Positions 1 through 64,000 of a stretch of DNA of 64,000 nucleotides are shown here, in pieces (position 1 is the stretch's first letter; each line of letters starts with the position of its first letter). The DNA comes from Mariniflexile litorale (GTDB taxonomy: Bacteria > Bacteroidota > Bacteroidia > Flavobacteriales > Flavobacteriaceae), in the NCBI RefSeq assembly GCF_031128465.2, contig NZ_CP155618.1, positions 2,241,501-2,305,500 of the forward strand, read 5' to 3'. The translations under genes were made by a program, and so were the position numbers. The notes beneath the pieces are model-generated. The model had not been told where the DNA came from. It made no database searches and saw nothing but the letters and a program-made list of their open reading frames with translations.

Positions 1-410
1 CGTGTACTATTCACAATAAATCAAACTCATATATTACAGCCGCCTCCACTCCTAAAAATCAAAAGTTTGGTTATGTGTTTAAAAACTGTAAGTTAACTGC
101 TGAAGAAAACGTAACCGAGGTGTATTTAGGTAGACCATGGCGACTCTATGCAAAAACGGTATTCATTAATTGTGAAATGGGTAAACATATAAAACCAGAA
201 GGGTGGCATAATTGGTCTAAAAAAGAAGCTGAAGTATCAACGTTTTATGCTGAATATCATAGCACAGGTAAAGGTTCTCAATCAGAAAAAAGAGAGAAGT
301 GGTCGCACCAATTAAAAAAATCTCAAGCTAAAAAATATACCATAGAAAATATAATGGATTACAAATTAGAAAATTCAAAATTACCTTGGTATTCGAATTC
401 TTCGCATTAG
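1..410 (+). CDS. Pectinesterase (CE8), C-terminal part only
   Basis: This is the 3' end of a gene that enters from the left edge; the open frame runs from base 3 and ends at the TAG at 408-410. Pectinesterases remove methyl esters from homogalacturonan and open it to polygalacturonases. The visible part contains family landmarks: CTIHNKSNSYITAAS near the start, KFGYVFKNC, and then YLGRPWR, whose arginine belongs to the active site, followed by KTVFINCEMG and PEGWHNW. The catalytic aspartates and any signal peptide lie outside the window. A GTG at 75 could be mistaken for a start, but the frame is open and conserved upstream of it. The acetylesterase and GH28 downstream on the same strand support a pectin role. 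Confidence 0.93.
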   Translation, partial: CTIHNKSNSYITAASTPKNQKFGYVFKNCKLTAEENVTEVYLGRPWRLYAKTVFINCEMGKHIKPEGWHNWSKKEAEVSTFYAEYHSTGKGSQSEKREKWSHQLKKSQAKKYTIENIMDYKLENSKLPWYSNSSH

Positions 411-414
411 AATT

Positions 415-1656
415 ATGAATAAACTGCTTTTTATTATACTTTTTGTTTTTCAACTAAACAATCTATGTGCTCAAGAAAATAAAAAATTAAAAGTTTTCAT
501 AGATGGTGAAATTCCAGATTTGGGTTATACTAAAAGAGCGTTGACATTCGTAGATTTTGTTACCGATCAAAATGTCTGTGATGTATATGTGCTAACCAGT
601 ACTAGATCAACTGGGAGTAATGGTGATTTATATTATTTTGTATTTACGAACAAAGCAATGCCATCCAACGATAAATTTGAATTAAATTGTCTTACATATT
701 CAAATGATACACCCGATGACATTCGCTCTAAATTTACTGAAACATTAAAATTAGGCCTTGTACCATTCCTAAATAGATTTAATACGAGCTATTCTATTGT
801 TGTAAATGAATTAGAACAAGATGAGAATAGTTTTAAAGAATTTAATAAAACTGATGATCCTTGGAATTATTGGGTGTTTAATGTAAGTTTTGGAGGTGAT
901 TTTAATATTGAAGAACAGAAAAAAGAATACGGATATGAATATGAATTTAAAGCAGATAGAGTAACTGAAATTTGGAGAATACGGAATGATTATAGTTTTA
1001 AAAAAGAGGAGGAAATTATAACTAAAATTAAAGATTCCGTATCTACGGATATTCATGTGCTCAATGAAGAGCGTCAAATGAGGTCGAGAATTGCTTATAG
1101 TATATCTAATAAATTGTCTGTAGGGTTGTTTCTTGTAAATTCACAGGACACATACAAAAATATTAGGTATAATTCTAATATTTCCCCAGCTCTAGAATAT
1201 AATATATTTCCATGGTCGGAAGCATCTAGAAGAGCCTTTACTATTTCCTATGCTTTTGGTTCTTCATGGCTTGGTTACTATGAACCAACAATATTTTCCA
1301 AAATATCGGAACATCGTTGGAGAGAAAAATTGGAAACAAAGTTAGAGCTTATTGAAAAATGGGGAGTGATCACAACAAAATTACAAGGAACTCATTATTT
1401 TCCAAAGTATAAGGATTATTCCATTGATTTAGAGGTAAACTTATCATTTAGACTGGCTAGAGGTCTGTTTTTCGAATTTGGAATGGAAGCAAACAAAATT
1501 AATGACCAATTTTATTTACCCTTAAGCGAGCTAAGCGATGAAGAACTGTTGTTAAATGTTCGAAAATTGCCTACCTCATATGAAGTTTCTGGTTCTTTTG
1601 GAATTAGATATCAATTTGGTTCTATTTTCAATAGTATTGTAAACGAAAGATTTTAA
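415..1656 (+). CDS. Uncharacterised secreted protein, probable outer-membrane beta-barrel
   Basis: The 413-residue product has a signal peptide ending around LNNLCAQ (residues 1-20). Residues about 25-125 form a mixed domain with the phrases FVDFVTDQNVCDVYVL and LKLGLVPFLNRF. From about residue 150 the pattern is alternating hydrophobic and aromatic strands, and the protein ends in phenylalanine (NSIVNERF), as outer-membrane barrels usually do. From memory it resembles a widespread unnamed Bacteroidota family with DPWNYWVF and a closing YxFGSIFN motif. No enzyme motif is visible. It starts 5 bases after the pectinesterase stop, so it is probably co-transcribed. A role in passing pectin fragments or anchoring is only a guess; the function is unknown. 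Confidence 0.75.
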   Translation: MNKLLFIILFVFQLNNLCAQENKKLKVFIDGEIPDLGYTKRALTFVDFVTDQNVCDVYVLTSTRSTGSNGDLYYFVFTNKAMPSNDKFELNCLTYSNDTPDDIRSKFTETLKLGLVPFLNRFNTSYSIVVNELEQDENSFKEFNKTDDPWNYWVFNVSFGGDFNIEEQKKEYGYEYEFKADRVTEIWRIRNDYSFKKEEEIITKIKDSVSTDIHVLNEERQMRSRIAYSISNKLSVGLFLVNSQDTYKNIRYNSNISPALEYNIFPWSEASRRAFTISYAFGSSWLGYYEPTIFSKISEHRWREKLETKLELIEKWGVITTKLQGTHYFPKYKDYSIDLEVNLSFRLARGLFFEFGMEANKINDQFYLPLSELSDEELLLNVRKLPTSYEVSGSFGIRYQFGSIFNSIVNERF

Positions 1657-1705
1657 TAAATGTTTAAATTTATCAATCATAATACAATTAATAATAATAT
1701 TTAAA

Positions 1706-2440
1706 ATGAAATTTAAACTATTAATTCTACTATTTATAGCCACTAGTTGTATGGCACAACAAACAACAATTTATATGATTGGCGATTCTACCATGTCAAA
1801 TAAAAAGGATCCAGAAACAAATCCAGAACACGGTTGGGGTCAAGTGTTACCACAATATTTTAAAGAAAATACTGTAATAGATAATCGCGCTGTAAATGGA
1901 AGAAGTAGCAGAAGTTTTATTGGTGAAGGGCGTTGGGATTCGATACTTAAGACCATAAAAAAAGGTGATTTTGTTTTTATTCAATTTGGACACAATGATC
2001 AAAAATTCAAATCTCCAGATCGTTATACCAATCCGCATGTAACTTATAGACATAATCTAATCCGATTTGTGGAAGAAGCCAGAGCAAAAGGCGCAACACC
2101 TGTATTGTTTTCATCCATTGTAAGGCGTAATTTTAATGAACATGGAACATTAATCGACACCCATGGTGAGTATCCATTAGAAACTCGTTTAGTGGCTTTA
2201 GAGTATGACGTGCCTTTTATAGACTTACAATATTTTACTGAACATCTAGAAGAGTCGTATGGAGTAGAAGGTTCTAAAAAGTTACATCTTCATTTTGAAC
2301 CAGGTGAAAATCCATATTACAAAGACGCTAAGCATGATGATACCCATTTGTCAAATTTAGGAGCTCATGAAGTCGCTAAATTAGCCATAGCTGAGTTGAA
2401 AAAGAAAGTACCAACATTATCAGGTTTAATAAAAAATTAA
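1706..2440 (+). CDS. Rhamnogalacturonan acetylesterase-like SGNH hydrolase (CE12 type)
   Basis: The 244-residue secreted esterase has a signal peptide ending near SCMAQ (residue 17). Block I is MIGDSTMS with the nucleophile at about Ser28; next come VNGRSSRSF, FGHNDQK and the late DDTHLS with Asp211 and His214 completing the triad. These motifs and the length fit the rhamnogalacturonan acetylesterase branch of the GDSL/SGNH family (RhgT/CE12), which removes acetyl groups from galacturonic acid in the RG-I backbone. It lies 49 bases after the barrel-like gene and 54 bases before a GH28 in the same direction, so deacetylation before backbone cleavage is the likely role. Substrate assignment is by family and context. 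Confidence 0.88.
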   Translation: MKFKLLILLFIATSCMAQQTTIYMIGDSTMSNKKDPETNPEHGWGQVLPQYFKENTVIDNRAVNGRSSRSFIGEGRWDSILKTIKKGDFVFIQFGHNDQKFKSPDRYTNPHVTYRHNLIRFVEEARAKGATPVLFSSIVRRNFNEHGTLIDTHGEYPLETRLVALEYDVPFIDLQYFTEHLEESYGVEGSKKLHLHFEPGENPYYKDAKHDDTHLSNLGAHEVAKLAIAELKKKVPTLSGLIKN

Positions 2441-2494
2441 TCAAGTTAAAGTTTCAAAAATATCATTGGTCTTTAGAAGTTTAATTTATATAAA

Positions 2495-3841
2495 ATGAAG
2501 AAATTAATTTTAATAATATTAGTATTCATCCATCAAATTGAAGCGCAGAACACATTCAATAAAGATTCCATTATAGCAAGTATTGAAAGTAGAATCTCAT
2601 TACCAAATATTCCAAAGTATGTGGTTCATGTTACTCAATTTGGTGCAAAAGGGGATGGCGTAAAAGATTGTAAAAAAGCATTCGATAAAGCAATGGATGC
2701 CTGTGCTAAAAAAAATGGAGGAACTATTGTTGTCCCTAAAGGCACCTATAAAATAAATGGCCCCATTCATTTTAAAAGCTATGTAAATCTTCATTTAGAA
2801 GTAGGCGCAACGTTGGTTTTTGGAGATAATCCAATAGATTACCCAAATGTATCAACGAGTTGGGAAGGCACAGCGGTTTATAATCATAGCCCGATGATTT
2901 ATGGTATCAACGTTCAAGATGTTGCAATTACAGGAAAAGGAACTATAGATGGCCAAGGTCATAAAAATTGGGCTACTTGGAAACCTTTAGAGAAAAAAGG
3001 ACAGCTTTTAAGTCGTGAAATGAACCACCAGCAAGTACCCGTTAAAAATCGTGTTTTTGGTGAAGGTTATTATTTAAGACCACAACTGATTCAGTTTGTA
3101 AACTCAAAAAATATTTTAATAGAAGATGTGAAGGTGGAGGATGCTCCATTTTGGTGTGTTCACTTATTAAAGAGCAAAAGCATTACACTTCGTGGTATTC
3201 GTTATGATGCACATAATAAAAACAACGACGGATTGGATATTGAACAGTCTAGCGATGTGCTAATTGAAAACATAGCGTTTAATACTGCCGATGATAATAT
3301 AGCCATTAAAGCAGGACGAGATGATGATGGTCGAAATTCTAATTTACCATCAGAGAATATTGTTGTTAGAAATTGCAAATTTAAAGGACTTCATGCCTTA
3401 GTTATTGGTAGCGAAATGTCTGCTGGCGTAAAAAATGTTTATGTTTTTGATAGCGAAGCAAGCGGCTATTTAAAACGCGGTATTTATGTAAAAACAAATT
3501 CGGATAGAGGTGGATATGTTAAAAATATTCATATTGAAAATATAGCCTTTGGCGATGTGGAAGATGCTATTTATATGACTTCTAATTACCATGGAGAGGG
3601 TAGTGGAAAGTATCCTTCAAAAATTTCAGATATCAGTATTAGAAACGTTAGTTTTAATGCTGTTTCTAATACAGCAATTGTTATAGAAGGCTATCCTGGT
3701 TTTCAAGTAGAAAACGTCATTATAGATCATGTAAATATTACTTCAGCAAAAAATGGATTGACACTAACGAATACAAAAAATGTTCAGTTTAACGAAGTGG
3801 TTATTGGAGAAAAACAAAGCATTCCAACTGCTGTGCATTAG
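2495..3841 (+). CDS. GH28 polygalacturonase-type hydrolase, secreted
   Basis: The 448-residue right-handed beta-helix enzyme has a signal peptide ending near HQIEAQ (residue 18). The N-terminal VTQFGAKGDGVKD turn is typical of bacterial GH28. Catalytic landmarks follow in order: NNDGLDIEQS, ADDNIAIKAGRD with the Asp pair, LHALVIGSEMSAG in the position of the family His-Gly motif, and RGIYVKTN for substrate carboxylate binding. The IGSEMSAG wording is typical of exo-acting bacterial members that trim galacturonic acid or rhamnogalacturonan ends; which of these cannot be told here. It is the last gene of the plus-strand pectin cluster and converges with the next gene, only 16 bases separating the two stops. 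Confidence 0.9.
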   Translation: MKKLILIILVFIHQIEAQNTFNKDSIIASIESRISLPNIPKYVVHVTQFGAKGDGVKDCKKAFDKAMDACAKKNGGTIVVPKGTYKINGPIHFKSYVNLHLEVGATLVFGDNPIDYPNVSTSWEGTAVYNHSPMIYGINVQDVAITGKGTIDGQGHKNWATWKPLEKKGQLLSREMNHQQVPVKNRVFGEGYYLRPQLIQFVNSKNILIEDVKVEDAPFWCVHLLKSKSITLRGIRYDAHNKNNDGLDIEQSSDVLIENIAFNTADDNIAIKAGRDDDGRNSNLPSENIVVRNCKFKGLHALVIGSEMSAGVKNVYVFDSEASGYLKRGIYVKTNSDRGGYVKNIHIENIAFGDVEDAIYMTSNYHGEGSGKYPSKISDISIRNVSFNAVSNTAIVIEGYPGFQVENVIIDHVNITSAKNGLTLTNTKNVQFNEVVIGEKQSIPTAVH

Positions 3842-3857
3842 TCAAATAGTCTTTAAT

Positions 3858-5804
3858 TTATGGTGCTTTATATGTTTCATTTTTTGTAAGTGTTTCCCAG
3901 TTGTCAGTTCTGAAAGGAGCTGAAGGGAGTTTTTCTGAGTTATAAAGATTACAATCTCCAGCATCGTCTGCCCATCCATAATGGATAGCAACGGGGTTTG
4001 ATACATTTTCATTGTAAACAATTACTTTATCATCTTTAATAAATGCTTTTGCATAATGAAACACTTTATCGGTGCCTGCAATTTCAAATCCTTTGATATA
4101 TCCATATTTATCCGTAGTCATTAAACCACGTCCTATATTATCAAAAGTTAAAATGATTTTATCAGCCTTAATTTCCATAGATTTAAAAGTCGGTCCACTA
4201 AAAACAACCTCTTTATTGTAAACATTATTTAAAGCTATCGCAGCAAGTCGTTTACCAACATCTTGTTTATTTGTAGGGTGAATATCTTTGGCATTACCAA
4301 TATCTGTAGTAACACACATGCCTGTATTAGCTAGTTGTAATGTTTCTGTTTGAGCTTCTCTTAATTCTGCCCATTTGCTACCTTTATTACTGTTTCCTCC
4401 AAATTCATCGTAACTAGATAATTGCACAAAATAAAAAGGAAAATCACCTTGTTGCCATTGATTTCTCCAATCGGTTATCATTAGTGGAAATGCTTTTTTA
4501 TATTGTTGTGCTCTATTAACGTTGGCTTCACCTTGATACCACAAAACCCCTTGAAAAGCATATGGAATTAATGGATTTATCATAGCGTTATAAAGTAATG
4601 ACGGATAGCTGTTTGGAGATGTCTGACTTTTTATTTCTATAACATTGAATTTCCATTTACCAGATAAAGGAATAACATTGTTTTGCGTTGTTAATTTAAA
4701 ATTAGCATCATTATCGTAAATACCGCCACCACCTGCATAATCAAAAATTCTGACAGCAATAACATTTTTACCTTCCTTTAAAATATTTTCTGGAACAGTA
4801 TAAACTCTATTTTCGTCGTATCTTCTAGTCGTTCCAACAAAACTGCCATTGACGTAAGTTGAATCTTGGTCGTCAATTTTTGCTAATTCTAGTAGCGCTT
4901 CTTTGTTAGCATCTTCTTTTGAAATAGTAACCGTTTTACGCATCCAAACAAAACCATCTAGGTTAGATAATTGTTGGTTTTCCCAATAACTAGGTGCATC
5001 CATTTCTGGCCATTTTGAATCATCAACAGAAGCTAGTTTATAGGAAGCTTCATTATTTGTGCTTACCTTAAAACCTTGTATTTTTTCAATGGTATTGCTA
5101 ATCACTTTCATTTGTTCTTCTAAGAGCAAATCAATGTCTACGTTAGGTATTTTAGCAATCATATCTTTAAATTCATCACTACCCTCAAAAGCATCTCTAC
5201 TCGTCCAAGTTTCAACATTAGTTCCACCCCAAGAAGAATGAATAATGCCAATGGGGATTTTTAATTCAGTATATAATTTTTTAGCAAAGTAATAACCTAC
5301 CGCAGAAAAATTACCAACATTAGCTTTATTACATACATCCCATTTTCCTGATTTTATTTTAGATTTTGGAGTTGATGCCATATTTTTTTCAACTGAAAAA
5401 TGACGTATCATCGGAAAATCAGAATCGTTTATTTCTTGTTTGGAATTCATGGCTCTACTTACAGAAAACTCCATATTCGATTGCCCACTGCAAATCCATA
5501 CTTCACCAATTAAAATATCTTTTAAAACAATAGTATTTTTTCCTTTGAAGGTCATTGTGTATGGGCCTCCTGCTATTTCAGGCTTTAATTTTATAGACCA
5601 TTTTCCGTTTTTATCAGCTTTAGTTCGTATAATTTGTTTGTTTAAACTGATCTCTATCTTTTCGCCAGCATTTGCCCATCCCCAAACAGGAATTGGTTTG
5701 TCTCGTTGTAAAACCATGCCATCTGAAAATAATAATGGCAATTCTACCTGACCATATGAGACTATACTGAGAACAAAAAAAAGTAAAGAAAATAATAGCT
5801 TCAT
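3858..5804 (-). CDS. Sialate O-acetylesterase-like carbohydrate esterase (SGNH)
   Basis: The 648-residue secreted esterase has a signal peptide ending near VSYGQ (residue 19). ICSGQSNMEFS carries the nucleophile Ser at about 109; SSWGGTNVETW, WYQGEANV and the late DIGNAKDIHPTNK with the Asp/His pair follow. An insert at about residues 265-385 (DQDSTYVNGSFVGTT through GKNVIAVRIFDY) reads as a jelly-roll galactose-binding-like domain. The family is named for sialic acid, but Bacteroidota members in plant-polysaccharide loci deacetylate hemicellulose or pectin. As the last gene of the xyloglucan operon it probably removes acetyl groups from xyloglucan galactose; this is inference. It ends 16 bases from the convergent GH28. 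Confidence 0.86.
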   Translation of the reverse strand: MKLLFSLLFFVLSIVSYGQVELPLLFSDGMVLQRDKPIPVWGWANAGEKIEISLNKQIIRTKADKNGKWSIKLKPEIAGGPYTMTFKGKNTIVLKDILIGEVWICSGQSNMEFSVSRAMNSKQEINDSDFPMIRHFSVEKNMASTPKSKIKSGKWDVCNKANVGNFSAVGYYFAKKLYTELKIPIGIIHSSWGGTNVETWTSRDAFEGSDEFKDMIAKIPNVDIDLLLEEQMKVISNTIEKIQGFKVSTNNEASYKLASVDDSKWPEMDAPSYWENQQLSNLDGFVWMRKTVTISKEDANKEALLELAKIDDQDSTYVNGSFVGTTRRYDENRVYTVPENILKEGKNVIAVRIFDYAGGGGIYDNDANFKLTTQNNVIPLSGKWKFNVIEIKSQTSPNSYPSLLYNAMINPLIPYAFQGVLWYQGEANVNRAQQYKKAFPLMITDWRNQWQQGDFPFYFVQLSSYDEFGGNSNKGSKWAELREAQTETLQLANTGMCVTTDIGNAKDIHPTNKQDVGKRLAAIALNNVYNKEVVFSGPTFKSMEIKADKIILTFDNIGRGLMTTDKYGYIKGFEIAGTDKVFHYAKAFIKDDKVIVYNENVSNPVAIHYGWADDAGDCNLYNSEKLPSAPFRTDNWETLTKNETYKAP

Positions 5805-5816
5805 GTGTATTAATTT

Positions 5817-7322
5817 TTAGGATTTTGTTTCAATTTTAATAACAAACGCTTTATCATCAATTTCTTGATTAGGCGTTTTTAAAAGTAAGCCTTTCTCTTC
5901 TATTGAAAAAGAAACTTCACCTTTATAACCTAATATAGAAATCGTTTTTATTTTTGGAATTTGATTTCCTAAAATTGCATTTGTAAAAGCTGTTAAAGTT
6001 AAAAATTTATTATTACCTGGCCATCCTAAAACAATAGCATAAATAGTAGTTTCTTTTCTGGTATAACGAATGTCTTGAGGTGTATACGTTATCTTATCTA
6101 AAAACATCCCAGACTTTTCTTGCTTGGTTGGGCCTTCTCCAAAAACTTTCCATGGACGAGAACCATAAATAGCTTCTCCATTCGTTTTCAACCAATCCCC
6201 TATTTCTAATAAAATATTTTGTTGATTTATAGGGATAATGCCATTTCCCATGGGTGACACATTAAGCATTAAAGCACCATTTTTGCTAACAACATCTGCT
6301 AACACATGAATAATGTCATTCGTTTTTTTTAAGCCTAAAGTATTGGTGTAACTCCAGCTTCCTAAAGATACGGTTTCGTCTGTTAACCAGAACTCTTTAG
6401 TAATTTTGTTCATACGTCCTTTTTCAAAATCTTCCAGACTTACCGATTTTGGAAATTCACCTTCTTTATGTGTGAAAACAACTTGCTTATTTTCTTCAAC
6501 AGCATTATTAAAATAATAAGCTGCGAATTCTTTTTTATAAGCTTCTGGTATTTTTTGAGTTTGACTATCGAAATAAATTAAATCTGGACTGTAATTATCT
6601 ATCACTTCTTTTAGCTGACCAATCCAATTGTTATTGAATTTTTCTTTCGAAATATTGCCATACATTTTTGCTAAAAGAGGATCTTCAGAAGATGTTGGTA
6701 ATTTAGGATTATAAGGAAAATATGATGTATCATTTAACCATTTTTCTGGTTGTTCTTTAAAAATTTGAAGATTTCGAGCCATGTGAAATGAGGCAACAAA
6801 CTTCATATTCTTTTTTTTAATGGCAGCACTTAGTTCTCCTAACACATCTCGTTTTGGTCCCATATCAACAGCATTCCAAGGGTTGATTTTGCTGCCCCAA
6901 TTAGACCATCCATCATGATGTTCGGCAACCAAACCAGCAAATTTCGCGCCCGATTTTTCAAAAAGATCTGCCCAAGCATTAGCATCAAATTTTTCTGCTT
7001 TAAACATAGGAACATAATCATGATAACCAAATTTTGAATGTGCTCCATAGGTTTCTACATGGTGTTTAAATTCATCTGTGCCTTCTATATGCATATTTCT
7101 AGCATACCAATCATTGGCATAGGCAGGCACCGACATAACGCCCCAATGTGCATAAATTCCGAATTTAGCATCTTTAAACCATTCGGCAGCTTCATCATAT
7201 TTGGCTAAAGATTCCCAGTTAGTCTCATATGTCGGTTTTGGGGTTTCTTGTTGTTCTTTTTTGTCTTTCACACAACTTAAAATGCTGAGCGCCATACATA
7301 AAATATAGAAAGCCTTTTTCAT
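5817..7322 (-). CDS. GH29 alpha-L-fucosidase, lipoprotein
   Basis: The 501-residue product begins with a lipoprotein signal (lipobox Cys at about 17, LSILSC). The GH29 core shows WFKDAKFGIYAHWG, KFAGLVAEHHDGWSNW and SPDLIYFDS, whose last Asp (about 252) is in the position of the retaining nucleophile. A C-terminal beta domain carries short strand motifs such as TIYAIVLGWP. Alpha-fucosidases of this family remove terminal fucose; in a xyloglucan locus the expected target is the 1,2-linked fucose on galactose side chains, a step that characterised Bacteroides loci often assign to GH95. It lies 7 bases after the GH42 stop and 12 bases before the esterase, consistent with a polycistron. Confidence 0.92.
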   Translation of the reverse strand: MKKAFYILCMALSILSCVKDKKEQQETPKPTYETNWESLAKYDEAAEWFKDAKFGIYAHWGVMSVPAYANDWYARNMHIEGTDEFKHHVETYGAHSKFGYHDYVPMFKAEKFDANAWADLFEKSGAKFAGLVAEHHDGWSNWGSKINPWNAVDMGPKRDVLGELSAAIKKKNMKFVASFHMARNLQIFKEQPEKWLNDTSYFPYNPKLPTSSEDPLLAKMYGNISKEKFNNNWIGQLKEVIDNYSPDLIYFDSQTQKIPEAYKKEFAAYYFNNAVEENKQVVFTHKEGEFPKSVSLEDFEKGRMNKITKEFWLTDETVSLGSWSYTNTLGLKKTNDIIHVLADVVSKNGALMLNVSPMGNGIIPINQQNILLEIGDWLKTNGEAIYGSRPWKVFGEGPTKQEKSGMFLDKITYTPQDIRYTRKETTIYAIVLGWPGNNKFLTLTAFTNAILGNQIPKIKTISILGYKGEVSFSIEEKGLLLKTPNQEIDDKAFVIKIETKS

Positions 7323-7329
7323 GCTTATA

Positions 7330-9414
7330 TTATTCTGTCCAAACTGTTACACCACCTGATTCAACTGTTTTTGTTCCGATAAGTATTTTAGCATTGTTTG
7401 GTAATTTTAACTGGTATGCTTTTGATGAATAATTCACAGCTATCCAAAAACCATCTCGCCATTGTACATACACGCCTTCTGGATAATCCTCAGTAGATAT
7501 ATTAGCGTTGCTGTATACATTTCGTAAAACATCTTTTTCAAGTTGTGCATCATCGGTATCGACTCCAATATAGGTAACAGTTCCCTTTCCTAATGTATTG
7601 GTTACTACAGCGGCTTTACCTGCGTAGAATTGATTGGTATATGTAGCCCATACATTTTCTGATTTGTTAGCATTTACTAAGTCTGCCCAATTGTTCCAGC
7701 CATATTCTTGATTGTTGCCAGAAATTGTGCCTTTCATGTGTGGTAACAAATGATCGAAATAATCAATCTTAGCATCTATGAGCGCATATATTTTTTCTCC
7801 GTAAGCTGATTGAAATAAATGACCGTTTTTATCTTTTACACCAGTTCTTAGTGTTAAAACAAGATTACCTCCTTGCTTCACATAATTAGTCCATTTTGTA
7901 ATTATGGCATCATCAACCAATTCAAAAGCTGGAATAATTACTACGTTATAATCGTTTAGGTTATCATCGTCATAAACAATATCTGAGGGTGCTCCAAACG
8001 ATTTGCTTATTTCTAAATATTTCTGAAAAAATGATAAGGTGTTCCATTGGCTTGTTTGCCCTTGACGAGACATACTCCATAAATTATCATAATTCCAAAG
8101 TAAAGCTGTTTTTCGTTTTATTAATTCTGAAGGCATTTTAGCTTTCGGGTTATAGGCATCTCTCAACATTTTCATTTCATGCATTGTTTGCTTATAATCT
8201 TTTCCGCCTTGCGATAATGTAACACCATCTAGTTTTGTAATACCACTATGATACTGTTCTGCACTATAATTTATTTGTCTGTAACGGTACGAACATGCAA
8301 ATGACAAATCACCTCCAAAGCAATGGTATAACCACATACGCAAAGCTCCGGGTTGTAACAGCGGATTTATGCTCCCCCAATTCACAAAACCTGGTTGCAA
8401 TTCCATAACGCCAGATACGTCGTTTTCGGGTTTAAAAAAACTCAATGCAAACGATATTTCTTTAGGATCTCCAAGTCTAAATCCATTTTCACCAATATTG
8501 GCTTGTCCTTTGTTTGGATAACTTGTAAAGGCATTAAAATCTAGTTCTTTGGTACGTCTTGGATCTGCTCCGTAAGTAGTCGCTGTGTAATTAGTAGTGA
8601 TGTATTGATTTTTAGAAATCATGGGACGTAATATATCAGCTTGAAAGTCTAAAAAATCTGCTTGTGTATCTGCCGAATAGCGTTTAAAATCTAATAAAGC
8701 ATGTGGATTCGTTCCCCACCAACCTACATGATTGGCATTGTGTATTTTAATTTGATTAAAATCTGAATAGGTTTGATTCCAAAACGCCGTTCCCCAAGCA
8801 TTGTTTAAAGCATCAATTATTTTGTATTTATTTTCTAGCCATATTTTAAAAGCCTTTTGTGACGAGGGACTGTAATCTTCTTTGGCTTCTGGTTCGTTAT
8901 CTAATTGCCAGCCAATAACAGTTGAGTTACTTCCGTAACGTTCACCCAGTTTTGTAATTATTTTTTTTGAATAATCCCTCCAAACAGGGTTACTTAACGA
9001 TTGTTGTGCTCTGGTACCATGTTCTGCTCGTAAATAATTAGAACCCATAGCATAAATTTCAGGGTGTTTAATCCCCATCCAAACTGGTGAAATAGCTGTT
9101 GGTGTTCCTAAAATAACTTTTAAGTTATATTTTTTTGCAAGATTTATAACTTTATCCAGCCATTCAAAGTCATAAACCCCTTCTTGTGGTTCCATGTTTA
9201 TCCAAGCAAATTCTGCAAGATGAATAAATTCAAAACCTAATTCTGAAATATTTTTAATGTCTCTTTCCCATTCATTTTCATTCCAATGTTCTGGGTAATA
9301 GTATATTCCTATAGACATTAAATCCTCTTTTGGAAAGAAGCGAGCACTGTCCTGAGCATTAACCGTTATTGATACTAGTACAATTAAAAATATTACAGAA
9401 AACCTGTTTTTCAT
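7330..9414 (-). CDS. GH42 beta-galactosidase, secreted
   Basis: The 694-residue enzyme has a signal peptide ending near ITVNAQ (residue 21). The GH42 A domain starts with IGIYYYPEHWNENEWERDI; the acid/base Glu is in QLDNEPEA (about E174) and the likely nucleophile is in GVMELQPG (about E338). A trimerisation-type domain (about 420-620) and a short C-terminal beta domain follow. Unlike most cytoplasmic GH42 enzymes this one is exported, fitting periplasmic trimming of oligosaccharides. In the xyloglucan locus it should remove galactose from XyG side chains once fucose is gone. Adjacent genes are 5 bases upstream and 7 bases downstream. Family assignment is firm; substrate is inferred. Confidence 0.92.
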   Translation of the reverse strand: MKNRFSVIFLIVLVSITVNAQDSARFFPKEDLMSIGIYYYPEHWNENEWERDIKNISELGFEFIHLAEFAWINMEPQEGVYDFEWLDKVINLAKKYNLKVILGTPTAISPVWMGIKHPEIYAMGSNYLRAEHGTRAQQSLSNPVWRDYSKKIITKLGERYGSNSTVIGWQLDNEPEAKEDYSPSSQKAFKIWLENKYKIIDALNNAWGTAFWNQTYSDFNQIKIHNANHVGWWGTNPHALLDFKRYSADTQADFLDFQADILRPMISKNQYITTNYTATTYGADPRRTKELDFNAFTSYPNKGQANIGENGFRLGDPKEISFALSFFKPENDVSGVMELQPGFVNWGSINPLLQPGALRMWLYHCFGGDLSFACSYRYRQINYSAEQYHSGITKLDGVTLSQGGKDYKQTMHEMKMLRDAYNPKAKMPSELIKRKTALLWNYDNLWSMSRQGQTSQWNTLSFFQKYLEISKSFGAPSDIVYDDDNLNDYNVVIIPAFELVDDAIITKWTNYVKQGGNLVLTLRTGVKDKNGHLFQSAYGEKIYALIDAKIDYFDHLLPHMKGTISGNNQEYGWNNWADLVNANKSENVWATYTNQFYAGKAAVVTNTLGKGTVTYIGVDTDDAQLEKDVLRNVYSNANISTEDYPEGVYVQWRDGFWIAVNYSSKAYQLKLPNNAKILIGTKTVESGGVTVWTE

Positions 9415-9419
9415 TTTTT

Positions 9420-10982
9420 TTATTTTTCTAAAGTTAGAAGAAATACATCATTCTCATTAATCTCTAGCTCTTTAATAAAACTTCTAGCTTTATTAATAGT
9501 TATTGATTCTACAGAAATAGGAGCGCCATTATTCTGCTCCTTAATGGTTTCAACTTGCTGTTTAGTAAGTTGATTGGGTTTATTCATAGACAAATAGGTC
9601 GCGTAAGCATCGTTTACTTTATATCCTATTTTATATGTTTTTAAATAGTATTTCCCTTTCGGAATATCACTAATTTCAACTTTAACATGTCCCTTTGGTT
9701 TAGAAGGTAAATCTTTAATATAATATGTTTGATTAAGAACAGAATCTCCTGGATGTGTATTTGTAAAATCCCACATTAACAATTGCAAAGAACCTTTTGA
9801 GTTTTTTGAAGCCCACGATCTTTTATCATTGTTTTTAAGTTCAATGTTTCCTAATTTATTCAAAAAATGATAAGCAAAATAAGAAGGTTTTTTAATGCCC
9901 TGCATGTTTAATAGTCCAAAGCCACCATGAAAAGGTTTAAACCTTGGTCCTGCCTCTTCAAAAATATCTGTAAATACCCAATAAGACATAGAATTAGCCG
10001 CATTCCCTACTTGCTTTACTTTTTCTAAAATATAGGCTGCTTGATGATAACTATCATGAATAGGGTCTGAAGGCGTGTAAGAAGAGCTCCATTCTGTATA
10101 ATGAAGTTCTAATTCTGGTTTCGTCGATTCTGTAATTTGTTTTCTAGAATTAATGACTTTTCCACTAACACTCCATTCATCTTTATTTAAAATGGTACCT
10201 GAAGTTCCTGTTTCGTCTAAATACCCATGTTTTACACCATAATCGTGAGTAGAAATAAAATCGATTGGCGTATTATTAGTGTCACAATACTCGATTGTTT
10301 CAGATACCCAAGCATTACCTGCTGTTGCGGGACCACCTACCTTATAAAGCGCATTAACACGCTTTACAGCTCGTACAGCATAATCATATAACTTAAAATA
10401 TTCCTCTTGAGTTCCAGACCAAAAACCATCTTTTAAATTAGGCTCATTCCAAACTTCAAAATACCAGGTTTTTACTTCTTCTGAACCATAGCGTTCTGTG
10501 AAATGTTCTGTAAGATTTTGAATTAATTCCCCCCATTTATCATAATCTTTAGGAGGTGTAATATTTCCTTTCCACCAAAAAACTGTTTTGTCTCCACTTG
10601 CAAGTGCTGATGGCATAAACCCTAATTCTACAAAAGGCTTCATTCCTATACTTAATATATAGTCGTATAACACATCTACATATTGATAATTATATTCAGC
10701 CTCTCCTTTTGAATTGACACGGTACACTGCCATATCATCCGTTAATAAACCATGCATTCTTATATACTTAAAATCACACTCTTTTTTAACTAAAGCTAAT
10801 TGTTGTTGCCAATCGGCACGTAGACCTTCATTAGCTCTTCCGGCACCAATGCATTCTTTAAACATGGTGTTTAAATTACCTGATACTTGATTATAATCAA
10901 GTTTAATTGTTCTTACTTGGGCAATTAAATTAAAACCCATCAGAAGCAATATAATCTTTATGAAAATTGTTTTTTTCATCAT
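9420..10982 (-). CDS. GH39 glycosidase (beta-xylosidase-like), secreted
   Basis: The 520-residue enzyme has a signal peptide ending near FNLIAQ (residue 22). The TIM barrel carries FKYIRMHGLL, the acid/base motif EVWNEPNLKDGFW (about E180) and the nucleophile motif LHYTEWSSS (about E297), both typical of GH39. A C-terminal beta domain follows from about residue 400. Known activities in the family include beta-xylosidase, iduronidase and arabinopyranosidase-type. GH39 is not part of the textbook xyloglucan locus, so here it may remove a side-chain pentose; that is inference. Two adjacent Met codons can start the gene. A strong hairpin plus T-run lies immediately upstream, so expression may drop from this gene onward. 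Confidence 0.88.
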   Translation of the reverse strand: MMKKTIFIKIILLLMGFNLIAQVRTIKLDYNQVSGNLNTMFKECIGAGRANEGLRADWQQQLALVKKECDFKYIRMHGLLTDDMAVYRVNSKGEAEYNYQYVDVLYDYILSIGMKPFVELGFMPSALASGDKTVFWWKGNITPPKDYDKWGELIQNLTEHFTERYGSEEVKTWYFEVWNEPNLKDGFWSGTQEEYFKLYDYAVRAVKRVNALYKVGGPATAGNAWVSETIEYCDTNNTPIDFISTHDYGVKHGYLDETGTSGTILNKDEWSVSGKVINSRKQITESTKPELELHYTEWSSSYTPSDPIHDSYHQAAYILEKVKQVGNAANSMSYWVFTDIFEEAGPRFKPFHGGFGLLNMQGIKKPSYFAYHFLNKLGNIELKNNDKRSWASKNSKGSLQLLMWDFTNTHPGDSVLNQTYYIKDLPSKPKGHVKVEISDIPKGKYYLKTYKIGYKVNDAYATYLSMNKPNQLTKQQVETIKEQNNGAPISVESITINKARSFIKELEINENDVFLLTLEK

Positions 10983-10990
10983 TTTTTAAT

Positions 10991-11029
10991 AAAAAAAAGA
11001 TTCTTGCCTATTTTTATTAAACAAGAATC
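10991..11029 (-). terminator. Hairpin with T-run between GH5 and GH39
   Basis: Read on the minus strand, GGATTCTTG and CAAGAATC form an 8-bp perfect stem (11022-11029 with 10999-11006), followed directly by eight T residues (10998-10991). This is a textbook intrinsic terminator shape. It lies about 20 bases after the GH5 stop and 9 bases before the GH39 start, within a same-strand run of genes. Because the downstream genes have no obvious own promoter, partial read-through is likely, giving less GH39/GH42/GH29/esterase than upstream products. RNA 3'-end stabilisation is an alternative. Confidence 0.8.
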
Positions 11030-11048
11030 CTTTTCATCTATTTTAAAT

Positions 11049-12569
11049 TTAGTTTAATCCTTCAATAAGAGCATCTAAAGCTTGTTGATCAAAAACAGTG
11101 TTATCACTTCTATCAAAAAGACCAAATCCGTTGTTCCCAATACTTCCTTCGTCCCAATAAAAAGGCAGTAAACCATTTGCTTTTGCTTGCTTTACAACAT
11201 ATTTTAAATAATAGGCTCTTGAATTTAAATGTAATGTCAAATCATCACCTGTTAAATTACTTCGTCTAATAGCTCCAAATTCGCCTAATATTACTGGAAT
11301 ACCTTGGTCTACAAACTTAGTTTTCATAGATTCAAAATAAGCGTCAAGAGAAGTTTCTTCTCCCCAAGTAGTATTACGCTCTGTATCTGTAGCTGAGTGG
11401 TAACCTGCTCCCCAATAATAAAACATCTTTCCCCAAGAAGCATCTTCGGTAAGTCCTGCAAATTGCCATGGTGTATAATAATGAACCTCAGCCATCATAC
11501 GATCTGTTGCCGTATCGGTAGGCAATGTATTCATTAAATTATTTGTTAATTCTATATCTGTTTTAGGTCCTTGAACAACTAGAGTTCTATATGCATTTTT
11601 ACCCCCTGTTGCTCTAACAGCATCAATAAATGTTTGATGAAAAGTATTTAAAACACTCATTGCTGTAGCATCTTCAGCATCTGGTTCGTTGGCACTTGCA
11701 AATAATAGGTGTTCGTCAAAATCTCTAAAATGAGTCGCTATTTGTTCCCAAAATGCTTTTTGCTTCGCATTAATAGTTACTTTATTGGCTTCGGTAATGT
11801 TGTTTTCTAACCAACCACCATCCCAATGGATGTTTAGTATCGCATACATATCATTATCAATACAATATTGAACAACTTCCTTAACTCTGTCCAGCCATGC
11901 TGTTTTTATTTTTGCATTAACATCGTCTGTTACATATTGATTCCAAGAACAAGGAATTCTAACCGCATTAAAACCATTTGCTTTAACAGCATCTATTAAT
12001 TGTTTTGTAATAAGTGGATTTCCCCATGCTGTTTCACTTCCTGTTGCTTCTAAACTATTACCAATATTCCAGCCTAATGTTATTTTTGCAGCAATTTCTG
12101 CAGCAGTACTACTCATACCTGTGGCATCTGCAGCAATAGGGTCTGTATTATAATCTGGATAGATACCATTAGATGATGTGATTCCAGCTTGATTTACTGT
12201 TATTTTTACAGCAGTAACATTGTTTGCGTTTACAGTGACTGTTGAAGATCGGTCTGAAATACTTGTGTTTTCTGAAACTGATACTTTAACAGTTGTGCTT
12301 CCACTAGAGCCTGTGGTTTCGCTTAATGTGATCCAACTTGTTCCAGAGCTACTTATTACCCAAGTATCGACATTGGTAGTTACTGTTACATCAAAATCAC
12401 TAGCTCCATTTTCAAAATCTATACTAGTTGTGTTGGTTGTTAGTGTATATGTAACTTCCGGGTCTGGATCAGGTTCTTCAGAAGGGTCACTTGAGCTACA
12501 GGCTAAAAATATAATTAGTAAAATACTAACTATAAAACTATTAATGATTTTGTGGTTTAATGTTTTCAT
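11049..12569 (-). CDS. GH5 endoglucanase with BACON domain (subfamily 4 type, likely endo-xyloglucanase)
   Basis: The 506-residue lipoprotein has its lipobox Cys at about 24 (IIFLACSS). A BACON module (about 42-129: TLTTNTTSIDFENGA, then WVISSSGTSWITL and VKITVNQAG) precedes the GH5 barrel. Catalytic motifs are IPCSWNQY, LNIHWDGGWLE, the acid/base ASANEPDAED (about E295) and the nucleophile VILGEFG (about E430). The HWDGGWLE wording and BACON-GH5 layout match the surface endo-xyloglucanase of Bacteroides xyloglucan loci. It should cut the glucan backbone outside the cell before SusC/D import. One base separates its start codon from the preceding GH3 stop. Mixed-linkage glucan or another beta-glucan is the main alternative substrate. 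Confidence 0.9.
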   Translation of the reverse strand: MKTLNHKIINSFIVSILLIIFLACSSSDPSEEPDPDPEVTYTLTTNTTSIDFENGASDFDVTVTTNVDTWVISSSGTSWITLSETTGSSGSTTVKVSVSENTSISDRSSTVTVNANNVTAVKITVNQAGITSSNGIYPDYNTDPIAADATGMSSTAAEIAAKITLGWNIGNSLEATGSETAWGNPLITKQLIDAVKANGFNAVRIPCSWNQYVTDDVNAKIKTAWLDRVKEVVQYCIDNDMYAILNIHWDGGWLENNITEANKVTINAKQKAFWEQIATHFRDFDEHLLFASANEPDAEDATAMSVLNTFHQTFIDAVRATGGKNAYRTLVVQGPKTDIELTNNLMNTLPTDTATDRMMAEVHYYTPWQFAGLTEDASWGKMFYYWGAGYHSATDTERNTTWGEETSLDAYFESMKTKFVDQGIPVILGEFGAIRRSNLTGDDLTLHLNSRAYYLKYVVKQAKANGLLPFYWDEGSIGNNGFGLFDRSDNTVFDQQALDALIEGLN

Positions 12570-12570
12570 C

Positions 12571-14817
12571 TTATTCTATATTTATTTGTATTTCTTTTTT
12601 GATACCTCTAGAAGAGTTTCCTATTCTAATATTATATGCACCAGATTCTACCAACCATTCCTTTTTTACTTCGTTATAATAGGCAAATTCTTTTACTGGT
12701 ACTTGGATGGTTACATTTTCTGAAGTACCACTTTTTACAAATACTTTTTTGAACCCTTTTAATTCTTGAGCTGCTTTTTCAACATAAGATTTAGGATCTG
12801 AAATATATAATTGAGCAACTTCCTTACCATCAACATCTCCTGTGTTTTTAAGATTAAAAGTGACTTCTATAATTTCATTTTCAGAATAGTTCTCTTTATC
12901 TGTTTTTAAATTTGAAAATTCAAAATTTGTATATGATAGTCCATATCCAAAAGGATAAAGAGGTGCTACATTTTTGGTGTCGAACCAACGGTAGCCTACT
13001 AAAATGCCTTCGGTATATGAAACTGATTCGTCTCCAGGGAAACTGTTTGTTGCATGAGCTGGAGAATCTTCTAGTTTTTTAGGCATTGTCCAAGGTAATT
13101 TACCTGAAGGATTTACGTTACCTAAAATAACGTCTGCTAAGGCATTTCCTCCTTCGGAACCGTTAAACCAACTCCAAATTAATGTTGGCGATTCTTTACT
13201 AATATCTACAATATCAAATGGAGCTCCTGCAATCATCACAACAAGTGTGTTAGGATTTACCTCTCTAACTTTATTGATTAATTCTTCTTGGCCAAAAGGT
13301 AATTCTAAACTTCTACGGTCTGATGCTTCGGTTTCATAATCACGGTTTGAACCTGCAAAAATGATAACCATATCTGAGTTTTTAGCAGCATCTATAGCTT
13401 CTTGTAATTTGGTTGCGTCTAATTCATCAATAGTCACAGGGCCATTTAAGGTAACATCCCCTAATTTTCCTTTTTTCTTATCATCATAACGCTCTAAATA
13501 CCCTTCTGCGTAATTGATGGTAATAGATTTTGGTAATCTATTTTTTAAACCGTCTAAAGGCGTTATTTCTCTTTTAGTTTTTACGCCAGCTCCAAATCCT
13601 CCCAACGCATTTTTCTTAGTCGCATTGTTTCCAATCACAGCAATAGACTTAATACCTTCTAATTGTAGTGGTAATACATTGTTATCGTTTTTTAGCAACA
13701 CGATAGATTCTGCTGCGATTTTATAAGCATCTTGGTAATGTGCTTCAGTCGCGATACTACCTTTTACACGATCTTTACCATCAATAGCTTTTACTTGAAA
13801 TAACACTGTTAAAATTCGTTTGATGTGTTTGTTAATTTCTTCTTCCGAAATCTCTCCTGCTTTGGCTGCTGCAATAAGTTTATCAGCTAATAAAAACTCG
13901 TTGAAGTTTGTTGTAGGGGTTCCCATTTCAATGTCCAAACCGTTTTCTAAAGTTTTCACAGTGCTATGTACCGCTGCCCAATCTGAAACAACAACACCTT
14001 TAAAGCCCCATTCGTCTCGTAATACCTTGTTAAGCATATAGTCATTCTCACATAAATATTCGCCTCTAAATTTATTGTATGCCCCCATTAAACTATAAGC
14101 ATTTGCTTCTGTTACAGCAGCTTTATATGCTGGTAAATAAATTTCACGAAGAGTACGTTCATCAATTTGAACATCTACAAAATCGCGATTGGTCTCTTGG
14201 TTATTAGCCGCATAATGTTTTACACAAGCCATCACATCGTTATCTTGTAAACCGATAATAAGTGGTACTGCTAATTTTTTGTTTAAAAAAGGATCTTCGG
14301 TAAAATATTCATAGGTTCTCCCGCCAAGCGGCGTTCTTATAATATTAATGGCAGGAGACAATAACATATCTTTATCTCTAGCACGCAATTCTTGTCCTAC
14401 ACTATTTCCAAATAGGTATGCTAATTCTGTATTCCAAGTTGCAGATAAGCCAGCACCAGCAGGGTAATAGGTTGCAAAATCATTATCCCAACCTGCAGCA
14501 GCCCAAGAATCACGTGATATTTCTTCACGAACGCCTAAAGGGCCATCTGCCATTTTTAATTCAGGAATGCCTAAACGTTCTACACCACCAGTCGTGAACA
14601 TGCTATTCCCATGTAGCATGCCTATTTTTTCTTCAAGGGTCATTTGCGCAATCAAAGCATTAATCTTCGTGTCAAATTTTGAAGCGTCAAATGCTTTTGG
14701 AGTGTATGCTTTTTCTATCTCTATTTTTTTAACTACAGGGGTTTTAGTTTCATTTTTACAAGAAATGATTACGACTAATAATGTTACTGCTATTAATATA
14801 TTTATTATCTTTTTCAT
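12571..14817 (-). CDS. GH3 beta-glucosidase, lipoprotein
   Basis: The 748-residue product has a lipobox Cys at about 20 (VVIISC). The GH3 N-terminal barrel shows LKMADGPLGVRE, the KHYAANNQETNRD substrate loop and the nucleophile motif VVVSDWAAVH (about D279). The alpha/beta sandwich follows (about 370-590; VIFAGSNRDYETEASDR holds an acid/base candidate) and an FnIII-like domain closes the protein (about 675-745). The length is normal for the family. In this locus it is expected to remove glucose from the non-reducing end after the alpha-xylosidase has exposed it, alternating with that enzyme. It lies 12 bases after the GH31 stop and is tightly coupled to GH5. Confidence 0.94.
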   Translation of the reverse strand: MKKIINILIAVTLLVVIISCKNETKTPVVKKIEIEKAYTPKAFDASKFDTKINALIAQMTLEEKIGMLHGNSMFTTGGVERLGIPELKMADGPLGVREEISRDSWAAAGWDNDFATYYPAGAGLSATWNTELAYLFGNSVGQELRARDKDMLLSPAINIIRTPLGGRTYEYFTEDPFLNKKLAVPLIIGLQDNDVMACVKHYAANNQETNRDFVDVQIDERTLREIYLPAYKAAVTEANAYSLMGAYNKFRGEYLCENDYMLNKVLRDEWGFKGVVVSDWAAVHSTVKTLENGLDIEMGTPTTNFNEFLLADKLIAAAKAGEISEEEINKHIKRILTVLFQVKAIDGKDRVKGSIATEAHYQDAYKIAAESIVLLKNDNNVLPLQLEGIKSIAVIGNNATKKNALGGFGAGVKTKREITPLDGLKNRLPKSITINYAEGYLERYDDKKKGKLGDVTLNGPVTIDELDATKLQEAIDAAKNSDMVIIFAGSNRDYETEASDRRSLELPFGQEELINKVREVNPNTLVVMIAGAPFDIVDISKESPTLIWSWFNGSEGGNALADVILGNVNPSGKLPWTMPKKLEDSPAHATNSFPGDESVSYTEGILVGYRWFDTKNVAPLYPFGYGLSYTNFEFSNLKTDKENYSENEIIEVTFNLKNTGDVDGKEVAQLYISDPKSYVEKAAQELKGFKKVFVKSGTSENVTIQVPVKEFAYYNEVKKEWLVESGAYNIRIGNSSRGIKKEIQINIE

Positions 14818-14829
14818 TTAGAATCTATA

Positions 14830-17691
14830 TTATTTTAAACTGATGGTTTGTTCCGTTCCGTCATAAGTTATGGTTTGTCCTTCGGCGTCATAAATAAATG
14901 CTTTCGGATTTTCTTTACTTACAGGCACAATCACAAATATTCTGGATTTCAACATGCCTTTAAACTCACCTTCACGGGTTCCAATGGTTAATGTGCCATC
15001 AGCATCATTATAATTGAATGGTATTTTAGCTGATTTTCCTGCTTCGTAATTATAATTTACACCTTCATCTTCATAAAGTGTAAAGCTTCCATCTTGACCA
15101 CGGTACACGTATAATGTAATTTTATCCGCAGGTTTTTCATCTGTATATTGAATTTCCGGCCCTACAGGAATAATCGCGCCTTCTTTGATATATAAAGGAA
15201 TGCGCTCATAAGGTGCGTCTACATTTTTATCTTGTCCGCCTTTAATATATTCACCTGTATAGAAATCGAACCAATTGGTTCCAGCAGGGAAATAAACGGT
15301 ACGGTTTCTAGCTTGGTAACTATAGACCGGATTTACCATAATAGAAGATCCAAACATAAATTGATCGCTAATATTTTCTACGTTTTTATCGTTCGCAAAA
15401 TCCATTACCAACGGACGCATAATGGTATAATCATCATAGTTTGTCATTCCTGCCAAGGTGTAGATATACGGCATTAATCGATATCTTAAATTGGTATAGG
15501 ATACGATAGACTCATAAGCTGGATGCCCTTTGGGAGCAATATTCCAAGCTTCACGAAAAGGAAACTGACCATGGGAACGGTACAATGGTGCAAAGGCTCC
15601 AAACTGGTGCCAACGTGCATTTAGCTCACGCCATTCTTTATAATCTGCATTTTCTTTACCTGTTTTATCATATACGCCTTGTGCACTTACATAACGATCT
15701 TCTACACAAAACCCACCGATGTCCATCGTCCAATACGGAATCCCCGAAACAGCAAAGTTTAAACCCGCAGAAATCTGTGCTTTCATATCTTCCCAACGAG
15801 TCGCTATATCCCCACTCCATGTGGCTGTAGAATAACGTTGTAATCCAGCAAAACCTGATCTTGTTAATAAGAATACACGCTTGTTTGGTGCGACTTCACG
15901 TTGACCATCATAAATGGCTTCTGCATTCATTAAAGCATAAGTGTTAAAAAATTCTGTTGAAGATCCTAAAGCGGTTGGCCCCTGTAAAGACTTACGGTAG
16001 TCCATATCTGTACAATCTAATACATTCGGCTCACTGGCATCCATCCACCAGGCATCAACGCCAATGGGGTATAAATTATCATAAATCTGTTTCCAAAACA
16101 ATTTACGCGCACCTCCTGAATAGGCATCATAGAAAGATCCTATATATCCTGGTCCTACCCAGTCACGCACACTATCTTGTATGGCTTGTTGGTACATCCA
16201 GCCTTTTTCATCAAAAGCTTTAAAATTTTTTGTAGTACGATAGAATTTAGGCCAAACAGAAATCATCATTTTTGCGTTCATGTCATGAATGGCGTCTACC
16301 ATCCCTTTTGGATCTGGAAAACGGCTTGCATCAAACTCGTGACTTCCCCAAGCGTCTTCTTCCCAATAATTCCAGTCTAATACAATATTATCGATAGGGA
16401 TTTTGCGATCTCTAAATCCTTTTAAAGCACCCAAAATTTCATCTTCTGTTTTGTAACGTTCTCTACTTTGCCAGTATCCCATAGCCCATTTAGGCATAAT
16501 TTGAGCTTTACCTGTAAGTTCGCGATAGCCTTTTATAACCTCATCCATCGAATTACCATGAACAAAGTAATAATTTAAAGATTTGTTCATTTCACTCCAC
16601 CATACTTGATTCCCTTTTTCTTCTTCTAATTGAGGTGTTTTGGCTCTTAATCCGCAATACGAAACACCTCCATTTGGTTGCCATTCGATACGTAGTGGTA
16701 CTTTTTTCCCTGCTTCTAAGTCCATCACAAATTTATAGCTATTCGGATTCCAAGCTGTTCGCCAACGCTCGGGCACAATTTCTTCGTTATTTAAAAATAC
16801 TTTGATATAACCCGCGTAATATAAAGAGAATTTATACGCTCCTGTTTTTGGGGCTTCAATCGCTCCCTCATAGGTTAGGGATGCGTTTTTTAGGGGAAAC
16901 CCTTCTGGTAGTTTTTTTATACTTTTTTTATCTTCAAAGAAAATAGAGGCTTCTTGGCGTACTAATGTTTTTACACCACTATCTGTTGTGGTATAGGTTC
17001 CTGTTAAGGATCCTGCTTTACCTTCTTTATTGTATATTTTAAAAATAGTGTTTAATTGCTCGAACGGACGACTATCACCAAAACGACTTAAGGCATAACT
17101 ATCCCATAACAATCCATAATTTTTATTAGACACTATAAAAGGTACAGATACTTTTGTGTTGTATTGAAATAATTCTTCGCTTTTGTTTTTAAAGTTGAAT
17201 TCATCGGCTTGATGCTGTCCTAAACCATAAAACGCTTCATCTTGAGGTGAGTTGAAAATTTGACGAATGGTATACCCTTTTGTGTCTTCTACTTCTATAG
17301 GATCAAACGTTTTTCCTCCACCGTTTTCTTCAGCTAAAATAATGTTTCCTTTTTTGTCTTTAAATTGGATGCCGCCATTTAAAGTGGACACCATGACCTT
17401 TAGTTTATTCGTGCTTAAGAGAATGGAATCACCCACTTCATCTACTGTGAATGGAATATCACGTTTTTTAGGTACAATAATTAAACTTGAATCTTTTGGA
17501 AATTCAGCTTCTGGCGTCGCAGATACATGAATGAGTTGATCGCCTAAAACTTGTAGTTTTAATTTTTTAATATTAAGATTATCAAAGTTTATAATAATAC
17601 CTTCATCTACTTTTTCATAGTGCTTTTTTGTTGAACACGATGCTAGTGTTAAACCTAAGAATAGACTTATATATATTTTAACTTTTTTCAT
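14830..17691 (-). CDS. GH31 alpha-xylosidase with PA14 insert, lipoprotein
   Basis: The 953-residue lipoprotein (lipobox Cys about 19, TLASCS) has a GH31 N-terminal beta domain interrupted at about residues 240-352 by a PA14-like domain (ASLTYEGAIEAPKTGAYKFSL through GGVSYCGLRAKTP). The catalytic barrel contains KWAMGYWQSRERY, VLDWNYW, the nucleophile WWMDASEPN (about D551) and the acid/base TWSGDIATRW (about D628). This architecture and length match xyloglucan-specific alpha-xylosidases of Cellvibrio and Bacteroides (CjXyl31A/BoGH31A type), in which PA14 extends the pocket for long oligosaccharides. It is the strongest single marker that the operon targets xyloglucan. Confidence 0.93.
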   Translation of the reverse strand: MKKVKIYISLFLGLTLASCSTKKHYEKVDEGIIINFDNLNIKKLKLQVLGDQLIHVSATPEAEFPKDSSLIIVPKKRDIPFTVDEVGDSILLSTNKLKVMVSTLNGGIQFKDKKGNIILAEENGGGKTFDPIEVEDTKGYTIRQIFNSPQDEAFYGLGQHQADEFNFKNKSEELFQYNTKVSVPFIVSNKNYGLLWDSYALSRFGDSRPFEQLNTIFKIYNKEGKAGSLTGTYTTTDSGVKTLVRQEASIFFEDKKSIKKLPEGFPLKNASLTYEGAIEAPKTGAYKFSLYYAGYIKVFLNNEEIVPERWRTAWNPNSYKFVMDLEAGKKVPLRIEWQPNGGVSYCGLRAKTPQLEEEKGNQVWWSEMNKSLNYYFVHGNSMDEVIKGYRELTGKAQIMPKWAMGYWQSRERYKTEDEILGALKGFRDRKIPIDNIVLDWNYWEEDAWGSHEFDASRFPDPKGMVDAIHDMNAKMMISVWPKFYRTTKNFKAFDEKGWMYQQAIQDSVRDWVGPGYIGSFYDAYSGGARKLFWKQIYDNLYPIGVDAWWMDASEPNVLDCTDMDYRKSLQGPTALGSSTEFFNTYALMNAEAIYDGQREVAPNKRVFLLTRSGFAGLQRYSTATWSGDIATRWEDMKAQISAGLNFAVSGIPYWTMDIGGFCVEDRYVSAQGVYDKTGKENADYKEWRELNARWHQFGAFAPLYRSHGQFPFREAWNIAPKGHPAYESIVSYTNLRYRLMPYIYTLAGMTNYDDYTIMRPLVMDFANDKNVENISDQFMFGSSIMVNPVYSYQARNRTVYFPAGTNWFDFYTGEYIKGGQDKNVDAPYERIPLYIKEGAIIPVGPEIQYTDEKPADKITLYVYRGQDGSFTLYEDEGVNYNYEAGKSAKIPFNYNDADGTLTIGTREGEFKGMLKSRIFVIVPVSKENPKAFIYDAEGQTITYDGTEQTISLK

Positions 17692-17908
17692 GCTATGGAT
17701 TTTTATTTTTGATGGCGTAGTTGTTTAAAAATTTTAAATGCTTTTAGTTCGTGATTTTGAAATTCGGTTTTATAAAACAAGATTGTTTATGTTGAAAATT
17801 TTAAAATACATTAAAAGATTTACTAGTACATACAACAAATAGTCAATGCAACTATCGTTATAGAAATGGCCTCAAATGTTTTAATGCTTACCCTTAAAAA
17901 AGTAGTAA

Positions 17909-17939
17909 TCACTGTGCCTAAATATGAAAGACACAGTGA
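17909..17939 (-). terminator. Hairpin between glycan-binding protein and GH31
   Basis: An 8-bp perfect inverted repeat, TCACTGTG (17909-17916) and CACAGTGA (17932-17939), with a 15-base loop lies just after the surface lipoprotein stop on the minus strand. On that strand it is followed within a few bases by a run of T (17901-17895 region), so it may be an attenuating terminator that separates the SusC/D/binding-protein mRNA from the enzyme genes. On the plus strand it is also followed by six T, so orientation is uncertain. The rest of the 261-base gap (17692-17952) shows no gene and no clear promoter. Confidence 0.6.
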
Positions 17940-17952
17940 CTGTTTTTTAATT

Positions 17953-19872
17953 TTAAGGTTCCGGAACAAAAACCCATGTTATCCAGGCTCCATCTTCACC
18001 TGATGCTACTGGGTCTCTTTGTACTTGTAATAGCAAGGCACCATTTTCTATTTTGTATGTTCTTATTACAGTCCAGTCGGCAACATAACTATCGCCTACA
18101 AGATTGCCACCAACCTCGTGAGTGGCAGACCAAGGGTGTAATATTTCAGCTGTAATAGACAATTTACCGCCACTTACCGTCCAATTTCCATTAAGTTGAA
18201 CCATCGAACCTGTATCTGCCAATTGATTTACAACCATAGTCCCGTTTGCATTGAATGTCATATCACCATAATCTACTCCAACATCTCCAGCAGCGTATTG
18301 ATCGCCGGGTAAAGGATTCCACGACCATGTTGCGAAATCTGAATATATTGTGGGGCCTTGAATAGCAATACCTCCTATTGTTTTATCATAGGTTCTATTC
18401 GAATCTAGCTTCCAAGTATTTCCGGTTAGTATTGATTTAACTTCTGCATCTGGATCAGAATTTGGATCATCTAATACAAAATGGAATACTGTATATTCAC
18501 TTTTAACTTCATCACGTTTACCAAACCAAAGATCTGTAACCGTTGTACCTGTTAAGCCTGTTTTTATAATTTTCCATTGATTCTGAGATGTTGTAGTAGC
18601 TGTTATTCCTCCTATATTAAAAGTAGGGGTAATGCCTGTAAAGGAAATAACATTTGTTCCATCTGTAGAGGTTGAGTACATTCCTGAATTTTCAACACCT
18701 TCACTATTTATAGTACTTACAGTACCATCGTCAGCAAATGTTATTTTATTATTAATAACTGTTGCTTGATCGGCAGCAGTATAACCTGTCCAACCTGGAT
18801 AGTCATCAACAGTATTCCAATCATTTAAAAACACACCATTTAAGTCTGTCCAGTTAAAAGGATTATCTGGGCTTAAAGACCACGTTTTCGATGTTGTAGA
18901 GGTTACCGACAATAAATCGTCAACGGTGCCTCCATTCAAATCAATTGGAGGGTTTGGATCTGGTAAATCTTCTGGCACCCAATTATCACTGTATTCTTTT
19001 GTAATAAAGTTAAATACAAGTGTAGCTGGGCCATCGCAACTATCTTTTCTTAAAACACCAACTTGTAAGGTGTTTTCTGTTAGAGAGAATATTTTCATAC
19101 GCCTCCAATTATCTACACAGGCTTCATTCTCATTGGTGTGTAAAATAGTAGCATCTGTTGTTGTTAAGGTTTTTGTATCAATATCTAAAAAGTAAGTTCC
19201 AGATTCTTCACCATAACTTGGAATCATTAAATGGTTTGTGGTCATAAATGGCCCACCATCTAAACTAAAAGTCATAGTTCCATAATCCCCTTTTGTAGCA
19301 ATCCATTCGTTTCCTGCCCATTCTGGACTCCAATTCCAACAGTCTTCTCCATAACATCCTTCATCACCGCCTTCTAACCAAGCATTGTCTGTACCATAAA
19401 AGTACATAGGGCCATCAAAATATTTTGAAACTCCTTCGGCATCTAAATCTAATACCCATGTTTTAGAATGACCAACTCCACCTGTTAATGCAGACCATAA
19501 AGGATCGTCAACATAATTTAAATTATCATCCGTCACTGTAATGGTAACGGGGTCTAATTCCACAATACCTCCTGCCGTAGTGGCAATAATTTTTATAGTA
19601 TAATCGCCTTTAAAGGCATATTTAACTGTCTCTACTTTTTTATCTGATCGTCCTGTAACGTAATCCCAAGTTAGCTTAACACCATTGGTTTTATTGGTCA
19701 TAATAACGGTATTTCCTCCAGGGTCTGCACTAAAATCTTGAATGATTTCAAAGTCAATTTCAGATTTATCTAGTACTTTATCTAAAGAATGGGTTTCTGG
19801 CGCACAAGATGCTATTAGGAATAGCATTCCTAATAGCATAAAAGAAGCGATTATTATTTTTATATTTTTCAT
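17953..19872 (-). CDS. Surface glycan-binding lipoprotein with PKD-like domain and three repeated modules
   Basis: The 639-residue product has a lipobox Cys at about 23 (FLIASC), and the acidic residues after it suit surface export in Bacteroidota. Residues about 38-115 look like a PKD-type fold (GNTVIMTN, VKLTWDYVTG, GDYTIKIIATTAGG). Three modules follow, each opening with a Trp signature: SKTWVLD (137-142), SKTWSLS (329-334) and NTWKLD (486-490). Each closes with a hydrophobic strand such as ATLVFNFI, TVFHFVL or ITWVFVPEP. Tyr, Trp and Asp are abundant, as in glycan-binding platforms. By position after susD it is the expected SGBP of the xyloglucan locus, though its sequence is not the classical SGBP fold. 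No catalytic motif was seen. Confidence 0.8.
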   Translation of the reverse strand: MKNIKIIIASFMLLGMLFLIASCAPETHSLDKVLDKSEIDFEIIQDFSADPGGNTVIMTNKTNGVKLTWDYVTGRSDKKVETVKYAFKGDYTIKIIATTAGGIVELDPVTITVTDDNLNYVDDPLWSALTGGVGHSKTWVLDLDAEGVSKYFDGPMYFYGTDNAWLEGGDEGCYGEDCWNWSPEWAGNEWIATKGDYGTMTFSLDGGPFMTTNHLMIPSYGEESGTYFLDIDTKTLTTTDATILHTNENEACVDNWRRMKIFSLTENTLQVGVLRKDSCDGPATLVFNFITKEYSDNWVPEDLPDPNPPIDLNGGTVDDLLSVTSTTSKTWSLSPDNPFNWTDLNGVFLNDWNTVDDYPGWTGYTAADQATVINNKITFADDGTVSTINSEGVENSGMYSTSTDGTNVISFTGITPTFNIGGITATTTSQNQWKIIKTGLTGTTVTDLWFGKRDEVKSEYTVFHFVLDDPNSDPDAEVKSILTGNTWKLDSNRTYDKTIGGIAIQGPTIYSDFATWSWNPLPGDQYAAGDVGVDYGDMTFNANGTMVVNQLADTGSMVQLNGNWTVSGGKLSITAEILHPWSATHEVGGNLVGDSYVADWTVIRTYKIENGALLLQVQRDPVASGEDGAWITWVFVPEP

Positions 19873-19900
19873 TTTAAATATATTTTTAATTAAAAATTAA

Positions 19901-21481
19901 TTACTCCCAACCTTTATTTTGATTTAAAGTTCCACCAGACAATGTAATCTGTGTATTAGGGATTTGCTGTAACCCTTGAGTTAATTCAATATTACTAGCT
20001 TCAATTTTTTTTGTCTCACTAACTCCGCCACTTAAAAGCGTCGTATTTTCAGCAATGACTGTCGCTGCAGTGCTAACACCTTGACGTAATAAATCCCAGT
20101 ATCTTATACCTTCTAAAGCAAACTCCAAATGTCTTTCTGTCATAATATTTTCTTGAGACACTACTTTTGATACAAAATTGTTTTTATAGGCACGTTGTCT
20201 CACTTCATCAAAATAGCCTTGCGCATTGGCGCTCCCTAATTCGGCAGCCATTAACAATACATCTGAATATCGCATGGTAATATAATCTTGAAATTGTGTG
20301 ATTTGAAAACTTTCAATACCTAATTCTGTGACTGTACTATTTCCATTTTCGTCAACCATTGGCGTATACTTTTTATTGTAATACCCTGTATATTCTCTTT
20401 GACTTCCAATTTTTGTGAAATCAATTGCTTCTTCTTCAATTCCAATCACCGTTGCTACTTGTCTAGTATCGTTTGTATCATAAGCCTCCCATAGTTTTGA
20501 ATTTACTGTTACACCCCAGCCATTTCCATAAGGGAAAGAAGAGAACTCTCGCATACCAAACATCACCATCCAATGGTTACCATCAGTATTACCATTAAAA
20601 TCACTTGTATAGGTATATTTAATTGAGAAAACGATTTCTTGATTGCTTTCACCTGCATAGTTACCACCTGAAGCCGCTGGCCATAAATTTTCAAAATCAC
20701 TAACTAAACCATGTCCGCTTGAGCTGATAACGTCTTCTAAATGCCCTAATGCTTCTGTTTTAGAAACAATACCTGCTAAGTCTGGTGCGCCATAATAGCC
20801 TGTATAATATAAATATACACGTCCTAGCAAAGATTTAGCAGCCCATTTTGTAATGCGTCCAGCGTCTACAGAAGTATATGGTGCATCAGCCAAATTAGTA
20901 GCGGCAAAGACTAAATCTTGAGCTATCACGGTATAGACCTCACTTGGCGTTGCTTGTGGAATATTCTCATCTGAAGGCTCTGTTAATAAAGGAATATTTC
21001 CCCACAGTCTCACCATTTCAAAATATAAATACGCTCTTATAAACCGTGTTTCAGATTCATACTGATTTCTTAAATCATCGTCTCCATCCCAATCGATTTG
21101 ATCAAATTTTGTTAAAAATAAATTACAGCGAAATATGCCTCTGTAATACGCTACCCAATTATTATTTAATAAATCAACATCTGTAGGAGAACGCATTTTA
21201 TCAAATTCATCTACAGCTTGAAAATTAAAGCCATCTGAGTTTCCTGTTCCTCCAAAACAATCGTCTGAAAGCACCTCGCTTGTTACCGGAAAGCTTAATC
21301 CTCCTATACCACCAGTAGCCACTTGCAACCCATCGTAACACCCTACTAATGCGGTGAAAGCATCATCTGTGTTTGAGAAAAAATTGCTGTCTGATAATTC
21401 TGTTAAAGGTTCAGTATCCAAACTGCAAGAACCTAAGGACAACAGACCTATAAAGAATATATATATATAAGTGTTTTTCAT
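19901..21481 (-). CDS. SusD/RagB-family glycan-binding lipoprotein
   Basis: This SusD-like lipoprotein of 526 residues caps the SusC channel and binds glycan. The Met at 21481 is chosen because the signal peptide (MKNTYIYIFFIGLLSLGSC) starts there, eleven bases after the SusC stop; an in-frame ATG at 21505 would overlap susC and add eight unneeded residues. The lipobox Cys is followed by SLDTEPLTELSDSNFF, the usual SusD opening, then TRFIRAYLYFEMVRLWGNIPLL (helical repeat region) and the C-terminal RHLEFALEGIRYWDLLRQG signature. It pairs with the SusC just upstream and probably recognises xyloglucan oligosaccharides. Confidence 0.95.
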   Translation of the reverse strand: MKNTYIYIFFIGLLSLGSCSLDTEPLTELSDSNFFSNTDDAFTALVGCYDGLQVATGGIGGLSFPVTSEVLSDDCFGGTGNSDGFNFQAVDEFDKMRSPTDVDLLNNNWVAYYRGIFRCNLFLTKFDQIDWDGDDDLRNQYESETRFIRAYLYFEMVRLWGNIPLLTEPSDENIPQATPSEVYTVIAQDLVFAATNLADAPYTSVDAGRITKWAAKSLLGRVYLYYTGYYGAPDLAGIVSKTEALGHLEDVISSSGHGLVSDFENLWPAASGGNYAGESNQEIVFSIKYTYTSDFNGNTDGNHWMVMFGMREFSSFPYGNGWGVTVNSKLWEAYDTNDTRQVATVIGIEEEAIDFTKIGSQREYTGYYNKKYTPMVDENGNSTVTELGIESFQITQFQDYITMRYSDVLLMAAELGSANAQGYFDEVRQRAYKNNFVSKVVSQENIMTERHLEFALEGIRYWDLLRQGVSTAATVIAENTTLLSGGVSETKKIEASNIELTQGLQQIPNTQITLSGGTLNQNKGWE

Positions 21482-21491
21482 TTTCTTTTTT

Positions 21492-24400
21492 TTAAAGTTT
21501 AACATTTAGGCCCATCATAAAGGTTCTTGGTCTAGGATAGTATCCTACATCTACACCGGAAGAAAAATTCAGGTTTTCATCATCATCGACAAAGTCACCG
21601 AACCCAATTTCAGGATCCATGCCATTGTATTTAGTAAATGTGTGTAGATTCAACACAGAAATATAAAACCTAAATTCACTCGCAAAAAACGATTTTTTCT
21701 GTATAATTTTTGCCAAATCAACCCCTACCGTTACTGTATTGATTCTTAAGAAATCGCCATCTTGAACAAACAAGTCTGAAAATTGGGCAAAGTTTCTATT
21801 ATCTTCAGTAACTCTTGGAATTGTATTAGATGATCCTTCCCCATGCCAACGGTTAAGAATGGCACTCGTATAATTTCCAAAAGAGCCAGATTGATTTCTA
21901 TAAGATTGTACTACTTGGTTACCAGCAACACCATTTGCAGAAATATTAAAATCAAACGCCTTATAATTTGCAGATAATGAGAAACCAAATGTAAAATCTG
22001 GATTTGGATCGCCAATATTTGTTTTATCCTCATCGCCTATGGAGCCATTTCCTGAAATATCTTGGTAAATGATATCTCCAGGTTGTGCATTTGGCTGTAT
22101 TAAATTACCATTGGATGTGTAGTTTTGAATTTGCGATTCATTTTGAAAAACACCAGCCGTTTTTAAACCTAAAAAGTACCCTATTGGCAATCCTTCTTGT
22201 GCACGATAAAATTCAGGAGAATTAGCCCATAATTGATTAGTCGCTCCATGTATAATACCATCTGCAGTAGGAATTTTACCAACTTCATTTTTATTGTAAG
22301 CACCATTGGCAGCAATACTGTAGCGAAAATCGCCTACACTGTTATTGTACTGTAAGGCTAATTCTATACCGGTATTCTCTACATTTCCTCCATTTATAAA
22401 GGGGTCCTCTTCAGCACCTGCGGTAGCCGGTTGCGGCGCCATAATGATCCAGTCTTTATTTGTTTTTTTATACCAATCAAAATTAACAGCTAAGGCATTA
22501 TTAAATAGGCGAGCATCAAAACCAATATTTGTTTGTTCTGAAGTTTCCCATCGAATATCTGGATTTGCAAATCTTGTCTGGAAAGCCCCTGGTGTAAGCG
22601 CTCCTTCTGCATCTCCGAAAGTATAATTAGTATGCTCTGTTCTAATAGGTGCTATATATTGAAACTCATCCACGTTTTGGTTTCCTACTTGTCCCCAACT
22701 TGCTCTTAGCTTAAAAAAACTAATGGCTTCAGAATCATTAAAAAACGATTCATTAGTAACGACCCAACCTGCAGATACCGATGGGAAATACCCCCATTGA
22801 TTATCTGGGTGAAAATTAGAGGACGCATCTGCTCTAAGGGTTGCATTTAATAAATAAGTTTCATCAAAATTATAAGTTAATCTTCCAAAGTAAGAAAATC
22901 TTTTATTCACCGTTTTACCACCGCCAAGACCAATTTTAGACCCTTCGCTATTTGTAGCACTATCAATATATCCATGTTTTAAATCGTTAAAAACAACATC
23001 GGCGTTACTCGCATTTAACCATGTATTATCAAAGTTAATTGACGAGGTGCCAACCATCGCTTTAATACTATGTTTTTCTTGAATATCAAACTCGTAACTT
23101 AATAAATTGTCCCATGTAAGCGATTTCTTTTTACTCATGTTTTGAGAAACTTCATCAAACGATCTAAAATCAAATATAGATAACTCATACTCTGGCCTGT
23201 AAGAATGTCCGCTCTCAGAATAATAATCAATTCCAAATGTTGTTTTAAAGACCAACCCTTTAATTGGCTCAATTTTTAAATAAACATTGCCCAATAATTT
23301 TTGAATGTCTTTTTCATTTTGATTATTATACACCAAAGAGGCATAAGGGTTTGATAAACCAGAAAACCAAGGCTCGCTATTATTTGTTGTATTTGTATAA
23401 TCGCCGTTATTATCGAACACAGATAATAATGGTGTTGCTTGAAAAGCGCTTCTTAACGAATTGTTATATTGATTTCCGACGCCAATACCATTTTGCTTAA
23501 TGTATGCAAAACTTAAATTTTGTCCAATGGTAACAATTTCGTCATATAAATTATGCTCTGTGTTAATTCTAAAATTATACCGCTCATAATTAGATAAATC
23601 TTTACCACCTACAATCCCTTCTTGGCCTAAGTAAGACATTGATGTTGAATAAATAGAGTTCTCAGATCCTCCAGAAGCTCCAAAAGTATAGTTCTGCATT
23701 GCTGCGTTGTTTACAAACAATTCATCAATCCAATTGGTTCCATTTCCTAAAGCAGCAATTTCAGCGTTTGAAAAATAAGGTGTTTTACCAGAGTTAACTG
23801 CAGCCTCATTAATCATTATTGCATATTCTGGAGCATTTAGTAAATCTACTTCTCTCCCAAGGTTTTGAAGTCCATAAAATTGATTAAATGTTATTTTAGC
23901 AGAAGTCCCTCTTTTCCCTTTTTTTGTAGATACTAAAACCACACCATTTGAGGCTTGCGACCCATAAATAGCAGCAGAAGCAGCATCTTTTAAAACAGAA
24001 ATAGATTCAATATCCGAATTATTTAAATATGAAATATCATCTGTTATGATACCATCTACAACATAAATAGGATTACTCCCTGATGTAGAACCGATACCCC
24101 TAATGGTTACTTTTAAACTTTCGCCAGGTTGTCCTGATGTAGACGTAATTTGAACACCAGCCGTCTGACCTTGTAATCCTTGAAGTGCATTTGTGGTATT
24201 TGTTTTTGTAAGATTATCCCCACTAATCTGAACACTCGCACCTGTTATTAGGGCTCTCTTTTGTGTACCATAACCAACAAGTATTACCTCTTCTAAAGAA
24301 GCAACATCTTCTTGTAATGTAATGCTTAAATTTGTTTGTCCATTAACAGGAATTTCTTGAGATATAAAACCAATATAAGAAATTACTAGAGTAGCATTTT

Positions 24401-24959
24401 GATTTGGCACATTTATATAAAACGTTCCATCAAAATCTGTTTGAGTTCCATTAGTGCTGCCTTTTTCTAAAACGTTTGCACCAGGTAATGGTTGCCCATA
24501 ATCATCTAAAACGGTTCCCGTGATTTTCCAAGATTGTAAAGGTTTGTTTTTTAAATTTGATTTTTCTAAAACTTGGTTTGTGATAGGAGGTTCTTCTTTT
24601 TTAATTAGAAATATTTGTCTATTAACAATAGAGAACGAAGTGTTGGTTTGTGAAAACACTTTATTTAGTACATTGGTGATAGATTCCTTACTTACATTTA
24701 TAGATATATTACGTTCAAGATTTACATCTTTAATTTTATAAACAAATCGAAATTCGGTATTGCTTTCAATTTCGTCTATAATTTGACTTATAGAAGCGTT
24801 GTTTAAGTTTAAAGAAACCTTTGTTTTTTGAGAATACGAATTGTTAGCTTGAAGAGTAAAGAAAACAACAAATATAAATAGTGCGCTTAATTTCATCTTT
24901 AAGTCAAATTTTAGTAATCGTAGGTGATGGCTTCTTTCTTTGTTAAGAAGTTTTTTCAT
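21492..24959 (-). CDS. SusC-family TonB-dependent transporter with STN signalling domain
   Basis: The 1155-residue outer-membrane importer has a long signal region (cleavage near NNSYSQ, residue 44) and then an STN domain (about 45-120) of the kind that transmits occupancy to a FecR anti-sigma factor. A carboxypeptidase-regulatory-like domain follows (about 146-216, GQPLPGANVLEKG), then the SusC hallmark EEVILVGYGTQKR at the plug entrance and DAASAAIYGSQASNGVV inside the plug. The barrel runs to the C-terminus GLNVKL. Family knowledge assigns TonB-powered uptake of oligosaccharides with SusD. The adjacent FecR and ECF sigma genes fit STN-dependent induction. A conserved hairpin lies about 57 bases upstream of the start. 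Confidence 0.96.
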   Translation of the reverse strand: MKKLLNKERSHHLRLLKFDLKMKLSALFIFVVFFTLQANNSYSQKTKVSLNLNNASISQIIDEIESNTEFRFVYKIKDVNLERNISINVSKESITNVLNKVFSQTNTSFSIVNRQIFLIKKEEPPITNQVLEKSNLKNKPLQSWKITGTVLDDYGQPLPGANVLEKGSTNGTQTDFDGTFYINVPNQNATLVISYIGFISQEIPVNGQTNLSITLQEDVASLEEVILVGYGTQKRALITGASVQISGDNLTKTNTTNALQGLQGQTAGVQITSTSGQPGESLKVTIRGIGSTSGSNPIYVVDGIITDDISYLNNSDIESISVLKDAASAAIYGSQASNGVVLVSTKKGKRGTSAKITFNQFYGLQNLGREVDLLNAPEYAIMINEAAVNSGKTPYFSNAEIAALGNGTNWIDELFVNNAAMQNYTFGASGGSENSIYSTSMSYLGQEGIVGGKDLSNYERYNFRINTEHNLYDEIVTIGQNLSFAYIKQNGIGVGNQYNNSLRSAFQATPLLSVFDNNGDYTNTTNNSEPWFSGLSNPYASLVYNNQNEKDIQKLLGNVYLKIEPIKGLVFKTTFGIDYYSESGHSYRPEYELSIFDFRSFDEVSQNMSKKKSLTWDNLLSYEFDIQEKHSIKAMVGTSSINFDNTWLNASNADVVFNDLKHGYIDSATNSEGSKIGLGGGKTVNKRFSYFGRLTYNFDETYLLNATLRADASSNFHPDNQWGYFPSVSAGWVVTNESFFNDSEAISFFKLRASWGQVGNQNVDEFQYIAPIRTEHTNYTFGDAEGALTPGAFQTRFANPDIRWETSEQTNIGFDARLFNNALAVNFDWYKKTNKDWIIMAPQPATAGAEEDPFINGGNVENTGIELALQYNNSVGDFRYSIAANGAYNKNEVGKIPTADGIIHGATNQLWANSPEFYRAQEGLPIGYFLGLKTAGVFQNESQIQNYTSNGNLIQPNAQPGDIIYQDISGNGSIGDEDKTNIGDPNPDFTFGFSLSANYKAFDFNISANGVAGNQVVQSYRNQSGSFGNYTSAILNRWHGEGSSNTIPRVTEDNRNFAQFSDLFVQDGDFLRINTVTVGVDLAKIIQKKSFFASEFRFYISVLNLHTFTKYNGMDPEIGFGDFVDDDENLNFSSGVDVGYYPRPRTFMMGLNVKL

Positions 24960-25015
24960 ACTTTTGAAGTGTTAATTGTGGTTATTCGTTTAGCTTAATC
25001 ACATTTTTAATGAAT

Positions 25016-25049
25016 CGGGAAATGTGTCACCATTTTCCGGTTTTTTTTT
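25016..25049. promoter_or_regulatory. Conserved inverted repeat upstream of susC (copy 1)
   Basis: CGGGAAATG (25016-25024), a 6-base loop and CATTTTCCG (25031-25039) form a 9-bp stem with one G-T wobble, followed on the plus strand by GG(T)-type sequence and nine T. The same element occurs at 36619-36650 in the other FecR-susC gap with a different loop. Both are 57 to 56 bases upstream of a minus-strand susC start. It may be a 5'-leader structure, an operator, or a terminator for antisense transcription. Confidence 0.6.
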
Positions 25050-25146
25050 GCTTTATTTTAATAAGTTAAAATGAGCAATAAATGTGTTTTTAGTTTAATT
25101 TTTCATTTATTGGATTTTTATCATAGGCAAATAAATTTAAGTGTAG

Positions 25147-26304
25147 TTAGTTGATTAATATTTTGTTATCGTTTATTGTATAATTAATGTTATAAGTAAT
25201 TTTAAAATATTCAAGTATTTTTTCAATAGGCTCATTTCTGAAACTTGCATTGAATTTTTCATTGGCTAATTCAATATTATTAGCAACAATATCAACATTG
25301 TAATGTCTTTCCATTTTTTTTAGAATATTATTAAAAGTCATATTTCTAAAAACCAATCCTCCATCTATCCAAGACGTATAAATACTTGTTATTACTGGAT
25401 TTGTAGATATGCTAATATCTTGTTTACTGTAACTACCTTTAAAGCCCGGTTTTAAAACCACGTTGTTATTTGTGTTAATTTTAGAATATAGATTTACAGA
25501 ACCTTCAACAAGAACAACATCTGTCTCACTATCTTCAGGATAACTTGAAACATTAAATTGTGTTCCAAGAACTTGAATATTTAAAGTTCCAGAATTAACA
25601 ATAAAAGAGTGTTCTTTATCTTTAGCTACACTAAAAAAAGCTTCGCCTTTTAAATATACTTGACGGTTTTGTCCTTCAATAAATTTAACAGGGTATTTTA
25701 AAGATGTACCTGCATTTAAATGAACATGGGTGCCGTCTGATAATAAAATTTCAAATCGTTTTCCATAAGGAACAGTTAATGTGTTATATACTAAAATTTC
25801 TTTTTTAAGCTTATCACTGTATATTATTTGTGTGCCGTTTTGTGTACCTATAATATTTCCTTTTGAGTCAATAATTTCTGAGGCCCCATCTTCTTTAATA
25901 ATTTTTATGGAACCATTTTCTAATTGAAGCGTGATATTCTCGTTTGAAGGTGTTAAAACTGTTTTGTTACTAAAATATCTTGATTGATATAAATAACCCA
26001 TTCCTAAAAATATAATGGCAACAGACGCATATTTTAAAACATTAAGTAACTTTAACTTTCTTACTTTCTGTTTGTTGTTTATTTTGTATTCAAGGTTTCT
26101 GTATATTCTTTCGGTTTCAATTTGTTTGTAAATAGAGAGTTTATTTTGAATGTTATTTTTATCTATAATTTTGTTATAAAGTGATAGATTGTTTTCAAAA
26201 CTTAACCAGTTATCTAGAATTGTTTTTTCTTCTGAGGTAATTGTTTTCACGATCGATTTATAAATCAATTGTGATATCTGATATTCTGTAAGTTTATGGT
26301 GCAT
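25147..26304 (-). CDS. FecR-family anti-sigma factor
   Basis: The 385-residue product has a cytoplasmic N-terminal part (about 1-86), a single membrane segment (about 87-106, KYASVAIIFLGMGYLY), a periplasmic FecR domain (LTVPYGKRFEILLSDGTHVHL through AFFSVAKDKEHSFIV) and a C-terminal STN-like or DUF4974 domain (about 320-385, NILKKMERHYNVDI). By family it holds the ECF sigma inactive until the SusC STN domain signals. It sits between its sigma gene (26449-27018) and susC, 145 bases from the former. It closely resembles the FecR at 36737-37930, especially across the FecR domain. Confidence 0.93.
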   Translation of the reverse strand: MHHKLTEYQISQLIYKSIVKTITSEEKTILDNWLSFENNLSLYNKIIDKNNIQNKLSIYKQIETERIYRNLEYKINNKQKVRKLKLLNVLKYASVAIIFLGMGYLYQSRYFSNKTVLTPSNENITLQLENGSIKIIKEDGASEIIDSKGNIIGTQNGTQIIYSDKLKKEILVYNTLTVPYGKRFEILLSDGTHVHLNAGTSLKYPVKFIEGQNRQVYLKGEAFFSVAKDKEHSFIVNSGTLNIQVLGTQFNVSSYPEDSETDVVLVEGSVNLYSKINTNNNVVLKPGFKGSYSKQDISISTNPVITSIYTSWIDGGLVFRNMTFNNILKKMERHYNVDIVANNIELANEKFNASFRNEPIEKILEYFKITYNINYTINDNKILIN

Positions 26305-26354
26305 TATTTTTTTTATAATAAAATAGAATCTATTTGTTTGAGAATATGATTAAA

Positions 26355-26402
26355 TTACAGTCTTTATTTTTGTAATATGATAATATATCTATTAGACTGT
26401 AA
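26355..26402. repeat. 9-bp inverted repeat between sigma and FecR genes
   Basis: TTACAGTCT (26355-26363) and AGACTGTAA (26394-26402) are perfect reverse complements separated by 30 AT-rich bases, in the 144-base gap between the sigma gene and FecR. No U-tract follows on the minus strand, so a terminator is less likely than a protein-binding site or an mRNA stem. Function is unknown. Confidence 0.4.
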
Positions 26403-26448
26403 AAAATGTGTTTAGGGTGGAAAAAAAAAATAAGGAAAGTGAAAAATA

Positions 26449-27018
26449 TTATAAAGAAGCTAATAATATTTGAATAAAATGATGGTTTTTTAAATACAAT
26501 TTAAGTAATCCAATCGCTCGAGCACGTTGAGACTTTACGGTGTTTATACTAATCTGAAGATCTTCCGCAATGTCTTTATATTTTATACCGTCTAGACATG
26601 ATAATTCAAATACTTTTCTGCATTTTGTTGGTAAAGTTTCTAAAGCTTGAAATAAAATGGCATGTGTTTCTTCTTCTATTATAAATTGTTCTTTTAAAGA
26701 TATGGCATCATGTTTTTTAGTATCTAAACGCACAAATTTTTTTTCCTTTTTCAGATGATCAATGGATGCATTTCTGACCATAGAATACAAATAGGATTTC
26801 AAATTTTCTATTTTTTCTAATTTATGTCGTTTTTGCCAAAGTTTAAGTAGCGTTTCTTCAACAATTTCTTCGGCTGCAAAGCTATCTTCAGTGTATTGTA
26901 ATGAAAATGCATAGAGCCTTTTGTAATAGGTATCGAAAATAATTTTAAATGTATTTGTATCACCCTTTTTTAAGAGAGAAAGAAAATGTTTAGAATGATT
27001 TGTTTCATTATTTTCCAA
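26449..27018 (-). CDS. ECF RNA polymerase sigma factor
   Basis: The 189-residue sigma-70 family protein contains region 2 (YYKRLYAFSLQYTEDSFAAE then TLLKLWQKR and LYSMVRNASIDHLKK) and region 4 (LPTKCRKVFELSCLDGIKYKDIA then ISINTVKSQRARAI helix-turn-helix). This layout belongs to the Bacteroidota ECF sigmas that work with FecR and STN-type SusC. It is expected to activate the xyloglucan operon when released by the FecR downstream. It heads the minus-strand operon. The second ECF sigma in the window (38028-38582) has the same layout. Confidence 0.95.
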   Translation of the reverse strand: MENNETNHSKHFLSLLKKGDTNTFKIIFDTYYKRLYAFSLQYTEDSFAAEEIVEETLLKLWQKRHKLEKIENLKSYLYSMVRNASIDHLKKEKKFVRLDTKKHDAISLKEQFIIEEETHAILFQALETLPTKCRKVFELSCLDGIKYKDIAEDLQISINTVKSQRARAIGLLKLYLKNHHFIQILLASL

Positions 27019-27089
27019 TATAATTTTTTGATTTCGATGCTACAAAATAATAAAATTAAACGATTTTAAAATGTGGAATGAATATAATT

Positions 27090-27125
27090 CAATTATAGCG
27101 TCTTACCATAATTGTTATTTTACAA
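27090..27125 (-). promoter_or_regulatory. Candidate promoter upstream of ECF sigma gene
   Basis: On the minus strand TTG (27125-27123) and TATAATTG (27097-27090) are separated by 25 bases, loosely resembling the Bacteroidota TTTG / TAnnTTTG pattern. The -7-like box is about 72 bases from the sigma start codon. The match is imperfect and the spacing long, so this is only a candidate. Confidence 0.2.
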
Positions 27126-27169
27126 GATATAATCATGTATTTGTAATAAAGAAGGTGATTTCTGCTTTT

Positions 27170-28228
27170 TTATAATTCTATGATTCTTTTTTCTTTATTA
27201 CTTTTTACAGCGGCTTCAATAATTTTAATAACAAGGGTGCCATCTTCGGCAGAAACTGGTACGGATTTATTATTTCTAATGGCTTCATAAATACCATTGT
27301 AATATTCCATATAATTTCCTTGTAAAGTTGGAATGTGTTCTTTTATTATTTTTCCATCCTTTTCGGTGTGTAGTAGCCCTTTTTCTGAATCGGGTTCAAT
27401 TCCCCAATTTACTGTATTTGGCTTTTTGTCTGCTTGAAGTTCTTTTTCTTGAACATCAGCTTTTGTTTTTATAAACGATCCTTTAGTGCCATGTAGAATG
27501 TTTCCTGGTAAAGGTTCACGAACATAGTAGCTTGATTTAAGGATGACGCGGTGTGAAGGGTAGAATAATTTCACATCGAAATAATCGCCCACTTTTGAAT
27601 TGGGTCTAAAGGAATCTAAATCTGCATTAATAGATTTTGGGATGCCAAATAATTGCAATGCTTGGTCTATTAAATGCGAACCTAAATCATATAAGCTTCC
27701 TACGCCTTCAGTTGGTGTTTCTTTGTGCGTTTTATAGCTTAAAGCAGGATCGAAACGATCATAATGAAATTCTGCTTCTACAATATCACCTAATAAACCT
27801 TCATTTAAAACTTTCTGTACCGTTTTGAAATCGCTATCGTAACGTCTATTATGATAAACCGATATCAAAACATTTTTTTCTTTTGCTAATTGAATTAAGG
27901 CTTCGGCTTCGGCAACTGTTACTGTAAAAGGTTTTTCTATCACCAAATGTTTACCGGCATTGATGGCTTTTTTTGAAAAATCGAAGTGAGTAATATTGGG
28001 AGTGTTAACCACAACTAGTTCAATATTATCATCGGCTAACATATCATCTAAAGAACGAAATGTTTTAATTGAAGGATAGTGTTGCTGTGCTTCGTTTTTT
28101 GTTCTTTCAAAAACACCGTATAAATTAAATTGAGGGTTTACAGAAATAAAAGGCGCATGAAATACATGACCGCTCATACCATACGAGCACAAAGCCGTGT
28201 TAATTGGTTGCATAAAATTGATTTTCAA
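27170..28228 (-). CDS. Gfo/Idh/MocA-family oxidoreductase, cytoplasmic
   Basis: The 352-residue NAD(P)-dependent oxidoreductase has an N-terminal Rossmann domain (ALCSYGMSGHVFHAPFI, the family's glycine turn in variant form), VVNTPNITHFDFSKKAI and the signature EKPFTVTVAEAEALI that contains the family Lys (KP). The C-terminal half is the sugar-binding alpha/beta domain, with YDLGSHLIDQAL carrying the active-site His region. No signal peptide is present. The Met at 28213 (MQPINT) is an equally good start. Likely role is oxidation or epimerisation of a sugar released from pectin; the substrate cannot be read from sequence. It is the last gene of the GH28 group. Confidence 0.9.
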   Translation of the reverse strand: MKINFMQPINTALCSYGMSGHVFHAPFISVNPQFNLYGVFERTKNEAQQHYPSIKTFRSLDDMLADDNIELVVVNTPNITHFDFSKKAINAGKHLVIEKPFTVTVAEAEALIQLAKEKNVLISVYHNRRYDSDFKTVQKVLNEGLLGDIVEAEFHYDRFDPALSYKTHKETPTEGVGSLYDLGSHLIDQALQLFGIPKSINADLDSFRPNSKVGDYFDVKLFYPSHRVILKSSYYVREPLPGNILHGTKGSFIKTKADVQEKELQADKKPNTVNWGIEPDSEKGLLHTEKDGKIIKEHIPTLQGNYMEYYNGIYEAIRNNKSVPVSAEDGTLVIKIIEAAVKSNKEKRIIEL

Positions 28229-28252
28229 GTTTTGTTAAAAATACAAATAATT

Positions 28253-29647
28253 TTACGTTCGATTAGCAGAAGGTTTAATATCTGTTAAACTTGCAATTTT
28301 AATTGGTGTGTTAGACTCTATACTTTTTCTAGCAGCAATGCCTATTATGGCGGACATAACGCCGTCTCTACTGCCAGCAGCTCTTTCATACGGGTCTTTT
28401 TCGTTTGGTGTTTTAAATATTTTATCGTGTAAACGCTTGTCGCCACCACCATGACCGCCTTTTTCAGTTGGTACTAAAACGGTGTCAAAATTTTTCCATA
28501 ATTTGTGAACAATTATTGATTCGGTGTTGGCTTCTTCCAAAGCATTTTGTTCCATTTCTTTAGCATGCATTTCTGCTTGACTAATTTCTGTTTTGTTGTT
28601 GTATGGTATATCTAATGATGCCTCAATTCGGCCTTCGGTACCATTAAAAGCTAATCTCCAGCCCTCAAATGGTGAGTAAGTAGTTAAGGAATAGTTTACT
28701 GTAACATTATTAGCGTATTGAATTTGAGCCGACATTTTATCGTAAATATCTATGTTTTCTCTAAACAAGCAATTGTCTCTTATATAACCATCATGCTTTT
28801 CGTTAGCAACGTATAAATCCATCATACGTTTGTCTTTTGTAATATCCCAAAAATAATCGCAGTTGGTTTTATGGTCGCAAGTTCTACAATTAGTGCCTCT
28901 AAAAGGGCCGTTGGCACCATAATGGTCTAAACTTCCATATGCATAAACCTCTTCGGGGTCTGAATTAATCCACCAATTTAAAAGATCAAAATGATGGGTT
29001 GCTTTGTGTACCCAAAGGGAGTTGCTGTGTTCTTTTTCACCATGCCACCTTCTAAAATAAGAAGCTCCATGATAGGTATTTAAATACCAATGAAAATCGA
29101 CTGAAGTAATTTTTCCAATAGTATTGTTAGCTAATAATTCTTTAATTTTTGTACTGTAGGGACTCCATCTATAATTAAAACCAACGATGAGGTTTTTACC
29201 CGATTTTTTTTCAGCATTTAATATAGCCTGTGCTTTAGTCTCATCAGTTGTTAATGGTTTTTCGGTAAGTACGTCAAAGCCAGATTCCAGTCCTTTAATA
29301 ATGAATTCGTGGTGGTTAGCATCTACAGTAGTTACTATTATTAAATCGGGTTTTGTTTTTTTTAGCATGGCATCAAAATCAACAAAAGTTGGACAATTAG
29401 TACCAATAAATTTTTTTGCAAATTCTAAACGTCCAGGATTTATATCACAAAGCCCTACAAACTCTAAAATATCTGAATACTCATCAACCAATCGTTTTCC
29501 CCAAAAACTAGTACCTCGAATACCTGTTCCAACTAAAACTATTTTAAGTTTTTTAGATATTCCAAAATGAAATGAACTCACTGGAAAAGCGCTATATGCC
29601 GCTAACATACTAAGGGATGCTAGAAAATTACGTCTTGAATTTTTCAT
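28253..29647 (-). CDS. Gfo/Idh/MocA-family oxidoreductase with twin-arginine signal
   Basis: The 464-residue protein starts with a twin-arginine motif (SRRNFLASLSMLAAYSAF), so it is probably exported folded with its cofactor bound. The Rossmann region follows (KIVLVGTGIRGTSFWG), then VTTVDANHHEFIIKGLE and TEKPLTTDETKA with the family Lys. A cysteine cluster, NCRTCDHKTNC (CxxCxxxxxC), lies in the C-terminal domain at about residue 255 and could bind metal. It lies 26 bases after the GH28 stop. Proteins of this type occur in Bacteroidota glycan loci, some acting as glycosidases through an NAD-dependent mechanism (GH109-like). Whether this one is a dehydrogenase or such a glycosidase is open. 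Confidence 0.87.
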   Translation of the reverse strand: MKNSRRNFLASLSMLAAYSAFPVSSFHFGISKKLKIVLVGTGIRGTSFWGKRLVDEYSDILEFVGLCDINPGRLEFAKKFIGTNCPTFVDFDAMLKKTKPDLIIVTTVDANHHEFIIKGLESGFDVLTEKPLTTDETKAQAILNAEKKSGKNLIVGFNYRWSPYSTKIKELLANNTIGKITSVDFHWYLNTYHGASYFRRWHGEKEHSNSLWVHKATHHFDLLNWWINSDPEEVYAYGSLDHYGANGPFRGTNCRTCDHKTNCDYFWDITKDKRMMDLYVANEKHDGYIRDNCLFRENIDIYDKMSAQIQYANNVTVNYSLTTYSPFEGWRLAFNGTEGRIEASLDIPYNNKTEISQAEMHAKEMEQNALEEANTESIIVHKLWKNFDTVLVPTEKGGHGGGDKRLHDKIFKTPNEKDPYERAAGSRDGVMSAIIGIAARKSIESNTPIKIASLTDIKPSANRT

Positions 29648-29672
29648 GTTATTGAGTTTAATGTTAGGTGGT

Positions 29673-31037
29673 TTAGTTGGTGTTTTTAATAGTAACGTTT
29701 TTAACGTTATTTTGTATTAACCACGGACGAGCATCTTTTGATTCTGTGGTAGTTTTACAATTTATAAAAGAAACTTCATCGGTATGTCTGATAAAAAAAG
29801 CATACGCATTTGTGTTTCCAAATTTGCTTCCTTCAGGATATTTACCATCATATTCCATAACGGTTTGATTGGTTGTTTTTATGCCGCCTTTTAGGTTGAA
29901 ATCTATATTTTCAAAAGTTATATTTTGAATGTTATGACCAGGTATTCCTGTAATGATTGAGGGATATTGCTGTGTGAAATTATCTCCTTTAATGTTTTTA
30001 AAGTTAATGTTTGAAATAGTTCCTATTCGAGGATTTCTGTCGGGTACTGTTCTTTTTCTGTCAGCTAAAAGAATAAAAATAGCATGTCCGCAATTAGTAA
30101 TGTTAGTGTTCTTAATATTAATGTTATCGATTACAGCACCATCCATAGATTCGATGACTATAGCGGAATTTTGATATGCATTTTTAAGAGTTAAATCTGA
30201 AATTTCAAAATTCAAAAAACTACCTAATCCATCGGTTCCTAATTTAAAACAATTGCCCGCATTCACATTTAGTTTATCTATGGTGCATCTTCGTACCACA
30301 ATGTTTTTACAACCAAATTCGCTACCACTTTTAAAACAAATACCATCGTCTTCAGACTCTATAAAACAATCTTCAATTAAAACATCATGACAGTCTACTA
30401 TATCAATACCATCTCTATTTGGAGTTAAATTCCCTGTATTTACTTTGATATTTTTAATAGTAATATTTTTAGATTCTATATAAACTTGAGTCCAACAAGC
30501 AGGTTTAATGAGTTCAATATTTGAAACAGTTATATTTTTTGCTCCCACAAAAGCGAGAATGGAAGGTCTGTCTTTTTCAGTACCCAATTCTTTAACATGC
30601 ATCCAGGGTTCATAATCACCTTGGCCGTTAAGGGTTCCACCTCCGGTTATTATCACATTTTCAACCTTATTACCATAGATTAGCCTTCTTTGGCAATCTT
30701 GTAACATACGGTTTGGATATTCTGTTTCTATAAGATGATGTGGATAATGAGCTTCATCATCAGATTTAATACCTAAAATAGTTGCTGTAGAATCAATATT
30801 TAGGACCATGTTGCTAACAAGTTTGATTTGCCCTGTTAAAAAAACTCCGTTTTTAAATAATACGGTACCACCATTTTTTGTACAGGCGTCTATAGCTTCT
30901 TGAATTGCTTTTTGGTCGTTGGTTACTCCGTCTCCTTTAGCGCCAAAATCGCGAACGTCGTAAATAGGTTCTTTTATTTGAGAAATAACATTTTGGGTGA
31001 TAAGTAATAGTATGCCAAAAAATAGATGTTTATGCAT
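29673..31037 (-). CDS. GH28-family beta-helix hydrolase, secreted
   Basis: The 454-residue protein has a signal peptide ending near QNVISQ (residue 20), then IYDVRDFGAKGDGVTND, the standard bacterial GH28 opening. NRDGIDIVDC and ESEDDGICFKSG supply the expected catalytic Asp residues. The usual His-Gly motif is not obvious; NAGNCFKLGTDGLGSF stands in that position, as in a divergent secreted GH28 branch. It should cleave galacturonic-acid-containing chains, but exact linkage is uncertain. A strong terminator lies between it and the upstream susD, and two oxidoreductase genes follow closely. Confidence 0.86.
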   Translation of the reverse strand: MHKHLFFGILLLITQNVISQIKEPIYDVRDFGAKGDGVTNDQKAIQEAIDACTKNGGTVLFKNGVFLTGQIKLVSNMVLNIDSTATILGIKSDDEAHYPHHLIETEYPNRMLQDCQRRLIYGNKVENVIITGGGTLNGQGDYEPWMHVKELGTEKDRPSILAFVGAKNITVSNIELIKPACWTQVYIESKNITIKNIKVNTGNLTPNRDGIDIVDCHDVLIEDCFIESEDDGICFKSGSEFGCKNIVVRRCTIDKLNVNAGNCFKLGTDGLGSFLNFEISDLTLKNAYQNSAIVIESMDGAVIDNINIKNTNITNCGHAIFILLADRKRTVPDRNPRIGTISNINFKNIKGDNFTQQYPSIITGIPGHNIQNITFENIDFNLKGGIKTTNQTVMEYDGKYPEGSKFGNTNAYAFFIRHTDEVSFINCKTTTESKDARPWLIQNNVKNVTIKNTN

Positions 31038-31078
31038 TTTTGTGATTTGAAGTTTGTAAATTAGACTAGTAATTTAGC

Positions 31079-31119
31079 AAAAAAAAAGGGAATACTTCAA
31101 ATTAAATTGTAGTATTCCC
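31079..31119 (-). terminator. Intrinsic terminator after susD (second locus)
   Basis: On the minus strand GGGAATACT (31119-31111) pairs perfectly with AGTATTCCC (31096-31088) and is followed at once by a run of nine T (31087-31079). The element lies about 67 bases after the susD stop and about 42 bases before the GH28 start. It is among the clearest intrinsic terminators in the window and should strongly separate sigma/FecR/susC/susD from the enzyme genes. Confidence 0.88.
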
Positions 31120-31185
31120 GATTTTGCATTAGAAGGAATTACATCTGCTTTTCGATCTAATTAACTAAACAAACTAAACAAAACT

Positions 31186-33108
31186 TTAATATCCATTTGT
31201 ACCAAATTCATCTGCATTACCTATAGCGTCAAGGAATGCTTGAGGAATTGGTCTTAAAATATGCTTATCATCAACAAAATTTATGATATCTGGGTTTGTT
31301 GTATTAAGATAAGTATTATTGAGTTTACCAAATCGTTTTAAGTCTTCCCAACGCACTTGTTCTCCTGCCAACTCCCGTGCGCGTTCGGCTAAAATAAAAT
31401 CGAGTGTAACCTCATTATCAGGAACTACCATGTCGTTTTGGCGACTCGTTATAGCTGCACGTTTTCTTATGGTATTAACATAACCAGCAGCTGTTGCCTG
31501 ATCATTATTCACTCTAAGTGCAGCTTCGGCTGCTAATAGATAAACATCACCTAAACGAAGAATTGGAATATCTCCAAGCCATCTTTGATTGTTATAAATC
31601 CAGTGAATAGATGATAATTTATTAAAAGAAGGATAACAATTTTTATAATAAGCACCTAAAGAGGAAGACGCATCAGTTACCCATTTACCACTAGCATCAA
31701 ACATTTCATCTGGAGTAACGAGAAGGAATGGTGATGAATATTTTTCACTAGCTGTCATTGGGTAATTTGGTGTAAACATAGAAAGTCCATCAAGGTATCC
31801 ATCAGAGTCGTCATCTACCATATTAACATTACCTGAAGCATTTACTGTTGGTTGATAAACAGTTCTTCCGTCATAATATACTTCGCCATTGTAATAAGTG
31901 GCTGCTGTGTTTTTTATAATATGACCAGCTAATGCAGGGTCTTTACCATATTTATTCAATACGTCGCTACTAATTTCAAAATCAGACCACCTAGAGTTGT
32001 AATATTCTGTAAAGAACGTGTTTTCAAAACGTGTATCTGCTGGGTCTTTTTCGGGAGTAAAAATCTCTGTTAATAAATATTTCGTTGGTTTATAACCTCT
32101 ATCGTTCGCTCTTCCATACCATGAGCAATTTTTTTGTGTTGTACCCCATTCTTCTCCAATATACCTCAAGTCCATTAGGTAGTATTGACGTGTACGTCCT
32201 CGGTTAGTTCCATCCGCATTCGCTCTCGTCTCATCATTGGGATCAATAGACTCTAAAAACAAAAACTCTTTATTACCTTTATTATTTGGACCATCCCACA
32301 ATTGTGCATATCCCGATTCTGTAGCAGTGCTTTCCCAAAGACCGCAACCATAGGCCACTTGATTATCAATCAGATCTTTTGCAACAGCTAATGCTTTTGC
32401 AGCATAAACAGTTTCGTCACCTAAACGGGTTCTTTGAAGATAAGCTTTTGCAAGCATACCAAGTGCGGCTTTTTTTGAAGCACGACCTTTTTCAGCACCC
32501 TGAGAAATAGGAAGGTGTTCTGCGGCAAATTCTAAATCACTAAGTATTAATTCGTAAAATTGAAGTTCGGTACTACGAACAGGGAAGTTTTCCAATTCTG
32601 GATCAATTGATGAAGGTAAAGTACGAAGTACCACACCGCCATATTGTTCAACAATTTGTAAATACGACCAGCCTCTAATAAAATGAGCTTCTGCTACTTT
32701 CTCATTTCTTTTTTCTTCTGTATAATCAGTAACCTGATCGGCATAATAAATAGCTAAGTTGGCGTAGTTAATAGACGCATAAAAACCTTGCCAAAAATTT
32801 TTGTTAAAACCATGATTGGTATTTAAACCACTATTATACTGTGCATGTTCTGTGTATTTAGACTCAGCCCACCATAAATCTGTGCCCATTTCAAGGGGCC
32901 CAATACCATCTATTTTACCATAGAAGTAGTACAAACTATTGTAAGCATAGTTAATTACGCCTTCATACCCTACGACTGAGGTGTAAACCAAATCAGTATC
33001 TTGAATGTCTCGATTCACTTCATCTAAATCACATGAAGCTGTTAACAATACTATAAATAGTACTGATAATGTTCTTTTTAAATTCAATATATTTTTCATC
33101 TTTCTCAA
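31186..33108 (-). CDS. SusD/RagB-family glycan-binding lipoprotein (second locus)
   Basis: The 640-residue SusD homologue has a lipoprotein signal (lipobox Cys near 26, VLLTASCDLDEVN). The second Met (residue 4, 33099) is an alternative start. The helical repeat core includes AEAHFIRGWSYLQIVEQYGGV and RLGDVYLLAAEAALRVNN; the C-terminal LAERARELAGEQVRWEDLKR is the SusD tail signature. It starts 5 bases after the SusC stop. It is longer than the first-locus SusD (526) and clearly a different branch, so a different glycan is expected; the neighbouring GH28 suggests pectin. Confidence 0.95.
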   Translation of the reverse strand: MRKMKNILNLKRTLSVLFIVLLTASCDLDEVNRDIQDTDLVYTSVVGYEGVINYAYNSLYYFYGKIDGIGPLEMGTDLWWAESKYTEHAQYNSGLNTNHGFNKNFWQGFYASINYANLAIYYADQVTDYTEEKRNEKVAEAHFIRGWSYLQIVEQYGGVVLRTLPSSIDPELENFPVRSTELQFYELILSDLEFAAEHLPISQGAEKGRASKKAALGMLAKAYLQRTRLGDETVYAAKALAVAKDLIDNQVAYGCGLWESTATESGYAQLWDGPNNKGNKEFLFLESIDPNDETRANADGTNRGRTRQYYLMDLRYIGEEWGTTQKNCSWYGRANDRGYKPTKYLLTEIFTPEKDPADTRFENTFFTEYYNSRWSDFEISSDVLNKYGKDPALAGHIIKNTAATYYNGEVYYDGRTVYQPTVNASGNVNMVDDDSDGYLDGLSMFTPNYPMTASEKYSSPFLLVTPDEMFDASGKWVTDASSSLGAYYKNCYPSFNKLSSIHWIYNNQRWLGDIPILRLGDVYLLAAEAALRVNNDQATAAGYVNTIRKRAAITSRQNDMVVPDNEVTLDFILAERARELAGEQVRWEDLKRFGKLNNTYLNTTNPDIINFVDDKHILRPIPQAFLDAIGNADEFGTNGY

Positions 33109-33113
33109 TTTTT

Positions 33114-36100
33114 TTAAAATGATACATTTAGACCAAAAACCATTTGTTTGTATAAAGGAAACGAATCAGAAGCTCCTGATTCAGGATCTAACCCATCTAA
33201 TAAGTGGCTTTTAGCAATAATTAATGAATTATAAACGGTACCGTAAACTCTTAAATTGGTTAATCCAATTTTACTTGTTAAATGTTCAGGAAGTGTATAA
33301 CCAAGTGTAATATTCTTAATTTTAAAATAAGAACCATCTACAATACTAAGACCTTGAACAGGTTCAGAATCACTTGTACTTCTACTAATATAAGGTCTTG
33401 GAAAATCGTTTGTTGGGTTTGTTGGTGTCCAATAATTGTATATGTCAGGGATATTACGACTTCCATATTTCATATATCCTAGTAATTCACCATCAATCAT
33501 TTGGCCATAACGAGCTGTTGCAAAAATACTTAAATCAAATGCTTTGTATACAAAAGTATTTTGCAAACCGGCAGTCCAATCAGGGGCTTTATGACCAATA
33601 ATTTGTTTGTCTTGATCGCTTATTGCATAACGGTCAGAGGCAGTATATGTTTCTTCTGTAGTAACACCTTCACTATCGGTTACAGTTCTAGTCCATACGC
33701 CTTCAGATTGTCTTGTTAAAGTCGACTCAATCTTCACATCACCAGGTTCTAAACCAAATACGGCAGCATCAGCTTCCTCTCCTAATTGCCAGATCCCCAT
33801 TTTTTTATAATCATAGAATACCCCCCTTTGGTGCCCTATGAATAAATTAAGTGCAACTAAATCTTCAACCTCTACGTTTCCTAAATCAACTTGAGTTACT
33901 TTTTCTGTGTTTTTAGCAAAAGTTAAGGTTGTAGACCATTGAAAATCTTTTGTTCGAATATTTGTACTATTTAATGTTAATTCAATTCCTTTATTATTCA
34001 TTGCAGCAAGATTGGCATTCTGACTAAATGTTGTCTTTGGACCTACGCCACCAACGGTTGAAGGAAGAGGTCTATCCCAAATCAAATCTTTTGAATCTGT
34101 ATCATAATATTCTATTGCACCATAAATTCTATTGCGTAGCAAACCAAAATCAATACCTATATTCATGTTGTATGATTTTTCCCACCCAAGATTGTCGTTG
34201 CCAACAAATTCTGTAGGTATAAATGTTTGTACCTGTCCTCCTCCAAGATCTAATAAATCTGGTGCAGTATCAGTAACGCCGGAAAGTGATGTATAAGGAT
34301 CTATATTTCTGCTTCCAGAAACACCATAACCAATCCGCAGCTTTAAATCACTTAGCCAATTAGCTTCACTCATAAAATCTTCATCAGAAATTCTCCAAGC
34401 GATAGCTCCAGCAGGAAATACATCCCATTCATTACCCTTTGTTAGTTCGGTTACCCCATCAGCTCTTACTGAACCGGTTATAAAATATTTGCCTTTATAA
34501 TTATAATTTAACCTTCCAGCATAAGAAGAACGTTTACCCATTTCATAAAACGTGTTAAGAAAATGTGCTGGAGCAGCTTTTAAATTATACCATAAACTTT
34601 TGTCTGAAGTAAAGCCCGCACCTGAGGATTCCGATTTTTCACTTTGATTGTATGCATACGAAGTAATAAAGGTAGCTCCAAAGTTATGATTATCTCCAAT
34701 AGCTGTTTCATAATTTAAAATGTTTTCCCAGTTATATCCATATCCTAAACCAGTATTATACCGAGCTGTTCTTTCTTCAGCAGAACTCCCTGTGAGTTTA
34801 TAATAGGTATGATTACTTTCATATTCTCCAAAACGGCTGTTTGATAGCGTTACCCCTAAAATAGATTTAAGTGTTAAGCCTTTAGCCAAAGTGAAATCAA
34901 TATATGGATTTGCTGTAATGATTGTTGACTTGTCACTATTTAAATAAGTACCTGGGATATTATTAGCAAGTACACTTGGCTCGCCAATATCCTGTCCGTT
35001 TCCTGTAGGATATAGATTAATTTGTCCATCTGCATTGTAAACATCACCAAGAGGCACTAATCCAAAAGCTTTGTTTACACGACTTCTATTTTGGTTTCTA
35101 TCTTTGTATATTAACCCTGTTGTAATTCCAAATTTGACCCATTTTGCAGCTTGAATATTCACATCACTACGCATGGTATAAACGTTAATATCGTCTCCTG
35201 GGTAAATGCCTTCAGTTTTGTTATGACCCATAGAAAAGCTACCCTGTATTTTTTCATTACCTCCGCGTATAGAGAGTGTATTGTTTATTTGAATACCTGT
35301 TCTAAAGGTTTGATCTGCCCAATCAACATATTTTGAACTATCAATATATGGGTTAAGTTCAGAAGGATTTAACCCCCATCCGGTAAGTACGGCATCCCTG
35401 TCGTCAGGTGTAGGCAATCCAGACGCAATATACCCTTCTCTTAGATAATCTAGCCAAGCATCTCCTTGTAAAGGACTCGGATAAGAGGGATTGCTATTGA
35501 TACTTATATAAGAATTAAAATCTACTTGAATTTTTCCCTTTTCTCCTTTTTTAGTTGTAATGATAATAACACCATTAGCACCCGAGATACCATAGATAGC
35601 AGTGGATGAAGCATCTTTTAAAACATCTATAGAAGCAATGTCATTGGGGTTTAAATTATTAATATTTCCTTGGATTCCATCAATGATATAAACAGGTTCA
35701 CTATCAGTTTGTAACGACCGATTACCACGAAGTAATATACTGAATCCTGAACCAGCACGTCCATCATTACGAGTAATATCTAACCCTGCCACTCGACCTT
35801 GAATAGCTTCTATAGGACTAACTACAGGAGACATGCCTATTTCTTTACTTCTTACAGAAGAAACGGCTCCAGTTAAATCACGTTTCTTTACAGTACCATA
35901 ACCAATTACAACCACTTCGTCTAGCACACCTGCGCTTTCTAATAAAGAGACATTTACATCTGTTTGGTTGTTAATCGCTACTTCTTTGGTAATAAACCCG
36001 ACATAAGAAACAACAATTGTGGTATTAGGATTTGATACTTTTAATGAGTAATTACCATCAAAATCAGATTGTGCACCATTAATAGTGCCTTTTTCTATAA

Positions 36101-36563
36101 TATTGGCACCTGCTAGAGGTTGTCCATTAATATCTGTAATATAGCCCTTTATGCTATATTGTTGGATATTTAATGCACTTACTTCAGAAATTGATTGTGT
36201 GTTTATTTCTTTTTTGTCTTTTAAAACAATTTGAGTATTTATTATTTTATAAGAGGTACTTGTTTTTTTAAACAAATCATTTAAAACATTTTCAATATTA
36301 ACGTCTTCAGCTTTAATTGAAACTTTGCGTTTTAAATCCACAAATTTTGTGTTGTAAACAAATCTATATTCGGTTGTCGCCTCAATTCTATCTATAATTT
36401 TAGAGATAGGCGCATCCTCAACATTCAAAGTGATTGTTTGTGTGTAGCCTGTGTTTGCTAACATGCTAAAGAATGATATAATTGAAAAAAGAGTTGTTAA
36501 TTTCATTTTTAAATCAAATTTTAGACAAAGCAGTTTTTTGTCTTTTCTATGAATTTTTTTCAT
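33114..36563 (-). CDS. SusC-family TonB-dependent transporter with STN domain (second locus)
   Basis: The 1149-residue importer has a signal region with cleavage near NTGYTQ (residue 42), an STN domain (about 43-116), a carboxypeptidase-regulatory-like domain (about 137-207, GQPLAGANIIEKG), then DEVVVIGYGTVKKRDLTGAV at the plug and DASSTAIYGISGANGVI inside it. The barrel ends QMVFGLNVSF, with the terminal Phe typical of outer-membrane barrels. By family it imports oligosaccharides with the SusD downstream and signals to FecR. The N-terminal extension before the hydrophobic stretch and the upstream hairpin are shared with the first-locus SusC, showing that the two regulatory front ends are related. 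Confidence 0.96.
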   Translation of the reverse strand: MKKIHRKDKKLLCLKFDLKMKLTTLFSIISFFSMLANTGYTQTITLNVEDAPISKIIDRIEATTEYRFVYNTKFVDLKRKVSIKAEDVNIENVLNDLFKKTSTSYKIINTQIVLKDKKEINTQSISEVSALNIQQYSIKGYITDINGQPLAGANIIEKGTINGAQSDFDGNYSLKVSNPNTTIVVSYVGFITKEVAINNQTDVNVSLLESAGVLDEVVVIGYGTVKKRDLTGAVSSVRSKEIGMSPVVSPIEAIQGRVAGLDITRNDGRAGSGFSILLRGNRSLQTDSEPVYIIDGIQGNINNLNPNDIASIDVLKDASSTAIYGISGANGVIIITTKKGEKGKIQVDFNSYISINSNPSYPSPLQGDAWLDYLREGYIASGLPTPDDRDAVLTGWGLNPSELNPYIDSSKYVDWADQTFRTGIQINNTLSIRGGNEKIQGSFSMGHNKTEGIYPGDDINVYTMRSDVNIQAAKWVKFGITTGLIYKDRNQNRSRVNKAFGLVPLGDVYNADGQINLYPTGNGQDIGEPSVLANNIPGTYLNSDKSTIITANPYIDFTLAKGLTLKSILGVTLSNSRFGEYESNHTYYKLTGSSAEERTARYNTGLGYGYNWENILNYETAIGDNHNFGATFITSYAYNQSEKSESSGAGFTSDKSLWYNLKAAPAHFLNTFYEMGKRSSYAGRLNYNYKGKYFITGSVRADGVTELTKGNEWDVFPAGAIAWRISDEDFMSEANWLSDLKLRIGYGVSGSRNIDPYTSLSGVTDTAPDLLDLGGGQVQTFIPTEFVGNDNLGWEKSYNMNIGIDFGLLRNRIYGAIEYYDTDSKDLIWDRPLPSTVGGVGPKTTFSQNANLAAMNNKGIELTLNSTNIRTKDFQWSTTLTFAKNTEKVTQVDLGNVEVEDLVALNLFIGHQRGVFYDYKKMGIWQLGEEADAAVFGLEPGDVKIESTLTRQSEGVWTRTVTDSEGVTTEETYTASDRYAISDQDKQIIGHKAPDWTAGLQNTFVYKAFDLSIFATARYGQMIDGELLGYMKYGSRNIPDIYNYWTPTNPTNDFPRPYISRSTSDSEPVQGLSIVDGSYFKIKNITLGYTLPEHLTSKIGLTNLRVYGTVYNSLIIAKSHLLDGLDPESGASDSFPLYKQMVFGLNVSF

Positions 36564-36618
36564 ATTTTTAAAGTGTTTAATTAGTGAATGACTAAATTTT
36601 AGTTATCACTTTATAATT

Positions 36619-36650
36619 CCGGGAAATGTTGGCGCATTTTCCGGTTTTTT
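36619..36650. promoter_or_regulatory. Conserved inverted repeat upstream of susC (copy 2)
   Basis: CCGGGAAATG (36619-36628), loop TTGGCG and CATTTTCCGG (36635-36644) form a 10-bp stem with one G-T wobble, followed on the plus strand by six T. The arms match the element at 25016-25040; the loops differ (TGTCAC there). It starts 56 bases upstream of the minus-strand susC start. Retention of arms and position, but not loop, points to selection on the paired arms. Confidence 0.6.
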
Positions 36651-36736
36651 ATCCTAATTTAGATAATGTAAAGTGATTTTTCTTGTTAGTAATTGTGTAG
36701 TTTTTTTATTTCATATATTCAGTTTTTTATAATTAG

Positions 36737-37930
36737 TTAGTTTATGTAAATAATGTTGTTTTTTATGTTATATTTTATATTAAAACTATCATTGAAATAG
36801 CTTAATATGTTCTCTATTGGTTCGTCATTAAAATTGGCATTAAAGGTTTCATTTTCTAATAGCTTATTTGTAATAATAATTTTCTTATTAAAATGACGCT
36901 CCATTTTTTTAACTATATTCTTAAAAGGGATATTTCTAAAAAACAAACCTCCTTGCCTCCATGAGGTATATATTAAAGTGTTTACTTTTTTAGTTGTTAT
37001 GTTTAAGCTTTCTTTATTAAGAGAGCCTTTGGTACCAGGTAATAGCATAGTCCCTTCTTTTATTGTTTGAGAATCTTTATACATTCCAACAGAACCTTCA
37101 ACGAGAACAACTTCTGTATCTGTATCTTCAGTATATGCAGATACATTAAACTCTGTTCCAAGAACTTCAACATTTAAATTCTCTGCATTTACTATAAAAG
37201 GATGCTTAATGTCTTTAGCTACCGAGAAAAAGGCTTCTCCATTTAAAAATACTTGACGTTTTTCTCCTTTAATAAACTTAACGGGATATTTTAAAGAAGT
37301 ACCTGCGTTTAAGTGTACATTAGTGCCGTCTGACAATTGAATTTCAAATCGTTTTCCATATGGCACGGTTAGAGTATTATAAACTAAGGTTTCTTTTTCA
37401 ATGTTATTGTTGTATACAAGTTGGTTTCCCTTTTGAGTTCCAACTATAGTACCTTTGGTATCGACTAATTGTGTAGAACCATCTTCATTAATAATTTGAA
37501 CAGTACCATTTTCAAACTGAAGTGTGATTTGATCTGAAGGAATAACAGCTTTTTCGTCACTACCAAAATAATCATTTTGGTAGAAATAGCTAATAGTTAA
37601 AAATATAATTGCTATGGCAGCATATTTTGAAATTACAGGGATTAATTTTATGTATTTAGATTTTGAAGTTGACTTTTTAGTTGTTACATCTTCTTCTAGT
37701 GAGTGCTTAAGTTTTGAAACTATATTATTCCATGCGGCGTCTTCATCCAGAATTTTAGCAAATTGTATTCTTCTTACTTTCTTGTAAATTTGTAAATGAT
37801 CAATAAAAAATTGTTCATTTTTTGAATCTTCGTGCAACCATGACTTTAATTCATGGAATTCTTTTTCACTTATATCTTTAGAAATATAATTTGAAATAAG
37901 ATTTGAAACATGGGAATTAATATTGTTCAT
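36737..37930 (-). CDS. FecR-family anti-sigma factor (second locus)
   Basis: The 397-residue protein has a cytoplasmic N-terminal part (about 1-94) with a FecR-type helical start (EFHELKSWLHED), one membrane segment (about 95-117, KYAAIAIIFLTISYFY), the FecR domain (LTVPYGKRFEIQLSDGTNVHL through AFFSVAKDIKHPFIV) and a C-terminal DUF4974-like domain (NIVKKMERHFNKKI to the end). It should transmit the SusC STN signal to the sigma encoded at 38028-38582. It is near-identical in motif blocks to the FecR at 25147-26304, which suggests duplication of the regulatory set. Confidence 0.93.
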   Translation of the reverse strand: MNNINSHVSNLISNYISKDISEKEFHELKSWLHEDSKNEQFFIDHLQIYKKVRRIQFAKILDEDAAWNNIVSKLKHSLEEDVTTKKSTSKSKYIKLIPVISKYAAIAIIFLTISYFYQNDYFGSDEKAVIPSDQITLQFENGTVQIINEDGSTQLVDTKGTIVGTQKGNQLVYNNNIEKETLVYNTLTVPYGKRFEIQLSDGTNVHLNAGTSLKYPVKFIKGEKRQVFLNGEAFFSVAKDIKHPFIVNAENLNVEVLGTEFNVSAYTEDTDTEVVLVEGSVGMYKDSQTIKEGTMLLPGTKGSLNKESLNITTKKVNTLIYTSWRQGGLFFRNIPFKNIVKKMERHFNKKIIITNKLLENETFNANFNDEPIENILSYFNDSFNIKYNIKNNIIYIN

Positions 37931-38027
37931 TATTGATTTTAAGAATATGTTATTTTAACATTAATATGTTCTATATTAACTATAATAACAAAAAAACAAA
38001 AATGGGTGACAAAAAAAAGAAACTTTT

Positions 38028-38582
38028 TTAAACTATAAGTAGTAATATAATTATTCCTAAAACATTTCGAAGCTGTTTCAGGGCTCTTGAATAATGTGTT
38101 TTAACAGTATTTATAGAAATACCATGTTGTAATGCAACCTCTTTATATTTTAGATTATCTAATACAATAGCCTTAAAAACTTCTTTGCATTTTGTAGGTA
38201 AAGCCTCGATTTCAGTATATAATTTTTTCTTGTCTTCTTCAATAAATTTAATATCGATATTTTCATCAATTATTAATTTATTAACTAATTCTTCTATTTC
38301 TACAAAATGATATCTCGACTTTTGTTTTATTGCTTGGAGCGTGTTGTTTTTAACTGCTTTAAAAAGATAGGGGCCTATGATTTCATCAAAATTCAAGTAG
38401 AGTTTTTCATCCCAAAGTTTTATAAATAAATCTTGAACAATATCTTCAGCGATAGAAAAAGAATCACAATACTTTAGGGCATAAGTGCTTAGTGGTATGT
38501 AATATAAATCGAATAATTCCTTAAAAGCATCAGGGCTTCCTTGCTTGAGTTCTCTTAGGATTTTTAAATCATTCGACTTCAT
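38028..38582 (-). CDS. ECF RNA polymerase sigma factor (second locus)
   Basis: The 184-residue sigma-70 family protein has region 2 (YYIPLSTYALKYCDSFSIAED, LFIKLWDEK, AVKNNTLQAIKQKSR) and region 4 (LPTKCKEVFKAIVLDNLKYKEVA, ISINTVKTHYSRAL). A short hydrophobic tail (LGIIILLLIV) ends the protein, as in many Bacteroidota ECF sigmas. It heads the second susC/susD operon and is expected to be controlled by the FecR that follows 97 bases downstream. It is more distant from the first-locus sigma than the FecR pair are from each other. Confidence 0.94.
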   Translation of the reverse strand: MKSNDLKILRELKQGSPDAFKELFDLYYIPLSTYALKYCDSFSIAEDIVQDLFIKLWDEKLYLNFDEIIGPYLFKAVKNNTLQAIKQKSRYHFVEIEELVNKLIIDENIDIKFIEEDKKKLYTEIEALPTKCKEVFKAIVLDNLKYKEVALQHGISINTVKTHYSRALKQLRNVLGIIILLLIV

Positions 38583-38899
38583 AATATATAAATATATAAT
38601 TTTATTTATAAATTTCTATCCTCTTAGTGCTTAGGATATTAATTTTTAAAAAATCTTAATACCACTGGCTTCTTGTTCAATGAATAATATATCAGATTTT
38701 GACATGATACATTTTACATTAAAAGAGCCTTTTAGGAGTTATATAATTGCTTCGGTAACTTTGCTAAATCAGCAATTTTCGTATAACCGTCTTCTTGAAG
38801 AAGTTCTACAATTTTTTCGCACCGTTTATTTGGTAATAGTGCTATGTGGCAAAAAAACGAAAAAAAACGAAGATTTTAACAAAAAAACATATAAATAAC
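38583..38899. other. Intergenic region upstream of the second sigma gene
   Basis: This 317-base stretch lies between the sigma start (38582, minus) and the AraC stop (38900, minus). It is AT-rich with A- and T-runs. An open frame of 72 codons on the plus strand (38680-38898) has no recognisable domain and low-complexity ends, so it is not called. No clear TTTG / TAnnTTTG promoter was found, although the sigma promoter is expected here. Confidence 0.5.
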
Positions 38900-39829
38900 T
38901 TATTTTTTGTATTTACCAGGGCTAATACCAATGCGTTGTGAAAAAGTAGAAGTAAAATGTTGTAAAGATGAAAAACCACAAGCAAATGCAATGTCAGACA
39001 TATTCATGTTTTTATCATTTTTAATTAAATCAATAGCCTTTTCAATTTTTAGATTTATAATAAAACTATTTGGAGGATAACCGGTGTGTTTTTTTACTTC
39101 GTAAGTGAATTTGGTTTTACCCATACCAAACATGTATGCTAAATCATCAATAATCCATTTTTTGTTTAAATCTTTAGTAACAATTTGGGTTAATTTAATA
39201 ATGAAATTGTCTTCTTCTTGAATTTTTTGTTCTCTAAGAGAAAGGTGTCTATGTAGATCAATAAATAGATTTTCAATAATGTTACCAACCATGATTTCAA
39301 ATCCTTTTTCTTGATTAGAGAGTTCTTTTTGTAGTTCAATAAAGTATTTTTTGAAAGTTTTGGCTTTTTCAATAACGATGGCATTCTCTTTGGTTATCAT
39401 CGTTCCCAATTTTTTCTGGAATTTTTTAGATAATTTAGTCCAAGACCCTAGTTTTAGTGGCGTGTCAAAATCATATTTGTCAGGTCTAATAACAATCCAG
39501 TTTATTTGACCTATATCCATTTTACCGGTTGGACTTCCGTTTAGTTGCCAAGGAGCAGTTACCGATAAATTATCTGGCAAAAGTTCTATTTCATTACCAT
39601 CTACAGCCCATTTGTATTTACCACTATTTACAAAATGTATTTCAATACCGTCATTTAAATGAGGAAGCATGGTCTCGTCCATTCTAACTTTAGAGAATTT
39701 CATACTCCCAAATTGTCTAATATAAGGAAAGTGTTTTAAGGGCCCCAAGTTCTCTTGGTGCCACCAAATACCTTGATTGCCTGTTTTCTTTTTCTTCTCA
39801 AACGTATCAGGGTTTGTCGCGTTTTCCAT
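38900..39829 (-). CDS. AraC-family transcriptional regulator
   Basis: The 309-residue protein has an N-terminal cupin-like sensing domain (about 20-135, LPHLNDGIEIHFVNSGKYKW, LLPDNLSVTAPWQLNG) and a C-terminal double helix-turn-helix (about 210-308). The latter shows LAYMFGMGKTKFTYEVKKHT and the AraC signature MSDIAFACGFSSLQHFTSTF before GISPGKYKK. It is cytoplasmic. It diverges from the plus-strand enzyme operon beginning at 40177, with 347 bases between, which makes control of that operon the most likely role. The effector is probably a sugar, unknown. Confidence 0.93.
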   Translation of the reverse strand: MENATNPDTFEKKKKTGNQGIWWHQENLGPLKHFPYIRQFGSMKFSKVRMDETMLPHLNDGIEIHFVNSGKYKWAVDGNEIELLPDNLSVTAPWQLNGSPTGKMDIGQINWIVIRPDKYDFDTPLKLGSWTKLSKKFQKKLGTMITKENAIVIEKAKTFKKYFIELQKELSNQEKGFEIMVGNIIENLFIDLHRHLSLREQKIQEEDNFIIKLTQIVTKDLNKKWIIDDLAYMFGMGKTKFTYEVKKHTGYPPNSFIINLKIEKAIDLIKNDKNMNMSDIAFACGFSSLQHFTSTFSQRIGISPGKYKK

Positions 39830-40176
39830 TTCGTATTATTAAAAATTAGGTTAATTGAATTACTAAAAAGTGTAATTCTAATATTTTAAAAAATCATTTA
39901 TAAAATTGACCATCGCTTAAAAATAACATTATTTTATTATTAAAATATGAATATTAGCTACCGATTAATAAAAGTGTGAATCTGTAACGCTTAATTTAAG
40001 TGAAAATTCAAACTAAAATTCTGTTACCAGTAAGAATTATAATGAACTATTGTGATGCTAAATTATTAATTCTTTATTTTATAAATATTGAAAATAAAAT
40101 AAAATTCAAAGTTCAACTTTGTCGAAATAAAAACGTAAAGTTATTAACTTAAGAATTATAGCATTAAAAATAATAA
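39830..40176. promoter_or_regulatory. Divergent regulatory region between AraC and beta-helix operon
   Basis: This 347-base AT-rich gap has starts pointing outward on both sides and should hold two promoters and the regulator's sites. Visible elements are a perfect 7-bp inverted repeat GAATTAC / GTAATTC (39857-39863 and 39872-39878) about 30 bases upstream of the AraC start, and on the plus strand a loose promoter match with TTG at 40088-40090 and CAACTTTG at 40114-40121 (spacing 23), 55 bases before the 40177 start. Neither is certain. Confidence 0.4.
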
Positions 40177-42681
40177 ATGAAGACAAACACTCATAACAAC
40201 TACAAGCTAACAATACTTTTAATATTTATAATTATTTCTTTTTCCTCTCATGCAATTGAAATATGGGTAAGTGCTAAAGGCAGTGATTATAATTCTGGGA
40301 CTAAAGAAAAACCTTTAGCAACCTTAAACATGGCTTTAAGAAAAGCTAGAGATATGCGTCGTTTAAACGATCCTTTGGTGAAAGATGGTATTCGTATTAT
40401 TTTAATGGAAGGTGTTTTTTATTTGGATGAACCTGTTTTTATAAGACCAGAAGATTCTGGAACTGCTGAAAGTCCGACCATAATTGAAGCTCAAAATAAC
40501 ACAAAACCAGTTTTAAATGGGGGCTTGCAAGTTAAGAAATGGAAAAAAGCTCATGCTGTTAATGGTTTAAAAGTAGGGAATGTCTGGGTTTCTGACGCTC
40601 CAAGAAAAGCAGGGAGTATTATTAGTTTTAGACAATTATGGGTCAACGGAAAAAAAGCAGTAAGAGCAAAAAGTACTTCAGGTGATAAAATGGATAGAAT
40701 TTTATCATGGGATAAAATCTCCCAAACCTGTTGGATTCCTTTTAAAGATAAGTCGGTTGAATTTCAACCTGGCATGGAAATGTTAATTCAGCAATGGTGG
40801 GCGATAGCTAATTTAAGAATCAAAGATGTAGAAGTAAAGGGCGACAGTGCAAAAGTGTATTTTGAACAACCTGAAAGTCGTGTACAAAGTGAGCACCCGT
40901 GGCCTGCTCCTTGGATTTCTAAAAAAACAGGGAATTCACCTTTCTTTTTGAATAATGCGATGTCTTTACTAGATGAACCCGGAGAATGGTTTTTAGATAA
41001 AGAAAATTCTAAAATTTATTATTATCCAAGAATAGGAGAAGATTTGGAGTCGGCTAAAGTGATGATTCCAGTTTTGGAAAATTTGCTAGAAATGAAAGGA
41101 ACTATTGATATGCCTGTGCATCATGTGTATATTAAAGGTGTTTCTTTTGAATACAGTAACTGGACGAGACCATCGCAACAAGGACATGTGCCTCTGCAAG
41201 CAGGTATGTATATGTTGGATGCATATAAACTAAAAACACCTGGAACACCTGATAAAGCTGGTTTAGAGAACCAAGCTTGGATTGGAAGACCAAGAGCAGC
41301 GGTAGAGATTAATTATGCTAATAATATTCAGTTTCAAGAATGCTCATTTCAGTATTTATCATCAACAGGTTTAGATTTACATAAAGGTACCAATAACAAC
41401 TTGGTGCAAGGGAATTTATTTAAGGATATTGGTGGAAGTGCTATTAACTTAGGAGTGTTTTCAGATGAAGCATTTGAAACCCATTTACCATATAACCCCA
41501 AAGATGAACGTGAAGTATGTTCCAACGAAACTATTGTAGATAATTTAATAACCAATGTTTCTAACGAAGATTGGGGATGTGTTGGTATAAGTGCGGGTTT
41601 TGTTAAAAATATTACCATTGCACATAACGAGATTTCCGATGTGTCGTACACGGGTATCGGCTTGGGTTGGGGGTGGACTAAAACGCAAAATGCTATGAAA
41701 GGAAACAAGGTCGTGGCTAATAAAATTCATCATTACGGAAAGCGTCTATATGATACGGCTGGTATTTACACACTGTCAGCACAACCTGAAAGTCGTATTG
41801 AAGAAAATTACATTTATGATATTTATCAAAGTCCGTATCCTCACGATCCATACCATTGGTTTTATTTGTATACCGATGAAGGTTCTTCATACTTCAATGT
41901 AAAAAACAACTGGGTTCCTGCAGAAAAGTTTCTTCAAAATGCCAACGGACCCGACAATGTTTGGCAAAACAATAATGCTTTTGTAGGTGAAACAATAAAA
42001 CAAAAAGCAGGCATCAGACAGCCATATAAACATTTGCAAAAAGAAGTTGTTGTAGATACCGAATGGGAGTTACAAGAAATTCCACATTTTGCAGCAATAG
42101 AGTTGGTTGGTAAAGGTTTTGATGAGTCTAAAATTAAATCAATAGCCAAAAAAAATGGTGTTATAGATGCACAATTATACCAATGGAAAAATCATATAGT
42201 TTTATACGCACAACTAAACCATATAGAGCATTTAAAAAGTGAATTGGCTTTAGTATATCCAAAAGCAGAAATAAAAACATATAATACACCCGTTTATAAT
42301 TTTAGCAAATTTGAAAGATGTGACAATTCAGAATTGGCTACAGAATGGAACCATATTGTATTAACCGCAAATTTGGTTGAAGACACAAAGCTTCAACAAG
42401 AATATTTAGATTATCATAAAACGCAGTTTGAGGAATGGCCTGAGGTAGCTCAGGGTTTTTGTAATGCCGATTTTCAACAATTACAAGTGTTTAAAAATGG
42501 ACGCCAGTTAATGTTGATTATAAGTATTCCTAAAGGCAAAAGTTTAGATGAACTAAACCCGAAAACAACCCAAGATAATCCGCGTGTAAACGATTGGAAT
42601 ACACTCATGAAAAAATACCAAACAGGCATTAAAGGAACAAAACGAAATGAAACCTGGGTATTTTTAAATAAACTGAATTAG
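40177..42681 (+). CDS. Secreted beta-helix glycosidase (GH141-like) fused to rhamnose-mutarotase-like domain
   Basis: The 834-residue protein has a signal peptide ending near SFSSHA (residue 27). Residues about 28-620 form a right-handed beta-helix enzyme: WVSAKGSDYNSGTKEKPLATL, FRQLWVNGKKAVRAK and the repeats NNLVQGNLFKDIGGSAINLG and VSYTGIGLGWGWTKT. This resembles GH141 (fucosidase/xylanase), with GH120 as the alternative. Residues about 724-832 resemble L-rhamnose mutarotase (RhaM): LVEDTKLQQEYLDYHK, EEWPEV, FQQLQVFKNGRQLMLII and WNTLMKKYQ, including the histidine of the YxxxH...WPE motif. The stretch about 636-715 may be a second, weaker copy of that fold. Such a fusion would release a deoxysugar and convert its anomer. 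It heads the operon. Confidence 0.8.
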   Translation: MKTNTHNNYKLTILLIFIIISFSSHAIEIWVSAKGSDYNSGTKEKPLATLNMALRKARDMRRLNDPLVKDGIRIILMEGVFYLDEPVFIRPEDSGTAESPTIIEAQNNTKPVLNGGLQVKKWKKAHAVNGLKVGNVWVSDAPRKAGSIISFRQLWVNGKKAVRAKSTSGDKMDRILSWDKISQTCWIPFKDKSVEFQPGMEMLIQQWWAIANLRIKDVEVKGDSAKVYFEQPESRVQSEHPWPAPWISKKTGNSPFFLNNAMSLLDEPGEWFLDKENSKIYYYPRIGEDLESAKVMIPVLENLLEMKGTIDMPVHHVYIKGVSFEYSNWTRPSQQGHVPLQAGMYMLDAYKLKTPGTPDKAGLENQAWIGRPRAAVEINYANNIQFQECSFQYLSSTGLDLHKGTNNNLVQGNLFKDIGGSAINLGVFSDEAFETHLPYNPKDEREVCSNETIVDNLITNVSNEDWGCVGISAGFVKNITIAHNEISDVSYTGIGLGWGWTKTQNAMKGNKVVANKIHHYGKRLYDTAGIYTLSAQPESRIEENYIYDIYQSPYPHDPYHWFYLYTDEGSSYFNVKNNWVPAEKFLQNANGPDNVWQNNNAFVGETIKQKAGIRQPYKHLQKEVVVDTEWELQEIPHFAAIELVGKGFDESKIKSIAKKNGVIDAQLYQWKNHIVLYAQLNHIEHLKSELALVYPKAEIKTYNTPVYNFSKFERCDNSELATEWNHIVLTANLVEDTKLQQEYLDYHKTQFEEWPEVAQGFCNADFQQLQVFKNGRQLMLIISIPKGKSLDELNPKTTQDNPRVNDWNTLMKKYQTGIKGTKRNETWVFLNKLN

Positions 42682-42686
42682 CCTAA

Positions 42687-44951
42687 ATGAAACAAACCAA
42701 CCATCAATTTTTCGACTTTCTAGACTTTAATACCGATTTATCTTTAGAAGAAGGAGTTTCTAGACTTTGGAAAGCTTGTAAACCGATTGATATTACTAAA
42801 AATGGACTAGGTGTGGTATTAACAGTACCATTTCAATGTCAATTATTGTCAAATGAAATTACATCAGATATATCTATTTCAAGAAAAAATTATAACGTCT
42901 TTTTACGAGCCTTTGGTGAAAAAATATTAAGAGTTAGTGTTGGTTTTGATAAAGAAATTTTAGAATCATCGCCCATGTTAGAGATGGCGGATGATATTAA
43001 AGAAATGACTTTGAATATTGAAAAATTCTCAAATGAATGGAAAGTTAAAGATGTAAACGGAACTTTACGTGCTGTTTTCGATTTATCAACACCAGAAATA
43101 GACCATTGGAGCGACTTACTGCCAGAACCAGAAGAGTCTATGAAAGCCACGTTTTATCCAGATGGAAAAAAGGCTATAACAGTTAGTGCTTACGACCAGT
43201 TTTTTCCAGGTAGAATGGACGCTATGTGTTTGTCGTTTGTAGAAACTCACGGGGAACCAAGTAAAGCATCAATCTCATTTCATGCTAAACCAGATGAAAA
43301 ATTTGTAGGTACTGGTGAGCGTTTTAGTAAAATGGATTTGTCTGGAAACACGTTTCAGTTAAAAAATCAAGACGGACAAGGTGTAAATAATAAGAGAACT
43401 TATAAAAATATTCCGTTTTATCTGTCTAGCGAAATGTATGGGATGTTTTTGCACACCTCTACATATTGTAAATTTTCACTGGCTGATTTTTCAACAAGGT
43501 CGGTACAATTACTAGTTGAAGAGCCTGTTTTAGACATGTTTTTAATAGGAGAAGATTCACCAGATAAAATTATTTATCAATATAAAAAAATAACAGGATT
43601 TCCAACGATACCACCACTTTGGACTTATGGTGTATGGATGAGTAGAATGACTTATTTTTCTGAAGAAGAAGTTAATGAGATTTGTGATAGATTAAGAGTG
43701 GAAGATTATCCCTGTGATGTGATTCATTTAGATACGGGTTGGTTTAAAACCGATTGGCTTTGTGAATGGAAATTTAATTCTGAACGATTTCCAGATCCTA
43801 CACGATTTGTTTCCAACTTAAAGAAAAATGGATATCGAGTAAGCTTATGGCAAATGCCGTATATTTCAGAAAAAGCAGAGCAATACGAAGAAGCTAAAGC
43901 AAATAATTATATAGGAGCTTTAAATGGCGAGCTTATACAAGGAGGTTCGAATTTTAGTAGTTTAGATTATGCGGGAACTATCGATTTTACATATCCAAAA
44001 GCGGTAGAATGGTATAAAGATTTATTACGAGAACTTTTAGATATGGGAGTTGCTTGTATAAAAACAGATTTCGGAGAGGAAATTCATTTAGATGCTAATT
44101 ATCACAAGATGACTCCAGAGTCACTTAATAATTTATATGCTTTGTTATACCAAAAAGCAGCTTTTGAAGTAACCAAAGAAGTTACAGGAGAAGGTATTGT
44201 TTGGGCAAGAGCAGGATGGAGTGGTTGTCAGCGTTATCCAATTCATTGGGGTGGTGATGCCGCAGCATCTTGGGATGGTATGGCAGGTTCTTTAAAAGGT
44301 GGTTTACATTTAGGCTTGTCGGGTTTTGGTTTTTGGAGTCATGATGTGCCAGGGTTTCATGGTGTTCCTAATTTTATGAATTCGGTTATTCCAGACGATT
44401 TATATGTACGTTGGACCCAATTTGGGGTGTTTACTTCGCATATTCGTTACCATGGTACTTCTAAGAGGGAACCTTATTACTACCCAAATATTGCTACTAC
44501 TGTTAGGAAATGGTGGAAACTACGTTATGCATTATTGCCTTATATTTTACAAGAAAGCGAAAAAACAACATCAACAGGATTTCCCGTTTTAAGAGCTTTA
44601 TTAATGCATCATCCAGAAGATAATATGTGTTGGCATATTGATGATCAGTATTATTTTGGAGATGATTTTTTAGTGGCGCCCATAATGAATTCAGAAAATA
44701 AAAGAGATGTCTATTTACCTGCGGGTAATTGGGTTGATTTTTTTACTGGTAAAAAATTCGCGGGTGAAAAATGGCTTAAGAATGTTGAATTCCCTATGGA
44801 AGATATGCCTGTTTGGGTAAAACAAAATGCTATAATTCCAGTATATCCTGAAGCGGTAAACTGTACCGATGATATGGATTTAAAAAAGGCTATACCTATT
44901 AAAATAGATACAAATTTTTCAGGAATTTGGAAGCAATTAGATTTTATATAA
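42687..44951 (+). CDS. GH31 alpha-xylosidase/alpha-glycosidase, cytoplasmic
   Basis: The 754-residue enzyme has no signal peptide. The GH31 N-terminal beta domain includes KFVGTGERFSKMDLSG; the barrel has LWTYGVWMSRM, VIHLDTGWF, the nucleophile motif CIKTDFGEE (about D461) and the acid/base motif IHWGGDAAASW (about D524). The KTDFGE and HWGGD wording matches YicI-type alpha-xylosidases rather than the PA14 type at 14830-17691. It starts 5 bases after the beta-helix stop, so translation is probably coupled. It would act on an alpha-linked xylose or related sugar after import. Another alpha-glycoside specificity cannot be excluded. Confidence 0.9.
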   Translation: MKQTNHQFFDFLDFNTDLSLEEGVSRLWKACKPIDITKNGLGVVLTVPFQCQLLSNEITSDISISRKNYNVFLRAFGEKILRVSVGFDKEILESSPMLEMADDIKEMTLNIEKFSNEWKVKDVNGTLRAVFDLSTPEIDHWSDLLPEPEESMKATFYPDGKKAITVSAYDQFFPGRMDAMCLSFVETHGEPSKASISFHAKPDEKFVGTGERFSKMDLSGNTFQLKNQDGQGVNNKRTYKNIPFYLSSEMYGMFLHTSTYCKFSLADFSTRSVQLLVEEPVLDMFLIGEDSPDKIIYQYKKITGFPTIPPLWTYGVWMSRMTYFSEEEVNEICDRLRVEDYPCDVIHLDTGWFKTDWLCEWKFNSERFPDPTRFVSNLKKNGYRVSLWQMPYISEKAEQYEEAKANNYIGALNGELIQGGSNFSSLDYAGTIDFTYPKAVEWYKDLLRELLDMGVACIKTDFGEEIHLDANYHKMTPESLNNLYALLYQKAAFEVTKEVTGEGIVWARAGWSGCQRYPIHWGGDAAASWDGMAGSLKGGLHLGLSGFGFWSHDVPGFHGVPNFMNSVIPDDLYVRWTQFGVFTSHIRYHGTSKREPYYYPNIATTVRKWWKLRYALLPYILQESEKTTSTGFPVLRALLMHHPEDNMCWHIDDQYYFGDDFLVAPIMNSENKRDVYLPAGNWVDFFTGKKFAGEKWLKNVEFPMEDMPVWVKQNAIIPVYPEAVNCTDDMDLKKAIPIKIDTNFSGIWKQLDFI

Positions 44952-44995
44952 AAGAAAATTAAAAACAAAATATAACAATTTAAAAAATAGAACAG

Positions 44996-45748
44996 ATGAG
45001 TGCAGTTATAACTAATGAGCAATTAAATCAATTTCAAGAAGATGGTTTTTGCATTGTGAAAAATGTGATACCACAAGAACTTATTGAACGATTAAGAGGT
45101 GAATGCCAAAGATTCATAAAGGAGAAAGATGATGAAATGGACCGAAAAGGAGTCGAGGTGGATGAGATTAATCATAAAGGAAAAAGGTATTTCATAGCGC
45201 TACGTTATAAAGATAGTAAAACCATGCAAGACCTTATTTTTGGTAAAGAAATGGAGCAAATTACACGTAAAATTTTAGGAGACGATGTGTTTTTGTTTTT
45301 AGAGCAGTATGTGGTAAAAGCAGCCGATAAAGGAATGACGTTCTCATGGCATCAAGATTCTGGGTACCTAGATTTTGAGCACAAACCATATTTATCAATT
45401 TGGTGTCCTTTAGATGATGTAACTGAAGAAAACGGTACCGTATATTTATTACCTTACAAAGAAGCAGGAACCGATCATAGAATAGACCACGTTTTGCAAG
45501 AAGGTACTAACGATAAAATTGGATACTTTGGAGATAATCCTGGAGTTCCAGCAGTATTAAATGCAGGAGATGTTGCGTTATTTTCAAGCACTTGCTTTCA
45601 CCGAAGTGGTTCTAATAAAACAAACAAATCAAGACGCGTATTGTTAATTCAATATTCCTCTGAACCTATCTTAAAAAGTACAGGTGAACCACTTTACTGG
45701 GCGGAACCATTTGTAAAAGCAGGAGAAAATGTTAATGCATTTGTATAA
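44996..45748 (+). CDS. Phytanoyl-CoA dioxygenase (PhyH)-family Fe(II)/2-oxoglutarate oxygenase
   Basis: The 250-residue cytoplasmic protein has the PhyH opening FQEDGFCIVKNVIPQELIERL. The metal triad is visible: His119 and Asp121 in SWHQDSG, and His202 in CFHRSGSN, with Arg213 or Arg214 in SRRVLL as the 2-oxoglutarate contact. LSIWCPLDDVTEENGTVYLLPYK is the conserved central strand pair. The family hydroxylates many small molecules, not only phytanoyl-CoA. Its place between a GH31 and a sugar symporter suggests a sugar or sugar-linked substrate such as a methylated or modified monosaccharide, but this is inference. A terminator follows directly. Confidence 0.88.
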   Translation: MSAVITNEQLNQFQEDGFCIVKNVIPQELIERLRGECQRFIKEKDDEMDRKGVEVDEINHKGKRYFIALRYKDSKTMQDLIFGKEMEQITRKILGDDVFLFLEQYVVKAADKGMTFSWHQDSGYLDFEHKPYLSIWCPLDDVTEENGTVYLLPYKEAGTDHRIDHVLQEGTNDKIGYFGDNPGVPAVLNAGDVALFSSTCFHRSGSNKTNKSRRVLLIQYSSEPILKSTGEPLYWAEPFVKAGENVNAFV

Positions 45749-45790
45749 AATGTAAAAGTAACGCAGTTATATACTGCGTTTTTACATTTT
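45747..45790 (+). terminator. Intrinsic terminator after PhyH-family gene
   Basis: ACGCAGT (45761-45767) and ACTGCGT (45773-45779) form a 7-bp stem with a 5-base loop. Outside it, AAAATGTAAAA (45747-45757) and TTTTACATTTT (45780-45790) extend the pairing. The hairpin overlaps the stop codon by two bases and is followed by AT-rich sequence. It should end or reduce transcription of the first three genes before the symporter, which would then need read-through or its own promoter. Confidence 0.82.
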
Positions 45791-45846
45791 AAATAAACCA
45801 ACTAACCAAAATTATTAATTAGTTAAAAAGATATTATATTTAAAAA

Positions 45847-47436
45847 ATGAATATATACGACCAATTAGATTTTCTTGATTTTGCTGTAGTAGGCATGTAC
45901 CTTTTAGCATTAATCGGTATTGGAGCATGGATTGGATTCAGACAAAAAAGACCAGCGGACGAAAACTACTTTCTTGCAGGGAATTCATTAAACTGGACGA
46001 GTATAGGTTTTAACATGTGGGGCACCAATGTAGGGCCTTCTATGTTAATAGCATCGGCAAGTATTGGATATACTACAGGTATTGTAGCTGGTAATTTTTC
46101 TTGGTATGCGTTTATATTCATTTTTTTATTGGCAGTTGTTTTTGCACCAAGATATCTGGGTGCTAGAGTACAAACCTTACCAGAGTTTATGGGTAAGCGT
46201 TTTGGTAATTCAACGCAAAACATATTGGCTTGGTACACAATTGTAACTGTTTTATTAAGTTGGCTATCATTAACATTGTTTGCGGGTGGTATTTTAATTC
46301 AGCAGATACTTAATTTACCCATGTGGTTATCGGTAGTTATATTATTGCTAATCGCAGGTTTCTTTACCATGGCTGGCGGACTTAAAACCATAGCTTTCAC
46401 TAATGTAATACAAATGGTATTATTAATAATTGTATCATTTTCATTAATGTGGGTCGGTTTAGATAAAGTTGGAGGTGTTAGTGCTTTAATTGAAAAAACA
46501 CCTTCTAATTATTGGAATTTATTTTTACCTAGTGATGATGCTAATTATCCCTGGGTAGCGATACTGTTGGGTTATCCTATTATGGGTGTTTGGTTTTGGT
46601 GTACCGATCAATCTATGGTACAATCGGTATTAGGAGCTAAAAGCATTAAACAAGGTCAGTTAGGGGCTAACTTTACAGGTTGGCTTAAAATTATTGATGT
46701 GCCGTTGTTTATACTGCCTGGAATTATGTGCTTTATACTCTTCCCTAATTTAAGTAATCCAGATGAAGCTTATATGACTATGGTAACCGAGTTATTTCCA
46801 ACTGGTATGAAAGGGTTGGTTATGGCGGTTCTTATTGCAGCATTAGTAAGTACTATTGATTCTGCTTTAAACGCATTAAGCACCGTTTTTACGATGGATA
46901 TTTTTGTAAAAAAATTCCAACCAGATGCGAGTCAAAAGAAGATTGTTAAAGTAGGGCATTTGGTTACGGTATCAGGAGCCATCATTTCCATATTTATTAC
47001 TATGGCAATAGATAGTATTAAAGGACTTAATTTATTTGATGTATTTCAATCAGTATTAGGTTTTATAGCGCCACCCATGTCGGTTGTATTTTTATTTGGT
47101 GTTTTATGGAAAAAAACGACTACGAAAGCGGCTAATAGTATTTTAATTTTTGGTACAATTCTTAGTTTAACGGTTGGTATTTTGTATCTGTGGGTATTTC
47201 CTAACGACCCAAGTGCGGGAGTTAAAATCTGGCCGCATTTTTTAATTTTATCTTTTTACATTTTCGTGTTTTTATCTATTATGATAGTGATTATTTCGTA
47301 TTTAGATAAGAAAAGTAATTCGTATCAAAGCACGCTAAATTACACCAAAGCGAAACTCTCACCAAAAGTAAAGTTACTTTGGGGAACATTGATTTTAACA
47401 ATGATTGCATTGTATTTATTTTTTAATGGACATTGA
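45847..47436 (+). CDS. Sodium:solute symporter (SSS family), sugar transporter
   Basis: The 529-residue inner-membrane protein has about 13-14 hydrophobic segments, the first at about 11-30 (FAVVGMYLLALIGIGAWIGF). SSS family landmarks include RPADENYFLAGNSLNW near the N-terminus, GANFTGWLKIIDVPLFILPG, and the ALVSTIDSALNALSTVFTMD segment that holds the sodium site. Members of this branch in glycan loci import monosaccharides with sodium. It probably takes up the sugar released by region-4 enzymes from the periplasm. The substrate cannot be read. It is followed 47 bases on by an isomerase gene. Confidence 0.93.
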   Translation: MNIYDQLDFLDFAVVGMYLLALIGIGAWIGFRQKRPADENYFLAGNSLNWTSIGFNMWGTNVGPSMLIASASIGYTTGIVAGNFSWYAFIFIFLLAVVFAPRYLGARVQTLPEFMGKRFGNSTQNILAWYTIVTVLLSWLSLTLFAGGILIQQILNLPMWLSVVILLLIAGFFTMAGGLKTIAFTNVIQMVLLIIVSFSLMWVGLDKVGGVSALIEKTPSNYWNLFLPSDDANYPWVAILLGYPIMGVWFWCTDQSMVQSVLGAKSIKQGQLGANFTGWLKIIDVPLFILPGIMCFILFPNLSNPDEAYMTMVTELFPTGMKGLVMAVLIAALVSTIDSALNALSTVFTMDIFVKKFQPDASQKKIVKVGHLVTVSGAIISIFITMAIDSIKGLNLFDVFQSVLGFIAPPMSVVFLFGVLWKKTTTKAANSILIFGTILSLTVGILYLWVFPNDPSAGVKIWPHFLILSFYIFVFLSIMIVIISYLDKKSNSYQSTLNYTKAKLSPKVKLLWGTLILTMIALYLFFNGH

Positions 47437-47483
47437 TAATATCTAAGAGTTTTTGTAATCAGAATAAAAAATAATAATTCATT

Positions 47484-48362
47484 ATGATAAAAAACACAAA
47501 CGATGGTAGTAATAACTTACCATCTTTACGTATTGATTTAAACTACGGAACCTGTGAAGATTTACCTTTGTTTTCTACAGGACCAAAAGGGAGCGATAGA
47601 GAAAAGCATGAAGCAATTGCAAAAGCTGGTTTTGAAGGTGTTCAAGACGGTGATCCCGAACTTTGTAAAGAATTCAATTTACAATTAACAGCCCATGCAA
47701 GAGTTAATGACGTTGGCGATTTAAAAGATTTACTGCCTTTATGGAAATCCTTAAATTATAATTGTGCAACGGTGCATTTAGGTTGGGGCATGGAATCGGA
47801 TGTTGAAATGGATGTTTTGGTTAATTATATCAAAGAATGTTCAGAAATGTTTGATATTCCTATTTACATTGAGACACATCGAGCTACCGTTACCCAAGAT
47901 TTGTTTAGAACGGTGGAGTTAACAAAACGATTCTCCGAAGTACGTTTCAATGCCGATTTTTCACATTGGTACACAGGGCAAGAAATGGTGTATGGCGGTA
48001 TAGAAAACAAATGGGATTTCATTCAGCCGATATTTGATCGTGTTCGATTTATACATGGCCGTATCGGGAATCCAGGTTGTATTCAGGTAGATATAACTGA
48101 TGATAAAAACCTAAGTTATGTGGAGCATTTTAAAGAAATGTGGAAACGCTCTTTTTTAGGGTTTTTAAAATCAGCAAAACCAGGAGATTATATTTGTTTC
48201 ACTGTTGAACTTTTAAAAGCAGAGATTTTTTATGCTAGAACAGTTCCAACTACAACTGCTGGTGAACTAGAAGAAGGCGATCGCTGGCAGCAAGCATTGT
48301 TATATAAACAAATGGTTGAGCGGTGTTGGGAGTCTGCTAACAAAGAATTTTATTCCAAATAG
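47484..48362 (+). CDS. Sugar phosphate isomerase/epimerase-like TIM-barrel protein
   Basis: The 292-residue cytoplasmic protein fits the xylose-isomerase-like (AP endonuclease 2) superfamily. Likely metal ligands are visible: Glu in YIETHRAT, Asp and His in NADFSHW, His in RFIHGRIGNPG and Glu in CFTVELLK. KHEAIAKAGFEGVQDGD is the N-terminal barrel strand and turn. The family includes isomerases, epimerases and dehydratases of monosaccharides or inositol; the sequence alone does not say which. It follows the symporter and is a good candidate for the first intracellular step on the imported sugar. Confidence 0.86.
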   Translation: MIKNTNDGSNNLPSLRIDLNYGTCEDLPLFSTGPKGSDREKHEAIAKAGFEGVQDGDPELCKEFNLQLTAHARVNDVGDLKDLLPLWKSLNYNCATVHLGWGMESDVEMDVLVNYIKECSEMFDIPIYIETHRATVTQDLFRTVELTKRFSEVRFNADFSHWYTGQEMVYGGIENKWDFIQPIFDRVRFIHGRIGNPGCIQVDITDDKNLSYVEHFKEMWKRSFLGFLKSAKPGDYICFTVELLKAEIFYARTVPTTTAGELEEGDRWQQALLYKQMVERCWESANKEFYSK

Positions 48363-48376
48363 ATTTCCAAAATTAT

Positions 48377-48420
48377 AAAGCAAAAATATAATTTAGCTTT
48401 CTTTTGTTTTTTATTTTCTT
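48377..48420 (+). terminator. Possible weak terminator after isomerase gene
   Basis: AAAGC (48377-48381) and GCTTT (48396-48400) could pair, followed by a long T-rich tract (from 48401 on). The stem is only 5 bp, so termination would be weak. The stretch 48363-48504 otherwise contains no gene. Confidence 0.35.
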
Positions 48421-48504
48421 CTTTTATTTGTTTTTAACAGGTAGGTACAGGATGGAAATGAAAGAGAGAATAGTCATTTTTACTGAAAATCATGAACTTT
48501 TATT

Positions 48505-48763
48505 ATGTATAACAAATTATTAATGTCTAAATTACTTATAGCCATACTTCTGTTTTCTTCTTTTAACGTATTAGTACAAATTGAAAAAAACGAAGCTCCC
48601 TAAATTTGGTACTGGAGATTTTGAAGTTTGGTTGAGTAATAAAATGCAAGTAAGGTATACTGAGCGGGAAGCATTCTTTCTTCATTTCAGAAAAAAAGAC
48701 AGTCATTATGTATTGGTGAAATTAAGAAAAAAAGATAGTTTTGACTTAAGCAAAGGAAATTGA
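48505..48763 (+). pseudogene. Decayed N-terminus of a secreted GH78 alpha-L-rhamnosidase
   Basis: A start at 48505 encodes MYNKLLMSKLLIAILLFSSF, a signal-peptide-like start, then IEKNEAP and a stop at 48601-48603. Directly after it, in a shifted frame, the sequence encodes GDFEVWLSNKMQVRYTEREA, which matches residues about 20-40 of the intact GH78 at 50207 (GDFEIWLSNKMQVRRTEREA). Alignment with the intact gene shows TGG replaced by TAA and a 2-base deletion about 8 bases later, so the reading frame is broken twice. The text after it (HFRKKDSHYVLVKLRKK) is GH78-like but not identical, so the remnant comes from a related paralogue, not a recent copy. The rest of the gene is missing. Confidence 0.78.
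48627..48654 (+). repeat. 28-bp direct repeat, left copy
   Basis: The 28 bases from TTTGGTTGAG to GCAAGTAAG are identical to 50277-50304 in the GH78 gene, 1650 bases downstream. The copies flank the MFS transporter gene. This block lies inside the decayed rhamnosidase fragment. Confidence 0.9.
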
Positions 48764-48804
48764 AGGGTAGTCAAAATGCATTAAAAAATATAAATAAAAT
48801 AAAA

Positions 48805-50172
48805 ATGGAACAAAAAGAAGGAAGTTTAAAAAGTACAATCGCTGTATCGCTTACTAATTATCTTGATGCTGGCGCGATTGTGGCCGGTGCAAGCGGATTG
48901 TCTCTTTGGCAAAATTACCTCGGACTTAACGAAGGGCATCTTGGCTGGCTTAACGCCATCAGTGCTAATGCTTTTGGTGCAGCTATTGGTGCGATTGTTG
49001 GCGGTTTTCTTGCTGACAAATACGGACGAAAAACAATTTACACCTATAATATGCTTGTGTATATGTTGGGGATTGCAGTAATTATGTTCTCGGTCAATTT
49101 CTCAATGCTATTGACTGGTTTTCTGATCACAGGTATCTCGGTAGGAGCGGGTGTGCCTGCTTCGTGGACTTATATTTCCGAAAATTCTGAAGTGGGTAAT
49201 CGCGGACGCAATATGGGTATTTCTCAGTTTGCCTGGGGAGTTGGTCCGACGATCATTTTATTATTAGGAATGTTGCTTGCTCCTGGTAAAGCGGATGCTG
49301 CAGCAGGTGCTTTATTCGGCTATGTAGAAAAAATTGCGACATTCTTTTTAGGAAACGATGTAAGTATTGAATCAGTCAATGTATTCAGCAGCCGTATTAT
49401 TTTCGGCTCCTTGTTTATTGTAGCGTTTGTAGCATGGCTTTTGCAACGAAAACTCAACGAATCAAAAGACTGGGAAGATGCTCAGCTAGCTCAAGGGAAT
49501 GAGAAACAACCGAGTGTTTTTGCTTCGTTCGGATTGCTTTTCAAAAACAAGGTAAATATTCGCACCATGATTTTTCTAGCTGGTATTTACGTTTCTTGGA
49601 ACATGGTTGCTTCCGTGATGGGTTTCTTTCAACAACATATTTATGAAAATGCAGGTGGTCTTTCTAACGGAGAAGCGAATATGGTATCGGCAGTACAATG
49701 GATCGTGATTATTGCGGTAACTTATTTCGGCTTTGCGATGATAGTCGATAAAGTAAATCAGCGTCTGTTGTATTTTGTTGGCACATCGATTGGTATAGCG
49801 GCATGGTGTATTCTCATTTTTATTGGAATAAAAAATCATACTGCCTTATGGACTTTTACTATTCTTTGGGGTATTCACGCAGGTATCAGTGTACAAGCAT
49901 TTTATGCGCTTTGGGCTTCGGAACTCTTTCCAGCTAAATATCGAGCAGGAGCGCAAGGGGTTATGTTCTTTGTAGTAAGAGCTGTAGCGGCCATATGGGG
50001 ATTGGGATTTGTTCATATTTACGGAGAAAACGGAGAAGGATTTAACACTGCGGCCTACATTATGGTAGGATTGCTCATGATCGCGTTAATAATAGGAACT
50101 ATTTGGACGCCTAAAACTCGCGGCAAAACATTGCAACAAATAACAGAAGAAAGATACGGAGACAATATTTAA
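48805..50172 (+). CDS. MFS sugar transporter
   Basis: The 455-residue inner-membrane transporter starts at the ATG at 48805 (MEQKEGSLKS); an upstream in-frame TTG at 48760 overlaps the decayed fragment and is unlikely. Twelve membrane segments are expected. The loop 2-3 signature GFLADKYGRKTIYTYN is that of sugar-porter MFS proteins. Base composition is unlike the neighbours: three 60-base stretches (48901, 49681, 49861) hold 29, 26 and 27 G+C, against 13 at 46381 (symporter) and 21 at 51061 (GH78). With the 28-bp repeat on both sides this suggests acquisition. It precedes a cytoplasmic rhamnosidase, so a rhamnose-containing oligosaccharide is a candidate substrate. Confidence 0.88.
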   Translation: MEQKEGSLKSTIAVSLTNYLDAGAIVAGASGLSLWQNYLGLNEGHLGWLNAISANAFGAAIGAIVGGFLADKYGRKTIYTYNMLVYMLGIAVIMFSVNFSMLLTGFLITGISVGAGVPASWTYISENSEVGNRGRNMGISQFAWGVGPTIILLLGMLLAPGKADAAAGALFGYVEKIATFFLGNDVSIESVNVFSSRIIFGSLFIVAFVAWLLQRKLNESKDWEDAQLAQGNEKQPSVFASFGLLFKNKVNIRTMIFLAGIYVSWNMVASVMGFFQQHIYENAGGLSNGEANMVSAVQWIVIIAVTYFGFAMIVDKVNQRLLYFVGTSIGIAAWCILIFIGIKNHTALWTFTILWGIHAGISVQAFYALWASELFPAKYRAGAQGVMFFVVRAVAAIWGLGFVHIYGENGEGFNTAAYIMVGLLMIALIIGTIWTPKTRGKTLQQITEERYGDNI

Positions 50173-50206
50173 CACGGATTTTATATTATCATAAAAAATT
50201 AAACAA

Positions 50207-52336
50207 ATGGGTAAACCTTTTTTACCGAACACCTCACATGCTTCAACTTGGATTTGGTATCCAGGCGATTTCGAAATTTGGTTGAGTAATAAAATGCAAG
50301 TAAGACGTACAGAACGCGAAGCGGTTTTTCCTCCGCTTTGGCAATATTATAGTCCTTATCCTTTGATTACCTTTCAAACAGAGGTTGATATTCCAGAAGA
50401 AGATGAAGTAAAAATTTACTCAGAAGGTACGTTTCAATTACTTGTAGATGATGTTCAAATCTATGGCGTACCCGAATCAATTACAATTCCATCTGGAAAG
50501 CACAAAATTTCCTTTAAAGTTTATAATCAAGAGGTATTGCCTGCTATTTATGTTGATGGCAAGTATGTGAAATCTAATGAAACCTGGATTGTAACCAATG
50601 AAGATAAACTTTGGATTGATGAGACAGGAAAAGCACAACAATCTGGAACGCCTTGGGTACCTGTTGGTTCTTGGAATTTTAATTCACCTGAGAATAAACC
50701 TTCCGAATTTCGTCTTACTACCGAACCTTGGAATGCTAAAAAAACAGAAAAAGTAGGCACTGGCGAGTTAGTAGATTTTGGTAAAGAAACATTTGGTTAC
50801 ATTAAAATTCACGGTTTAAAAGGAAAAGGCAAATTGTCACTATATTATGGAGAATCTCGTGAAGAAGCGCTAGATTCAGCCAAATGTGAAACATTGGACT
50901 ATCTCCATTTCGATGGCAATCAGCCAGAAACTTATACACATGATAAATCCAAAGCATTCCGCTATGTTCAAGTACAAGCTGACGCAACAGTGGAATATGA
51001 TTCCATATCGATGCTATATGAATATTTGCCATTAGAGTATCGTGGTGCATTTAAATCTTCAGATGAAGTATTGAATAAAATTTGGGATGTATCGGCTTAT
51101 ACCATGCACTTAACAACACGAGAGTTCTTTATTGACGGTATAAAACGTGATCGCTGGGTTTGGTCTGGTGATGCCTATCAAAGCTATTTAATGAATTATT
51201 ATTTATTCTTTGATTCGTCATCTGTGGAACGAACATTGCTCGCCCTACGAGGGAAAGATCCCGTTACAGCGCATGTGAATATTATTATGGATTACTCGTT
51301 TTATTGGTTTGTAGGCATATACGATTATTATTTATATACAGGCGATACAGCTTTTATTAAAACGTTTTATCCACGAATGAAATCACTCATGGAATTTTGT
51401 TTAGGCAGAAGAAATGAAAATGGATTCTTAGAACCATTAGATGGTGATTGGGTTTTTATAGATTGGGCGGATGGCTTACCAAAAAAAGGAGAAGTTAGTT
51501 TTGAGCAAATGTTATTAGCAAGAAGTTTAGAAGCCATGGCTGTTAGTGCAGAAATTGCTGGTGAAAATGAAGATCAAAAACAATATCAAGAATTAGCAGA
51601 TGATTTAAAAGAAAAATTGTTTGATGTGTTTTGGGATGAAGAAGAAGATGTCATGAAGCACCAGCGAATAGATGGTGAAATGCAAGATATTGTTACCAAA
51701 TATGCCAATATGTTCGGCATCTTTTTTAATTATTTTAATGAAGAACAAAAAGAAAGTGTAAAGAACAAGGTATTACTTAATGATGATATTTTACAAATTA
51801 CCACACCATATATGCGTTTTTATGAATTGGAAGCACTTTGTGCTATGGGAGAACAAAAATTTGTTTTAGATGAAATTCGTGATTATTGGGGAGGCATGTT
51901 AGAACTCGGCGCAACGTCTTTCTGGGAAAAATACGATCCAAAGCAAAGTGGTGGTGAACATTTAGAAATGTATGGTCGCCCTTATGGGAAAAGTTTGTGT
52001 CACGCTTGGGGCGCAAGTCCAATTTACTTATTTGGTAAATATTATTTAGGGGTAGAACCTACTGCTCCAGGATATTCTGAATATGTTGTAAAACCCAATT
52101 TAGGTGGTTTAAAATGGATAGAAGGCAAAGTGCCAACTCCAAATGGCTCGGTAGATGTTTATTGCAGTACTGATGAAATTAAAGTAAAAGCTTCAGAAGG
52201 CGAGGGTACTTTAATCATTCATAGTATAAGCAAACCTGAAATCAATTTAGTAGACATAAAATCATTGGGTTCTAATAAATATGAAATTAAAATAAAACCT
52301 AACACGCAATATTCAATTCAATACAAAGCACTATAA
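50207..52336 (+). CDS. GH78 alpha-L-rhamnosidase, cytoplasmic
   Basis: The 709-residue enzyme has no signal peptide (MGKPFLPNTSHAS). The N-terminal beta domains (about 1-290) include WIWYPGDFEIWLSNKM and a middle carbohydrate-binding part, ending VQADATVEYDSI. The (alpha/alpha)6 barrel shows EFFIDGIKRDRWVWSGDA, which carries the conserved Asp/Arg motif of the family, and GATSFWEKYDP followed by SLCHAWGASPIYL, the glutamate and histidine region. By family it releases L-rhamnose from the non-reducing end. It shares its N-terminus with the dead fragment upstream. The gene directly before it is an MFS transporter, so uptake of rhamnosides followed by internal cleavage is plausible. Confidence 0.92.
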   Translation: MGKPFLPNTSHASTWIWYPGDFEIWLSNKMQVRRTEREAVFPPLWQYYSPYPLITFQTEVDIPEEDEVKIYSEGTFQLLVDDVQIYGVPESITIPSGKHKISFKVYNQEVLPAIYVDGKYVKSNETWIVTNEDKLWIDETGKAQQSGTPWVPVGSWNFNSPENKPSEFRLTTEPWNAKKTEKVGTGELVDFGKETFGYIKIHGLKGKGKLSLYYGESREEALDSAKCETLDYLHFDGNQPETYTHDKSKAFRYVQVQADATVEYDSISMLYEYLPLEYRGAFKSSDEVLNKIWDVSAYTMHLTTREFFIDGIKRDRWVWSGDAYQSYLMNYYLFFDSSSVERTLLALRGKDPVTAHVNIIMDYSFYWFVGIYDYYLYTGDTAFIKTFYPRMKSLMEFCLGRRNENGFLEPLDGDWVFIDWADGLPKKGEVSFEQMLLARSLEAMAVSAEIAGENEDQKQYQELADDLKEKLFDVFWDEEEDVMKHQRIDGEMQDIVTKYANMFGIFFNYFNEEQKESVKNKVLLNDDILQITTPYMRFYELEALCAMGEQKFVLDEIRDYWGGMLELGATSFWEKYDPKQSGGEHLEMYGRPYGKSLCHAWGASPIYLFGKYYLGVEPTAPGYSEYVVKPNLGGLKWIEGKVPTPNGSVDVYCSTDEIKVKASEGEGTLIIHSISKPEINLVDIKSLGSNKYEIKIKPNTQYSIQYKAL
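50277..50304 (+). repeat. 28-bp direct repeat, right copy
   Basis: This block is identical to 48627-48654 and lies within the N-terminal coding part of the GH78 gene. Outside it the two copies remain similar but diverge (for example GTTTGG/ATTTGG before, GTATAC/CGTAC after), which is expected of homologous genes rather than a transposon target site. Confidence 0.9.
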
Positions 52337-52344
52337 TTTATAGC

Positions 52345-55206
52345 ATGAACAAATTTATTTACAGATTATCTTTTCTTATATTTTTAGCAAATTTTGCAGT
52401 AATAGCACAAAACACAGAAACCCAAATTCAATATTTATCAGGGACTGGTTACCAAGACACCAAAGAGTGGGAGTTTAAAATTTCAGATGGAAGAAACAGT
52501 GGCGAATGGTCCACCATAAGCGTACCATCAGTTTGGGAGCAAGAAGGTTTTGGGAAGTACCAATACGGAATCAAATTTTATGGAAAACCTTTTCCTGAAG
52601 GTATTGCCGATGAAGTAGGAGAGTATAAATACACGTTTAAAGTACCTAAAGAATGGGAAAATAGAATAGTTAAAATTGTGTTCGATGGATCTATGACAGA
52701 TACCCAAGTTAAAATAAATGGGTTGAAAGCAGGCTCCGAACATCAAGGGGCATTTTATCGGTTTAAACATGATATATCTGGACTTTTAAAATACGGAAAA
52801 GACAATGTTTTAGAAGTTACAGTGGCTAAAGAGTCAAAAAATGCGAGTGTTAATTTAGCGGAAAGACGCGCTGATTATTGGAATTTTGGAGGCATTTTTC
52901 GTCCTGTTTTTTTAGAAGCTTTACCTGCAAGTCATATCGATTATACGTCGTTAAGAGCTGAAGCTGATGGAACCTTTGAAGCAAATATTTTTTTAGGAAA
53001 TGGGGCGTCTAATTTAAGAGCAGAAGCTACAATTTTTGATGAAAAAGGAAAAAAAATAGGAGAAACACTATCGGGAACTGTGGTTGCTGGTGGTGATAAA
53101 ATTCATTTAGATGGAACGTTTAATAACGTTAAACAATGGACTGCCGAAACACCCAATTTGTACAAAGTAGCGATCAAACTTTTTAAAGATAAAACACTTT
53201 TACACGAGATATCTGAAACTATAGGATTCAGAACTATCGAGATTAGAAAAGGCGATGGTATTTACGTTAACGGACAGCGTGTATTAATGAAAGGAATTAA
53301 CCGTCATAGTTTCTGGCCAGAATCAGGAAGAACCTTAAACAAAGAATTAAACTATGCCGATGTTCATTTAATGAAAGAAATGAACATGAATGCAGTGCGT
53401 TTATCACACTATCCACCAGATCCAGAATTCCTTCAAGCCTGCGATGAGTTAGGTTTATACGTGATGGACGAATTAGGCGGATGGCATGGTCATTACGACG
53501 ATGCTATTGGTAAAAAGTTAGTGAAAGAAATGGTAACGCGCGATTTAAATCATCCAAGTATTATTTTCTGGTCTAACGGAAATGAAGGCGGTTGGAATAC
53601 TAATTTAGATGACCAATTTGATATCTGGGATTTACAAAAACGTCCTGTGTTGCACCCACAACAAGAACATAATGGTGTTGAAACCATGCACTACCGTTCT
53701 TACGGTGAAACCTTAGAGTATTTTAGAGACGATAAAATTTTTATGCCTACTGAGTACCTTCACGGATTGTACGATGGTGGTCATGGAGCTGGTTTTGATG
53801 ATTATTGGGAAGTGATGCGTAAGCATCCTAGAGGCGCAGGAGGCTACCTTTGGGTGTTTGCTGATGAAGGTATTGCACGTACCGATCAAGATGGACGGAT
53901 AGATAATCAAGGAAACTATGGAGCTGATGGTATAGTTGGGCCACATCACGAAAAAGAAGGTAGCTTCTTTACTGTAAAAGAGGTTTGGTCTCCAGTAATG
54001 ATTATGAATGCTTCAAAATTAGAAAAAGATTTTAACGGGACTTTCAAAATTGAAAACCGTTACGATTTTGCAAATACAAACACTTGTAAATTTGAATGGG
54101 AATTGGTGAGTTTTACATCGCCATTACAGGGTAAATCAGATCGTAAAACTATTAATAAAGGAACGGTTAAATCACCAACTATTTTACCTCATGGTAAGGG
54201 TGAATTAAATATAAATTTACCAAATAACTGGCAAAATGCCGATGTGTTGTACTTGAAAGTAACTAATGCGAAGGGGCATGAATTATGGACTTGGGATTAT
54301 ACCTGGGATAAACAAGTAGAAATAAAACAAGCAACATCAGGAACCATTGATTTAAAAGAAACAACAGGAAATTTTACTGTTACAGCAAATAAAACAGTGG
54401 TGAAAATTGATAAAATTTCTGGAAAGTTGATAGAAGTGCAACAAAACGGAAGCACTATCAGTTTAGCAAACGGTCCTAAAATAATGATAGCGCGCCGTGG
54501 TGATCGTACTTTAGATGGCACCATCAATCCAGAATTTTTAAAAGGAGAAGATCGAATCTATAAAGAGTTTGCATGTTGGGATGAAGAAGTGAATTGCTCT
54601 GAAAATCTATTGAATATTTCAGCAAAAAAAGATGGTAATTTGGTTGTTATTGAAGCAAATTACCATGGAATTCTTCAAAAAGTTGTTTGGACGATTGATT
54701 CTGACGGATTGATTCAATTAGATTATGAATACGAATATAATGGCGTTGTAGATTTAGCAGGAATGTACTTTGAGTATCCTGAAGAAAAGATGCAATCTAA
54801 AAAATGGTTAGGCGATGGGCCTTATCGTGTTTGGCAAAACCGTTTAAAAGGAACCACTTTAGATATTTGGGAAAATGATTATAACGATCCTATTCCAGGA
54901 GAATCGTTCAATTATCCAGAATTTAAAGGCTATTTCAATAACTGGAAATGGGCAGAATTTACCACTGCCGAAGGAAAAATTCACATAGAAAATAAAGAGA
55001 CTAATACTTATCTAGGAGTGTATTCTCCTCGTGATGGTCGTGATGCATTATTGTACACCATTCCTAACACAGGAATTGCGGTGTTGGATGTTATTCCACC
55101 AGCAAGAAACAAAGTAAATACTACAGATTTAATAGGTCCCTCATCACAACCAAAATGGTTAAACGGACTTCAAAAACGTACGGTTTATTTAAAATTTAAG
55201 AAATAG
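52345..55206 (+). CDS. GH2-family beta-glycosidase, secreted
   Basis: The 953-residue enzyme has a signal peptide ending near FAVIAQ (residue 22). It shows the GH2 sugar-binding domain (about 40-195, VPSVWEQEGFGKYQYG), an Ig-like domain, and the barrel with LMKGINRHSFWPESG, the acid/base SNGNEGGWN (about E414) and the nucleophile in MPTEYLHGLYD (about E470). The remaining 400 residues are beta domains. The nucleophile surroundings (EYLHGLYDGGHG) differ from the EYSHSMGN of LacZ-type enzymes, so a specificity other than plain beta-galactosidase (for example glucuronidase-like) is possible. It starts 8 bases after GH78. Confidence 0.87.
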   Translation: MNKFIYRLSFLIFLANFAVIAQNTETQIQYLSGTGYQDTKEWEFKISDGRNSGEWSTISVPSVWEQEGFGKYQYGIKFYGKPFPEGIADEVGEYKYTFKVPKEWENRIVKIVFDGSMTDTQVKINGLKAGSEHQGAFYRFKHDISGLLKYGKDNVLEVTVAKESKNASVNLAERRADYWNFGGIFRPVFLEALPASHIDYTSLRAEADGTFEANIFLGNGASNLRAEATIFDEKGKKIGETLSGTVVAGGDKIHLDGTFNNVKQWTAETPNLYKVAIKLFKDKTLLHEISETIGFRTIEIRKGDGIYVNGQRVLMKGINRHSFWPESGRTLNKELNYADVHLMKEMNMNAVRLSHYPPDPEFLQACDELGLYVMDELGGWHGHYDDAIGKKLVKEMVTRDLNHPSIIFWSNGNEGGWNTNLDDQFDIWDLQKRPVLHPQQEHNGVETMHYRSYGETLEYFRDDKIFMPTEYLHGLYDGGHGAGFDDYWEVMRKHPRGAGGYLWVFADEGIARTDQDGRIDNQGNYGADGIVGPHHEKEGSFFTVKEVWSPVMIMNASKLEKDFNGTFKIENRYDFANTNTCKFEWELVSFTSPLQGKSDRKTINKGTVKSPTILPHGKGELNINLPNNWQNADVLYLKVTNAKGHELWTWDYTWDKQVEIKQATSGTIDLKETTGNFTVTANKTVVKIDKISGKLIEVQQNGSTISLANGPKIMIARRGDRTLDGTINPEFLKGEDRIYKEFACWDEEVNCSENLLNISAKKDGNLVVIEANYHGILQKVVWTIDSDGLIQLDYEYEYNGVVDLAGMYFEYPEEKMQSKKWLGDGPYRVWQNRLKGTTLDIWENDYNDPIPGESFNYPEFKGYFNNWKWAEFTTAEGKIHIENKETNTYLGVYSPRDGRDALLYTIPNTGIAVLDVIPPARNKVNTTDLIGPSSQPKWLNGLQKRTVYLKFKK

Positions 55207-55216
55207 TATAAAACAA

Positions 55217-59621
<4,405 letters not shown>

Positions 59622-62600
59622 ATGAAAAGAACCATCCAATACTTATGTGTGTTTTTCATAGTGATAAATGTGTTTTCTTGCAAAAAATCGCAAGAAAATC
59701 AAACGTCCTATTTCGAGCCTACACAAGAAAGTGCACAATCATGGGTGTATTGGTATTGGATGAAAAGTGCGTATTCTAAGGAAGGTATTACAGCCGATTT
59801 AGAAGCCATGAAAAAGGCAGGCATTCGAGGCGCTTATTTAATGACCATTAAAGGACCAGATGAAGAACCATTAATTGATTCACCTATTTTGCAGTTAAGC
59901 AAAGAGTTTTGGGATATGGTGCATTGGGCATTAACCGAAGCCGATAGATTAGGTTTAAAAATTGCTTTTCATGCAGCCGATGGTTTTGCTGTGGCTGGTG
60001 GACCATGGATTACTCCGGAAATGTCTATGCAAAAAGTCGTTTGGGCTGATACTATTTTGGACGGGAATGACATTAAGAAATTAAAGTTGCCGCTTCCAAA
60101 GCATTATAAAGATTACTATGTAGATATTGCTACGTTTGCCATTTCAGTTAGTAATAGTTATAAAACATCATTAGAGATACAACCTGAAATAACTACTTCA
60201 ATAAATAACTCAGACGTTTCTTTTTTAAGTGATAATTTAAAGGAGCAAACCCAATTTAAGTTGTCTGAACCTGGTTGGATTCAATATGAATTTAAGGAAT
60301 CATTTACGTGTAAATCTATTCAAATAGAAACCAAAGGCAATAATTATCAAGCCCACAGGTTAATTGTTGAGGTTAGTAATGATGGTGAAAATTTTAAAAG
60401 TTTAGGGAGATTAGAAACACCGCGGTCTGGTTGGCAAGATACCGATGCTTTTTACACACATAGTCTAGCGTCTACTACGGCAAAGTTTTTTCGATTTGTT
60501 TACAATCCAGAAGGCTCAGAACCAGGAGCTGAAGATTTAGACATGGCTAAATGGAATCAAGGTTTAAAGGTTACTAAAATTATACTGTCTGGAGAGCCTT
60601 TGATAGATAACTATCAAGGAAAATCTGGAGCAGTTTGGAGAATTAGTCCAAAAACATCAGAATCAAAAATCACGAAAGAGGATTGTGTAGATACACAAAA
60701 GATGGTAAATATATCTCAATTTGTTGATAAAAAAGGCGTGTTAAATTGGAATGCTCCAAAAGGAAACTGGAAGATTATAAGGTTTGGTCACACATCTACA
60801 GGTCATGAAAATGCAACGGGAGGAGCGGGAAAAGGTTTAGAAGTAGATAAGTTTAACCCTGAGGCGATTCGATTTCAGTTAGATCATTGGTTTGGTGAAA
60901 TGTTAAGAACAGCAGGTCCAGAATTAGCTTCTAGAGTGGTGGAAATTCTTCATTTAGATAGTTGGGAATGTGGTAGTCAAAATTGGTCGCCTGTTTTTCA
61001 AGCCGAGTTTAAAAAACGTAGAGGATACGATATTGTGAAGTATTTGCCAGTCATGGCAGGAATTCCGCTAGATGATATAGAAACTTCTGAAAATATTTTA
61101 TACGATATCAGAAAAACCATTTCAGAATTAATTACCGATAATTTCTTTGCAACTTTAGCAGACGAAGCTAAAAAATCAGGTGTAAAATTTAGTTCAGAAA
61201 ATGTAGCTCCAACGATGCCGAGTGATGGATTGTTACACTTTAAATACATCGATTATCCAAGTGGTGAATTTTGGTTAAAAAGCCCAACGCACGATAAACC
61301 AAACGATATGTTAGATGCTATTTCAGGTGGACATATATATGGAAAAGATATCATTCAAGCGGAAGCATTTACTCAGTTAAGAATGGATTGGGATGAACAT
61401 CCAGGAAATTTAAAAACCTTGGCAGATAGAGATTATGCTTTAGGAATCAACCGATTTTTTTATCATGTTTTCGTGCACAATCCGTGGGTAGACAAAAAGC
61501 CAGGAATGACATTAGATGGCATTGGAACTTTTTTTCAACGCGATCAAACATGGTGGGGACCCGGAAAGGCTTTTTTTGATTATTGTCAACGCGTACAATT
61601 TCATTTGCAAAAAGGAAATCCTGTTATAGATTTTGCAGTATTTACTGGAGAAGAAATTCCATCAAGGTCGTTGTTGCCAGGTCGGTTAGTGCCATTCATT
61701 CCAAATGTTTTTGGTAAAGAAAGAGTTGCATCCGAAAAAGTACGCTTGGAGAATACAGGACAACCTTCAGCAAGAATGCCTAAAGAGGTTCGTTATTCTA
61801 AAAATAGTACTGATTTATCAAAATGGGTAAATGCATTAAATGGTTATAAATACGATTCATTTAATAGCGATGTGTTATTAAATGCTTATGTAAAGGATGG
61901 AAATGTAATCTTTTCAGAAAAAGTAGCGTATAAGTTTTTAATTTTTCCAGGGCAGACTAAAATGTCACCAAATAACATGATGTCTCTAGCTGTAGCTGAA
62001 AAAATGTTAGCATTGGTAAAAGACGGGGCAACTATTTTTGTAAATAAGAAACCAAATAGCATCCCAGGAAAACATAGTGATAAAGACAAACAAGTATGGC
62101 AAAAAGTAATTGATGAATTGTGGGGCGGACAAGGAGAATCACAATGGAAATTAGGTAAAGGGAAAGTAATTAAATTACCATATCTAGGAAATGATTTTTC
62201 AGAATTTGGAATTCAACCAGATGTTATTTTAGCAAAAAAGGATGCAAATACAATTGCTTGGGCACATCGAGAAACGGCTAACGAACACGTTTATTTTCTT
62301 TCAAATCAAGGAGAAGAAAAAAGACAGGTTGAGGTAGCGTTTAGGGTTTCAGGTAAAATACCCGAGTTATTTCATCCAATCACTAATAAAACAATGGGAT
62401 TAAAAAACTGGAAGATTGAAAAAGGAAGAACCATTATTCCTTTGCAATTTGAAGCTAATGAATCTTATATTATTATATTTAAAGAAGCTACCAATAAAAA
62501 AGATTCATATGGAAATCAAAATTGGTCAGAATTTAAAACAGTTCAAACTTTAAATGAAGATTGGAGGCTTCAATTTGATAAAGAATTTCATGGACCAGCG

Positions 62601-63023
62601 AAACTTCTTGAAATAAATAAACTTTTCGATTGGAGTACGTCAACTAATGATAGTATAAAATATTACTCAGGAACTGCTAAATATTCCAAAACGTTCAATT
62701 GGAAAGAAGCTTCAACATATAATTTACACTTGCAATTTCAAGAAATTAATAATATTGCAAGTATCGAAATAAATGGAAAAAATTGTGGAACGCTATGGAC
62801 ATATCCATATCGAGTAAATATTTCTGAAGCTATTAAAAAAGGACAAAACACTCTCATTGTTAAGCTTACCAATACTTGGGCGAATAGATTAATAGGCGAT
62901 CAAAAATTACTAGAAAAGGACCGATTAACATGGACGACAGCTCCGTTTAGATTAGAAGGAAACCCGTTGTTGAAATCGGGTTTGTTAGGAGATATTAAAA
63001 TAGTAAAAGAACAAAAACAATAA
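59622..63023 (+). CDS. GH106 alpha-L-rhamnosidase, lipoprotein
   Basis: The 1133-residue product has a lipobox Cys at about 20 (NVFSCKK). The GH106 opening SWVYWYWMKSAYSKEGI and IRGAYLM is followed by LKIAFHAADGFAVAGGPW. About residues 200-330 look like an inserted F5/8-type or galactose-binding domain. The catalytic core includes HLDSWECGSQNWSPVF and ISGGHIYGKDIIQAEAFTQL. The C-terminus (IASIEINGKNCGTLWTYPYR) is another beta-sandwich. GH106 enzymes release alpha-L-rhamnose from rhamnogalacturonan, so together with GH78 they mark rhamnose-rich pectin. Its ATG directly follows the stop of the LacZ-type gene. Confidence 0.92.
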   Translation: MKRTIQYLCVFFIVINVFSCKKSQENQTSYFEPTQESAQSWVYWYWMKSAYSKEGITADLEAMKKAGIRGAYLMTIKGPDEEPLIDSPILQLSKEFWDMVHWALTEADRLGLKIAFHAADGFAVAGGPWITPEMSMQKVVWADTILDGNDIKKLKLPLPKHYKDYYVDIATFAISVSNSYKTSLEIQPEITTSINNSDVSFLSDNLKEQTQFKLSEPGWIQYEFKESFTCKSIQIETKGNNYQAHRLIVEVSNDGENFKSLGRLETPRSGWQDTDAFYTHSLASTTAKFFRFVYNPEGSEPGAEDLDMAKWNQGLKVTKIILSGEPLIDNYQGKSGAVWRISPKTSESKITKEDCVDTQKMVNISQFVDKKGVLNWNAPKGNWKIIRFGHTSTGHENATGGAGKGLEVDKFNPEAIRFQLDHWFGEMLRTAGPELASRVVEILHLDSWECGSQNWSPVFQAEFKKRRGYDIVKYLPVMAGIPLDDIETSENILYDIRKTISELITDNFFATLADEAKKSGVKFSSENVAPTMPSDGLLHFKYIDYPSGEFWLKSPTHDKPNDMLDAISGGHIYGKDIIQAEAFTQLRMDWDEHPGNLKTLADRDYALGINRFFYHVFVHNPWVDKKPGMTLDGIGTFFQRDQTWWGPGKAFFDYCQRVQFHLQKGNPVIDFAVFTGEEIPSRSLLPGRLVPFIPNVFGKERVASEKVRLENTGQPSARMPKEVRYSKNSTDLSKWVNALNGYKYDSFNSDVLLNAYVKDGNVIFSEKVAYKFLIFPGQTKMSPNNMMSLAVAEKMLALVKDGATIFVNKKPNSIPGKHSDKDKQVWQKVIDELWGGQGESQWKLGKGKVIKLPYLGNDFSEFGIQPDVILAKKDANTIAWAHRETANEHVYFLSNQGEEKRQVEVAFRVSGKIPELFHPITNKTMGLKNWKIEKGRTIIPLQFEANESYIIIFKEATNKKDSYGNQNWSEFKTVQTLNEDWRLQFDKEFHGPAKLLEINKLFDWSTSTNDSIKYYSGTAKYSKTFNWKEASTYNLHLQFQEINNIASIEINGKNCGTLWTYPYRVNISEAIKKGQNTLIVKLTNTWANRLIGDQKLLEKDRLTWTTAPFRLEGNPLLKSGLLGDIKIVKEQKQ

Positions 63024-63024
63024 A

Positions 63025-64000
63025 ATGAAAAAACACTTTATTATAACCGTTTTATGTTTGCTGGGAAGTTTTCAAATACATGCAGAAATAAAATTACCAG
63101 CCTTGTTTACAGACAATATGATGTTACAACAAGACATGGAAGCACCTATTTGGGGATGGGCGAATAAAAATGAAAAAATCACCATTCAAACGTCATGGGA
63201 TTCTAAAGTCTATGAAATAAAAACAGATAGCGATGGTAAATGGAAACTAAAAGTAAAAACGCCGAAAGCGGGATTTACAATTTATAGCATTACAGTTTCG
63301 CAGGGATCAGATTCAAAAACCATTAAAAACATTCTAATTGGTGAGGTTTGGTTATGTTCAGGACAATCCAACATGGAAATGCCTTTAAAAGGATTTACAG
63401 GGCAACCGGTTAAAGGTGGAAACGAAGCTATTGTGCATTCAACAAACCCGAATATTAGATTTATTAGTGTTCCTAGAGCTACCGTTTTAGAACCAAAAAA
63501 TGATTTTGAGGGTAAATGGGAAGTAGCATCACCACGAACTACAGGTAATTTTAGTGCCACGGCTTGGTATTTTGGCTCGTTACTTCAAGAAGTATTGCAA
63601 ATTCCTATTGGATTAGTTGAAGTGTCTTACGGAGGTTCTAATGCGGAGGCTTGGATGAATTCAGAAATGCTTAAAGATTTTAAAAATATTTCAATCCCTA
63701 AAAAGAAAGAAGATTTTAAAGAAGCCCCAAATCGTGAAGCAACCACGTTGTTTAATGGCATGCTATCACCAGTAATTGGTTACGGTATTAAAGGAGTTAT
63801 TTGGTATCAAGGAGAATCGAATCGTGACAGACCTTTCGAATATAAAGATTTGTTTAAAAAAATGGTATCTTCTTGGAGAGGGTTATGGAATCAAGGTGAG
63901 TTTCCGTTTTATTTTGCACAAATTGCCCCATTTGATTATACACGATATCATCCAAATGATTATTTAGAAAAATATAATTCAGCGTATTTAAGAGAAGCAC
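63025..64000 (+). CDS. Sialate O-acetylesterase-like esterase, N-terminal part (cut by window end)
   Basis: The gene starts at 63025, one base after the GH106 stop, and runs off the right edge with 325 codons visible. A signal peptide (MKKHFIITVLCLLGSF, cleavage near IHAE) is followed by the family opening LPALFTDNMMLQQD, the nucleophile motif WLCSGQSNMEMP and VSYGGSNAEAW, then WYQGESNRDRPFEYKDLF and the FPFYFAQIAPF stretch. The last DxxH motif is beyond the edge. It is a paralogue of the enzyme at 3858-5804 but without the jelly-roll insert in the visible part. In this run it probably deacetylates rhamnogalacturonan. Confidence 0.9.
   Translation, partial: MKKHFIITVLCLLGSFQIHAEIKLPALFTDNMMLQQDMEAPIWGWANKNEKITIQTSWDSKVYEIKTDSDGKWKLKVKTPKAGFTIYSITVSQGSDSKTIKNILIGEVWLCSGQSNMEMPLKGFTGQPVKGGNEAIVHSTNPNIRFISVPRATVLEPKNDFEGKWEVASPRTTGNFSATAWYFGSLLQEVLQIPIGLVEVSYGGSNAEAWMNSEMLKDFKNISIPKKKEDFKEAPNREATTLFNGMLSPVIGYGIKGVIWYQGESNRDRPFEYKDLFKKMVSSWRGLWNQGEFPFYFAQIAPFDYTRYHPNDYLEKYNSAYLREA

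Follow-up and report, generated by a model that had tools for sequence, protein, structure and literature searches.

An acquired RhaY-like permease gene appears to part a BT1001-type rhamnosidase from its promoter and signal peptide in a flavobacterial RG-II-type PUL

Genes and features of the locus

The window, the whole stretch of 64,000 nucleotides from Mariniflexile litorale, contains an MFS permease gene placed directly in front of a GH78 α-L-rhamnosidase gene and directly behind a dead fragment of a related gene (Table 1). The gene that precedes the fragment resembles TIM-barrel sugar isomerases and epimerases only weakly, and its comparison to the PDB returned nothing better than E=0.64.

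Table 1. Features around the MFS and GH78 genes of the window
Feature	Position	Strand	Evidence or remark
GH31 enzyme lacking a signal peptide, of the predicted cytoplasmic module	42687..44951	+	PDB 5f7c match
PhyH-family dioxygenase, predicted cytoplasmic	44996..45748	+	PF05721
SSS-family sodium:solute symporter, inner-membrane transporter	45847..47436	+	PF00474
Putative TIM-barrel sugar isomerase/epimerase-like protein	47484..48362	+	weak PF01261 (E=0.0028, below cut-off)
Operator-like direct repeat AACAGGTAGGTACAGGATG	48436..48454	+	also lies ahead of many secreted GH78 genes; putative regulatory role
Remnant, probable 5' end of a secreted GH78 gene	48507..48763	+	holds a start codon, a signal peptide and some 50 codons of the N-terminal domain, with a stop codon and a 2-base deletion
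28-bp block, copy 1	48627..48654	+	inside remnant
MFS permease, RhaY-like (L-rhamnose permease relatives)	48805..50172	+	PF07690/PF00083
GH78 α-L-rhamnosidase, BT1001 type, predicted cytoplasmic	50207..52336	+	PF21209, PF17389, PF17390; without signal peptide
28-bp block, copy 2	50277..50304	+	inside living GH78

The hallmarks of an RG-II PUL are present, namely enzymes of the BT1001, BT1002 and GH106 types, proteins of the apiosidase and BT_1020 types, and a SusC/SusD pair. Homologs of BT_1002 (PDB 5mqp) and of the GH106-type structure 5mqm are encoded in the window locus, the GH106 with a hydrophobic, lipoprotein-like leader, and the next 40 kb hold a PF13204 apiosidase, a PF24067 BT_1020-like protein, SusD and a TonB plug. 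We infer that all of these genes form one RG-II-type PUL. Further RG-II enzymes are GH137, GH138, GH139, GH143 and others. Elsewhere in the genome the host carries a rha cluster, and because a different permease-like gene adjoins that cluster, the MFS protein is not the sole candidate for rhamnose import. The host has a RhaI-type isomerase and no match to the PF06134 rhamnose isomerase.

The GH78 enzyme exceeds the curated cut-offs of its N-terminal domain (PF21209, 264.2 bits against 27) and its six-hairpin domain (PF17389, 97.6 against 24.5), and matches PDB 3cih, which we take to be BT1001, over residues 5-696 (E=4.5e-273). D310, D315, D322 and E574 align with the acidic catalytic-site positions of Rhamnosidase B (presumably numbered D567, E572, D579 and E841), with one conservative change of E to D. 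No hydrophobic leader was found in its first 35 residues, where the maximal 9-mer KD value is 0.20. This missing signal peptide is a difference of location and not of family: BT1001 of the Bacteroides thetaiotaomicron RG-II locus shares the family and domain make-up of the window enzyme, and PMC7939467, in which the RG-II enzymes were produced minus their signal-peptide regions, treats it as leader-bearing, whereas the window enzyme is leaderless and encoded behind an MFS gene. According to that paper, the Rha-Api disaccharide of RG-II is a substrate of BT1001; it is small enough to be a plausible permease cargo. The window enzyme is predicted to work in the cytoplasm on a rhamnoside substrate.

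The MFS protein, a relative of L-rhamnose permeases of Bacillota, scores above the cut-off of PF00083 (82.7 bits against 22.3) and below those of TIGR00879, used as a Sugar Porter test (52.9 against 237.8), and of its best NCBIfam model, TIGR00895 (69.3 against 418.55). It is 52-53% identical to an MFS protein of Ligilactobacillus salivarius encoded in a rha operon (MFS-rhaB-rhaM-L-rhamnose isomerase-rhaD), has a similar identity to a Listeria protein, and is related at 33% to a Sphingobium protein from a rhaI/RhaEW-type/kinase/lldD/MFS cluster; the homologs in L118, L139 and L140 lie within L-rhamnose catabolic operons. We take lmo2850 to be the MFS of the Listeria rhamnose operon. That operon extends from lmo2846 to lmo2851, and its transporter is termed an ABC-transporter in PMC3425472. 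The cross-phylum homolog search covered plasmid records, and no rha genes are annotated beside the homologs carried on plasmids of Lactobacillus intestinalis and Croceibacterium (L137, L138), so not every homolog can be read as a rhamnose permease. The window protein resembles the RhaY-type MFS L-rhamnose permeases described in PMC3870299 in its family and in its identity to the L. salivarius protein, which, like the Listeria protein, may be the RhaY of that paper; unlike them, it is encoded in a PUL beside a rhamnosidase and not in an L-rhamnose catabolic operon. It would import either what GH78 cleaves, a rhamnosyl disaccharide like Rha-Api, or L-rhamnose in its free form.

The dead remnant, the 28-bp repeat and the upstream element

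The fragment begins at its own ATG with the leader MYNKLLMSKLLIAILLFSSFNVLVQIEKNEAP, reads TAA where homologs have TGG, and carries a 2-base deletion (TACTGGAGAT versus TATCCAGGCGAT). It shares with the living GH78 gene the identical 28-bp block TTTGGTTGAGTAATAAAATGCAAGTAAG, which lies within a 96-nt stretch of 74% identity (48614-48709 and 50264-50359). An earlier note on this DNA had described both the perfect repeat flanking the MFS gene and the fragment with its signal peptide, stop and deletion, and both are confirmed. A perfect repeat of this length is far beyond chance, and much of the identity is that of a conserved coding motif, E-[IV]-WLSNKMQVRRTER. Among 92 homologous loci (four records counted twice) the exact 28-mer does not occur, and near copies differ by one base in 4 loci, by two in 15 and by three in 33. 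Since the block is largely a conserved coding motif, the inference of recent recombination from the repeat is weakened, and the repeat alone is no proof of it. Part of the earlier note's proposal stands on other grounds: the first half of the remnant belongs to GH78 subclade I and its second half to subclade II, and from this chimeric make-up it follows that related rhamnosidase genes have recombined. A plain insertion gives no explanation of the subclade II half.

Descent of the remnant could not be read from its leader alone, as several leaders score alike (the Aestuariibaculum leader ranks third of 86 in alignment score), and because the leader is not diagnostic we turned to the element upstream of it. 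In the window, the CAGG-N-CAGG core begins 69 bp before the ATG of the remnant and not before the living GH78 gene. The strict form, ACAGG-N-[AG]CAGGA, occurs in only 4 of 94 loci, and the pattern was loosened to CAGG-N5-7-CAGG after a first look; in this form it is present near the GH78 start (within 250 bp) in 49 of 94 loci, or 47 of the 88 distinct ones, and many of these loci are close relatives (Flavobacterium). Its position is between -58 and -73 in 48 of these 49, against a background of 186 matches in 3.27 million bases; a pattern search of the host genome gave four sites at three or fewer mismatches. Because an element that lies ahead of many secreted GH78 genes thus precedes the remnant at the same spacing, the remnant most likely represents the former beginning of such a secreted gene, as the earlier note had proposed. 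The old promoter probably now serves the MFS and GH78 genes. The element is missing before the GH78 genes of L014 and L112, the closest secreted relatives, and of L063, so that the link between this element and the direct predecessor of the window gene is indirect. A recognisable remnant is otherwise found, among the MFS-linked loci, only in part in G089, where visual inspection and alignment suggest that the first 40 bp or so of the same remnant are present, the element lying 66 bp ahead of their ATG.

Permease presence and leader absence are coupled in the loci examined

We scored 92 homologous GH78 loci (88 distinct). A hydrophobic leader is encoded in 86, all with no MFS gene in the examined flank; the six that encode no leader all have the MFS gene directly upstream, and the window is a seventh case. 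Presence of the MFS gene and absence of the leader are thus completely coupled. The MFS-linked set comprises seven species of at least four genera (the window, G001, G002, G089, L062, G186 and G272). Intact secreted GH78 genes without the MFS gene, which the earlier note had expected at this place in relatives, are found in Flavobacterium, Aestuariibaculum and Salegentibacter: like the window, these loci combine an orthologous GH78 with an SSS gene (which immediately precedes the secreted GH78 gene in L014 and in further loci that lack the MFS gene) and mostly with GH43-like, GH2b and GH106 neighbours, and many share the CAGG-N-CAGG element (L014, L112 and L063 excepted), but they retain the signal peptide and their examined flank is MFS-free.

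The MFS gene itself is rare. Of 397 family genomes drawn, 14 encode the GH78 (E<=1e-100) and five the MFS protein (E<=1e-50); in these five the GH78 is leaderless, and in the other nine it bears a leader. In a phylum sample of 395 genomes searched at E<=1e-20, the only genome with a hit was the query's own. On this sampling the gene is foreign to Bacteroidota, in keeping with the earlier claim that it came from outside. Its higher G+C content, also noted before, is clear in the window (G+C 41.2% and GC3 34.4%, against 34-36% and 22-28% in coding neighbours) and in G002 and G089; G001 and L062 show a modest excess, G186 and G272 none. Among the matches listed from the open-licence literature, no title or opening of an abstract names an MFS-GH78 arrangement, and 'rhamnos' does not occur in the available text of PMC8990778.

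Both genes appear to be maintained. Values of dN/dS, calculated with many pairs near synonymous saturation, are 0.04-0.12 for GH78 among the seven MFS-linked copies and 0.03-0.11 for the MFS gene (one saturated MFS pair left out), which for the GH78 body points to purifying selection across no fewer than seven species.

Origin and meaning of the arrangement

Taken together, these observations lead us to favor, with moderate confidence, a reading in which an acquired RhaY-like MFS gene parts the promoter and signal-peptide end of a BT1001-type GH78 gene from its resident body within an RG-II-type PUL. The horizontally acquired gene would have landed between the front end and the body of a secreted GH78, the old 5' end surviving here as the dead remnant; the body would restart at a new ATG just 3' of the MFS gene and so lose its signal peptide; and the enzyme would stay in the cytoplasm while the MFS protein brings in its substrate or L-rhamnose. 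Relocation to the cytoplasm, as put forward in the earlier note, is the natural reading of a lost leader, and in a small flavobacterial group one step of plant-pectin digestion has probably shifted out of the periplasm to the cell interior. Enzymes of Bacteroidota PULs are mostly regarded as surface- or periplasm-bound. The locus offers a natural experiment, the same enzyme being secreted and leaderless in close relatives and the switch coinciding with a transporter gene placed ahead of the enzyme gene, which makes it testable how a glycosidase changes compartment, whether a permease must accompany it, and whether an intracellular last step lowers sugar loss to neighbors.

The strongest competitor, which we hold quite possible though short of probable, concerns the cargo: the MFS protein may import only the free L-rhamnose that exported rhamnosidases, GH106 among them, release, with the SSS symporter supplying GH78 with rhamnosides and leader loss being a by-product of the insertion. 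The rha-operon setting of the L. salivarius and Sphingobium relatives, the lipoprotein-like leader of the GH106 in the same locus, and the SSS gene beside most secreted GH78 genes as well are consistent with it; however, the permease-like gene of the host rha cluster would make a second permease redundant, and the coupling to leader loss persists in seven species. More tentative still is the bolder version of the favored reading, that one insertion both beheaded a secreted glycosidase and set a permease for its disaccharide under the same promoter, to be kept in at least seven species and maybe reversed once. If true, a single step would have turned the digestion of an RG-II side-chain unit from periplasmic into cytoplasmic, and so selfish.

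The number of events bears on the favored reading. In the GH78 tree, the secreted, MFS-free L014 and L112 are sister to MFS-linked L062, G186 and G272 (support 96/95), with the window, G001, G002 and G089 unplaced. Because these secreted loci are nested and the AU test marginally rejects a single clade of all seven MFS-linked copies (p=0.043), the pattern calls for two acquisitions, or for one together with one reversion. Two independent acquisitions at one site in two groups of flavobacteria seem unlikely to us: the MFS tree unites all seven copies apart from L. salivarius (96/96), with one set of the window, G002 and G089, another of L062, G186 and G272, and G001 without a supported position. 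The SSS genes of L014 and L112 group with Pelobium, which suggests replacement by recombination just before GH78 and so favors reversion, which finds no such backing in the GH141 tree (support 77). A single reversal may have been a recombination that restored a leader of Aestuariibaculum type.

That a cytoplasmic GH78 came in jointly with the MFS gene through recombination between rhamnosidase genes, displacing the resident secreted gene, was the earlier note's central proposal, and we consider it improbable. The chimeric remnant records recombination of GH78 genes here, the MFS gene is foreign, and its synonymous divergence between the window and G002 or G089 (pS 0.40 and 0.38) is the lowest of the locus (0.50-0.72 for the other genes). 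The trees of GH78, GH2a, GH43-like and GH2b, however, place secreted Aestuariibaculum-type loci among the MFS-linked ones, and no donor-like leaderless GH78 without the MFS gene occurs in the 92 loci. The living GH78 looks like a resident body without its leader, because it is about equally close to secreted Aestuariibaculum-type enzymes (84-85% identity) and to the other MFS-linked copies (79-87%), with the trees of the downstream genes in agreement. A short GH78-GH2a spacing is likewise common to most of these loci (12 bp in L014, L112, L062, G186 and G272, 11 bp in the window, 234 bp in G001); GH2a is absent behind GH78 in G002 and G089. Finally, early decay of a GH78 no longer useful, to which the dead secreted front end might point, is very improbable given the low dN/dS across seven species of at least four genera, open frames of 712-715 residues in six of them (the L062 match spans residues 8-709), and the acidic catalytic-site positions retained in the window protein.

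Leader loss and the MFS gene

Loss of the hydrophobic leader from GH78 goes together with the presence of the MFS gene. Loci were gathered by GH78 similarity (the 80 top-scoring of 565 relatives, so close ones only) and supplemented with further GH78 loci from genome searches; L029/L114, L043/L117, L068/L116 and L075/L093 each represent a single gene entered twice, leaving 88 distinct loci. Leaders were scored by script as 9-residue mean hydropathy in 92 loci: 86 carried one (≥2.16) and six did not (≤0.86), namely L062 (Tamlana nanhaiensis), L091 (genome G001), L092 (G002), L109 (G089), L110 (G186) and L111 (G272). A tblastn survey of the same 92 loci placed the MFS gene in exactly these six, always directly upstream of GH78, and did not find it in the flanks of the other 86 (upstream flank examined, ~8 kb in most loci and 0.4 kb in the shortest, a single locus). 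Genome-wide searches of 397 genomes drawn from the family recovered MFS in five (E≤1e-50) and GH78 in 14 (E≤1e-100); the five with MFS were leaderless and the remaining nine had leaders. The MFS gene was present in 3 of 60 relatives, the window genome included (E≤1e-60), and only in the window genome in a phylum draw of 395 genomes (E≤1e-20). Across the seven MFS-linked copies, dN/dS ranged from 0.04-0.12 for GH78 and 0.03-0.11 for MFS; many pairs approached synonymous saturation, and one MFS pair that had reached it was excluded.

Comparison of the MFS protein beyond the phylum relied on plasmid records, in which the best matches were from Listeria (53%) and Ligilactobacillus salivarius (52%), followed by Sphingomonadales (33-35%). 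On L. salivarius pMP118 the homolog is followed by rhaB, rhaM, L-rhamnose isomerase and rhaD, and on a second L. salivarius plasmid it precedes L-rhamnose isomerase and rhaD; in Sphingobium herbicidovorans it lies beside rhaI, a bifunctional aldolase/dehydrogenase, a kinase and lldD. No annotated rha genes adjoined the homologs in Croceibacterium and Lactobacillus intestinalis. One account describes RhaY as an MFS L-rhamnose transporter of certain Bacillales and Actinomycetales (PMC3870299), to which the window's MFS protein would correspond.

Origin of the leaderless GH78

An earlier note had described a 28-bp repeat, a dead leader with a stop and a 2-base deletion, the MFS gene and an intact GH78, all of which we confirmed in the sequence. 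The remnant and the living gene lie on either side of the MFS gene, and the repeat sits inside a 96-nt homologous stretch of 74% identity.

Coordinates of features in the window and elsewhere in its genome (G000, contig C1)
Feature	Position	Strand
GH141	window 40177-42681	
Predicted cytoplasm/inner-membrane module	window 42687-52336	
GH31, PhyH, SSS, TIM-barrel block	window 42687-48362	
Operator-like direct repeat	window 48436-48454	
GH78 remnant	window 48507-48763	+
28-bp repeat, first copy	window 48627-48654	
MFS gene	window 48805-50172	+
GH78	window 50207-52336	+
28-bp repeat, second copy	window 50277-50304	
Further direct-repeat copies	G000:C1:2163394, 152830, 4349722	
Distant GH78 paralog	G000:C1:150834-152093	
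Rhamnose cluster (L152)	G000:C1:2897000-2913000	
Whole window	G000:C1:2241501-2305500	

The remnant most probably represents the former front end of GH78, as the upstream element described below suggests. Its second half is unlike local GH78s. Compared with 80 sequences of subclade I and 11 of subclade II, its first 20 residues gave mean scores of 95.7 and 71.7, and the next 29 gave 19.1 and 46.4, respectively. Recombination or sequence exchange between two GH78 genes from different subclades therefore took place here, which is beyond what the simplest insertion model explains.

The living GH78 most likely corresponds to the body of the resident gene. Its identity is 84-85% with the secreted Aestuariibaculum-type genes of loci L014 and L112 and 79-87% with the other MFS-linked copies. 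The spacing to the adjacent GH2a gene is 12 bp in L014, L112, L062, G186 and G272, 11 bp in the window and 234 bp in G001; GH2a is not present next to GH78 in G002 and G089. A careful GH78 tree joined {L062, G186, G272} as sister to L014/L112 (96/95) without resolved placement of the window, G001, G002 and G089, and a single clade of all seven MFS-linked GH78s was marginally rejected (AU p=0.043). The quick GH78 tree requires two changes of state; one acquisition plus one reversion, or two acquisitions, are possible histories. In quick trees L014/L112 fall among MFS-linked loci for GH2a, the GH43-like gene and GH2b, as they do for GH141 (support 77), and with Pelobium for SSS. Since SSS thus departs from GH78, GH2a, GH43-like, GH2b and, weakly, GH141, and since GH31, PhyH, TIM-barrel and MFS genes are absent from L014 and L112 (G338), the stretch just before GH78 in these two loci was probably replaced through recombination.

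Upstream element and traces of the probable old front end

Of 94 loci, 49 (47 among the 88 distinct) carry a CAGG-N5-7-CAGG element in the 250 bp before the GH78 start, at -58 to -73 in 48 and at -23 in L071; its strict form precedes GH78 in only four of the 94. The background was 186 matches in 3.27 million bases on both strands, 54 of them right before GH78. It was not found before GH78 in L014, L112 and L063, a set that includes the closest secreted relatives, nor in front of the living GH78 at MFS-linked loci. In the window it lies 69 bp ahead of the remnant ATG, in G089 66 bp ahead of a matching ATG and ~40 bp of apparently the same remnant, and in G272 within the gap ahead of the MFS gene; a search of the 300 bp ahead of that gene did not find it in G001, G002, G186 and L062. 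We infer a promoter takeover.

Read by eye, G002 (L092) has apparently lost most of its TIM-barrel gene through a deletion that ends near the corresponding place and leaves the beginning of that gene fused to sequence ahead of MFS. The three further host-genome copies of the direct repeat differ by 1-3 mismatches, and one lies near the distant GH78 paralog.

The RG-II-type locus and a working model

The surrounding locus, in a one-contig 4.52-Mb genome whose relatives include Flavobacteriaceae, is an RG-II-type PUL. It encodes homologs of BT_1002 (5mqp, E=1.4e-202) and BT1001, and a GH106 homolog of structure 5mqm; the 40 kb past the window contain a TonB-dependent receptor with SusD, apiosidase-like and BT_1020-like proteins, DUF3826, GH127, GH95, GH28 and two more proteins with a GH78 catalytic domain. 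The window's GH78 is 709 aa long with domains of BT1001 type, and 3cih is its closest solved structure (E=4.5e-273). BT1001 is described as splitting the Rha-Api disaccharide, the final step on one RG-II oligosaccharide (PMC7939467).

Hydrophobic leaders are present on GH141, GH2a, GH43-like, GH2b and GH106 and lacking from GH31, the TIM-barrel protein and GH78, with a borderline value (1.66) for PhyH. GH31, PhyH, TIM-barrel and GH78, together with SSS and MFS, are predicted to form a contiguous cytoplasm/inner-membrane module. Most likely, as a working model, secreted enzymes would cut RG-II side chains, the permease would take either a rhamnosyl disaccharide or L-rhamnose through the inner membrane, and GH78 would cleave rhamnosides in the cytoplasm, the products feeding RhaI/RhaEW. 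The gene anatomy and the coupling of MFS with leader loss are observed; compartment and substrate are predicted. RhaEW-type, RhaI-type and FGGY kinase genes form a cluster of their own elsewhere in the host genome, together with a permease-like gene whose 470-aa, 9-TM product had no Pfam or NCBIfam match at E≤0.001.

The leaderless GH31, PhyH dioxygenase, SSS symporter and TIM-barrel block recurs in different order in Salegentibacter, Anditalea and Belliella, and one might speculate that it serves O-demethylation of RG-II sugars such as 2-O-Me-Xyl-Fuc. GH141 combines its leader with a C-terminal L-rhamnose mutarotase domain (RhaM, PF05336); homologs in those three genera align only up to about residue 620-640, and many Flavobacterium loci match it to its end.
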